A stretch of 39,822 bases of DNA, taken from positions 1 to 39,822 of the forward strand of contig JAJZCB010000026.1 of NCBI GenBank assembly GCA_021846285.1, given 5' to 3'. This document shows positions 1 to 39,822 of this stretch, in pieces. Each line of letters begins with the position of its first letter. Positions within the stretch are counted from its first letter, which is position 1. A program made the position numbers and the translations under genes. Source of the stretch: Bacillota bacterium (GTDB lineage: Bacteria; Bacillota; Bacilli; Alicyclobacillales; SLC66). Below the pieces are notes generated by a model. The model searched no databases. It had not been told where the DNA came from and saw only the letters and a list, made by a program, of their open reading frames with translations.

Positions 1-412
1 CACCCCAGGAGATCAGCACGATCTGCGGGCGAATGGATTTTAGCCAGTGCGGATAACGACCCGCGTACATGGTGGCCAGTTGGCGCGCGTTCGCTCCGAC
101 GATCGTACGGTCATAGATCGTATAACGGGTTTTTGTGGTCTGTGACAACGATGTGAAGGCCCGTGACAGATAGCCCCCATGCCAACCTTTTCGCCAGTTT
201 TGCCACCCTGTGTCCATCCAGCCTTTTGCGATGGAGCCTCCGATGGTCATCACGCGCTCTGGCGCCGCTGGCGCGGCAATCCTGGCGGCCGAGGTTGGTT
301 GGGCGCTTTGCGCGTGGTTGATCGCCGCCTCGCGCGCTCCGTAGATTCCCGCGAGCATGGCAGCCGCGATGAAGAGTGTGATGAGGCTAGTGCGTCGTCT
401 GATTGCGGACAT
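1..412 (-). CDS. SGNH/GDSL-like hydrolase, 3' part outside window
   Basis: Reading the minus strand from an ATG at 412 gives 137 codons with no stop before the window edge, so the C-terminal part is missing. Residues 9-23 form a single hydrophobic segment after an Arg-rich start (signal peptide or anchor). A proline/alanine-rich linker follows, then a block-I-like nucleophile motif with Ser60 in Gly-Gly-Ser-Ile (canonical GDSL has Asp at the second position). A further strand ends in Ile-Ser-Trp-Gly at the edge. The protein is likely an exported or membrane-anchored esterase or lipase-like hydrolase. The purine-rich AAAAGGGG directly abuts the ATG, so the start is not secure, but the export signal needs it. 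It diverges from acsA. The Asn of block III and the Asp/His pair of the catalytic triad lie outside the window, so activity cannot be judged. Confidence 0.6.
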   Translation of the reverse strand, partial: MSAIRRRTSLITLFIAAAMLAGIYGAREAAINHAQSAQPTSAARIAAPAAPERVMTIGGSIAKGWMDTGWQNWRKGWHGGYLSRAFTSLSQTTKTRYTIYDRTIVGANARQLATMYAGRYPHWLKSIRPQIVLISWG

Positions 413-477
413 CCCCTTTTCCTTTTTCCCTATTATCTCGCAGCTTTCTCTCGGAATGGCGGGCGATATCTATTTGT

Positions 478-494
478 AATGTTCATGTAACATT
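478..494. promoter_or_regulatory. Short inverted repeat in the SGNH/acsA divergent region
   Basis: AATGTT (478-483) and AACATT (489-494) form 6-bp arms around a 5-nt spacer in the 240-bp divergent intergenic region. It could be an operator for either gene, but a 6-bp dyad in AT-rich DNA is weak evidence. Confidence 0.25.
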
Positions 495-580
495 TGTAAC
501 AGTGCATGCCGACCGCTGACGCGACAATTTTCCTCTCCTTCGGAAATAAAGACATTGAAGAAGCTCGTATATAATGCGTG

Positions 581-609
581 TTGCTGATATATATATATTG
601 AGATAAAAT
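581..609 (+). promoter_or_regulatory. Predicted sigma-A promoter of acsA
   Basis: TTGCTG (581-586) and TAAAAT (604-609) are separated by 17 bp of mostly alternating AT. The -10 matches 5 of 6 consensus bases. The acsA start lies 44 bp downstream behind GAGAGGGG. Confidence 0.55.
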
Positions 610-652
610 GTAACAAAATAGTTGGCGATTTAATCTGAGAGGGGTACCTGCC

Positions 653-2608
653 ATGCCGAATGACGACAGCCGTCTGGCCAACCTGCTTCACGAAACGAGA
701 CTGTTTCCTCCTTCCGAATCCTTCCGCAAAGACGCTAATTTCAATGACGATTCCGTCTATGATCGCGCGCAGCAAGATCCCGAAGGATTTTGGTCCGAGC
801 AGGCTCAGCACCTGAGTTGGTTTACGCCCTTTGAAAACGTTCTCAGTTGGGAGCCGCCTCACGCCAAGTGGTTTGAAGGGGGCAAACTGAACGTAACGTA
901 TAACTGTGTAGACCGTCATCGTCAGGGACCGCGCAAGAACAAGGCGGCTATCATGTGGGAGGGGGAACCGGGCGACAGCCGTGTGTTCACCTACGATATG
1001 CTGGGCCGCGAGGTGGACAGGGCGGCTCATATGCTGCAGAGCCTGGGGGTACAGAGAGGGGATCGGGTGACCATCTATCTGCCGATGATCCCTGAACTGC
1101 CCATTTCACTGTTGGCCTGCGCAAAAATTGGCGCCATTCACTCGGTCGTATTTGGCGGTTTTTCATCCAAAGCGCTGCGTGAACGGATCATCGACGCTGA
1201 CGCGAAACTTCTGATTACAGCCGACGCCGGATGGCGTCGGGGCGCTCTCATTCCGCTTAAGGCAAACGCCGATGAAGCGGTCGTCGACACACCGACGGAA
1301 ACGGTGGTTGTCGTTCAAAGGGTGGGCGAGAAAGCAGGCGTCTCCATGCAGGCGGGTCGCGATGTGTACTGGCACGAAGTAATGGCGAAAGCCCCCAGCG
1401 CACCGTTCCCGGCCGCGGAAATGGATGCTGAGGACATCCTTTTTCTGCTCTATACATCCGGAACGACCGGCAAGCCCAAAGGGATTGTGCATACGACCGG
1501 GGGCTATCTGACGGTGGCCAATACATCGGTGCGCAGTGTTTTTGATATGAAAGACGACGATGTCTTTTTTTGCACCGCGGATATTGGATGGGTAACAGGT
1601 CACACGTACATCGTATACGGCCCGCTCTCAGTGGGCGCGACTGTCGTCATGTATGAGGGATCTCCGGATTTCCCGGGCCGCGACCGCTTCTGGGACATCG
1701 TGGAGAAGTATGGAGTCAGTATTCTGTACACCGCTCCGACATCCATCCGAACATTCATGAAGTGGGGTGCGCAGTATCCAGAGGCGCACGATCTAAGTTC
1801 GCTGCGACTGCTCGGAACGGTGGGGGAACCCATCAACCCCGAAGCGTGGATGTGGTATCACGAACACATCGGGCACGGACGGTGTCCCATCGTCGATACG
1901 TGGTGGCAGACAGAGACGGGCGCGGCGATGATCGCGCCGCTGCCGGGCCTGACGGCAACGAAACCAGGGTCTGCGACAAGACCTGTGCCAGGGATTGACG
2001 CCGATGTTGTGGATGAATACGGACAGTCGGTTGCGCCGGGCAACGGCGGCTATCTGGTGATCCGAAAGCCCTGGCCGTCGATGTTGCGCACGATTTGGGG
2101 CGATGACGAGCGGTTTCGCAAGACCTATTATGGGAAGTTTGACGGCATTTATCTGCCCGGCGACGGGGCGCACAAGGATGCGGACGGCTATGTGTGGATA
2201 TTGGGCCGGATTGACGATGTCATCAATGTATCGGGCCACCGCATCGGAACCATGGAAGTGGAAAGTGCGCTCGTCTCGCATCACATGGTGGCGGAAGCAG
2301 CAGTTATCGGTCGATCGCACGACATCAAGGGACAGGCGATTACCGCGTTTGTGACAGTTAAGGAAGGAATAGCGACAGGCGAAAGTCTGGTTGCCGAATT
2401 GAAGCAGCATGTCGCGGAGAGCATCGGCGCCATGGCCCGTCCCGAGGAGATTATTTTCACGGCGGAACTGCCTAAGACGCGCAGTGCGAAGATCATGCGC
2501 CGCCTGTTGCGGGACATCGCAGAGGGTCGGGTGTTGGGAGACACGACTACGCTCGCGGATCCGTCAGTGGTCGAGGCGCTAAAAGCGCAGTACAGGGAAT
2601 CCGAGTGA
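653..2608 (+). CDS. acsA: Acetyl-CoA synthetase (AMP-forming)
   Basis: Acetate-CoA ligase, 651 aa, the usual length of the family. It makes acetyl-CoA from acetate, ATP and CoA through acetyl-AMP in the cytosol. The ANL-superfamily landmarks appear in order: the P-loop-like [10 protein letters not shown] near residue 270, Trp-Trp-Gln-Thr-Glu-Thr-Gly near 420, the hinge/CoA-region Gly-His-Arg-Ile-Gly near 530, and the C-terminal Pro-Lys-Thr-Arg-Ser-Ala-Lys with Lys613 at the position of the catalytic lysine, which is acetylated in other bacteria. The ATG at 653 has GAGAGGGG eight bases upstream. An acetate-transporter-family gene follows 126 bp later, so the pair probably serves acetate assimilation. 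In this genus acsA could also act on propionate, but the motifs are those of an Acs rather than a medium-chain ligase. Confidence 0.93.
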
Positions 2609-2734
2609 GCTTGCGGATCGCGAGGCGTACCGGTGTAAAGGGGGTGGGAACCGCAGATCAGGGCTAACGGCTTCTTCGCGCGTCGTAGGTGGGGCATTTT
2701 GCCTGGTTCAATGCTGAAGGGGGGAACAGGTCAG

Positions 2735-3295
2735 ATGGGTGATCAAATCAAGATTGCCGATCCGGGGCCACTTGGATTGGCGGGATTTGGGATTACGACT
2801 TGTGTTCTCAGCTTGATTAACGCAGGCGTCGCGAGCGCGAGTGAACTCGGCGTCGTGCTCGGGCTGGCTCTCGTGTATGGAGGCGGCGTACAACTTCTGG
2901 CGGGCATGTGGGAGTTTCGCAAAGGCAATACCTTTGGCGCCACCGCATTTTCTTCGTACGGCGCATTTTGGCTGGCATTGTGCTATATCATTAATACGGC
3001 TCCGAAGGCTGGTCTTGGGTGGTTCCTGCTATTTTTCGGCATCTTGACGCTATTCCTGTGGTTTGCCACATTTTATTTGAACAGAGCGCTGTTTTTCGTT
3101 TTCCTGACATTGTGGATCGCCTTTTTCCTGCTTGCGCTGAGTGGATTTGGCGTCATGAGTTCTCAGGCGGGCGGTTGGGTAGGCCTCGTTTGTGGACTGT
3201 TGGCGTTGTACACATCGTTTGCCACTGTGATCAACACGACGGCAGGCAAGATTGTCATGCCGCTCGGAAAGGCGTTCCGGACGCCGGCTGCATAA
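2735..3295 (+). CDS. AceTr (GPR1/FUN34/YaaH, SatP-like) acetate/succinate transporter
   Basis: A 186-aa integral membrane protein with six hydrophobic segments, matching the roughly 190-aa SatP/YaaH family, which moves acetate and succinate with protons as a hexameric ring. The N-terminal signature (Asn/Asp-Pro-x-Pro-Leu-Gly-Leu, here with Gly at the third position) is at residues 8-14. An upstream in-frame TTG at 2699 would add 12 residues. I prefer the ATG at 2735 because the family motif normally begins close to the N terminus and AGGGGGG/AACAGG lies upstream. It follows acsA in the same direction with no clear terminator between, which supports joint acetate uptake and activation. The direction of transport and exact substrate are not visible in sequence. 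Confidence 0.85.
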   Translation: MGDQIKIADPGPLGLAGFGITTCVLSLINAGVASASELGVVLGLALVYGGGVQLLAGMWEFRKGNTFGATAFSSYGAFWLALCYIINTAPKAGLGWFLLFFGILTLFLWFATFYLNRALFFVFLTLWIAFFLLALSGFGVMSSQAGGWVGLVCGLLALYTSFATVINTTAGKIVMPLGKAFRTPAA

Positions 3296-3356
3296 GTGTC
3301 AGCGTCGGGCCTCTAAGCCTGTCAAGCGCAGTGCAAGTTGTGCGACGCAGTTTAAT

Positions 3357-3391
3357 CATGAAACGCAGGGGCCCGTTCCCTGCGTTTCATG
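3357..3391. terminator. Perfect 14-bp hairpin after the acetate transporter
   Basis: Arms at 3357-3370 and 3378-3391 are exactly complementary around a 7-nt loop. It lies 61 bp after the transporter stop and before the aldo-keto reductase. No T-tract follows on the plus strand, so it may terminate inefficiently or act as an mRNA-stabilising stem. Confidence 0.5.
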
Positions 3392-3434
3392 CTATGATGG
3401 AGCCATGGGAAGTATGTGATGAAGGGGTGCTCCG

Positions 3435-4409
3435 ATGACATTGAATCCGGATCGATATAAAGATATGCAGTACAGAACGTGCGGCAAATGGGGCCTCAAA
3501 CTCCCCGTCATTTCACTGGGCGGATGGCAGACAGTAGGGGGATACGAGCGCAAGGGTGAAGCGAAAGAGAGCTTTTTCGCCGCGTTTGACGCTGGCATTA
3601 CGCATTTTGACTTTGCCAATAACTACGGTACGCCCCCCGGCAACGGAGAGATCAAAGGAGGTAAGATCCTGCGAGAATTGCCGCGCGATGAACTGATCAT
3701 CTCAAGCAAGGCTGGCTACTATATGTGGCCGGGTCCTTACGGTGAATGGGGCAGTCGCAAATACATCATCGCATCCTGCGATCAGAGTCTGAAACGCATG
3801 GGCCTTGACTACTTTGATATCTTCTATCATCATCGGCCGTGCCCGGATATTCCTCTTGAAGAAACGCATGGCGCACTGGAAACGTTGATTCAGCAGGGAA
3901 AGGTGCTGTATGCGGGCGTATCGAGCTATCCGGCGGACATGACCGATGCGACGATCCGCCTGCGAGAGAGGAAAAAATGGTTCCCGATGACCATTCATCA
4001 GCCAGCGTACAATATGCTGAACCGCTGGATTGAAGACGGATTGCTTCAGAGCGCCGCCAAACACAAGTACGGTATCATTGCGTTCAGTCCGCTGGCCCAG
4101 GGATTGCTGTCCAACCGTTATCTGAACGGGGTGCCCGCAGAATCGCGCTTTGGCGGGCAGGGGCGAGAGAGTGTACTGTCCGAGAGCCAGTTGGCGAAGA
4201 TCAGGGGACTCAACGAAATCGCACAAGAGAGGGGTCAAAGCCTCGCGCAGATGGCTCTGGCGTGGATCTTGCGGCATCCGCAAGTGACGTCGGTGCTGAC
4301 CGCGGTGTCCAGTCTGGAACAACTGAACGACAGCCTGCGGATTTTGGACAAGCTTTCGTTTGCGCCTGAAGAGTTGGATCGCATCGAGCAGGTTCTGGCC
4401 TGGGAGTAG
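3435..4409 (+). CDS. Aldo-keto reductase of the YghZ (AKR14) type
   Basis: A 324-aa NADPH-dependent aldo-keto reductase with a (beta/alpha)8 fold. The catalytic tetrad is visible as Asp59, Tyr64 (in Asp-Phe-Ala-Asn-Asn-Tyr-Gly), Lys92 (Ser-Lys-Ala-Gly-Tyr) and His133. The N-terminal layout (Asn-Pro-Asp-Arg-Tyr, then Met-Gln-Tyr-Arg-x-Cys-Gly-Lys) and the Met-Trp-Pro-Gly-Pro-Tyr-Gly block are characteristic of the YghZ / L-glyceraldehyde-3-phosphate reductase branch, which also detoxifies methylglyoxal. The ATG at 3435 follows GAAGGGG. It stands alone between a hairpin and a microsatellite. The physiological substrate is not determined by the sequence; general carbonyl detoxification is the safest reading. 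Confidence 0.88.
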   Translation: MTLNPDRYKDMQYRTCGKWGLKLPVISLGGWQTVGGYERKGEAKESFFAAFDAGITHFDFANNYGTPPGNGEIKGGKILRELPRDELIISSKAGYYMWPGPYGEWGSRKYIIASCDQSLKRMGLDYFDIFYHHRPCPDIPLEETHGALETLIQQGKVLYAGVSSYPADMTDATIRLRERKKWFPMTIHQPAYNMLNRWIEDGLLQSAAKHKYGIIAFSPLAQGLLSNRYLNGVPAESRFGGQGRESVLSESQLAKIRGLNEIAQERGQSLAQMALAWILRHPQVTSVLTAVSSLEQLNDSLRILDKLSFAPEELDRIEQVLAWE

Positions 4410-4443
4410 AGCGTTCCGGACGGACGGGAGGCAGTCTGGGGTC

Positions 4444-4511
4444 GGGCATGCAGGCGAGCAGGCAGGCGGGCAGGCAGGCGGGCATGCAGGCGAGCAGGCA
4501 GGCGAGCAGGA
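4444..4511. repeat. GCAG/GGCA-type microsatellite with a 36-bp higher-order repeat
   Basis: About 68 bp of near-perfect tetranucleotide repeat (GCAG/GGCA/GCGA variants). The blocks starting at 4444 and 4480 are the same for 25 bases, so a 36-bp segment has been duplicated within the array. It lies between the aldo-keto reductase stop and the start of the MazG-like gene, outside any convincing reading frame. Slipped-strand length change is likely. Confidence 0.85.
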
Positions 4512-4599
4512 GTCTGGTGCAGGGAGAAAACGATTCTATGCACGGGGAAGCGGGAGAGCTGTGAGATCCGTGCTGCGATGACAGAAGGAGACCAACGCA

Positions 4600-4938
4600 T
4601 TGAGCGCTTCGGAAATGACACTTGCCAGGTTGCAGCGGATGGTTCACGATTTTACGGAGGCGCGCGGGTGGACGCCCGCGCATGATCCGAAGAATTTGGC
4701 CATGTCAGTCGCCATTGAAGCGGCTGAACTTATGGAGCACTTTCAGTGGGGAGAGCGGTCAGACTATGGAAAGGGTCTAATCGCACCCGACAATCTCGAA
4801 GAGATACGGCTGGAAGTCGCCGATATCATGATTTATCTGCTCAGTTTTTGCAACGCACTGGGCATCGATCCCGCCCGGTCGATTGTCGACAAGGTTTTGA
4901 TCAATGAGCGGCGCTGGCCAGTGGAGTCACAATTGTAG
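4600..4938 (+). CDS. MazG-like nucleotide pyrophosphohydrolase
   Basis: A 112-aa all-alpha NTP pyrophosphatase of the MazG/RS21-C6 (dCTPase) superfamily. Such enzymes hydrolyse non-canonical or surplus (d)NTPs to NMP and pyrophosphate with Mg2+. The metal-binding set is complete: Glu40, Glu43 and Glu46 (Glu-Ala-Ala-Glu-Leu-Met-Glu), then Glu72 and Asp75 (Glu-Val-Ala-Asp) on the second helix. The start is a TTG at 4600 with GAAGGAG nine bases upstream; an internal ATG five codons later is less well placed. Its C terminus converges on the UbiB-like gene with 32 bp between. A cytosolic house-cleaning role is the usual inference; the preferred nucleotide cannot be read. Confidence 0.85.
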   Translation: MSASEMTLARLQRMVHDFTEARGWTPAHDPKNLAMSVAIEAAELMEHFQWGERSDYGKGLIAPDNLEEIRLEVADIMIYLLSFCNALGIDPARSIVDKVLINERRWPVESQL

Positions 4939-4970
4939 ACACCGATATACCAGGGCACAAACTGAGGCCG

Positions 4971-6677
4971 CTACCTCCGTCGGCGGTTGCGTGAACGCCC
5001 CGCGCCCGACAGCAGCGCTGCGAGGAGAAACAGCCCGGACAGTACGAAGGCCGCATCAGTCGCCATGAGCAAGCGGCGCGATTGCAGCCATAGGCCAAAG
5101 GCTGCCGTGACTCCAAACAGCACAATCCACAACAGTCGCGTCAGCAACCGTTGCTGGCGATCGATGCGGACCAGAGCCGCCTGCAAATCCAGTTGAATGG
5201 TCAATTCATTGCGTTCCACCTTCTGCAGGACACGATCCAGTTGGGATGGGATGCGCAACATGGAGAGACCGGTTTCCTGCGCCTGATCGAGAATCATGTC
5301 AAAGGCGACTGCGCCTGTGTCGCCAAACAGTTGTTGCACCAGTGTACGCGCTGAAGTGCGCCAGTTGCCTTGATCTCCATGGCGATTGGCGCTGGCGTTG
5401 AGCAGGGGAAGGGCGCGCTCTTTGAGCAGCGTCCACCAGTCGATCGTCGGTTGAAGGGTGGTCAGCAACCCTGAAAGCATGCCGATGGCGCGACCGATAA
5501 ACAGGTACTTGGCCTGAAGAACCAGCGGTTCATCGTGCAGGAAGACCTGGAAGTCCTCGATAAACTGATCGAGTTCCGGCCCTTTGGCCAACTGAAATCC
5601 GCTTAAGCGATCGAGCATCATACCGATCGCTCGTTTCAAAATGGCGCGGTTGGCATGTGGCTGCAGAAAACCGAGTTTGTCCACCGCGTCGACGATGCCG
5701 TCCAGGTTGCGCGCAATGGCAGCCTGAACGAGTTTCGCGAAGGTCTGTACGTCGGCCGAAGGCACCTCCGCCATCATGCCAAAGTCAAGAAAGCAGAGCC
5801 GGCCGTCGGGAAGAACCAGCAGATTGCCTGGATGTGGGTCTACGTGAACCAGTCCGTACTGAAGCAATTGCCGCAAATACGAGTCGAGAAGGCGGTCCAC
5901 AATCACTGACGGCTGCACATGCCATTCACTCAGTTGGCGCGAGTCCGTAACTTTCGCGCCTTCGATATAGTCCATGACGAGAACTGACTTAGTGACGAGG
6001 CGATCGATCACAGACGGAACTACGATGTCGCGGTTGTCTTCAAATTGCTTGCGAAAGCGCTGGAGGAAATCGGCTTCGACGCGATAATCGAGTTCATTGG
6101 TCACACTGCGGGAGAATTCACGATAAATCTGTACCATCTGCAGCCGCCGACCGAACTTTGTGAAGTGTTGCAGCAGCCATGTGATTTTCCGTAAAGCGGA
6201 TAAATCGGCGGCAGCGAGTTTTACAATGCCCGGCCGCAATACTTTAACGGCCACATCTCTGCCGTCCGACAGCGTGGCGCGGTGTACTTGGCCGAGGGAC
6301 GCGGCGGCGGTCGCTGTGGGCGCGAATGACGTGAAAAGAGCGTCCAGATCCGCACCGAACTCCCGTTCTATCTGAGCGCGGATCTTTTGGTAGGGCGCCC
6401 CAGGTATGGCGTCCTGCAGTTGGGTCAACTCGCGCGTGAAAGACAGCGGAAGAACGTCGGCGCGGGCGCTGAGAAACTGGCCGACTTTCACTATGAGTCC
6501 CTGGAGGCGAAGCGCGGACCGACGAACGCGCGCGCCAGCCCGGGCGTAGACCCGCGCCTCCAGTTCCTGACGTCTGCCGCTTCTGAATCTGTGTATGAAA
6601 CGGATTTGCCAGTAGTATCCGATAAAAGACAATGCCAACACGAAGATCCGATTGGAACGCCAAATTTGCCTGAACAC
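4971..6677 (-). CDS. UbiB/AarF (ABC1/ADCK) family atypical kinase
   Basis: A 568-aa protein-kinase-like ATPase of the UbiB family. Family marks are the Lys-x-Gly-Gln motif (Val-Lys-Val-Gly-Gln-Phe-Leu-Ser), an alanine-rich nucleotide loop (Ala-Ala-Ala-Ser-Leu-Gly-Gln-Val-His), the Val-Ala-Val-Lys lysine, the catalytic loop Val-Asp-Pro-His-Pro-Gly-Asn, and the metal-binding Asp-Phe-Gly. The C terminus holds two adjacent transmembrane helices followed by a basic tail, as in membrane-bound family members. I chose the GTG at 6677 because AGGAG lies five bases upstream; a TTG at 6728 would add 17 residues without a good ribosome site. UbiB proteins support isoprenoid quinone metabolism. Bacilli make menaquinone, so that or isoprenoid lipid handling is the likely setting. 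It follows a small gene in the same direction. Confidence 0.88.
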   Translation of the reverse strand: MFRQIWRSNRIFVLALSFIGYYWQIRFIHRFRSGRRQELEARVYARAGARVRRSALRLQGLIVKVGQFLSARADVLPLSFTRELTQLQDAIPGAPYQKIRAQIEREFGADLDALFTSFAPTATAAASLGQVHRATLSDGRDVAVKVLRPGIVKLAAADLSALRKITWLLQHFTKFGRRLQMVQIYREFSRSVTNELDYRVEADFLQRFRKQFEDNRDIVVPSVIDRLVTKSVLVMDYIEGAKVTDSRQLSEWHVQPSVIVDRLLDSYLRQLLQYGLVHVDPHPGNLLVLPDGRLCFLDFGMMAEVPSADVQTFAKLVQAAIARNLDGIVDAVDKLGFLQPHANRAILKRAIGMMLDRLSGFQLAKGPELDQFIEDFQVFLHDEPLVLQAKYLFIGRAIGMLSGLLTTLQPTIDWWTLLKERALPLLNASANRHGDQGNWRTSARTLVQQLFGDTGAVAFDMILDQAQETGLSMLRIPSQLDRVLQKVERNELTIQLDLQAALVRIDRQQRLLTRLLWIVLFGVTAAFGLWLQSRRLLMATDAAFVLSGLFLLAALLSGAGRSRNRRRR

Positions 6678-6769
6678 GAGATCTCCTAACCAGCGCGCCT
6701 GCGGCGCGTGAAATGTGGGTTGTGCCAAGCCAGTTCGCGCCTCTTGAGGCCCTTACCTGCGATCAGGCC

Positions 6770-6988
6770 TCACTCCTGCACGACCGTGCTGTCTTCCTGA
6801 GGGTGATCCAATGACTCATCATCCCAAACAGCCGCGGCTTCGCGAAGCTTCTGTCGAAATGCGCGGGCGCGATTGCGATATGCGGCCCGATCCTCTGAAC
6901 AGGACTCGCGTCTTGTGAGCCAATTGACCCCTAACATGATCATCAACATTTTTGCGAGAAATCCACATCGACGGCGGCGAAAGAACAT
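6770..6988 (-). CDS. Small hypothetical protein upstream of the UbiB-like kinase
   Basis: A 72-aa protein not recognised as a known family. It has a very basic start, a short hydrophobic stretch (about residues 9-23) and a charged, probably helical C-terminal half ending in an acidic tail. The ATG at 6988 has GAGGGGG eight bases upstream. The same frame extends back to 7084, but that part runs into the degenerate structured repeat and has no ribosome site. The gene is 92 bp upstream of the kinase and co-directional, so it is probably the first gene of the same transcript. A membrane-associated partner is one possibility; nothing more can be said. Confidence 0.5.
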   Translation of the reverse strand: MFFRRRRCGFLAKMLMIMLGVNWLTRRESCSEDRAAYRNRARAFRQKLREAAAVWDDESLDHPQEDSTVVQE

Positions 6989-7019
6989 CGCGACATCCCC
7001 CTCTTCATTTAATCCGAGA

Positions 7020-7095
7020 TGGTCTATCCTGAAAAACGCCTCAGGCGCTTTTTCTTCCCGGTTGTTGGTGCTGCGCAGCAGCATGAAAGTCTATC
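7020..7095 (+). repeat. Structured repeat element, reduced copy (copy 4)
   Basis: In order this carries a GATGGTCTATC-like lead, GAAAAA (7031-7036) paired with TTTTTC (7049-7054) around a mini-hairpin CGCC-TCA-GGCG, then the 19-nt linker hairpin at 7067-7085 (18 of 19 bases the same as the reverse complement of 21390-21408), then GTCTATC at 7089-7095. The order is the same as at the junction of copies 2 and 1 near 21400. Here the long variable stem of the first unit has been replaced by a short one and the second unit is cut off after its first bases. Confidence 0.6.
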
Positions 7096-7195
7096 CGAGC
7101 ACGCGGACAACGCACATGTGCCCCTAGGCATGACAATACGCCTGCGGCTGTGAGTAAGTCAATGAATATGCGCCAGTTGTCGGTGAAAAAAGATG

Positions 7196-7224
7196 TTGAC
7201 AGACTGTCGACACACGATTACTAT
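7196..7224 (+). promoter_or_regulatory. Sigma-A promoter of the lacI-type gene
   Basis: TTGACA (7196-7201) is a perfect -35. A 17-bp spacer leads to TACTAT (7219-7224). The operator palindrome begins 6 bp after the -10 element, so bound repressor would cover the transcription start. Confidence 0.75.
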
Positions 7225-7230
7225 GAATCT

Positions 7231-7246
7231 ATCGAAACGTTTCGAT
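7231..7246. promoter_or_regulatory. Perfect palindromic LacI-family operator
   Basis: ATCGAAACGTTTCGAT is a perfect 16-bp palindrome with the central CG typical of LacI/GalR operators. It lies just downstream of the promoter of the adjacent lacI-type gene, as expected for autorepression. A close copy lies at 10720-10735. Confidence 0.8.
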
Positions 7247-7269
7247 TATGCGCTGATTGGAGTTAATGT

Positions 7270-8262
7270 ATGGCGACTATCAAGGATGTGGCCGAGCGGG
7301 CTGGAGTTTCAGTATCCACGGTTTCCATCGCATTGAAGCGCGATCCGCGAGTCAAGGAATCAACGCGACAGCGGATACTTGAGGCAGTCCAGAGCCTTGG
7401 GTATAGACCAAATGGCATTGCGCGCGATTTGAAAATGCAGCAGACGCAAACCATGGCGGTCTTCCTGCACGATCTGGGCGGCCCTTTTTACTCGGAACTG
7501 GTTTCAGGTGTACAGGACGTGGCGCTATCCCATGGATACAGCCCGATTGTCGCGTGTTCGGTAGGCGGCAAGGGTGTCGCCCTGGAGAGGCTGTTGGTGG
7601 AGAACAGGGTCGATGGAGCGATCATCCTGGATCCGTACATCGAGGAAGATTTCATTCGGCAGGTTGCAGGCCCGACATTGCCTCTGGTGCTGTTGGATCG
7701 CGATATTGAAGGATCCTATGTGTATCGCGTGACATCGGACCACGAAGGCGGGGCGTTTAACGTCACCATGCACTTGCTGGAGATGGGCCACAGACAGATC
7801 GCGTTTATTGGCGGACCCAGCGTTTCGGTCGACGGCCAACTGCGATTTCGTGGATTCACAGGGGCTATGAAACACTTTGGCGTCGATCTGGAGAAACGGT
7901 TCATGATTCTAGGCGATTTCACAGAGCAGAGCGGGTATGCCGCGGCGCAGACTCTGTTGTCGCAAAGCCCACTGCCGGAGGCGATTTTTGCCGGCAACGA
8001 TGAGATGGCCATCGGTGTCTTGAGAGCGTTTTCGGAGCGGTCCATTCGCGTGCCGGAGGACATCGCGCTGGTGGGGTTCGATGACATTCGTCTCACTCAG
8101 CATACGACGCCCGCATTGACGACTGTGCATCAGCCCATGTATGAATTGGGTACTGTCGCCACGCAGATTCTGTTTCGGGCTTTGGCTGGAGAAGAGACGA
8201 TCGCTCCGGTGATCCTGGAGACGCGGGTAGTGATTCGGGCGTCCTCAGGATCGAGACAGTAA
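7270..8262 (+). CDS. LacI/GalR-family transcriptional repressor
   Basis: A 330-aa repressor. The N-terminal helix-turn-helix and hinge helix are classical (Ile-Lys-Asp-Val-Ala-Glu-Arg-Ala-Gly-Val-Ser, then Tyr-Arg-Pro-Asn-Gly-Ile-Ala-Arg), followed by a periplasmic-binding-protein-like sugar-sensing domain from about residue 60 to the end. It lies 30 bp upstream of a GH35-like glycosidase gene and upstream of a Dpp-type importer, so a beta-galactoside or a derived sugar is the probable inducer. A perfect palindrome overlapping its own promoter and a 14-of-16 copy before the importer outline the regulon. The protein could be a global CcpA-like regulator in principle, but the local operators and gene neighbours argue for a dedicated sugar repressor. 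Confidence 0.92.
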   Translation: MATIKDVAERAGVSVSTVSIALKRDPRVKESTRQRILEAVQSLGYRPNGIARDLKMQQTQTMAVFLHDLGGPFYSELVSGVQDVALSHGYSPIVACSVGGKGVALERLLVENRVDGAIILDPYIEEDFIRQVAGPTLPLVLLDRDIEGSYVYRVTSDHEGGAFNVTMHLLEMGHRQIAFIGGPSVSVDGQLRFRGFTGAMKHFGVDLEKRFMILGDFTEQSGYAAAQTLLSQSPLPEAIFAGNDEMAIGVLRAFSERSIRVPEDIALVGFDDIRLTQHTTPALTTVHQPMYELGTVATQILFRALAGEETIAPVILETRVVIRASSGSRQ

Positions 8263-8291
8263 CGTACGGCCAAGGGTCGGCGGCAGCAACC

Positions 8292-10733
8292 ATGACGATA
8301 AAGGTGGGAATCCCTCTGCTTACTATACACGACGGCGCATTTTATGAGGGCAGCGAACCAGTGTTCCTGTTTGGCGCGGAGTGCCATTATTTCCGCATTG
8401 ATCCGCTGCGCTGGCGGGAACGGCTGTTGCAGGTGAAGGCTGCAGGCTGCAATCTCATCAGTACATATGTGCCCTGGTTATGGCATGAACCAGAGGAAGG
8501 CGATTTTGACTTTGAGGGAATGACGCATCCCCGCCGGAATGTCACTCAGTTTCTCGAATTGTGCAGGGAACTCGGGTTTTATGTGATTGTGCGACCCGGT
8601 CCGTACGTGATGTCAGAGTTGCGGCGGGAGGGCATTCCAGAATGGGTGCTGCGCGACTATCCAGAAGTCATCGCCCGGACGGTGGATGGAGCGTCTCACC
8701 CGACCCGCGTGGTTTCCTATCTGCACCCGACGTTTTTAAAATTGGCGGAATCCTGGTATCACGCTGTCCTGACGGCCATGTTGCCTTACATGTCGGATCG
8801 CGGCGGACCGATCGTTGTCGTGCAGTTGGACAATGAAATCGGGATGCTTCACTGGGTTACCAACGGGGCGGATTTCCATCCTGTCACCCTGGAGCGCTAT
8901 GAAAGGTTTCTGCAGAAAAAGACGGCGGCCATTCCACTCATATCATCGTCAGCCCATGAGCAGTCGGCGGCCGGAATCGCCGAGACGGCAACCGGAATCG
9001 CCCAGGCGGAGCCCATCGCTGACCATGAGTTCCACGCACTGTCTCAACATTTTCTGTGGTCGGAATTCTGCAGAGAGGACATTGCTGAGTACGTATCGTT
9101 TCTCGAACATACGGCCCGGCGGGTGGGTGTGTCCGTTCCATTTTTGATCAATGTTCATGGCTTCAAGGACTTTTCCGTCTATAGCAGGGGAACAGAGTAT
9201 CCCATCGGGATAAGTCAACTGCGCACGACGGCCAGGCGCAGCCTGGCGCTTGTGGCTGGGGATTTCTACCCGGGACACATCACGTACGACAATTTTCACG
9301 ATGTCATTGTCAGCACCCTATTTACGGCTGCGATATCGTCGCCGGAACAGCCGATCTTCTCGGCAGAGTTTCAATCCGGTCGATTAACTGATCGACCCAC
9401 GGTGTCTGGTCGAGATCTCGATCTGCTGACCCGGCTGTGCATCGCGCATGGCATGAATGCCTTGAACTACTACATGTTTTGTGCCGGCGACAACCCTGAA
9501 GACATCGGTCTGTTTGGCACGAGGCATGAATGGCAGGCGCCCATTGCTTCTGACGGCGCCTTGCGACCCGCGTACGCAGCGGCGTCACATCTGGGGTCGC
9601 TGTTGTCAGGCGTCGGTCAGGATCTGTGCAGCGCGCCGAAACTCATCGATACGCATGTCGCCTTTTACTCTCCCTACTACATGACGGAAACAGCCTGGCC
9701 ACAATCCGAGGATGTATCCAGTTTGCTCGGCTATTTTGCCTTCCAGAGAGAGCATTTTCACTTCGATGGCTTGTGGCGGCTGCTGGCGGCTGCCAACATA
9801 TCCTTTGCAGCGCTGGACCTGTACGAACGGGAACACATTGATCCCGCTGCGGTTCCGAGTCTGTGGGTCGCCACCACATCATTCATGGATCGAGCGACGC
9901 AGACAACTCTGGTCGATTACGTCTCGAACGGCGGGTGTCTGATCGTCGGTCCGCGAATCCCTGAGTATGACCTGGATGGAAGCGCTTGCCGCATTTTGGC
10001 TGATGCTTTGAACGCGCATCCCATCGAACAGAGAGGCGGCTACCGGTTGGTGAATCTCGCTGGACAGGCGTCCGTTTTTTCCAGGCAGCATCTCGTGTTC
10101 GATCGGATAGCGCCTGACGCCGTATGGGGGTGGGAAGAAGGGAACACATCCGCGACAGTCGCTTATCTGCAGGCTGTAGAAAAGGGCAGAGCTCTTGTCC
10201 TCGGGGTTGGCCTCACTCACGAATACGATTACCAGGCCGCACTGATCCGGGACATTGCGACAAAACTGGGTATCGTTCCTGAGGTGCAGTGTTCACACCC
10301 GCATGCTTTGGCAACGCTGCGGCGGGGTGCGCGCGGATCTTTCTTATCGTTGATCAATGTAGAGGACGAGGATCTTCAGACGACCGTGTCCATTGGGGAA
10401 CAGATGGCGTTTGACGGAATCGTCATCCGTACGCGCGCCCGATCTGGCGTCTTGCTCCCTGTGAACTATCGCCTGGCCGATGAGTTGCAGATTGATTACA
10501 GCACAGCGGAAGTGCACGTGGAACGGGTAGAGAGCCAGGAAGTCAGATTGACACTTCACCTGTATCAGGGGCAGGCCACTATGGTTCTGTCAGGACCGTG
10601 GACTGTGGTTCATTGCTCTGCTGATTTCGCGTGGGATGCTTCCCGCCATTGCCTGACGGTCACGTCTCAACATGAAGATTCTCATGGAACACAAGAGGTG
10701 CGTATTGTTTTGGAAAAAAATCGAATCGTTTAG
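8292..10733 (+). CDS. GH35-like beta-galactosidase
   Basis: An 813-aa cytosolic glycoside hydrolase with no signal peptide. The first about 380 residues form a (beta/alpha)8 barrel of the GH35/GH42 clan. The GH35-type Arg-Pro-Gly-Pro-Tyr-Val block is at 101-106, followed by Gly-Ile-Pro-Glu-Trp-Val. The probable acid/base Glu182 lies in Gln-Leu-Asp-Asn-Glu-Ile-Gly, and the probable nucleophile is Glu359 in Ser-Ala-Glu-Phe. A region around 530-570 resembles the GH42 trimerisation/glutamine-amidotransferase-like domain, and beta-rich domains follow. It should cleave terminal beta-D-galactosyl (or related) residues from oligosaccharides brought in by the downstream importer. The ATG at 8292 has only a weak AAGGG upstream, so it may be translated partly by coupling to the repressor gene 30 bp before. 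Exact linkage and sugar preference remain open. Confidence 0.82.
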   Translation: MTIKVGIPLLTIHDGAFYEGSEPVFLFGAECHYFRIDPLRWRERLLQVKAAGCNLISTYVPWLWHEPEEGDFDFEGMTHPRRNVTQFLELCRELGFYVIVRPGPYVMSELRREGIPEWVLRDYPEVIARTVDGASHPTRVVSYLHPTFLKLAESWYHAVLTAMLPYMSDRGGPIVVVQLDNEIGMLHWVTNGADFHPVTLERYERFLQKKTAAIPLISSSAHEQSAAGIAETATGIAQAEPIADHEFHALSQHFLWSEFCREDIAEYVSFLEHTARRVGVSVPFLINVHGFKDFSVYSRGTEYPIGISQLRTTARRSLALVAGDFYPGHITYDNFHDVIVSTLFTAAISSPEQPIFSAEFQSGRLTDRPTVSGRDLDLLTRLCIAHGMNALNYYMFCAGDNPEDIGLFGTRHEWQAPIASDGALRPAYAAASHLGSLLSGVGQDLCSAPKLIDTHVAFYSPYYMTETAWPQSEDVSSLLGYFAFQREHFHFDGLWRLLAAANISFAALDLYEREHIDPAAVPSLWVATTSFMDRATQTTLVDYVSNGGCLIVGPRIPEYDLDGSACRILADALNAHPIEQRGGYRLVNLAGQASVFSRQHLVFDRIAPDAVWGWEEGNTSATVAYLQAVEKGRALVLGVGLTHEYDYQAALIRDIATKLGIVPEVQCSHPHALATLRRGARGSFLSLINVEDEDLQTTVSIGEQMAFDGIVIRTRARSGVLLPVNYRLADELQIDYSTAEVHVERVESQEVRLTLHLYQGQATMVLSGPWTVVHCSADFAWDASRHCLTVTSQHEDSHGTQEVRIVLEKNRIV

Positions 10734-10735
10734 AT
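10720..10735. promoter_or_regulatory. Second LacI operator-like site, spanning the glycosidase stop codon
   Basis: ATCGAATCGTTTAGAT matches the 7231-7246 operator at 14 of 16 positions and keeps the central CG. The TAG stop of the glycosidase (10731-10733) lies inside it. It precedes the importer operon by about 200 bp and is flanked by GGAAAAA/TTTTCC, which also gives a weak dyad. Confidence 0.5.
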
Positions 10736-10936
10736 TTTCCAGCGAATCATGAAAACTCGTGGCAGGAGCAGTGAGCTATGCAGCGATGAGTTTCTCGCAA
10801 CCACTTGAGCTTGGGGAGGTGAGGGTCATGTGAAGTCGCAGATGCATTGGGCGTGTTGCGACAGGCACTGGCACTGGGGCAGGCACTTGCACTGAACCGA
10901 AGCACACTTGTAACATGAAAAAGGGGAGTTGAGAAG

Positions 10937-12571
10937 ATGAGGAACAAAAAATGGAAGTATGGGTTGGCGTCCAGCATGGTGGCGCTTACCACGCTCGCGG
11001 CGGGAACAGCGAGTTATGCAGCGACAACGGCGTCGCAACAACCGCCGCTCATCATGGTGCCTGGGCAAGGCGGCCAGTTTCAAGAGAACTTCAGTCCGTT
11101 TTCCGGCGGCGCCCTGCAAGGAACGCTGGGATTGGTCTATCAACCGCTGTTTTACTTCAATCCGTCTGGCACGGCAACGCCGCTCTTGGGATCTTCCTTC
11201 TCTTGGTCGAATCATTCTACTGTATTGACCGTGAACCTGCGCAAGAACGTAAAATTCTCCAACGGAACGACGATGACGTCGGCAGACGTGGTGTATTCCT
11301 TCGATTTACTGAAGAAATATCCGGCGTTAGACGGAAGCGGAATCTGGAAGGTGATCAACAATGTCAAGGCGGTAGGCCCGAACACTGTGCAATTTGATTT
11401 TATTACCGCCAACACGTCCTATGAGTATTACATCCTTGACACGGTCTACATCGTTCCACAAAGCATTTGGCAGGCAGTGTCCAATCCAACCACAGCCTTA
11501 AACTTTACCCCAGTGGGCACCGGGCCGTTTGTCTTGAAATCCTTCTCGCCGGAAATGTACCAATTTGTCGCCAACCCTACGTATTGGGGCGGTGAACCGA
11601 AATTACAGACTGTCGATTTCCCCGCATACAATGGCAACACGAGTACGCAGCTCGCGCTGATGAATAACAAGATCGACTGGACGGGCCTGTTCATCCCGCA
11701 TATCAATAAGGTGTATGTCAGCAGGAATCCGAAAAACAACCATTACTGGTTCTCGGATTTCGGCGGCGCGAACATGCTGTACACCAATTTACAGGATCCA
11801 CTTCTGAAGAATCTCGCTGTACGACAAGCGATCAGTTTGGGCATGAATCGTCAGGTGATTTCCAAGTTAGGCGAGTATGGGTATGAGCCTGCGGCTACAC
11901 CCAGTGGATATTCACTTCCGCCCGCAGGTCAATCGTGGATCAATCCTAAATTGCCCAAAGCATTTACGTACAACCCACAAAAAGCCATTTCGATCCTGGA
12001 GAAGGCTGGATTTACGCGAAATGCTCAAGGTATTTTCCAAACGAAGAGCGGCCAGCCGTTATCCTTCTCCCTGGATGTCGTCAGCGGATGGACCGACTGG
12101 GATGCGGACTGCGCGATCATCGCGAAAGAACTCGGTCAGATCGGCATCCAGGTCAACGTCCAGCAGTTGGCGTTTGGCGCTTACTATTCGGCGCTGTCGA
12201 CAGGAAAATTCCAACTCGGCATGAGCTGGAGCGGGTCTGGACCCACACCTTTCTACATGTACCAAAGTCTCTTTATGCCCAATGGCCCCGGAAACTGGGA
12301 TCACTGGAACAACGCGTACACCACGCGTGAATTGAATGCCTACGAACACTCGTCTTCACCGGCTAAGCAGCGCCAGGCAGTCTATGCCCTGGAAAGCGCC
12401 ATGGTGTACTCGCTGCCCTACATTCCATTAGTGTACGGCGTGGGTTGGAACGAGTACAGCACGCAAAACTGGGTGGGCTGGCCAAACGCGCAAAACCCCT
12501 ATGCGCAAGGATCTCCTTGGGTCGCGCCGTCTAACGGGATTATCTTGAGCCATTTGCGGCCCGCCAAGTAA
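10937..12571 (+). CDS. Family 5 extracellular solute-binding protein (Dpp/Opp-type importer)
   Basis: A 544-aa secreted binding protein of the SBP_bac_5 family (peptides, nickel, and in several lineages cello- or galacto-oligosaccharides). A typical signal peptide (Lys/Arg-rich start, hydrophobic core, Ser-Tyr-Ala cleavage site about residue 28) is present, but there is no lipobox cysteine, unlike most Bacillota homologues. The mature part has the family start (Phe-Ser-Pro-Phe near residue 55) and the Thr-Ser-Ala-Asp-Val-Val-Tyr-Ser block. AAAGGGGAG precedes the ATG. It heads a five-gene importer operon and follows a glycosidase and LacI repressor, which favours an oligosaccharide ligand over a peptide. 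How it stays near the membrane without lipidation is unclear. Confidence 0.88.
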   Translation: MRNKKWKYGLASSMVALTTLAAGTASYAATTASQQPPLIMVPGQGGQFQENFSPFSGGALQGTLGLVYQPLFYFNPSGTATPLLGSSFSWSNHSTVLTVNLRKNVKFSNGTTMTSADVVYSFDLLKKYPALDGSGIWKVINNVKAVGPNTVQFDFITANTSYEYYILDTVYIVPQSIWQAVSNPTTALNFTPVGTGPFVLKSFSPEMYQFVANPTYWGGEPKLQTVDFPAYNGNTSTQLALMNNKIDWTGLFIPHINKVYVSRNPKNNHYWFSDFGGANMLYTNLQDPLLKNLAVRQAISLGMNRQVISKLGEYGYEPAATPSGYSLPPAGQSWINPKLPKAFTYNPQKAISILEKAGFTRNAQGIFQTKSGQPLSFSLDVVSGWTDWDADCAIIAKELGQIGIQVNVQQLAFGAYYSALSTGKFQLGMSWSGSGPTPFYMYQSLFMPNGPGNWDHWNNAYTTRELNAYEHSSSPAKQRQAVYALESAMVYSLPYIPLVYGVGWNEYSTQNWVGWPNAQNPYAQGSPWVAPSNGIILSHLRPAK

Positions 12572-12584
12572 CGCCATGATCAAC

Positions 12585-12606
12585 GGGGGGGAGGCTCCTC
12601 CCCCCT
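12585..12606 (+). terminator. GC-only hairpin between binding protein and permeases
   Basis: A run of G with GAG pairs to CTC with a run of C across a tiny loop (12585-12594 with 12597-12605), followed by TAAGCTTTTG. Its position after the first gene of an ABC operon suits a leaky terminator or 3' stabiliser that keeps binding-protein levels above those of the membrane components. Confidence 0.55.
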
Positions 12607-12631
12607 AAGCTTTTGAAGGAGATGGACATCC

Positions 12632-13621
12632 GTGAGATATTTCATACAGCGTCTGGGATTCTTTGTACTCTCTCTGATGGCCGCAATCTCGATCAATTTT
12701 TTCTTGCCGCGGTTGATGCCTGGGAACCCCGCGGAGGCCATGATCGCACGCTACCAAGGGCGATTGAGCCCCATGGCTTTACACTCATTGGAACTGCAAT
12801 TTGGCGTTAGCAATCAACCTCTATGGCAACAGTTTCTTTCCTATCTTAACAATACGTTTCACGGTAATTTTGGGTTGTCGATCACGTATTATCCGGTGCC
12901 CGTCATGAATGTGATCGCAAACAGCCTGCCCTGGACGCTGGGGCTCGCTGGCACGGCCACGGTCATTGCGACGGTCGTGGGGGTATTTCTCGGGGTTTTG
13001 GCAGCCTGGCATCGTGGGGGCGTTATCGATTCGATTCTTCCGCTTGTGACGACATTTACGAGTTCCATCCCTTATCAGTGGATGGCTTTGCTGTTGCTCT
13101 ACGTCTTTGGCTTTACTCTCGGTTGGTTTCCTACGGCGCACTCTTATTCGACGATTCTTATGCCTGCGTGGAATGGTCCATTTATCGTCAATGTGTTGTA
13201 TCATGCGATTTTACCCGCGGCCACCCTGATCATCACGGCCATTGGCGGTTGGCTGTTTGGGATGCGAAATAATATGATTAATATACTCGGGGAAGACTAT
13301 GTCGTGTTCGCAGAAGCCAAAGGTGTCAAGGACAAACGGTTGATGCTTACCTATGCGGCACGAAATGCCATGCTTCCCAGTCTCACCGGGTTTGGCATGG
13401 CGCTCGGTTTCGTGGTCGGGGGCGCTGTCCTGGTGGAGAACATATTTTCCTATCCGGGAGTGGGCTACCAACTGGTCGCCGCCGTACAAAATGAAGATTA
13501 TCCACTTATGCAAGGTTTGTTCCTGATCATCTCTTTCGCTGTTTTACTGGCCAACTTTATCGTAGAAATGCTGTATGGAAGACTGGATCCTCGGGTGCGG
13601 AAAGGGGGCGCCAATTCCTAG
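12632..13621 (+). CDS. Dpp/Opp-type ABC transporter permease (DppB-like)
   Basis: A 329-aa inner-membrane permease with six predicted helices. The N-terminal Arg-Tyr-Phe-Ile-Gln-Arg start and the large extracellular loop after helix 1 are typical of DppB/OppB. The cytoplasmic EAA-type loop (Phe-Ala-Glu-Ala-Lys-Gly-Val, then Leu-Pro-Ser) contacts the ATPases. The GTG start at 12632 has AAGGAG ten bases upstream. Its stop codon TAG shares a G with the GTG start of the next permease, so the two are translationally coupled. It works with the three following genes and the family 5 binding protein. Confidence 0.9.
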   Translation: MRYFIQRLGFFVLSLMAAISINFFLPRLMPGNPAEAMIARYQGRLSPMALHSLELQFGVSNQPLWQQFLSYLNNTFHGNFGLSITYYPVPVMNVIANSLPWTLGLAGTATVIATVVGVFLGVLAAWHRGGVIDSILPLVTTFTSSIPYQWMALLLLYVFGFTLGWFPTAHSYSTILMPAWNGPFIVNVLYHAILPAATLIITAIGGWLFGMRNNMINILGEDYVVFAEAKGVKDKRLMLTYAARNAMLPSLTGFGMALGFVVGGAVLVENIFSYPGVGYQLVAAVQNEDYPLMQGLFLIISFAVLLANFIVEMLYGRLDPRVRKGGANS

Positions 13622-14565
13622 TGGCAAAAGGAAACGCTCGCCTCATGACTGCAGTGGAAAAGCGCAAAAAGTTCCAGGGCCTGAAAGCATTTTTGAGCAA
13701 CGGCAAGGCGCGCGTCGGCTTGATCATTTTTATATTCTTTGTTCTGATGGCGATATTTGCGCCCGTGGTGTCTCCCTATAATCCGAGTGACACGAATTTT
13801 GCGCAACTGGCGGCGCCGAGTTGGCGTCACTGGCTCGGTACGACGGGCAATGGGGAGGATGTGTTGTCCCAGTTAATTTGGGGGTCGCGCACCTCGCTGA
13901 CCGTTGGAATGCTTGCGGGGGTGCTGACGACGGTCGTTGCGGTGCTGATTGGCATGTATCCTGGGTATCGCGGCGGCTGGATTGACAATGTTCTCGATAC
14001 CATAACCAGTATTTTTATGGTCATCCCTTCGATGCCCCTGATCATCGTGATCGCGTCGTATATTCATTCTTCTGGCCCTTACGTCATCGTCTTTGTGATC
14101 GGATTTACCGGCTGGGCGGGAGGGGCCAGGACACTGCGGTCGCAAACCCTGACCTATCGCAATCGTGATTTTATCATTGCCGCCAAATTGTCGGGCGCAT
14201 CGGAACTCGGCATTTTGCTTGGCGAGATCCTGCCCAATATGCTGTCTCTCATCATTCATGTCCTGATGGGCGGCATTATCGGCGGCATCATGAGTGAAGC
14301 CTTTTTGGAGTTTCTTGGCCTTGGCAACTCATCTGTGATCAGTTGGGGCACTATGATGTACTGGGCCGATGCGGGCGGAGCGATGCTCATGGGCGCCTGG
14401 TGGTGGTTGTTGCCTGGAGGGCTGGCGATTGCCGTTGTCGGCATGAGCATGGCGCTGATGAACTATGGCATCGATCAGGTGACCAATCCGCGTTTAAACA
14501 CCACTCCCAAAGAGAAGGTTCGTAAATCGTCAAAGTCGGGGGGTGTAGAGGTTGTCAAACCATGA
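13621..14565 (+). CDS. Dpp/Opp-type ABC transporter permease (DppC-like)
   Basis: A 314-aa inner-membrane permease. It carries the DppC/OppC N-terminal extension with one helix (Ala-Pro-Val-Val-Ser-Pro-Tyr) before the core, the Leu-Gly-Thr-Thr-Gly-Asn-Gly-Glu-Asp block typical of this subunit, and the EAA loop near residue 190. The GTG start at 13621 overlaps the previous stop by one base. The last 14 bases overlap the start of the next gene. A basic 20-residue C-terminal tail follows the last helix. It forms the heterodimeric pore with the preceding permease. Confidence 0.9.
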   Translation: MAKGNARLMTAVEKRKKFQGLKAFLSNGKARVGLIIFIFFVLMAIFAPVVSPYNPSDTNFAQLAAPSWRHWLGTTGNGEDVLSQLIWGSRTSLTVGMLAGVLTTVVAVLIGMYPGYRGGWIDNVLDTITSIFMVIPSMPLIIVIASYIHSSGPYVIVFVIGFTGWAGGARTLRSQTLTYRNRDFIIAAKLSGASELGILLGEILPNMLSLIIHVLMGGIIGGIMSEAFLEFLGLGNSSVISWGTMMYWADAGGAMLMGAWWWLLPGGLAIAVVGMSMALMNYGIDQVTNPRLNTTPKEKVRKSSKSGGVEVVKP

Positions 14566-15547
14566 AGCCATCTTAGAGATCAATGACCTTTCTGTAGCGT
14601 ACTGCACGCCGAAGGGCGACGTACTGGCCGTTCAGGATATGAATCTGCGCGTGTTGCCCAATGAGATTATGGGTCTCATTGGAGAGTCTGGGTCTGGCAA
14701 ATCCACCCTCGCCTATGCCGTGATGCGTCTTCTCAAAGGATCCGCCAGAGTCGTCAAGGGATCCATCCGGATACTTGGAAGAGACATTTATGCGATGGAT
14801 AAGGAAGAGTTGCGGCAATTTCGCTGGACTAATCTATCCATGGTTTTTCAAAGTGCGATGAACGCGCTCAATCCCGTGCTGACGGTGGAGACCCAGATTA
14901 TCGATACGTTGCTCAGTCATCGACCACAACTCAGCAAACGTGAAGCGCGCGAAAAGGTGTATGAACTGGTGGATCTGGTTCGGATTGACCGCAGCCGAAT
15001 CACCAGTTATCCCCATGAGTTGTCGGGGGGGATGCGGCAGCGAATTGTCATTGCCATTGCCATTGCCCTGGAACCCTCTCTGGTTATTATGGATGAACCG
15101 ACAACGGCTTTGGATGTGGTGGTACAGAGATCCATTCTCGACCAAATTAAGGAAGTTCAGCAACGCGCTCAATTTTCCGTGTTGTTTATCAGCCACGACT
15201 TCAGCCTGGTGTCGCAACTCGCTTCGCGTATTGCCATCATGTACGCGGGTCGCGTGGTTGAAGTGACGAAAGCCCGTTCGCTGATGGATGCGGAAGTTGC
15301 GCATCACCCGTACACGGAAGGACTATGGCGAGCGATTCCGAAAATTACGGGTACTTCAGTGGCTCTGGAGGGGATTGCCGGAACCCCGCCCAATCTCTTG
15401 CATCTTCCTTCCGGTTGCGCGTTTCATCCTCGCTGCCGGTATACCTTTGAGCCGTGTCGGACTATGCGACCGCATTTGCAGGAAGTAGAGGGTTCCGGGA
15501 TCGCCTGTCATCGCTTTGTACCGGAGGAGATTCATCATGGCTCATGA
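14552..15547 (+). CDS. Dpp/Opp-type ABC transporter ATPase (DppD-like)
   Basis: A 331-aa ATP-binding subunit. Walker A is Gly-Glu-Ser-Gly-Ser-Gly-Lys-Ser-Thr near residue 43, the ABC signature Leu-Ser-Gly-Gly-Met-Arg-Gln-Arg near 155, and Walker B Val-Ile-Met-Asp-Glu-Pro near 178. The C terminus carries the oligopeptide/dipeptide-transporter domain with four cysteines (three in Cys-x6-Cys-x7-Cys spacing and one near the end), a pattern that can hold an Fe-S cluster in DppD homologues. The start is a TTG overlapping the previous gene; the nearby ATG at 14562 is out of frame. It pairs with the next ATPase. Confidence 0.9.
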   Translation: MSNHEAILEINDLSVAYCTPKGDVLAVQDMNLRVLPNEIMGLIGESGSGKSTLAYAVMRLLKGSARVVKGSIRILGRDIYAMDKEELRQFRWTNLSMVFQSAMNALNPVLTVETQIIDTLLSHRPQLSKREAREKVYELVDLVRIDRSRITSYPHELSGGMRQRIVIAIAIALEPSLVIMDEPTTALDVVVQRSILDQIKEVQQRAQFSVLFISHDFSLVSQLASRIAIMYAGRVVEVTKARSLMDAEVAHHPYTEGLWRAIPKITGTSVALEGIAGTPPNLLHLPSGCAFHPRCRYTFEPCRTMRPHLQEVEGSGIACHRFVPEEIHHGS

Positions 15548-16493
15548 ACCGTTGGTCGAAGTGAAGGATCTTGTCGTGCGGTTTGCGGTGGGCAGTGGTC
15601 TGAAGCGGCAATACATCGTACCGGTGAATCATGTCAGTTTTACGATCGCTCCCGGAGAAGTGGTCGCATTAGTGGGCGAATCGGGAAGTGGAAAAACTAC
15701 GATCGGCCGAGCACTGGTTCGCATTTTGGCGCCATCCGGCGGATCCATTCATGTCGGCGGGGTCGATGTGACGAAGATCAAAGGAAAAGCATTGATAGCA
15801 TACAGAAGACAGATCCAGATGATCTTTCAAGACCCCTACGGATCCCTTAATCCAGTCAAGACGGTGGAACGACATATGCGTTTGCCCATTCGCAAGCATA
15901 AACAGGGCAGAGAAGGCGCCATAGGCGAACAGATTGATGAATCATTGCGAACTGTGGGTCTTACTCCTGTTTCTGAAATGCGTCTAAAGTTTCCACACGA
16001 ACTGTCGGGTGGGCAACGGCAAAGAGTGGCTATTGCCCGGGCGCTTGCGGTGAAGCCTCGGGTTCTGGTAGCCGATGAGCCCATTTCTATGCTGGATGTA
16101 TCCATTCGAGCCGAAATACTCCATTTGCTAAAGCAACTTCAGCAGGAATATTCGCTTGCGTATCTGTACATCACTCACGATCTGGCGTCGGCCCGCTACT
16201 TTGGCGATCGCATCATGGTCATGTACGGAGGTCAGATTATGGAAGCCGCGCCAGCTGACGAACTCGTTGAGAGACCGCGGCATCCTTATACACGTTTGCT
16301 GTTGGCAGCCACCCCCGGCGCTGTTCATACGGGACCGTTGCCGGAAACGAGCAACCGTTCCCCAAACCTGGCTGAGGGCCGAGTGGGATGTCCGTTTGCC
16401 GATCGCTGCCCGCATGTTATGGCGATCTGCCGCACGGAGGATCCGCCGCTGGTTGAACAGAGCGCCCAGCATCTGGTGGCGTGTCACCTGTAG
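15537..16493 (+). CDS. Dpp/Opp-type ABC transporter ATPase (DppF-like)
   Basis: A 318-aa ATP-binding subunit. Walker A (Gly-Glu-Ser-Gly-Ser-Gly-Lys-Thr-Thr), the signature Leu-Ser-Gly-Gly-Gln-Arg-Gln-Arg, and Walker B ending Ala-Asp-Glu-Pro are intact. The Asp-Pro-Tyr-Gly-Ser-Leu-Asn-Pro block is characteristic of DppF/OppF. The ATG at 15537 follows GGAGGAG and overlaps the previous gene by 11 bp; an upstream in-frame start would add seven unlikely residues. The C-terminal cysteine-containing domain is present. It is the last gene of the importer operon, followed by a strong hairpin. Confidence 0.92.
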   Translation: MAHEPLVEVKDLVVRFAVGSGLKRQYIVPVNHVSFTIAPGEVVALVGESGSGKTTIGRALVRILAPSGGSIHVGGVDVTKIKGKALIAYRRQIQMIFQDPYGSLNPVKTVERHMRLPIRKHKQGREGAIGEQIDESLRTVGLTPVSEMRLKFPHELSGGQRQRVAIARALAVKPRVLVADEPISMLDVSIRAEILHLLKQLQQEYSLAYLYITHDLASARYFGDRIMVMYGGQIMEAAPADELVERPRHPYTRLLLAATPGAVHTGPLPETSNRSPNLAEGRVGCPFADRCPHVMAICRTEDPPLVEQSAQHLVACHL

Positions 16494-16568
16494 GCATGCG
16501 GTTTCCCCGCATCGTCGATCGTGAATTCGCGTCTGCGCTGCACATCCGCCGCTGGCCTTGTCGCATAA

Positions 16569-16614
16569 GCGCATAAGCACCCCATGGCCAGAAGCCCACG
16601 GGGTGCTTATGCGC
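16569..16614. terminator. 15-bp perfect hairpin between convergent operons
   Basis: Arms at 16569-16583 and 16600-16614 are exactly complementary around a 16-nt loop. It sits between the importer operon (plus) and the rhodanese genes (minus), a natural place for a bidirectional terminator. Neither side has a good T-tract. The left arm is preceded by a direct duplication of GCATAAGC. Confidence 0.6.
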
Positions 16615-16630
16615 GTTAGTGGTAGGCGGT

Positions 16631-16936
16631 TTACTCTACATCTCCATCCCAACGGGACATGCCGCCCATGAGATTGTGGATCTGCCGGTATCCGACGCGC
16701 TGCAGAAACTCGCAGGCTCTTGCGCTGCGGCTGCCGCTCAGACACACAATAACGCTCTCTATAGTGGGATCAATTTCCTTATATCGATCCATCAACTGAC
16801 CCAAAGGAATGGATTTGGCTCCAGGGATATGCCCGGATGCAAATTCACCGGGTTCGCGCACGTCGATAATCTGAAGCGCCCCGTTTTTCTTTACCTGTTC
16901 CTTTACATCGACATGCATCCACTGTGGTACTGACAT
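16631..16936 (-). CDS. Single-domain rhodanese-like protein 1
   Basis: A 101-aa rhodanese with active-site Cys65 in the loop Cys-Leu-Ser-Gly-Ser-Arg-Ser, preceded by the family block Ile-Ile-Asp-Val-Arg-Glu and Gly-His-Ile-Pro-Gly-Ala. Such proteins carry sulfane sulfur as a Cys persulfide and pass it to acceptors such as low-molecular-weight thiols. I start it at the ATG at 16936, nine bases after GAAGGG; an ATG at 16945 is possible and adds three residues. It is the second gene behind rhodanese 2, separated by about 44 bp, under a promoter that contains a CstR-type operator. A persulfide-handling role is inferred from that context. Confidence 0.85.
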   Translation of the reverse strand: MSVPQWMHVDVKEQVKKNGALQIIDVREPGEFASGHIPGAKSIPLGQLMDRYKEIDPTIESVIVCLSGSRSARACEFLQRVGYRQIHNLMGGMSRWDGDVE

Positions 16937-16980
16937 CGTAACCATCCCTTCGGTGTTTGTACTCAGAAGCTCATGTTGGG

Positions 16981-17283
16981 TCAGGCAGACCAGGCTGTCA
17001 AACCGCCTGTAAGGGTTTGGGCATTGGAAAACCCATGCGTTCGCAGGATTTCACAGGCTTGCGCGCTGCGGTTTCCTGAACGGCACACCACAATCAGGTC
17101 TTTACGATGATCGATTTCATGCAACCGGTAAGGGAGTTCGCCAAGTGGGATCAGGATGGATCCTTCGATATGACCCGCCCGGTACTCATCGACTTCTCTC
17201 ACGTCAACAATCTGGGCCGCATCGTGGCCGAATATGCGGCTCTTCAATGCATGGATGGAAATAGTTGGACAGTGTCCGCTCAC
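16981..17283 (-). CDS. Single-domain rhodanese-like protein 2
   Basis: A 100-aa rhodanese with active-site Cys67 in Cys-Arg-Ser-Gly-Asn-Arg-Ser, and the Val-Asp-Val-Arg-Glu and Gly-His-Ile-Glu-Gly-Ser blocks. The start is a GTG at 17283 with AAAGGAGG eight bases upstream; upstream in-frame codons cover the ribosome site itself and are not used. A second cysteine at residue 5 could join persulfide relay. It leads the two-rhodanese operon under the 17363-17391 promoter. The loop differs from rhodanese 1 (Arg and Asn versus Leu and Ser), so acceptor or donor specificity may differ. Confidence 0.87.
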   Translation of the reverse strand: MSGHCPTISIHALKSRIFGHDAAQIVDVREVDEYRAGHIEGSILIPLGELPYRLHEIDHRKDLIVVCRSGNRSAQACEILRTHGFSNAQTLTGGLTAWSA

Positions 17284-17362
17284 CGTGAATTCCTCCTTTA
17301 TCATCCCCAATCACGCGCTATGCAGCCGTGATCCGGGCGTTGCAAACAGTGTTGACGAGACC

Positions 17363-17391
17363 ATTATAATATACCCATACGGGTATATCAA
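17363..17391 (-). promoter_or_regulatory. Sigma-A promoter of the rhodanese operon
   Basis: On the minus strand TTGATA (17391-17386) and a perfect TATAAT (17368-17363) are 17 bp apart. The spacer is almost entirely filled by the CstR-type operator, so repressor and polymerase cannot both bind. Confidence 0.8.
17369..17388. promoter_or_regulatory. CstR-type operator 1
   Basis: ATATACCC-ATAC-GGGTATAT: perfect 8-bp arms around 4 bp, the layout known for CsoR/CstR-family operators. It overlaps the spacer and -35 of the rhodanese promoter. Confidence 0.8.
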
Positions 17392-17398
17392 ATGTCTG

Positions 17399-17686
17399 TC
17401 AGCGACTTTTCATCAAAATGTGGATATTCTCCCGGATCATATCCTCCGCGGAGTCGCCTGTACGCAGTTCAGTGCGGATGCATTGTGTCATGCTTGCGCC
17501 AACAATATGTAAAATCAGGTAATCCACCGAAGAATGAATGGCCGCCAGCGGCGGTATCACATCGGCGCAGTTGCGTTTCTGATCCATCATCGACAGGACT
17601 GCGCTGATTTGACCTGCAATGTCCCGCAATCTGTTCTTTTCATCCACACTATACGTTGCCTGCTGGTTTAACTGCGAATCCGTCAC
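17399..17686 (-). CDS. cstR: CstR-like persulfide-sensing repressor (CsoR/RcnR family)
   Basis: A 95-aa all-helical DUF156/CsoR-family repressor. The Ile-Ala-Gly-Gln-Ile helix is the family mark. Cys40 and Cys69 are 29 residues apart, as in both CsoR and CstR. The copper-ligand histidine that CsoR places four residues before the second Cys is Ser65 here, so a copper sensor is unlikely. The residue set fits CstR, whose two Cys form polysulfide cross-links with reactive sulfur and release DNA. Context agrees: two rhodaneses follow and two CstR-type operators lie in the region. The start is a GTG at 17686 with a poor ribosome site; no better in-frame start exists. A formaldehyde sensor (FrmR type) would need a different residue set. 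Confidence 0.8.
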   Translation of the reverse strand: MTDSQLNQQATYSVDEKNRLRDIAGQISAVLSMMDQKRNCADVIPPLAAIHSSVDYLILHIVGASMTQCIRTELRTGDSAEDMIRENIHILMKSR

Positions 17687-17747
17687 GATGCATCACCATC
17701 TTTCATGGTGGGATGAGGCGTGCAGCGGCGCTCTGGAACACGACCTT

Positions 17748-17775
17748 ATTATATACCGATCGGGGTATATATGAA
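17748..17775 (-). promoter_or_regulatory. Sigma-A promoter of cstR
   Basis: On the minus strand TTCATA (17775-17770) and a perfect TATAAT (17753-17748) are separated by 16 bp that hold operator 2, the same design as the rhodanese promoter. Confidence 0.65.
17751..17770. promoter_or_regulatory. CstR-type operator 2
   Basis: ATATACCG-ATCG-GGGTATAT differs from a perfect 8-4-8 dyad at one base and matches operator 1 in both outer arms. It lies in the cstR promoter, consistent with autorepression. It is 35 bp upstream of the -35 of the divergent deacetylase gene. Confidence 0.75.
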
Positions 17776-17804
17776 AGGAGTAATACCGAACCCGGGCGAT
17801 CATC

Positions 17805-17833
17805 TTGACAAGGGGAGAGTGCGGCCTCATATT
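17805..17833 (+). promoter_or_regulatory. Predicted promoter of the LmbE/BshB-like gene
   Basis: TTGACA (17805-17810), a 17-bp spacer and CATATT (17828-17833). The -35 is perfect, the -10 modest. Confidence 0.45.
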
Positions 17834-17889
17834 GACTAATATATTGACTGGGTTATCCGCATCTGCGCTCATTGTAAGGGGGAATTGTC

Positions 17890-18573
17890 ATGCAGGGGAA
17901 GAAAGTGCTCATTTGCGTTGCCCATCCGGACGATGAAGTCTTTTGTTCAGGCACCATTTTGAAACTCACTGATTCTGGCAATGACGTCACACTCGTGGTG
18001 GGTACGCAAGGAGAAAAGGGGAGTCACAATCCCTCGCTGACCCCAGAGGCGATTGCCGATATCAGGAGAGTGGAGATGGAATCCGCCGCTTTGCATCTTG
18101 GCATCCGTGAAGTTGTGCAACTCGGATACAGAGACGGGGAGCTTCAGTATGCGACCGACCTGAAGGAAACGTTGTTTCGTCTTGTACGCTCAATTCGACC
18201 GGACATTGTGCTCACGTTTGACCCGTGGAAACGGTACGAGATTCATTCGGATCACCGCGTCATCGGGTTTGCCATGATTGAGGCTGCTCATTTAGGGGCA
18301 AACTGCTGGTATTATCATGGGCAGCTATCCAATGATGTCTTGTGCCACCGGAGTCAGGAACTGTATCTCTTCAATTGTGACGAACCCAACTATTATGTGG
18401 ACATTGCTGCGGTGTTCGAACGCAAGCTGCGTGCTTCCAGCGCCCATGCCAGCCAATTTGGACCGACCATCGATGAACTGCAGCTACGCCGCATTGTGAA
18501 CCAAATGAACCCGGATGTACAAATGACCATCGAACCGCTTCATAAGATGTGGCGATCAGACTTGTATCTGTAG
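17890..18573 (+). CDS. PIG-L/LmbE-family deacetylase, BshB-like
   Basis: A 227-aa zinc-dependent N-acetylglucosaminyl deacetylase. Zinc-site residues are visible: His12-Pro-Asp-Asp15 (Ala-His-Pro-Asp-Asp-Glu) and His119-Ser-Asp-His122. Length and layout fit the BshB group, which removes the acetyl group from GlcNAc-malate during bacillithiol synthesis or from thiol conjugates (Bca activity). AAGGGGGA precedes the ATG. It diverges from cstR, and bacillithiol is the usual persulfide acceptor in Bacilli, so a shared thiol/sulfur theme is plausible but inferred. Other LmbE proteins act on antibiotics or glycolipids, and no bshA or bshC lies nearby. Confidence 0.75.
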   Translation: MQGKKVLICVAHPDDEVFCSGTILKLTDSGNDVTLVVGTQGEKGSHNPSLTPEAIADIRRVEMESAALHLGIREVVQLGYRDGELQYATDLKETLFRLVRSIRPDIVLTFDPWKRYEIHSDHRVIGFAMIEAAHLGANCWYYHGQLSNDVLCHRSQELYLFNCDEPNYYVDIAAVFERKLRASSAHASQFGPTIDELQLRRIVNQMNPDVQMTIEPLHKMWRSDLYL

Positions 18574-18629
18574 CGCGGAGAGCTTGACCGCCCTCCACGG
18601 AGACAGGACGGTGCGGAGGCGATTTCCGC

Positions 18630-19298
18630 TCATCGGACTGGGTTGAGGGAGAGTCCGTTCATCATGAAGCGAATCATCAGATCGATCTCCTCGTCATCAT
18701 TCCAGTCGCGTTCAGGCGCCAAAAAATAGCGCGTGACGGCGTACCCCACTATAGTGGAAGCACACATGCGAACGATGGAATCGGCGGGAGCTTCTATGAT
18801 TTGTCCTTGCGCTTGAAAGTGAACGACGATCCGCCGAACGCGTTCCACAACGTTTGTTGACACGTGTTCCATGAACTGTGCTTGCAAGTCGGGGTTAAAA
18901 GGGATCTCGTGAATCATGACCTTCAGCACTGGCGCATACTTTCGAGTAAACGCAAGCCGGTTGATCAACATGGCTCTCATAAAATCTTCAAAGCGTTCGT
19001 ACTGCACATTGAGTACTTCCTGGAAATTGCGAATCACAAATGGCGCCACAAGTTTTTCCATAATCGGCGAGACGATCGCTAGCAACAAGTTTTGTTTCGT
19101 TTTGTAGTGGCGAAATATCGTTCCTTCGGCTACGCCTGCTTTCTGGGCAATCTCGCTCGTCGAAGTCGCGGAGTATCCCTTCTCCGCGAAGATTTCCACG
19201 GCCGCCTGCACAATCTTGATTTGTTTCTCCGTCACCTTTTCCTCTTCGTCGTTGAGACGCAATAGTTCTGCCAGCCATTGTTCCACGTGATCCGGCAC
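18630..19298 (-). CDS. TetR-family regulator of the ABC-2 efflux operon
   Basis: A 222-aa TetR protein. The DNA-binding domain (Ile-Val-Gln-Ala-Ala, Phe-Ala-Glu-Lys-Gly-Tyr, Thr-Ser-Glu-Ile-Ala, Ala-Gly-Val-Ala-Glu-Gly-Thr-Ile-Phe-Arg-His-Tyr) spans about residues 25-70, after an N-terminal extension with acidic residues. The ligand domain fills the rest. The GTG at 19298 has AGGGGAG eight bases upstream and leaves a 13-bp gap after the permease; a longer frame from 19340 would overlap the permease. It is the third gene of the operon whose promoter carries a perfect palindromic operator, so autoregulation with the transporter is expected. The inducer is unknown. Confidence 0.88.
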   Translation of the reverse strand: MPDHVEQWLAELLRLNDEEEKVTEKQIKIVQAAVEIFAEKGYSATSTSEIAQKAGVAEGTIFRHYKTKQNLLLAIVSPIMEKLVAPFVIRNFQEVLNVQYERFEDFMRAMLINRLAFTRKYAPVLKVMIHEIPFNPDLQAQFMEHVSTNVVERVRRIVVHFQAQGQIIEAPADSIVRMCASTIVGYAVTRYFLAPERDWNDDEEIDLMIRFMMNGLSLNPVR

Positions 19299-19311
19299 GC
19301 CGCTCACTCCC

Positions 19312-20346
19312 CTAAATTTTTCGATACTTGCGCAACGCAAAGACGTTCAGTGCCATAAAGACCAGCGACATCGCCAGCAATACGCAGAGATCTGGCCATA
19401 TGGCGGAAAATCCCTTGCCGCGAATCATGACGTTGCGTAGTGCGTCCGCCCCATAGTACAGCGGCATAATCTCGCTCAGTCGGCGCATCCAGGGCGCCAT
19501 GTTGTCAACGCTGAACAAACCCGAAAAGAAAATTTGCGGCACAATGACGATGGGGATGAACTGCATCATCTGAAACTCAGAATTAGCGAAAGCCGAAAGC
19601 AGCGTACCGAGAGTCAATGCCGTCATGGAGAGCAATAAAGTCACTGACAACAGGTACAAGAATTGTCCATTCATCATCATCCCGAGGACACCCACGGCAA
19701 ACCATGCAATGAGACAAGCCTGAACCATCGTAAATATTCCATAGCCCACCACATATCCCGCAACCATTTCCCAGCGTCTGAGCGGCGTCGCCATGAGCCG
19801 TTCCAGGGTGCCTGTGGTACGCTCCTTCAAAAATGCAATCCCGGCTATCAGAAAGACGAAGAAGAAGGCGAACACCCCAATCAGTACCGGACCGAAGTTG
19901 TCGAACGACGACATAGTGGCGGATCCGTACAGATAACGAATCACCGGAGGCTGCATTTGGCTGGGCGCCGGATTGGCTGGTTGCAGCAGGACCTTCTGCA
20001 CCAAAAGCAGAACTGTCTTGCTCTTTGACGGATTGCTTCCTTCGAGGGTGATGTGGGGAACTCCGCCTGCGAAACTGATGGCGGCGTCGAGCTTCTGCAA
20101 AGATAAAGCGTTCAGCGCTGCGGCATTTGAGGAGTAGGACTGCACGACGGCCCCCTGATTGTCGAGGCTTACCACAATGTGCCGGGGAATATCAACGGCG
20201 CCAATTTTGGGATGGTACGTGTTCCCGTTAAAGATGAGCGCCACCAACCACAGAATCAGCAGTGGAGCCAGGATCATGAGCGCCAACGTACGCTTGTCGT
20301 GAAAGAATTGACGTACAATTCGCAGAATCAGTGAACGCACTCTCAT
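19312..20346 (-). CDS. ABC-2 family transporter permease
   Basis: A 344-aa ABC-2 type membrane protein with one N-terminal helix (residues about 20-40), a long extracytoplasmic domain (about 45-160) and five C-terminal helices. The layout is that of the YhfJ/YfiN/LinB type drug, lipid or polysaccharide exporters. The ATG start overlaps the ATPase stop by 4 bp (ATGA), and the TetR gene follows. With the upstream ATPase it should form a homodimeric exporter. The Pro-Leu-Tyr-Tyr-Gly-Ala-Asp-Ala-Leu-Arg segment before the last helix is a common ABC-2 feature. Substrate is unknown; a toxic compound sensed by the TetR protein is the simplest idea. Confidence 0.88.
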   Translation of the reverse strand: MRVRSLILRIVRQFFHDKRTLALMILAPLLILWLVALIFNGNTYHPKIGAVDIPRHIVVSLDNQGAVVQSYSSNAAALNALSLQKLDAAISFAGGVPHITLEGSNPSKSKTVLLLVQKVLLQPANPAPSQMQPPVIRYLYGSATMSSFDNFGPVLIGVFAFFFVFLIAGIAFLKERTTGTLERLMATPLRRWEMVAGYVVGYGIFTMVQACLIAWFAVGVLGMMMNGQFLYLLSVTLLLSMTALTLGTLLSAFANSEFQMMQFIPIVIVPQIFFSGLFSVDNMAPWMRRLSEIMPLYYGADALRNVMIRGKGFSAIWPDLCVLLAMSLVFMALNVFALRKYRKI

Positions 20347-21089
20347 TTCCTGACACCCCCATACACCAGATACGCGTCTTCCAAGGTCTGCGATCCCGTA
20401 CTCTGCTTCAATTCATCCGGCGCCCCCACGGCTATCATCTGTCCATCGCGAATCATACCGAGCCGGGTGCATTTTTCCGCCTCGTCCATCACGTGTGTGG
20501 TCAAAAGAATGGTCGTACCGGATTGGCTGAGATTGCGCAACTCATCCCAAATCGATTTACGAAGCACCGGATCGATGCCTACCGTGGGTTCATCCAGAAT
20601 CAACATCTGCGGGCGATGGAGCAGCGCGATGGCGAGCGAGAGACGTCGCTTCATGCCGCCTGAGTATGTGGCTATGGGGCGTTTGAGGAAGTTGGCCAGA
20701 TTGACCAGTTGCATCACTTCCTCAATCCGTTGCTTGCGGACGGCGCCATTCAAACCTACGAGAGCCGCAAAGAAAGCAAGATTTTCCAATGCCGTCAATT
20801 CACTATACAGCGCATCGGACTGCGCCATGTACCCAATGTTGTTCAGCATGTTCAAATTGGGCATGCGGACGCCGCTCACATAAACCTCTCCATTTGAAGG
20901 CTCGGCCATTCCGGCAATGAGCTTTACGAGGGTCGTCTTGCCGGATCCGGACGGTCCCAGCAGACCAAATACCTCGTTGGCCTTCACTTCCATAGTGATG
21001 TCCTTCAAAACGCTGACTTTGCCGAATCTCTTGTCAACATGAATCACTTTAATTCCCGGTTGAATCTGCGAGGTCTGTTCACCATACAT
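20343..21089 (-). CDS. ABC transporter ATP-binding protein (DrrA/CcmA type)
   Basis: A 248-aa ATPase with Walker A Gly-Pro-Ser-Gly-Ser-Gly-Lys-Thr-Thr, signature Tyr-Ser-Gly-Gly-Met-Lys-Arg-Arg, and Walker B Leu-Ile-Leu-Asp-Glu-Pro-Thr-Val-Gly-Ile-Asp, typical of exporters of the DrrA/CcmA group. The ATG at 21089 lies nine bases after GGAGG. Longer in-frame starts up to 21122 would run through the operator and are not preferred; an ATG at 21098 directly abuts the ribosome site. It is first in the efflux operon. Confidence 0.9.
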   Translation of the reverse strand: MYGEQTSQIQPGIKVIHVDKRFGKVSVLKDITMEVKANEVFGLLGPSGSGKTTLVKLIAGMAEPSNGEVYVSGVRMPNLNMLNNIGYMAQSDALYSELTALENLAFFAALVGLNGAVRKQRIEEVMQLVNLANFLKRPIATYSGGMKRRLSLAIALLHRPQMLILDEPTVGIDPVLRKSIWDELRNLSQSGTTILLTTHVMDEAEKCTRLGMIRDGQMIAVGAPDELKQSTGSQTLEDAYLVYGGVRK

Positions 21090-21108
21090 CGCATCCATCC
21101 TCCATTCA

Positions 21109-21124
21109 GAGTGAGTACTCACTC
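21109..21124. promoter_or_regulatory. Perfect palindromic TetR operator
   Basis: GAGTGAGTACTCACTC is a 16-bp perfect palindrome of the TGAGTGA/TCACTCA type bound by several TetR proteins. It begins 4 bp after the -10 of the efflux promoter, over the transcription start. Confidence 0.78.
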
Positions 21125-21127
21125 ATT

Positions 21128-21155
21128 ATTATATAGATGCATGCGAAAACTGCAA
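21128..21155 (-). promoter_or_regulatory. Promoter of the ABC-2 efflux operon
   Basis: On the minus strand a perfect TATAAT (21133-21128) lies 16 bp after TTGCAG (21155-21150). The -35 match is weak. Confidence 0.55.
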
Positions 21156-21219
21156 GCGACACATGGTGTTACGGTCGCATGCACAGGGGCGATGAAATAC
21201 AGGGTAGATGGCCATGTCT

Positions 21220-21256
21220 GAGTTTTGCGAAGCAAAATCTCACCGCTTCGCGGCAC
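21220..21256. repeat. Two small GNA-loop hairpins beside the structured repeats
   Basis: TTTTGC-GAA-GCAAAA (21223-21237, plus strand) and CCGC-GAA-GCGG (read on the minus strand, 21253-21243). Both have the GCGAAGC core with different stems. They border the tandem copies that follow, and the linker between copies 1 and 2 has the same core. Confidence 0.6.
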
Positions 21257-21260
21257 GATC

Positions 21261-21398
21261 AGCAGGATGGAAAAAACCCGCTCCTAAGGATTCATGTGCT
21301 GCGCCCGTCGCGAGTTCGGCGTAGCCGTGTCTGAGCAGGGGCACAGCACATGAATCCGGTCGACAGGGACATTTTTCACGATAGACATCCATGCTGCT
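21261..21398 (-). repeat. Structured repeat element, copy 1
   Basis: Nested dyads: AGCAG (21261-21265) with CTGCT (21394-21398); GAAAAA (21270-21275) with TTTTTC (21372-21377); and a 19-bp stem of 21288-21306 with 21339-21357 with one non-Watson-Crick pair. The 32-nt apical part holds GCGAGTT (21310-21316), mini-hairpin CGGC-gta-GCCG (21317-21327) and CTGAGC. Compared with copy 2 the apical part is nearly unchanged while the stem sequence is unrelated. Orientation is given as the strand on which the odd pair is a G-U wobble. No reading frame is apparent. Confidence 0.75.
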
Positions 21399-21408
21399 TC
21401 GCAGCACC
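21390..21408 (-). repeat. Linker hairpin between structured repeat copies 1 and 2
   Basis: On the minus strand GCTGC-GAA-GCAGC, embedded in a 19-nt block that recurs at 7067-7085 with one change, which is in the loop (GAA to GCA). Both loops belong to the GNA triloop class. Confidence 0.65.
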
Positions 21409-21415
21409 ATCAATT

Positions 21416-21535
21416 GATGAAAAACCCGCTTGGCTGGGATCGTATACTGTGCCGAGGCGAGTTCGGCGCAGCCGTGGTTGAGCAGCGGCACAGTATACGA
21501 TCCCGGCGGGCAGGGAAGGTATTTTTCGGGATAGA
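21416..21535 (-). repeat. Structured repeat element, copy 2
   Basis: GAAAAA (21419-21424) pairs with TTTTTC (21522-21527), CCCGC (21425-21429) with GCGGG (21506-21510), and a perfect 19-bp stem forms from 21436-21454 and 21486-21504. The apical part has GCGAGTT (21457-21463), CGGC-gca-GCCG (21464-21474) and TTGAGC (21478-21483), as in copy 1. It starts 6 bp after the uppP stop codon, so on the minus strand it would be the 3' end of the uppP transcript. Confidence 0.78.
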
Positions 21536-21540
21536 GTGCA

Positions 21541-22389
21541 TTAAAGTCTGATGAGAGCCGCAATGGGCGCCAAAAGGGTTATTACTGCAATAACAAAAGT
21601 CACGACGGAAGTTCGCAACTTTTTTGCCAGTCTCAGCACTCCATTGATGGCCAGAAATGAGATGATGGCGGCCACGAGCAGCATAATCAGGGTAGCTCCC
21701 CAACCGAATTGAAGAACGGCCGTTTGCCCTCCCTTGCCGATGACAACAGGCACGACCCCTGCGCCAAGCAGGGCCAGCACGTCAAGCATGAAGGATAAAC
21801 GTATCGATTCCTCGCCGGAAAAACCCATCCAGAGAAGAGGGGTAATGGTCATCCCGCTCCGGCTTATACCGGGCAAAGCCGCCAATCCTTGCATCGCCCC
21901 GGTGACGAGAGCCGACACTGCTGTGACCGGTCTTCCTCTTGTCGTCGATGTCGCGGCATTCTTCATCATCTGTTCCTTGCGTCTGGCAATAAATGCGGTG
22001 ATCAAGAGAAGCACTCCGATGATGATCATTGCAATGGACCCGCCGACAAGACTGAAGGTACTCAGGATGGTTACATAAAGCGGAATGCCGACGACGCCCG
22101 TGGCCAGGGTTCCGACAAACAAGAAGCGAAGCAGGCGGGCATTTGGTTCGTCCGCGAACGGATGCCTGAGGGCTTTAACGACTCCCCAAGCCTCGTATCG
22201 AAAATAGTACAAAGCGGCAAAGAATGACCCTAGATTAGCAATCAATCCTAGATTGTATGCGCTTTGTACATTAATGCCTATTACAGAGAAGTAAAGTGTG
22301 ATCATGGTTTTGCTGCTGACTGGCAGCCATTCAACAATCCCCTCAATTACACCAGCCACAAGGGCCGGAATCAGATGTGAATGTGTCAC
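21541..22389 (-). CDS. uppP: Undecaprenyl-diphosphatase (UppP/BacA family)
   Basis: A 282-aa polytopic membrane enzyme that dephosphorylates undecaprenyl diphosphate to recycle the lipid carrier of cell-wall synthesis; extra copies give bacitracin tolerance. Both family motifs are present: Glu16 and Glu20 in Gly-Val-Ile-Glu-Gly-Ile-Val-Glu-Trp-Leu-Pro-Val-Ser-Ser, and Pro-Gly-Ile-Ser-Arg-Ser-Gly-Met-Thr. About eight hydrophobic segments follow the family pattern. I start it at the GTG at 22389, seven bases after GGAGG; a GTG at 22416 would add nine residues that include the ribosome site. The ribosome site lies inside a perfect palindrome. It stands alone, with structured repeats immediately downstream. 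Confidence 0.88.
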   Translation of the reverse strand: MTHSHLIPALVAGVIEGIVEWLPVSSKTMITLYFSVIGINVQSAYNLGLIANLGSFFAALYYFRYEAWGVVKALRHPFADEPNARLLRFLFVGTLATGVVGIPLYVTILSTFSLVGGSIAMIIIGVLLLITAFIARRKEQMMKNAATSTTRGRPVTAVSALVTGAMQGLAALPGISRSGMTITPLLWMGFSGEESIRLSFMLDVLALLGAGVVPVVIGKGGQTAVLQFGWGATLIMLLVAAIISFLAINGVLRLAKKLRTSVVTFVIAVITLLAPIAALIRL

Positions 22390-22403
22390 TTGGAGGCCTC
22401 CAA
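22390..22403. promoter_or_regulatory. Palindrome containing the uppP ribosome binding site
   Basis: TTGGAGGCCTCCAA is a perfect 14-bp palindrome ending at the GTG start. GGAGG forms one half, so in mRNA it could pair between two transcripts, or it may be a protein site. Chance is possible. Confidence 0.35.
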
Positions 22404-22525
22404 ACGGTATGGTCACTTAACGGCTTGTCTCCTATTATATCAAATAAAGTATAGCGATTCTGCCTGGTCGTCAAAAGGTTGTCTTTTCACATGCCGCCGT
22501 TCGAAGATGTGATGTTTTCTGTATT

Positions 22526-22554
22526 TGCAACACAAGGTTCTCGATGTTATATTA
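22526..22554 (+). promoter_or_regulatory. Promoter of the second TetR gene
   Basis: TTGCAA (22526-22531), 17 bp, TATATT (22549-22554). The start codon is 32 bp further on. Confidence 0.55.
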
Positions 22555-22586
22555 ACTGTATAGCCAACCAATGTAGGTGACCGCAG

Positions 22587-23177
22587 ATGCGAAGAGATGG
22601 GAACACAAGAACACGGCTTGTCGATGCTGCCTACCGCGTGTTGGCCAAACATGGATATGAATCAACATCCATTAAGGATATTGCCCGTGAGGCGGGTGTC
22701 TCACCTGGCTTGGTTCATTACTACTTTACGAACAAGGAGCAGCTTCTTGGAGCTGTCGTTGATGAAGCTACAAAGGAGTACTGTCATAGGATGGAACAAA
22801 TGCGAGAATCGTTCGCCGCAGACAAGCTTGCTGATGCTGCAATGGCAGAACCTATGGCGCGAACGAAGACCCACGCCGATTGGTACAGACTGAGGTATGA
22901 ATTGTATGTGCTTGCCTTGCGAAATGCCAACATTCAGTCTGGCGTCAAAGAATTATTGACGAGGGGGCGGGAGGGGATCACGGAAACGATTGAAGCAGTG
23001 GCGGGAAAGCCGTTGCCAAACGAAACGGAGTTATCCGCGATTCTGTTTGCCTGTTTCGATGGTCTGGCATTGCAGTCATTGGTCGATGAGGAATTTGATC
23101 TGGAAGGCGCCTACCGCATCCTTGGGCAAATGGCGATGCAGTTTTTGCTGACACAGGCAAACGACGAGGGGAGGTGA
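22587..23177 (+). CDS. TetR/AcrR-family regulator
   Basis: A 196-aa TetR protein. The helix-turn-helix region (Leu-Val-Asp-Ala-Ala-Tyr, Ser-Ile-Lys-Asp-Ile-Ala-Arg-Glu-Ala-Gly-Val-Ser, Val-His-Tyr-Tyr-Phe) is at residues about 8-52, and a BetI-like C-terminal ligand domain follows. AGGTGA lies before the ATG. It diverges from uppP and is followed by a damaged membrane-protein gene and an oxidoreductase remnant, which may have been its original targets. Inducer unknown. Confidence 0.87.
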   Translation: MRRDGNTRTRLVDAAYRVLAKHGYESTSIKDIAREAGVSPGLVHYYFTNKEQLLGAVVDEATKEYCHRMEQMRESFAADKLADAAMAEPMARTKTHADWYRLRYELYVLALRNANIQSGVKELLTRGREGITETIEAVAGKPLPNETELSAILFACFDGLALQSLVDEEFDLEGAYRILGQMAMQFLLTQANDEGR

Positions 23178-23266
23178 CAGCAACGGCACTCTCCTGCGGG
23201 GTGTTGGGGGAGGGAATCATTGTGCAGCGTATTGGTTGGTCGTACAATTAACGCGGAGGGGATATC

Positions 23267-23518
23267 ATGTTGAGTGGGATTCTTGCATCCATTGACCGAT
23301 TGTCGCTGGCGTTGATTGTGGGTGGCGGGGTGATGATGGCCGCTGGTGTCCGTCCACTCCTCCTGCCTATCCTTGCGCAGCGCGACAGTACCGCTTTGGC
23401 AGCAACCATTGAAGGCATCTCCATCAACGCCTGGAATCGCTACAACCGATATGCGTTTTTGGCGACGGGCACACTTGCAGCCATTGATATTGTCCGCATC
23501 TTCGCAGATCGCGACTGA
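23267..23518 (+). CDS. Membrane protein, N-terminal half of a possible DUF4149-like protein
   Basis: An 83-aa protein with two hydrophobic segments (about residues 12-38 and 58-78). Arg/Pro after the first helix and the Asn-Arg-Tyr-Asn-Arg-Tyr before the second recall DUF4149/TMEM205-like proteins, but the resemblance is loose. These are usually about 150 aa with four helices, so this would be only half. GCGGAGGGG precedes the ATG. Its TGA stop overlaps the ATG of the next short frame (TGATG), which carries a further helix. It may be a decayed gene or a coupled two-piece gene. Confidence 0.5.
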   Translation: MLSGILASIDRLSLALIVGGGVMMAAGVRPLLLPILAQRDSTALAATIEGISINAWNRYNRYAFLATGTLAAIDIVRIFADRD

Positions 23519-23649
23519 TGACCCGGCTGCAAGAAATGGGCGCAACGGGAATTGGCAACGCGGAGCAACATGCAGGGCATCGGCGCGTCGAGATTCTCTC
23601 AGTGATAATTCTGGTCGTATCCGTGGCATTAGTTGTTTTCCCATTCTAA
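23518..23649 (+). CDS. Short frame with one helix, probable C-terminal piece of the preceding protein
   Basis: A 43-aa frame starting in the TGATG overlap. Residues 21-43 comprise His-Arg-Arg then an uninterrupted hydrophobic helix to the stop, as expected for the last helix of the preceding membrane protein. Two readings fit: translational coupling of two pieces, or a single gene broken by an indel. The segment between the two halves is short compared with intact family members, which favours decay. Confidence 0.4.
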   Translation: MTRLQEMGATGIGNAEQHAGHRRVEILSVIILVVSVALVVFPF

Positions 23650-23665
23650 CGCAGGAGTGAAGCCT

Positions 23666-23794
23666 ATGAATGTACTGGTTGTTTATGCCCATCCAGATCC
23701 GAAGAGTCTCAATTCCGCCATCCTCGAACACGTGGAACGCGGACTCGGAGACGCGAGTCACGTGTTCACAGTGATTGATCTCTACAAGGGATAG
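23666..23794 (+). pseudogene. 5' fragment of a flavodoxin-fold NAD(P)H oxidoreductase gene
   Basis: A 42-codon frame begins with the classic start of NAD(P)H:quinone oxidoreductase/Kef-ancillary proteins (Val-Leu-Val-Val-Tyr-Ala-His-Pro-Asp-Pro-Lys-Ser-Leu-Asn-Ser) and continues to Ile-Asp-Leu-Tyr, where strand 2 of the flavodoxin fold should be. It then meets a TAG, exactly where sequence of group II intron type begins. Intact homologues are about 180-200 aa. GCAGGAG precedes the ATG. The rest of the gene is not found in the window. Confidence 0.7.
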
Positions 23795-23919
23795 GGAAAC
23801 CGGAGAAGTTTGACGTTCTTGGGTTCACGCACTTCTGCGGCGCAAGCCGTGCAGGTAAATTTCCAATAAAGCGTAAGACAAGCAAGAAGAAATTCCGTGC
23901 GAAATTTCTGCGAAGATGA
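23794..23919 (+). pseudogene. Fragment of a group II intron reverse transcriptase/maturase
   Basis: A 41-codon stretch ending in TGA matches the well-known end of the thumb-side region of intron-encoded proteins: Gly-Lys-Pro-Glu-Lys-Phe-Asp-Val-Leu-Gly-Phe-Thr-His, a Cys, then Gly-Lys-Phe, Lys-Arg-Lys-Thr-Ser-Lys-Lys-Lys-Phe-Arg-Ala-Lys. No start, no catalytic Tyr-Ala-Asp-Asp, and no maturase or endonuclease domains remain. It is in a different frame from the oxidoreductase fragment it interrupts. Confidence 0.75.
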
Positions 23920-24024
23920 TGTGAGGAACCGTATGTCTTAATTGGGCCTGTACGGATCTGTGAGGGGGAGGCAAGCACAATCTGAATGACATGGTCATGA
24001 AGAGAGGCTTGCTTCTACTCGACC
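23920..24024 (+). mobile_element. Group II intron 3' end remnant (domains V-VI like), copy A
   Basis: After the reverse transcriptase fragment comes a domain-V-like hairpin (AACCGTATG near 23926 against CTGTACGGATC near 23950), then CTGTGAGGGGG, a domain-VI-like hairpin with GCAAGC (23971-23976) and GCTTGC (24007-24012), and CTACTCGACC, a typical intron 3' terminus. The segment also has the familiar in-frame Glu-Glu-Pro-Tyr-Val-Leu-Ile-Gly-Pro-Val-Arg-Ile-Cys-Glu reading often annotated in such remnants. The intron 5' part is absent. Confidence 0.7.
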
Positions 24025-24066
24025 AGTTCAATGGCGACAGAGGCACCCGATGAGAGGAGAAGCTAA

Positions 24067-25179
24067 ATGTCTGAGAAACGTTGGATGCTCTATGGAGCCA
24101 GTGGTTACACGGGAACGTTGATCGCGGAACGTGCGGTGGCATCGGGTCACCGTCCGATCCTTGCCGGACGATCTCCGGTAGCTCTGGAGCCCCTCGCGAC
24201 TCGCCTGGGAGTGCCGTATCGAGTGATCGATCTGGGTGATCACGACGCAATCGTGGCGGGATTACGCGATGTGAGTCTTGTGTGTAACGCGGCTGGACCC
24301 TTTGAAAACACTTCCGCCCCAATGATTCAGGCGGCTTTGGAAGCGCGCTGCCACTACGTGGACATTGCTAATGAGATTCCCGTATTTCAGATGGCGCAGG
24401 CTGCTGACGCTTCCGCGCAAGCGGCCGGTATCGCCCTGATCCCAGGGGTTGGATTTGGCGTGACCGTAAGCAATTGTCTGGCGCGTTTCGTGTCGAGTCT
24501 GCTTCCCGACGCTGTGAACCTGGACTGCGCATCCGTGGCCTATGCGGCGCATCGGGGAGCAGGGGTCCTGAAAACAGCGATTGGATTGATTATTGAGGGC
24601 GGGATGGTGCGACGTCTTGGCCAATTGACGCCGTGGACTCTCGGAACCGGTGCCATTCAGATCGCCCTTCCAGATGGCGATCGTACGCTTACACCCATCC
24701 CAACCGGGGATCTTGAAGCCGCGTACTGGGCGACCGGAATTCCGAATGTGACGGCTTATTCTGCAGATCTGCCTGCAACGGCCGCGGCGCGGATAGGATT
24801 CGCACTCGTACGACAGGGATTGAAACGACCGAGTATCAGACGCTTTGTAGAACGACGGATCGAGCGAAAAACACAAAATGTTACATCGTTCCACGAGATG
24901 GTGAATCGACATTCGTACGCTTGGGCGCGAGCGAGTAATGCCGCTGGGAAAACGGTGGAAGCCTGGCTGCAACTGGGGGAAGGGTACGCGGCAACGGCAG
25001 CGTTAGCCGTTCGAGCGATAGAACGGCTGATTGCAAGCGACTTGAAGGGGGCGTTTACTCCTGCAGCGGCTTTTGGTGCAGACTTCATCTTCGAGATCGG
25101 GGAGGTAAAGCGGTGGATTAGCCAACCCGAATCGGCTGATGATCCGCATTCCTCTGTGAGGGGGGCAAGCACAATCTGA
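24067..25179 (+). CDS. Saccharopine dehydrogenase-like NAD(P)-binding oxidoreductase
   Basis: A 370-aa protein with an N-terminal Rossmann domain (Gly-Ala-Ser-Gly-Tyr-Thr-Gly at residues 10-16, then Ala-Gly-Arg-Ser), a Cys-Asn-Ala-Ala-Gly-Pro-Phe loop and the Cys-His-Tyr-Val-Asp-Ile-Ala-Asn-Glu block. These are shared with saccharopine dehydrogenase-family reductases, including trans-acting enoyl reductases. It is too short and lacks partners for lysine metabolism, so the substrate is unknown. The ATG at 24067 follows GAGAGGAGAAG. The last nine codons are read through a second intron tail (25153 onward), so the original C terminus seems to have been replaced. Confidence 0.78.
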   Translation: MSEKRWMLYGASGYTGTLIAERAVASGHRPILAGRSPVALEPLATRLGVPYRVIDLGDHDAIVAGLRDVSLVCNAAGPFENTSAPMIQAALEARCHYVDIANEIPVFQMAQAADASAQAAGIALIPGVGFGVTVSNCLARFVSSLLPDAVNLDCASVAYAAHRGAGVLKTAIGLIIEGGMVRRLGQLTPWTLGTGAIQIALPDGDRTLTPIPTGDLEAAYWATGIPNVTAYSADLPATAAARIGFALVRQGLKRPSIRRFVERRIERKTQNVTSFHEMVNRHSYAWARASNAAGKTVEAWLQLGEGYAATAALAVRAIERLIASDLKGAFTPAAAFGADFIFEIGEVKRWISQPESADDPHSSVRGASTI

Positions 25180-25218
25180 ATGACATGGTGATGAAGAGAG
25201 GCTTGCTTCTACTCGACC
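25153..25218 (+). mobile_element. Group II intron 3' tail, copy B
   Basis: Starting at TCTGTGAGGGGG, the tail repeats copy A. From CAAGC onward (25166-25218 against 23972-24024) 52 of 53 bases agree, including the domain-VI-like hairpin and the CTACTCGACC end. It overlaps the 3' end of the saccharopine-dehydrogenase-like gene. Domain V's 5' half and all coding parts are missing. Confidence 0.75.
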
Positions 25219-25333
25219 GGGATGCACCCGGTAAAGCGGTTCATGTTCGCCGGTGTAAGGCGAAGCACAAAAAAACGTTGGGATTCGTGGCTTCAGCGCA
25301 TCTATCATCAGGCGCGATACGAACTGAACTAGC

Positions 25334-25363
25334 TTGACCCGCTTACAGTTTGGTCGTTATGAT
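25334..25363 (+). promoter_or_regulatory. Promoter of the DinB-family gene
   Basis: TTGACC (25334-25339), 18 bp, TATGAT (25358-25363). Each element matches 5 of 6 consensus bases. It is 33 bp before the GTG start. Confidence 0.6.
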
Positions 25364-25396
25364 GATACTGGAGCAGGAGATGGGAGATGATTGATC

Positions 25397-25891
25397 GTGT
25401 CGGACATGCTCGGTCACAGACAGATGATTCTTAACGTCATCCAGGGTCGTGGGGCGCACGCCTCTGTCAGCAACATATTTGAAAATCTTGACTGGAGGTT
25501 GGCAGGGCAAAGCCCTGCAGGGTCACCCTATACAATCTGGCAAATTCTCAATCACCTGATCTACTGGCAGGACTACACTTTGCGTTTGCTTTCAGGGGAG
25601 GCGCCAGTTGTTCCCGAACATGCTGCGGATTCATGGCCAGGTGAAGCTTTTCCCGCCAGCGAGGCGTTATGGTACGCGACTGTTGAATCGTTTCTGACGG
25701 GCCTGCGGATGGCGCAAGAGGCGGTCGAGAACAGCGATCTGGAGAGCGTGACGCTCGCGCGTCCAGAGCAGTCGCGCGCTGAAACCCTGGGCATGCTGCT
25801 GGGGCACAACAGCTACCATCTTGGCCAAGTGGTGCTGTTGCGACGCATGCTTGGATCCTGGCCGCCGCCGTCGGGCGGGGATACATGGTGA
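25397..25891 (+). CDS. DinB/YfiT-like four-helix protein
   Basis: A 164-aa protein of the DinB superfamily, which includes metal-dependent bacillithiol/mycothiol S-transferases and many proteins of unknown role. The probable metal ligands are His in Leu-Asn-His-Leu-Ile-Tyr-Trp-Gln-Asp (about residue 52) and two His in His-Asn-Ser-Tyr-His-Leu-Gly-Gln near residue 140, the standard three-His layout. The GTG at 25397 lies ten bases after GGGAG; a TTG six bases earlier is possible. It ends 38 bp from the convergent xylB. A thiol-transferase role is plausible because the organism appears to make bacillithiol, but this is not shown by sequence. Confidence 0.8.
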   Translation: MSDMLGHRQMILNVIQGRGAHASVSNIFENLDWRLAGQSPAGSPYTIWQILNHLIYWQDYTLRLLSGEAPVVPEHAADSWPGEAFPASEALWYATVESFLTGLRMAQEAVENSDLESVTLARPEQSRAETLGMLLGHNSYHLGQVVLLRRMLGSWPPPSGGDTW

Positions 25892-25929
25892 GCGGTTCCG
25901 CAGACCATCCTCTGCATCCATCGTAAAGA

Positions 25930-27411
25930 TCAGAGTCGATGCAGGAGCGATTGCGCATACGTCTTGTAACGATCATACCCTTCACGATAGACTGCCACAT
26001 TGGAGGACGGGGCGACCCGTTCTTTACCAGGCTGATCCTTCACAAGAGCATCGATGCGCGTCCAGAAACCTTGCGACAGGCCGGCAAGCGCTGCGGCGCC
26101 GTACGCGGCCCCCTCCGAGTAGCTCCTGACCGCAAGCGGCCTGTCGAGTACATCGGAGAGAATCTGCAACCACAGTGGACTGTTGACAACCCCGCCCGTC
26201 ACAATAAATTCGTCGACATGCCGGTTTAACGATTGCACCACCTCCAGGCAGTCTCTCAGTGAATACGCCACACCTTCCAGCACGCTCCTGACAAAGTGCG
26301 CCGGTTTGTGCTGCAAATGGATGCCGATAAATCCGGCTCTCAATTGATCGCTGTTGTACGGCGTTCGTTCTCCTGTCAGAAAGGGCAGGTAGATGAGTCC
26401 GTTGCTTCCGGGTTCCGACTGCGCGGCCGCGTCCATCAGGGCATCGTACGATGCGCCGTGCCCCAGAGAGTCTCTGAACCATCGCAGGGAAGCGCCCGCT
26501 GCGAGGGTGACGCCCATGGCGTACCACATCTCCGGAATGGCATGGCAGAAAACATGCAGAGTGGGATTTTGCGTCGCCGCCTTCTGAGCGGAGGGCGCTT
26601 CTTCAAGACAACTCAAGACCACGCCTGACGTTCCGATCGAGATCAAACCTCTGTCCCTGTCCACAATGCCCATCCCGACGGCCGCCGCCGCGTTGTCTGC
26701 GGCCCCGGCGATGACCGCCGTTCCCGTCTGGAGGCCAGTGGCCTCACTTGCTGCGGGCGTTACCGAGCCAATGATGGCGCCGCTTTCAAATACCGGCGGA
26801 AACCAGGCCTGCGGCAGGTCAAGCTCTGACATCAGGGAAGTCTGCCAACGTCGGTTGCGCACATCAAAAATACCCGTTCCACTCGCGTCCGATACATCGG
26901 CGGTCCAGCGACCTGTCAAACGATGGTTGATAAAATCCTTTGGCATGAGGACATGACGGATTCGTTCGTACACTTCTGGTAAATGCGTCTTCACCCAGAC
27001 CAATTTGCCGAGTGTAAACCCGGGCAGCAGAGAATTGCAAGTGAGAGCTTGATATCGCTCGTGGCCGACAGACCGCAGTATCTGATCGCACACGGTCTTT
27101 GTGCGGGTGTCATTCCACAAAATACTGTTCATGACCGCTTCGCCCGTTTCATCGAGCAAGACTGATGAATGCATTTGTCCCGCTGCGCCAATGGCGATGA
27201 TATCCGCTGGCGAGATTCCCTGAGCCCACAGATCCCCCAGACAGGACCGAAAGGCATTCCACCAGATCTCCGGATCCTGTTCGGCCCAACCGCTCTTCGG
27301 TACATCAAACGTGTATGAACTGTACGCCCTCTTTACAATCCGGCCCTGTTCATCAATGACGAGTGCCTTTGTGCCCTCAGTGCCTATGTCTACTCCCATT
27401 ACATACGGCAA
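25930..27411 (-). CDS. xylB: Xylulokinase
   Basis: A 493-aa FGGY-family kinase that phosphorylates D-xylulose to D-xylulose 5-phosphate for the pentose phosphate pathway. It shows the N-terminal phosphate loop (Asp-Ile-Gly-Thr-Glu-Gly-Thr-Lys), the substrate contact Gly-Gln-Met-His-Ser, Leu-Trp-Asn-Asp-Thr-Arg, and the catalytic base Asp near residue 236 in Ala-Gly-Ala-Ala-Asp-Asn-Ala. The TTG start at 27411 has AAGGTGAG a few bases upstream; an ATG four codons later is an alternative. It diverges from deoR-MFS-dehydrogenase, and its predicted promoter (27640-27669) overlaps a shared operator. Its leader of over 200 nt contains structured repeat copy 3 (antisense). No xylA lies nearby, so xylulose probably comes from a pentitol or from lyxose. 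Confidence 0.92.
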   Translation of the reverse strand: MPYVMGVDIGTEGTKALVIDEQGRIVKRAYSSYTFDVPKSGWAEQDPEIWWNAFRSCLGDLWAQGISPADIIAIGAAGQMHSSVLLDETGEAVMNSILWNDTRTKTVCDQILRSVGHERYQALTCNSLLPGFTLGKLVWVKTHLPEVYERIRHVLMPKDFINHRLTGRWTADVSDASGTGIFDVRNRRWQTSLMSELDLPQAWFPPVFESGAIIGSVTPAASEATGLQTGTAVIAGAADNAAAAVGMGIVDRDRGLISIGTSGVVLSCLEEAPSAQKAATQNPTLHVFCHAIPEMWYAMGVTLAAGASLRWFRDSLGHGASYDALMDAAAQSEPGSNGLIYLPFLTGERTPYNSDQLRAGFIGIHLQHKPAHFVRSVLEGVAYSLRDCLEVVQSLNRHVDEFIVTGGVVNSPLWLQILSDVLDRPLAVRSYSEGAAYGAAALAGLSQGFWTRIDALVKDQPGKERVAPSSNVAVYREGYDRYKTYAQSLLHRL

Positions 27412-27444
27412 TCGCTCACCTTATTCTGTGTGTAGGTGTGTTTT

Positions 27445-27571
27445 GAAAATACGGCCGTTCCTGCCATGCCAGGACGGATCATGCATTGTACTACCGCTCA
27501 AACAGGTGCGGCCCAAAGGCCGCAAAACTCGCTGCAGTGCAATCCATGATCCGTCCTGGCGAGTCATTTTT
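27445..27571 (+). repeat. Structured repeat element, copy 3
   Basis: AAAAT (27446-27450) pairs with ATTTT (27566-27570). A 23-bp stem forms between 27469-27491 and 27537-27559 with one mismatch and one G-U pair. The apical part has GCTCAA (27496-27501), a GC-only hairpin (27508-27513 with 27518-27523) and AACTCGC (27526-27532), the same order as copies 1 and 2 read on the minus strand. The upstream GAAAATAC and CCTGCC blocks are also shared. Stem sequence is unrelated to the other copies. It lies in the xylB/deoR divergent region, between the predicted xylB transcription start and its start codon. Confidence 0.7.
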
Positions 27572-27639
27572 ATTCTTAACCACGCATAGCACGATGTCAA
27601 ACGCTTACGACAGATCGATTGGCCTCTTGGACAGAAATA

Positions 27640-27669
27640 ATTATAAATACTTACATATGCGTATGTAAA
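27640..27669 (-). promoter_or_regulatory. Promoter of xylB
   Basis: On the minus strand TTTACA (27669-27664) and a perfect TATAAT (27645-27640) are 18 bp apart. The operator dyad overlaps the -35 and much of the spacer. Confidence 0.65.
27651..27668. promoter_or_regulatory. Shared operator between xylB and deoR
   Basis: TTACATA-TGCG-TATGTAA: perfect 7-bp arms. It lies within the xylB promoter and directly abuts the -35 of the deoR promoter, so one repressor dimer could control both directions. Confidence 0.6.
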
Positions 27670-27670
27670 C

Positions 27671-27699
27671 TTGCTGTATTTTGCGCAAATAGCTATAAT
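27671..27699 (+). promoter_or_regulatory. Promoter of the deoR-MFS genes
   Basis: TTGCTG (27671-27676), 17 bp, perfect TATAAT (27694-27699), 48 bp before the deoR start. Confidence 0.7.
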
Positions 27700-27746
27700 A
27701 ACTGCAAGAGAGTTTAAATAGCGCGGGAGGGGCGAACCCAAAAGGC

Positions 27747-28517
27747 ATGTACCAGGAAGAGCGGTTGGTGCTGATTCTGGAGCACATAAGAATACACCAA
27801 CGGGTAAGCGTTCAGGAGATCTGCGATCTGTTTGGCGTGTCTCGCGACACTGCACGGCGCGATTTGGTGAAACTCGACGAACAGCGTGCAATCATCCGTA
27901 CTCGCGGGGGCGCCATCCTGCCCACATTGTCAAAACAGGTGTACGGCTATAAGGAACGATTGCATAGGGAATCGACGAGCAAACGCCAGATTGGACGAGT
28001 GGCTGCTTCACTTGTCAAAGAGGGAGATTATATCATCCTGGACGCGTCCACCACGGTTCAGTTTGTCGCGGAGTACCTTTCTGCGCGCGATGTTGTAGCC
28101 ATAACGAACGCCATCGACATTGCGGACATCCTGTCTGCCAAAGATCGGGTGACCATTCATCTGTTGGGCGGGCGGCTGGATAGAGAGCACCGATTTTTGT
28201 ATGGCGCGTCGACAATCGCAAAAGTCGCCGATTATCGGGTCGACAAGCTGTTTCTTGGCGTGGGAGGCATCAGCGCCGATGGATTGTCGTATCCCCATGA
28301 AGAAGAAGGATATGTAAAACGGGAAATGATCCGCCGCGCCGATCAGGTTATTGTTTTGGCCGATCAAACCAAGTTTGGAAAACGGTTGTTCCACAAAGTC
28401 TCAGGTTTGGACCCGGTCGATCTGATCGTTACGGATCGCCAACCTGACGATGAGATGACGCGCATCCTCAAAGAGTTCAACATTGAGGTCATGGTGGTAG
28501 CGGAGGAAGGAACCTGA
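27747..28517 (+). CDS. DeoR-family regulator 1 (pentitol cluster)
   Basis: A 256-aa DeoR-family repressor. The N-terminal winged helix (Val-Ser-Val-Gln-Glu-Ile-Cys-Asp-Leu-Phe-Gly-Val-Ser-Arg-Asp-Thr-Ala-Arg-Arg-Asp) is at residues about 19-38. The DeoRC sensor domain follows, with Asp-Ala-Ser-Thr-Thr and Gly-Gly-Arg/Gly-Val-Gly-Gly motifs that bind phosphorylated sugars. The ATG at 27747 lies downstream of GGGAGGGG. It is adjacent to the transporter gene (1-bp gap) and divergent from xylB, with a dyad between the two promoters. Xylulose 5-phosphate or a related phosphate is a reasonable but unproven inducer. Confidence 0.9.
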   Translation: MYQEERLVLILEHIRIHQRVSVQEICDLFGVSRDTARRDLVKLDEQRAIIRTRGGAILPTLSKQVYGYKERLHRESTSKRQIGRVAASLVKEGDYIILDASTTVQFVAEYLSARDVVAITNAIDIADILSAKDRVTIHLLGGRLDREHRFLYGASTIAKVADYRVDKLFLGVGGISADGLSYPHEEEGYVKREMIRRADQVIVLADQTKFGKRLFHKVSGLDPVDLIVTDRQPDDEMTRILKEFNIEVMVVAEEGT

Positions 28518-28518
28518 C

Positions 28519-29718
28519 ATGAGAGCTCTCACACTGGCGGGCAGCGCGTCCTATTTTTTGATCGGACTGGCCACTGTTATTTTTGGCGCTCTGTTGCCGG
28601 AGATCCTTCATTACTACGGGCAAAGCTACAGTGGCGGCGGTGAGTTGGTATTTGCGCAATTTGCGGGTTTTCTTGTTGGCGTTCTGACAAGTCCTGTCTC
28701 GGCTGAGAGATTGGGTTATCGAGGCGCGCTGTTCCTGTCTGTCATAAGCTTCAGCGCGGCGCAGTTGGCCTTGGCCTTGCGCCCCTCCTGGCACTTGGTC
28801 GTGTTGCTGGCTGCTGTCAATGGATTTGGTTTTGGCATGACGCAGACAGTGGTTGGAACGTTGATTCTGGAGTCGACAGAACGCGCAAAGGCTGTGGCGA
28901 TGAGCCGACTGGAGGTTTTTTTTGGTCTGGGCGCACTGCTCATGCCCGTCGTGGCCAGCTTGCTGATCGCAATCGGCGCGTGGAATGTTTCCTTTGCCAT
29001 ACTTGGGTTCGGCGCTCTGTCTTTGCTGGTTGTGTGGGGACGTAAACCCTGGGAGAACGCGCAGACAGCGACCGTCATGCCTGCGAAGTCTTCGCGTCCG
29101 CAGACGGGAACCGCGGCGGGTGGGGATCGCCGCGGGGGGCTTCCTCTGTTGGCCCTCTTTATTGGCTTGATAATGATGTATGTCGGCGTTGAAACGAGCA
29201 TCATCAATTTTCTTCCGTCCATCTTGATCCGTCACATCCAACTCCGCAGTTCTGTAGCAAGCCTCAGCGTCACGGCCTTTTGGGGCGCCATGACTGTCGG
29301 ACGCATTTTTGCGGGCGCGATCGCAGAAAAATTGTACTACTCCCGATACTTGCTGTGGAGCAATTTTGGCACTCTCGCGGCACTCGCGGGTATTGCCGTC
29401 ATGGGGAACGTTTGGGGCGTCTTCATACTGGTACTGCTGTTAGGACTGATGATGTCGGGCATGTTCTCCATTTCACTCGTGTTTGCCAATCATGTAGTTG
29501 AGGGAACCGCCAAAAAAACGACCAGCATCCTGATCGCTTCGGGCGGGATTGGCGGATCGCTGTTCCCGTTGCTCATGGGTTGGAGCATGGATCGCCTGGC
29601 GGCCCGGGGAACGATATGGATTCTCACGATATTCACATTCCTGATGCTCCTCCTGCTCGTTGCCATTGCGCGCATCAGCAAGCTTCGCGGCAAGAAAGCG
29701 GTTCCGCAGACAGGCTGA
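28519..29718 (+). CDS. MFS transporter, probable sugar or sugar-alcohol permease
   Basis: A 399-aa major facilitator protein with 12 predicted helices and a hydrophilic loop at about residues 180-205 separating the two six-helix halves. The second-half helix-loop (Gly-Arg-Ile-Phe-Ala-Gly) resembles the MFS loop motif. The ATG is one base after the deoR stop, with GGAGGAAGG as ribosome site. The neighbours (xylulokinase, DeoR repressor, polyol-type dehydrogenase) match the logic of the Klebsiella dal and rbt pentitol operons, where the transporter is also an MFS protein. The substrate is inferred from context only. Confidence 0.85.
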   Translation: MRALTLAGSASYFLIGLATVIFGALLPEILHYYGQSYSGGGELVFAQFAGFLVGVLTSPVSAERLGYRGALFLSVISFSAAQLALALRPSWHLVVLLAAVNGFGFGMTQTVVGTLILESTERAKAVAMSRLEVFFGLGALLMPVVASLLIAIGAWNVSFAILGFGALSLLVVWGRKPWENAQTATVMPAKSSRPQTGTAAGGDRRGGLPLLALFIGLIMMYVGVETSIINFLPSILIRHIQLRSSVASLSVTAFWGAMTVGRIFAGAIAEKLYYSRYLLWSNFGTLAALAGIAVMGNVWGVFILVLLLGLMMSGMFSISLVFANHVVEGTAKKTTSILIASGGIGGSLFPLLMGWSMDRLAARGTIWILTIFTFLMLLLLVAIARISKLRGKKAVPQTG

Positions 29719-29759
29719 CTCGCGGAGTCCTGTGATTCATTGACGCTCTTCCACGGGTC

Positions 29760-29788
29760 TTGTCAGACTCCTGTTCTTCGGGTATAAC
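29760..29788 (+). promoter_or_regulatory. Separate promoter for dehydrogenase 1
   Basis: TTGTCA (29760-29765), 17 bp, TATAAC (29783-29788) in the 144-bp gap after the transporter gene. Each element is 5 of 6. Confidence 0.55.
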
Positions 29789-29862
29789 AAGATTCATCGG
29801 TGCGGCAGTCGCGACGACGCGACGGCATTGTCTGCAATACGTACACGAAAGGGGAGACGGGT

Positions 29863-30873
29863 ATGCGCGCATTGGTCATGGAGGCCGCAAAAAATTCTGT
29901 GGTGAGGGATGTCGAGATCCCTGTGCCAAACGTGGGAGAAGTGCTTGTTGAGGTGAGGCGCTGCGGCATCTGCGGCACGGACTTGCACATTTTTGAGGGA
30001 GACTTTCTGTCGGGATATCCGCTGATTCCTGGTCATGAATTCGCGGGGGTTGTGGCGGCCGTTGGTGCGGGTGTGGAAAGAGTTCACGTCGGTGATCGAG
30101 TGGCGGTCGACCCTTCCTTGTTTTGCGGGCGCTGCGATTATTGCCTGAGTGATCGCGGCAACCACTGTGAGCGTTGGGGCGCGATCGGCGATACGCAAAA
30201 TGGGGCGATGGCGGAGTTCGTGATCGCGCCCGAGGCCAATGTGTTCCCATTGCCGGATGCGATGACCTTTCAGCAAGGGGCCTTCATCGAACCTGTCGCC
30301 TGCGTCGTACATGGCATGAACCAACTGCAGTTGCGCACTGGGCAGAGTGTGCTGTTGTTTGGCGCCGGCAGCATGGGTCAGTTGCTGATCCAGGCCCTGG
30401 CGCACTCGGGAGCGGGCGAGTTGACGGTCGTCGATGTCTCGCGCAACAAACTGGATCTGGCCCTGGAAAATGGCGCGACAACAGTCCATTACGCGAAAGA
30501 AGCACACGACTTGCTTGCGAACCGCAAGCGACACCGAGGATATGACGTAGTGGTTGACGTCACCGGGATCCCCGGCGTGATACAGACGGAATTTCAGTAC
30601 CTCGCGCCGCGGGGAACCCACCTGCAATTCGGCGTAGCGCCAGTACATTCGGCGGTCACCATCAATCCATTCGAGATCTATCACAACGACTGGCGACTCA
30701 TCGGATCAATGGCCATCAACCACACGTTCCTGACGGCGCTGGAATGGATGCGCGCCGGACGCGTTCGCATCGATCCGCTTGTCAGCGGCGTCATCGGATT
30801 GGATGAGGTTCCCCGCTTCTTTGCCGCAGGGAAGGATGCCGAGATCATGAAGATGCAAATTGAATTTTCTTGA
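29863..30873 (+). CDS. Zinc-dependent medium-chain dehydrogenase 1 (polyol dehydrogenase type)
   Basis: A 336-aa MDR-family dehydrogenase. Catalytic-zinc residues are Cys37, His58 and Glu59 (Cys-Gly-Ile-Cys-Gly-Thr-Asp, Gly-His-Glu). The structural zinc loop has Cys88, Cys91, Cys94 and Cys102. A Rossmann NAD(P) site (Gly-Ala-Gly-Ser-Met-Gly) follows near 168. The ATG at 29863 has AAAGGGGAG seven bases upstream; a longer frame from 29800 lacks one. The sequence style is that of sorbitol/arabinitol dehydrogenases. With xylulokinase in the cluster, oxidation of D-arabinitol or xylitol to D-xylulose is the leading guess. A perfect terminator follows, so this ends the transcription unit. Confidence 0.87.
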   Translation: MRALVMEAAKNSVVRDVEIPVPNVGEVLVEVRRCGICGTDLHIFEGDFLSGYPLIPGHEFAGVVAAVGAGVERVHVGDRVAVDPSLFCGRCDYCLSDRGNHCERWGAIGDTQNGAMAEFVIAPEANVFPLPDAMTFQQGAFIEPVACVVHGMNQLQLRTGQSVLLFGAGSMGQLLIQALAHSGAGELTVVDVSRNKLDLALENGATTVHYAKEAHDLLANRKRHRGYDVVVDVTGIPGVIQTEFQYLAPRGTHLQFGVAPVHSAVTINPFEIYHNDWRLIGSMAINHTFLTALEWMRAGRVRIDPLVSGVIGLDEVPRFFAAGKDAEIMKMQIEFS

Positions 30874-30908
30874 CTATGCAGACCATCGTTGTGGTCGGCT
30901 GACTTATC

Positions 30909-30945
30909 GCCCCACTCTCGCAGTCGAGAGTGGGGCGGCTTTTTC
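30909..30945 (+). terminator. Intrinsic terminator after dehydrogenase 1
   Basis: A perfect 12-bp stem (30909-30920 with 30925-30936), CAGT loop, and T-run 30940-30944. It clearly separates the pentitol cluster from the next operon. Confidence 0.9.
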
Positions 30946-30996
30946 TGGAAGTGGGGGATGCTGTGTACAAATCTACGAAAAAAACGAGTAATGGTG

Positions 30997-31024
30997 TTGA
31001 TTTAATAACGATATATGTTATTAT
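30997..31024 (+). promoter_or_regulatory. Promoter of the CUT2 sugar operon
   Basis: TTGATT (30997-31002), 16 bp, TATTAT (31019-31024). The untranslated leader to the GTG at 31259 would be about 230 nt. Confidence 0.6.
31004..31022. promoter_or_regulatory. Candidate operator of the CUT2 sugar operon
   Basis: AATAAC and GTTATT form 6-bp arms around 7 bp, inside the promoter spacer and overlapping the -10. The DeoR-type protein encoded at 35279 is a candidate ligand. Confidence 0.45.
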
Positions 31025-31084
31025 GATGATGGGATTGAACAGTAGGCTTCTAGTAGATTTAGACCAGCCAACTCTTGTTCCGTA

Positions 31085-31105
31085 CGCAGGAAAGCGCTTC
31101 CTGCG
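31085..31105 (+). other. Leader hairpin before the CUT2 operon
   Basis: CGCAGGAA-agcgc-TTCCTGCG: an 8-bp perfect stem in the long untranslated leader, followed by a direct repeat of TGTTTGATT. No T-tract follows, so it is not a terminator. The rest of 30946-31258 holds nothing I can recognise. Confidence 0.45.
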
Positions 31106-31258
31106 CGGGGTGGTCGCCTCTGTTTGATTGTGTTTGATTGATCAGATGTAATGGTGTGTGCCAGTGTTGTGTTTGTTCTCACCATGGCGTCAGGGTGTCT
31201 TGATAAGTCGGGGTGTCGTAAACGCGTGCTTCACAGGAGCGCGGAAAGGAGCGGTTTC

Positions 31259-32041
31259 GTGGAACCGGTTTTGCAGGCCAAGGGAATTCAGAAATACTAC
31301 GGCAGCGTCTGCGCCATTGAACATATCGACTTCGAAATCTATCCTGGTGAAGTTGTGGCGTTGCTCGGGGACAATGGCGCTGGGAAATCGACGTTCATCA
31401 AGATTCTGTCGGGTGTTGTGAAACAGAATCACGGACAGATCCTGATTGACGGAAAACCGGTGCAGTTTGCGAGTCCCATGGAAGCGCGCCGATTTGGCGT
31501 GGAGACAGTCTATCAAGACCTGGCTCTTGCGCCTGATCTTGATGTAACCGCTAACATCTTTCTTGGTCGCGAGATACTGCGCGGCGGATTGCTCGGCCGT
31601 CTGGGCTTTCTCGATAAACGGGAGATGCGGGGTCAGGTTGCCGGTCGGTTGGATCAACTCAAGGTGAGTATCAAGTCGGTCGCTCAAATTGTGAGCGAAT
31701 TGTCGGGTGGACAACGCCAGGCCGTATCCATTGTGCGTGCGGCGTCCTGGGGTCGCAAGCTGGTGATCATGGACGAACCGACGGCTGCGCTGGGTGTGGA
31801 AGAAAGCGCGAAGGTGCTTGATCTCATCAAGCAGGTGAAGGCGCGCGGGATTCCGGTGCTTCTTGTCACGCACACGCTTCCGTACGCATTTGACGTAGCC
31901 GACCGCATTGTGGTGCTCCGTCTCGGACGATCCGTGGCAGATCTGAGGGCGGATGCAACGGATACCAACGAGGTGGTGCAGTGGATCACTGGTTCGAAAA
32001 CGGTTGACCGCATTGCCGAACTTCAGGGGCATCGCGGATAA
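31259..32041 (+). CDS. CUT2 sugar ABC transporter ATPase, single-domain (FrcA-like)
   Basis: A 260-aa ATP-binding protein with Walker A Gly-Asp-Asn-Gly-Ala-Gly-Lys-Ser-Thr, signature Leu-Ser-Gly-Gly-Gln-Arg-Gln-Ala and Walker B Val-Ile-Met-Asp-Glu-Pro-Thr-Ala-Ala-Leu-Gly-Val. These are typical of carbohydrate uptake family 2. Most CUT2 ATPases (RbsA) have two fused domains of about 500 aa; this one has a single domain, as in the fructose importer FrcA. I start at the GTG at 31259, seven bases after AAAGGAG; a frame from 31151 would add 36 residues with no ribosome site. Permease and binding-protein genes follow. Confidence 0.9.
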   Translation: MEPVLQAKGIQKYYGSVCAIEHIDFEIYPGEVVALLGDNGAGKSTFIKILSGVVKQNHGQILIDGKPVQFASPMEARRFGVETVYQDLALAPDLDVTANIFLGREILRGGLLGRLGFLDKREMRGQVAGRLDQLKVSIKSVAQIVSELSGGQRQAVSIVRAASWGRKLVIMDEPTAALGVEESAKVLDLIKQVKARGIPVLLVTHTLPYAFDVADRIVVLRLGRSVADLRADATDTNEVVQWITGSKTVDRIAELQGHRG

Positions 32042-32059
32042 GGATGAGGAGGACATCCA

Positions 32060-33085
32060 ATGGATAATATCGACGGGCGCGTGCAGACGGAGGATTCACA
32101 GAATGTGCCCGCCGCCCCGCGCGCCAAGTCTCGAGCGTGGCTGAAGAGACTCGGAGATTTCTGGACGCTCGGCATTCTCGTGATCATTCTGGCGGTATTT
32201 GGCATTTTGCAGCCGAGTTTTCTCTCGGTGTCCAACTGGTTCAATACGACGACGTACATGACGGAAACCCTGTTGTTGGCCATCGGTGAGACGTACGTCA
32301 TCATTACAGCGGGCATTGACCTTTCGGTCGGGGCCGTGGAGGGGCTCGCGGGCATAGTGGCCGCGCTCGTCATGGTGGCTCTCGAGCCGCATGGCGCCAC
32401 GTTCGCCATGATCGCGGGCACTTTGGCGGGTATGCTGACGGGCGTGCTGTTTGGTCTGCTGAACGGCTTGGTCATCACCGCCATGAAAGTCACGCCATTT
32501 ATCGTCACGCTCGGAACGATGGGGATTGCCACTGGGCTGACGTTCATCCTGTCTGGCGGTACGGATGTGGTGAATCTGCCCAATCAGCTCTCCAATATCG
32601 GGAACGCCACTGTGTTGGGAGTTTTCTCCTTTCCCACCTTCGTGACAGTGCTTTGCCTGATTGCGGCGGGGATCATCCTTTACCAGACCCGTTTTGGCCG
32701 CTATGTGTACGCGATCGGCAGCAATGCCGAGGCGGCGCGGCGCGCGGGCATCCCGGTCAACCGCAATCTCATCAAGGTATACACCCTGTCGGGCGCCATA
32801 GCGGCGTTATCCGGAATCCTTCTGTTGACACGCTTTGCCACAGGGTCGCCCCTGACCGGCACCAATGACGAACTAAACGCGATTGCGGCTGTCGTGATCG
32901 GCGGAACCAGCCTTTTCGGCGGCCGCGGCACGATCGTCGGAACACTTATAGGAGCCGCCATCATCTCGGTTCTCATCACCGGGCTTGTGATTCTGAGCGT
33001 TCAGCCGTATTGGCAAACCGTTGCGATCGGCGTAATTATCATTCTCGCTGTGTGGATCGACCAGTTTCGCCATCGCATGGCGTAA
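32060..33085 (+). CDS. CUT2 sugar ABC transporter permease (RbsC/FrcC-like)
   Basis: A 341-aa permease with about ten hydrophobic segments. Family marks include Ala-Gly-Ile-Asp-Leu-Ser-Val-Gly near residue 86, the Val-Thr-Pro-Phe-Ile-Val-Thr-Leu-Gly-Thr-Met block, and the conserved Ala-Ile-Gly-Ser-Asn-Ala-Glu-Ala-Ala-Arg-Arg-Ala-Gly-Ile coupling loop. A hydrophilic N-terminal stretch of about 35 residues precedes the first helix. GGATGAGGAGG precedes the ATG. It should form a homodimer with the single-domain ATPase. Confidence 0.93.
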   Translation: MDNIDGRVQTEDSQNVPAAPRAKSRAWLKRLGDFWTLGILVIILAVFGILQPSFLSVSNWFNTTTYMTETLLLAIGETYVIITAGIDLSVGAVEGLAGIVAALVMVALEPHGATFAMIAGTLAGMLTGVLFGLLNGLVITAMKVTPFIVTLGTMGIATGLTFILSGGTDVVNLPNQLSNIGNATVLGVFSFPTFVTVLCLIAAGIILYQTRFGRYVYAIGSNAEAARRAGIPVNRNLIKVYTLSGAIAALSGILLLTRFATGSPLTGTNDELNAIAAVVIGGTSLFGGRGTIVGTLIGAAIISVLITGLVILSVQPYWQTVAIGVIIILAVWIDQFRHRMA

Positions 33086-33167
33086 TCTTTTTCTTCGGGT
33101 TCGAGCCCGGTCCATAAGGGTCGGATGAGCCAATCGCTAGACATAATCTTAAGGGGAGGCCAATAAT

Positions 33168-34169
33168 TTGAGCACACTTCGCAGGAAATGGTCAGCAGCA
33201 CTGGCCACCGTGGCGTTGGCTGCGGGCATGTTTTCCGCAGTCGCGTCGCCGAACGTTTTTGCCGCAGCAGCACACCGCGCGCCAGCGCACAAGAAATGGA
33301 CCATCGGGTTTGTGCCCGGAATCACGACGGACGCGTTTTACATCAGCATGCTGCAAGGGGCCCGCGCAGAAGCGGCCAAACTGGGCGTTAACCTGGATGT
33401 GCAGGGCGCCGCGCAGTGGAACTACGTGATGCAGGCGCAAATTGTCAACGATCTGGTGACCAAAAAGGTCAATCTGCTGGTCATTGCGCCCAATGACGCG
33501 AACGCCATGATTCCGCCGCTCAAGAGCGCTGTCAAGGCTGGCATACCGGTCATCACGGTCGACACGACCATCAATGATCCGGGCATTCTGGTCAGTCGCA
33601 TTACATCAAACAACGTGCAGGGCGGAGCCTTGGCGGCCCAGACATTGGCGAAGATGATCGGGTACAGCGGAGATGTCGCTCTTATGAATGTGACTCCCGG
33701 TATCTCGACCACCGATCAACGTCAGCAAGGCTTCCTCGCCGAGATCAAGAAATTCCCGAAGATTCACGTTGTGGCTATTGAATACACCAATGATCAGCAG
33801 AGTACGGCTTCTAACGACACGGAGAACATCTTGCTCGCGCATCCTCATCTCAAGGGAGTATTTGCGATGAATGACGTGAACTCGGGTGGTGTCGCTGAGG
33901 CGCTCAAGGCAAAAGGGAAGTCGAACCAGGTCAAGATTGTCGCTTACGATGCTGAGCCGATCGCTGTCAACTTCCTGATGAAAAACGAAGTTCAGGCGCT
34001 CATTGTGCAAAAGCCGTATATGGAAGGGCAGATGGCTGTTCTGTATGCATACGACTATCTCTCGGGCCATAGAAAGGCGATTGTGAAAAACGTCGTGCTC
34101 GCCAACGTGATGGCCGATCAGAGCAACAAGCATAATCCTGCTATCACAAAGTGGTACTACAAGAGCTAG
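33168..34169 (+). CDS. CUT2 sugar-binding protein (RbsB/FrcB-like)
   Basis: A 333-aa periplasmic-binding-type I protein. The start is TTG at 33168, with AAGGGGAGG eight bases upstream. A signal peptide with basic start, hydrophobic core and Val-Phe-Ala cleavage site at about residue 32 is clear, but no lipobox cysteine is present. The mature protein starts with Trp-Thr-Ile-Gly-Phe-Val-Pro-Gly and shows the Ala-Pro-Asn-Asp-Ala-Asn-Ala segment and Thr-Val-Asp-Thr-Thr hinge of ribose/allose/fructose-binding relatives. The sugar cannot be deduced. A hairpin follows its stop, in line with higher binding-protein expression. Confidence 0.9.
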   Translation: MSTLRRKWSAALATVALAAGMFSAVASPNVFAAAAHRAPAHKKWTIGFVPGITTDAFYISMLQGARAEAAKLGVNLDVQGAAQWNYVMQAQIVNDLVTKKVNLLVIAPNDANAMIPPLKSAVKAGIPVITVDTTINDPGILVSRITSNNVQGGALAAQTLAKMIGYSGDVALMNVTPGISTTDQRQQGFLAEIKKFPKIHVVAIEYTNDQQSTASNDTENILLAHPHLKGVFAMNDVNSGGVAEALKAKGKSNQVKIVAYDAEPIAVNFLMKNEVQALIVQKPYMEGQMAVLYAYDYLSGHRKAIVKNVVLANVMADQSNKHNPAITKWYYKS

Positions 34170-34179
34170 GGAAGAGTTG

Positions 34180-34216
34180 GTCAGGCGAGCGGGCAAAGGA
34201 CGTCCGCTCGCCTGAC
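34180..34216 (+). other. 13-bp perfect hairpin after the binding-protein gene
   Basis: Arms 34180-34192 and 34204-34216 pair exactly around an 11-nt loop, with no T-tract. It probably stabilises the upstream mRNA or partly terminates before dehydrogenase 2. Confidence 0.55.
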
Positions 34217-34242
34217 ACCCCTTCATGCAAGGAGGAGCCGCC

Positions 34243-35226
34243 ATGCAAGCACTGGTATTTTCTGGACTCGGCCACACCGCGGTACGCGATTGGCCAGAAC
34301 CGTGCGCGCAACAGGGTGAAGTGATTCTCCGAGTGTCAGCCGCGGGTCTTTGCGGAACGGATCGCCATATCGCTGATGGAACGTATGCGGCCCGATCTCC
34401 GGTCGTGTTGGGGCATGAAGTGGCTGGCGTAGTGATTGAGACTGGAGTCGGTGTCCAGTCGCTGCAGATTGGCGACCGGGTGAGCGTAGATCCGAACCTG
34501 TCGTGCGGCGCATGCGCATACTGTCACAGTGGTCGCCCGCATTTGTGCGAGCGACTGATTTCTTTTGGCGTGACGAGAAATGGCGGACTTGCACCCTTTA
34601 TGGGCGTTCCGGAGAGCCAATGCCACCGCATTCCCGACGGGTTGGACACGAAAGCGGCGATCCTTGCGGAACCTTTGTCATGCGTCGTTCACGCACTCGA
34701 TCGGGTGCACACGTGGTCTGGCATGACGGCGGCGGTGTGGGGATTGGGAACCGCCGGCATTATGATGATCCAGTGTCTTCGCGCGCTCGGCGCCACGTCG
34801 ATCACTGGCGTGAGTCATCACGCGGAGCATCGCGAGAAAGCTCTTCGCGCGGGCGCTACGACGGTCCTTGACAGAGACAGTGTTGAAGCGCTGTCTGTTG
34901 ATCTTGCCATTGAAGCGTCCGGCTCTGTCAGCGCATTCGAATCGGCCCTGCGATCGCTCCGAAAGGGCGGTGAACTGTTGGTGTACGGCGTGACTAACCC
35001 CGGGGATGCTGCGATGGTTCATCCTCAGCACCTGTTTCGCGATGAGATCAACATCGTCGGCAGTTTTGTCGGCCCACACACGATGGATCGGGCGTTACGC
35101 CTGCTTGCAGCGGGAACGGTGGATCCTTCTGCGATTCTCGGAGATGCAGTGACACTGCAAGAGGCGGCAGATTGGGTGTTAAAATCTGGACCCCCTCGAA
35201 ATGCGAAGGTGTATACGGTTTTCTGA
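34243..35226 (+). CDS. Zinc-dependent medium-chain dehydrogenase 2
   Basis: A 327-aa MDR-family dehydrogenase with catalytic-zinc residues Cys37, His58 and Glu59, structural zinc Cys88, Cys91, Cys94 and Cys102, and a nucleotide-binding Gly-Leu-Gly-Thr-Ala-Gly. The residue numbering matches dehydrogenase 1, but the sequences differ widely. The ATG at 34243 is seven bases after AGGAGG; the ATG at 34225 would place the ribosome site inside the gene. It belongs to the CUT2 operon and probably oxidises a sugar alcohol or sugar brought in by that importer, for example to a keto intermediate for the kinase or aldolase. Confidence 0.86.
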   Translation: MQALVFSGLGHTAVRDWPEPCAQQGEVILRVSAAGLCGTDRHIADGTYAARSPVVLGHEVAGVVIETGVGVQSLQIGDRVSVDPNLSCGACAYCHSGRPHLCERLISFGVTRNGGLAPFMGVPESQCHRIPDGLDTKAAILAEPLSCVVHALDRVHTWSGMTAAVWGLGTAGIMMIQCLRALGATSITGVSHHAEHREKALRAGATTVLDRDSVEALSVDLAIEASGSVSAFESALRSLRKGGELLVYGVTNPGDAAMVHPQHLFRDEINIVGSFVGPHTMDRALRLLAAGTVDPSAILGDAVTLQEAADWVLKSGPPRNAKVYTVF

Positions 35227-35278
35227 TAGATGACGTGGAAATAAGGGGTTTTGAGGGTGTCGCCAGAGGTGTTTCGAT

Positions 35279-36058
35279 GTGTTGAGCGTTGAGAGGCAAG
35301 CGATGATAGAGCAGATGGTCCGTCAGAATCAACTTGTGAAGGTCACGGAACTCATGCGGCAATTTGATGTATCGGACATGACCATCCGTCGGGATCTCAG
35401 CGTTCTCGAGAGACGCGGTCTGATCAGAAAGGTCTACGGCGGCGCCGTGCTGGCCTCGACCTCTACGACCGTGGATCAAGACGTCAACCTTGATGTCCGG
35501 GCGACTGCCTTCATTGAATGTAAACAGGCAATCGGCCGTCGGGCCGCAGGATTGATTGAGACAGGAGATGTCATCATCCTGGATGCGGGCTCGACGACCC
35601 TTCAGTTGGCCAAGGTCATGCCGCATCATCAGGACCTGGTTATCGTGACGAACTCTCTTTCCATCGCTTATGAATTGACGGAGCGATCGTCCTCTCTGTT
35701 GCTTACAGGCGGCATTGTGCGGGCCTCTACCTATTCGACGGTGGGGCCAAAGACGAAAGAGTTTCTCAGTGATCTGTGGGCCAGCAAGTTGTTCCTGGGG
35801 GCGACGTCCTTATCGTTGAGTCAGGGGCTGATGAACTCCAATCTGTATGAGTCGGAGATCAAGCGGGTCATGATGGCAGCGGCGGATCAGGTGATCGTCT
35901 TGGCCGATTCAAGCAAATTTGAGAGCAAATCGTACCATGTGTTCGCCCAGTGGTCTGAGGTCGACATGCTGATTACGGATCGTCGACTGCCCGAGGACAT
36001 CAGGCGTGGCCTGGAAGAGCAGGGAGTGGATGTCCAGGTTTGCGCCGAGTGTGGATAG
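35279..36058 (+). CDS. DeoR-family regulator 2
   Basis: A 259-aa DeoR-family regulator with winged helix (Val-Lys-Val-Thr-Glu-Leu-Met-Arg-Gln-Phe-Asp-Val-Ser-Asp-Met-Thr-Ile-Arg-Arg-Asp) at residues 20-39 and the DeoRC sensor domain with Asp-Ala-Gly-Ser-Thr-Thr and Val-Leu-Ala-Asp-Ser-Ser-Lys-Phe. The GTG start at 35279 is seven bases after AGAGGTG; a TTG follows directly and is possible. It lies in the middle of the sugar operon and probably controls it from the 31004-31022 dyad, responding to a phosphorylated sugar made by the operon's kinase. Confidence 0.88.
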   Translation: MLSVERQAMIEQMVRQNQLVKVTELMRQFDVSDMTIRRDLSVLERRGLIRKVYGGAVLASTSTTVDQDVNLDVRATAFIECKQAIGRRAAGLIETGDVIILDAGSTTLQLAKVMPHHQDLVIVTNSLSIAYELTERSSSLLLTGGIVRASTYSTVGPKTKEFLSDLWASKLFLGATSLSLSQGLMNSNLYESEIKRVMMAAADQVIVLADSSKFESKSYHVFAQWSEVDMLITDRRLPEDIRRGLEEQGVDVQVCAECG

Positions 36059-36091
36059 CATTGGTCAAAAATTACAGAGAATCGAGGTCGT

Positions 36092-36937
36092 GTGACACCA
36101 ATGACTGTATATGCTCGGATGAGTCGCCTGTTTGGGGCCGACGGAAAGTGTTTCGATGTGGCGATCGATCACGGGTTCTTTAATGAACGAAGCTTTCTCG
36201 CAGGGATTGAGAATATGGAACACGCCATATCCGTGATTGTGCGGGCCAACCCGGACGCCATTCAACTGTCGCCTGGTCAGGCGCCATTGCTGCAAAAGAT
36301 CCCTGGCAAAGACAAACCAGCGCTTGTACTGAGAACCGATATCGCCAATGTATACGGCAAAGATTTGCCACGCCATCTATTTAGTCAATTGATCGACGAT
36401 CCTGTGGAACAGGCGTTGCGGCTGGACGCCGCCTGCGTCGTTGTGAATCTCTTGCAGTTGCCCGACCAACCCGAACTGTACCACCAGTGCGTGACCAATG
36501 TCTGTAAGTTAAAAACCGCTTGCGAGAGATTCGGCGTGCCCTTGATGGTCGAGCCGCTCGTCATGCAGGCAAACAGCCTGAATGGCGGGTATATGGTGGA
36601 CGGGGACATCGCTAAGATTTTGCCTCTGGTGCGTCAGGCAGCCGAACTGGGAGCGGATATCATCAAGGCTGACCCGTGCGACAATGTGGAACAGTACCAT
36701 CTCGTGATCCAGGCTGCGGGTGGACGACCGGTTCTTCCGCGAGGCGGCGGCAAGGCATCGCAAGAGGATATCCTGTCGCGAACCCACGCGTTGATGCGGC
36801 AGGGCGCGTCAGGAATCGTATACGGTCGCAACGTGATACAGCACCCTAACCCAGAGCGGATGACGCGGGCGTTTATGGCGATCATCCACGATGGGGTGGA
36901 GGTTGCTGAGGCGATGTCCGTAGTAAATGGAGTGTGA
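36092..36937 (+). CDS. Class I aldolase of the DeoC/LacD/FbaB (LsrF-like) family
   Basis: A 281-aa TIM-barrel aldolase. Ala-Ile-Asp-His-Gly at 24-28 corresponds to the family's N-terminal motif. Lys192 in Asp-Ile-Ile-Lys aligns with the Schiff-base lysine, and the phosphate-binding ends are Arg-Gly-Gly-Gly (about 217-220) and Gly-Arg-Asn (about 235-237). A phosphorylated ketose, or a related carbon-chain substrate as in LsrF, is expected. The GTG at 36092 is close to GAGG; an ATG at 36101 is the alternative start. The stop overlaps the next start by four bases (GTGA). With the kinase and isomerase genes downstream, retro-aldol cleavage of a ketose phosphate is a likely role; the true substrate is not known. 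Confidence 0.82.
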   Translation: MTPMTVYARMSRLFGADGKCFDVAIDHGFFNERSFLAGIENMEHAISVIVRANPDAIQLSPGQAPLLQKIPGKDKPALVLRTDIANVYGKDLPRHLFSQLIDDPVEQALRLDAACVVVNLLQLPDQPELYHQCVTNVCKLKTACERFGVPLMVEPLVMQANSLNGGYMVDGDIAKILPLVRQAAELGADIIKADPCDNVEQYHLVIQAAGGRPVLPRGGGKASQEDILSRTHALMRQGASGIVYGRNVIQHPNPERMTRAFMAIIHDGVEVAEAMSVVNGV

Positions 36938-38091
36938 GCGATGTGACGACACGAGAAATTCGCTTTGGCGTCATTGGGTGCGGATTAATGGGACGGGAGT
37001 TCGCCAGCGCGGCTGCCCGCTGGTGTCACTTGAAGGAACTGGACGTTCAGCCTCGCATCGTAGCAGTATGTGACGCGAACCTGGAGGCGACAGAGTGGTT
37101 TGTCCGCCATGTACCCGGCGTGCGCCTGGTAAGTCAGGATTATCGGGAGTTGCTGGCGGATCCGGAGATCGACGCGATTTATTGCGCCGTTCCCCATCAT
37201 TTGCACGCCCAGTTATATGCGGATATCATCCGTGCAGGAAAACACTTGTTGGGTGAGAAGCCGTTTGGCATTGACGCGGACAGCAATCGCGAGATTCTTG
37301 CCGTCATGGAGCAAAATCCGGATGTGCTGGTTCGCTGCTCATCCGAATTCCCGTTTTTTCCCGGCGCCTATCGCATCCAGCAATGGATTCGGGAAGGGGC
37401 ATTCGGACAGATCATCGATGTGGAGGTTGGGTTTTGGCATAGCAGCGACCTCGATCCACACAAGCCGATCAATTGGAAACGGCGGATTGCCACAAATGGC
37501 GAGTATGGTTGCATGGGAGATCTCGGACTCCATGTCGTGCACATACCACTGCGTTTTGGATGGATGCCTGCATCCGTCCGCGCCTTGTTGAAGAAGGTCG
37601 TCCACGAGCGGCCCGATCGCGATGGCCATATGGTTCCTTGTGAAACGTGGGACAATGCGATTCTGGCCTGTGATGTGCGGACAGACGATCAGGACTTTCC
37701 GCTGCTGCTTTCCATGAAACGCGTCGCGCCCGGACATGCGAATACGTGGTTTATTCGCATTCGAGGAACTGAGCTGTCCGCAGAGTTCAGTACGAAGAAT
37801 CCGAAACAGCTGGCCTATTTGCCATATACATCTGGACAAGAGCAAGCGTGGCGCGTGATCGATGTTCCGTACGCATCAGCCTACCCAACCATCACGGGCG
37901 GTATCTTTGAGTTTGGGTTCTCTGACTCCGTTTTGCAGATGTGGGCGGCGTTTTGCGATGAGCTTGCGAACGGTTCATCCATGGCACAGCCTTTCTATTG
38001 CGCCACCCCGGCGGAGACTGCGGCCAGCCACACTATTTTCACCGCAGCACTTGAATCGCAGCGTACCGGTCAAACGGTGTTGCTCAGGTAG
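36934..38091 (+). CDS. Gfo/Idh/MocA-family oxidoreductase
   Basis: A 385-aa NAD(P)-dependent oxidoreductase. The N-terminal Rossmann motif (Gly-Val-Ile-Gly-Cys-Gly-Leu-Met-Gly) is at residues 9-17, the catalytic Glu-Lys-Pro is near 109, and a downstream Gly-Asp-Leu-Gly-Leu-His supplies the Asp/His pair. Family members oxidise sugars, inositols or sugar acids, often at a ring carbon. The GTG start overlaps the aldolase stop by four bases, so it is translationally coupled. Substrate is unknown; together with dehydrogenase 2 it could carry out an epimerisation or oxidation step before isomerisation. Confidence 0.9.
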   Translation: MSDVTTREIRFGVIGCGLMGREFASAAARWCHLKELDVQPRIVAVCDANLEATEWFVRHVPGVRLVSQDYRELLADPEIDAIYCAVPHHLHAQLYADIIRAGKHLLGEKPFGIDADSNREILAVMEQNPDVLVRCSSEFPFFPGAYRIQQWIREGAFGQIIDVEVGFWHSSDLDPHKPINWKRRIATNGEYGCMGDLGLHVVHIPLRFGWMPASVRALLKKVVHERPDRDGHMVPCETWDNAILACDVRTDDQDFPLLLSMKRVAPGHANTWFIRIRGTELSAEFSTKNPKQLAYLPYTSGQEQAWRVIDVPYASAYPTITGGIFEFGFSDSVLQMWAAFCDELANGSSMAQPFYCATPAETAASHTIFTAALESQRTGQTVLLR

Positions 38092-38102
38092 GGGGAACCG
38101 GC

Positions 38103-39822
<1,720 letters not shown>

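Follow-up and report, generated by a model that had tools for sequence, protein, structure and literature searches.

Dispersed palindromic repeats are known in many bacteria, and the recognition described for them consists of a fixed motif at the hairpin foot together with a transposase. GTAG REPs are 20–40 bp long, with stems of 5–13 bp, a GTAG that never varies at the foot and a Y1 transposase linked to the repeats (PMC3733652, PMC8266576). CGTC-tagged REPs carry CGTC at the outer end of a stem of 8–9 bp with a loop of 4–5 bases, and are reported from five phyla which do not include Firmicutes (PMC3733652). The BOX elements of Streptococcus (boxA-boxB-boxC) are modular, dispersed and intergenic, with a strongly folding transcript, a variable number of modules and an uncertain mover (PMC3049150).

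The hairpin repeats described here lie in a stretch of 39,822 nucleotides of Bacillota DNA (the window, meaning the whole stretch that was analysed), and they are closest in behaviour to the REP/BIME repeats and the BOX elements. Like the REP, BIME and REPIN repeats of the RAYT systems, they are high-copy, extragenic, palindromic, arranged in tandem or in clusters, patchily distributed and built on family-specific stems. However, REP membership fails because foot motif, stem length and transposase link all differ: the stem here is 19–25 bp long, the tip is the invariant part, no transposase is linked, and GTAG is present at the hairpin foot in none of the aligned copies. With the CGTC-tagged REPs our repeats have in common that they are palindromes without a linked transposase and that CGTC is found in subfamilies A and D, but their stems are again 19–25 bp long and the CGTC is internal, adjoining the core near the tip, and absent from subfamilies B and C. 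The architecture of BOX is alike when compared by description (PMC3049150) rather than by sequence, but terminal inverted repeats and target duplications are features of BOX and neither is seen here. Integron attC sites are also folded single-stranded DNA hairpins in which the stem varies while pairing is kept. An attC site was nevertheless rejected on anatomy, as the original prediction had argued, because conserved R and L boxes with a variable tip are the opposite of the pattern found here, where the tip is kept and the base varies. What appears to be new is a recognition unit formed by a folded tip whose supporting stem can vary almost freely, with no visible mover. No description of these repeats was found in the open-access literature. 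The suggestion that they belong to no Rfam family agrees with our searches of the window and five further loci, which gave no match on the repeats at gathering score; in E-value scans, all that came up besides real tRNAs were hairpin families, for the most part microRNA and snoRNA, with scores under the gathering threshold.

The window contains three copies, two of which stand in tandem between an ABC transporter gene and uppP. The features are as follows.

20343..21122, minus strand: ABC transporter ATP-binding gene; hairpins 1 and 2 are antisense to it
21206..21269, plus strand: left module of the tandem unit, GTAGATGGCCATG, palindrome CTGAGTTTTGCGAAGCAAAATCTCA, CTTCGCGGCACGATCAG
21270..21377, plus strand: copy 1 with basal flanks, GAAAAAACCCGCTC ... 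GACAGGGACATTTTTC
21288..21357, plus strand: copy 1, subfamily A, a 19-bp stem with one C.A mismatch enclosing the apical domain
21288-21306/21339-21357: arms of copy 1, 18/19 Watson-Crick
21310..21336, plus strand: apical domain of copy 1, GCGAGTT CGGC GTA GCCG TGTCTGAGC
21378..21418, plus strand: linker module between copies 1 and 2, GATAGACATCCATG CTGCTTCGCAGC ACCATCAATT
21419..21534, plus strand: copy 2 with basal flanks; its right end TTTTTCGGGATAG is where the repeated module usually stops on the right
21436..21504, plus strand: copy 2, subfamily B, a 19-bp stem without mismatch enclosing the apical domain
21436-21454/21486-21504: arms of copy 2, 19/19 Watson-Crick
21457..21483, plus strand: apical domain of copy 2, GCGAGTT CGGC GCA GCCG TGGTTGAGC
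21541..22416, minus strand: uppP (BacA family); the folded strand of copies 1 and 2 is antisense to it
27458..27566, minus strand: copy 3, subfamily C, a longer stem with the tip GCGAGTTTT-GCGGCC..GGGCCGC-ACCTGTTTGAGC

Both tandem hairpins, with the arm pairing tabulated above, lie where the original prediction had placed them. The covariance model R1, for which 41 copies were used, matches copy 1 at 21275-21374 with 95.4 bits and copy 2 at 21423-21521 with 99.1 bits. The unit proposed at 27445-27571 on the other strand, our copy 3, is also a true family member by model match, and the congener G001 has a copy at the same site (L095) with a stem differing by a paired change. In the TGGTTGAGC part of its tip, copy 2 has a G in place of the T typical of most copies. 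The tip pattern GCGAGTT...TGAGC is found three times in the window against an expectation of 0.21 (0 of 100 shuffles). The folding energy of the 275-base stretch with the tandem pair has a z-score of -8.8 with the minus strand folded, none of 200 dinucleotide shuffles being as low, and both strands fold. The stems of copies 1 and 2, which had been called unrelated, are identical at 12 of 19 positions and changed on both sides at six, so they are better regarded as diverged relatives with compensatory changes; stems of low resemblance do occur elsewhere, especially in a distant genus. The basal pairing of GAAAAA with TTTTTC, also thought to be kept, frames the window copies, with the T-run lying 14–17 bases beyond the stem. 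However, this base is not universal in the family, many copies having TTTTCC or none.

Searching 770 kb of the window's own genome (G000) with R1 gave 64 copies at 53 bits or more, a density biased upward since the 770 kb were chosen around known copies. Counting only copies beyond one per stretch suggests a total of the order of 100, in a census that rests on model searches and on stretches chosen around known copies. In the genus, all three species (G000 and the congeners G001 and G002) have at least 67 R1 matches each, and two other genera of the family have 41 (G010) and 12 (G005), whereas no copies were found with R1 in the remaining family members searched or in 41 genomes of the sister family. 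The tip pattern alone gives 86 matches in G000 against 22 for a reversed control; most of these are unmistakable copies and some are chance. The weaker R1 matches in the 770 kb, none above 43 bits, all seem to come from the opposite strand of copies, and half-decayed copies are thus very scarce in this DNA. GCGAGTT, a mini-hairpin and TGTYTGAGC make up the conserved tip of the family, and the subfamilies differ in the stem and the mini-hairpin. One copy (L016) is a hybrid that joins a subfamily B left arm to a subfamily A right arm. Tandem units have the module edge GGGATAGAC in common; the module edges TAGAC..CATG and CGGGATAG do not form inverted repeats.

In the alignment of 41 copies, 17 of the 18 stem pairs have changed on both sides while 92.4% of the cells remain paired. 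The covariation score is 0.587, compared with 0.08–0.18 when the partners are slid by 1–3 columns and 0.21 for shuffles. Stem mismatches read on the GCGAGTT strand comprise 38 G-T and nine A-C (p 2.5e-5 if the counts are taken as independent); when only distinct combinations of type and position are counted, they are 18 and 8 (p 0.08). Because G-T exceeds A-C on the GCGAGTT strand, this is probably the folding strand, as RNA or as single-stranded DNA. The covariation and the mismatch asymmetry bear out the earlier argument for selection on a folded strand. That argument had listed a lack of further copies, a lack of covariation or a match to a known family as grounds for abandoning it. Further copies were predicted and were recovered in G000 and its relatives, covariation is present, and the repeats matched no known family.

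A scan of 398 Bacillota genomes with R1 gave an unexpected match in G089, a genome from a different class than that of the window. A related core, GCGTTTGACA-AGCY-TGTCTAAGC, has 47 exact copies there, and their stems, 20–28 bp long, differ strongly from one copy to another. Two congeners of G089 have four and three copies of this second core, and in G331, which belongs to this genus too, at least six sites have altered mini-hairpins, most of which still pair (for example GACG..CGTC). Over 23 copies of the second lineage, 20 of 23 stem pairs covary, with a score of 0.568 against 0.10–0.16 for slid partners. The columns common to both lineages include, on the two sides of the mini-hairpin, GCG and most of TGTCT-A-GC. 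The invariance of the second core is partly due to ascertainment, its copies having been collected by core pattern. When long hairpins were sought at these loci without use of the core, 21 of 22 proved to have the core or a close variant of it, at loci that had themselves been fetched via the core. The common design of the two lineages may be homologous or convergent; such a likeness across distant classes points to a putative factor reading the folded tip. The tandem G-A of the first core had suggested a kink-turn, an idea that was dropped because the second lineage is without tandem G-A. Two further families of the phylum gave one weak match each to the model of the second lineage (L339 in G429 and L340 in G225), which could be due to chance.

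With genes called by a simple hexamer gene finder, 60 of the 64 copies lie outside predicted genes, in DNA that is 83% coding. Of the 44 copies between codirectional genes, 35 are in mRNA sense and nine are antisense (p 1e-4; 29:7 with tandem copies merged). Convergent gaps contain nine copies and divergent gaps seven. The element strand has a positive GC skew for 35 of the 44 codirectional copies but for only 6 of the 16 copies in convergent and divergent gaps (Fisher p 0.004). As the skew bias is gone in the latter, it is apparently transcription and not replication that governs the orientation bias, and a replication-strand cause is disfavoured. The original prediction had offered a 3' UTR element, a small RNA or a mobile hairpin element. 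The first two fit poorly, since copies occur in codirectional, convergent and divergent gaps and the window pair is antisense to both of its neighbours; the third is the best fit among these options.

Comparison of orthologous sites reveals turnover of whole copies. At the uppP site, G001 (L101) aligns with the window up to 21205 and resumes at 21534, with about 100 unrelated bases between. The more distant congener G002 has a copy-free gap at five of ten sites examined (L009, L017, L019, L027 and L028). A clean empty site with a target duplication was not found among them, the uppP site having unrelated bases and the others differing beyond the element. Of 37 sites matched on both flanks between G000 and G001, 30 have copies of the same subfamily and seven of different ones, two of these seven lying in a single tandem cluster where the matching of copies is uncertain. 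The 30 same-subfamily sites contain seven direct double changes from one Watson-Crick pair to another, including A:T to C:G, in genomes which are about 95% identical, and 26 one-sided changes, of which 16 are between Watson-Crick and G-T. The G-T intermediates on the one hand, and the subfamily swaps and the hybrid copy on the other, indicate that compensation via G-T and wholesale copy exchange both contribute. The exchange of whole copies between subfamilies at orthologous sites implies that conversion or re-insertion, and not site-by-site compensation, accounts for some of the stem replacement. The statement that simple duplication would not produce such stems was therefore too strong.

Sequences that might supply a mover were sought around the copies and in collections of mobile DNA. 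No candidate for a recurrent protein gene was seen beside the copies, and the short recurrent matches examined there were ORFs of the repeat itself. Plasmid and phage collections contained no copies. Viral contigs gave 35 matches to the tip pattern, none with a convincing paired stem, and no match to the second core; the best of the viral matches, L258 (22 bits) and L269 (20 bits), have broken stems and were taken as chance. Reverse transcriptase PF00078 is absent from the carriers G000 (98% complete), G010, G089 and G331, and an element moved by reverse transcriptase (SINE-like, retron or DGR) was rejected on this ground.

We consider it probable, at roughly 0.6, that these repeats constitute a new non-autonomous REP/BOX-like hairpin family whose folded-strand tip is recognised in trans and whose turnover proceeds by insertion, loss and gene conversion. 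Anatomy, dispersal and turnover are directly evident from the copies, whereas the transposition step, the trans-acting protein and the chemistry of insertion are inferred. Two results count against this reading: none of the sites compared was a clean empty site with a target duplication, and no enzyme was found linked to the copies. In the proposed mechanism, the folded GCGAGTT strand would use a long stem of almost free sequence to present a fixed apical domain, in which a G-C/C-G step and an asymmetric internal loop are followed by a small hairpin and then TGTYTGAGC. A putative trans-acting protein might bind this domain on the folded strand, as single-stranded DNA during spread and as RNA when transcribed, so that the stem, as a rigid support, would be required only to pair, and the tip would be recognised by its sequence and its shape. 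Spread would occur by a rare insertion step, after which copies might be homogenised or swapped through gene conversion among themselves. Where transcribed, the hairpin would be part of intercistronic mRNA. It is also conceivable, though we regard this larger proposal with some doubt, that both lineages represent a class of Bacillota hairpins that depends neither on Y1/RAYT enzymes nor on reverse transcription, in which the putative protein reads only the tip, the tip code spans two classes and the stems are rewritable by arm-to-arm templating or conversion. Recognition through the tip would make a concrete hunt for the protein possible, and the repeats offer a natural system in which the co-evolution of inverted-repeat arms can be measured as selection versus templated correction.

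The main rival to a family recognised in trans is an intercistronic RNA element useful to the host, for example a processing or stability site for an RNA-binding protein, with selection keeping each copy. The sense bias and the scarcity of decayed copies would be equally well explained if every copy served the host in this way, and such an element would also accord with a bias tracking transcription rather than replication, with the toleration of G-T pairs on the GCGAGTT strand and with the copy located between rpsE and rpmD in a ribosomal protein operon. However, the nine antisense copies in codirectional gaps, both uppP ones included, are intact, seven copies occupy divergent gaps, half of the examined sites are copy-free in a congener and subfamilies swap at single sites, and we consider a host element a serious but rather unlikely explanation. 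The presence of the copy between rpsE and rpmD also argues against a bidirectional intrinsic terminator formed by A-run, stem and T-run. Although GAAAAA ... TTTTTC around the window copies is suggestive of one, no T-run follows immediately after the GC-rich hairpin, the T-run being displaced, replaced by TTTTCC or missing, and the divergent gaps contain copies as well. A terminator was rejected on this anatomy and appears highly improbable.

A Y1 transposase of the IS200/IS605 or RAYT type might act in trans on the single-stranded DNA hairpin, which would make the repeats REP/REPIN-like with an unusual recognition. Y1 enzymes are known to contact loop and bulge features of hairpins (PMC8266576), and Y1 genes are present in all carriers tested (2–13) and more numerous there than in presumed non-carriers (0–5; Mann-Whitney p 0.003), the carrier labels being those of the first model and G331, outside that carrier set, having later been found to carry copies. 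However, the non-carriers have Y1 genes as well, genomes rich in insertion sequences would correlate without causation, the GTAG foot is lacking, and the Y1 loci fetched in carriers, with flanks of up to 1.5 kb, contained no copy by pattern or model. We therefore regard a Y1 mover as distinctly unlikely. A different account attributes the matched stem changes mainly to mutation, through arm-templated correction of quasi-palindromes or through copies overwriting each other. The seven direct double changes at orthologous sites of such similar genomes speak for it, as do the hybrid and subfamily-swapped copies. But the one-sided changes, many of them to or from G-T, occur too, arm copying does not predict the excess of G-T over A-C, and it leaves the asymmetric conserved apical domain unexplained; as the main cause of the paired changes, mutation seems improbable to us.

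Modules like those at 21206..21269 stand before many copies elsewhere in the genome. The 25-bp palindrome CTGAGTTTTGCGAAGCAAAATCTCA (window 21218-21242; also L001, L020, L024 and many other loci) is an optional module before hairpins, and at one orthologous site (L005/L129) it is present in one genome while the other has a short GGCGCTTCGCGCC hairpin. A small palindromic module, GAAAAAGCGYCTGCRGCGTTTTTC, stands just before the copy at L004, L022, L075, L081 and L092, and its relative GGGAAGAAAATACGCCTGCGGCGATTTTCCGGGATAGA has dozens of matches in G001 and G002. In the rpsE-rpmD gap (L001, G000:C2), the left module edge GGGATAGAC coincides with the rpsE stop codon TAG, and the left module begins at or just after a stop codon also at L009, L012, L017, L027 and L030. 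Three tandem copies are found at L076 (G000:C97:20070-20690), the middle one being without most of its left arm. At L146/L160 (G002:C215), tandem repeats of about 33–36 bases (around GCGTCTGCAGAGGGTGAGAAGTCAGTCCGCATGATTG) take up the whole gap that in G000 and G001 contains a hairpin copy. The copies of G005 at L037, L042, L046, L050 and L054 have a different outer part, with GAGCAAATTTGTGC or its complement GCACAAATTTGCTCAAAAAGG on either side.
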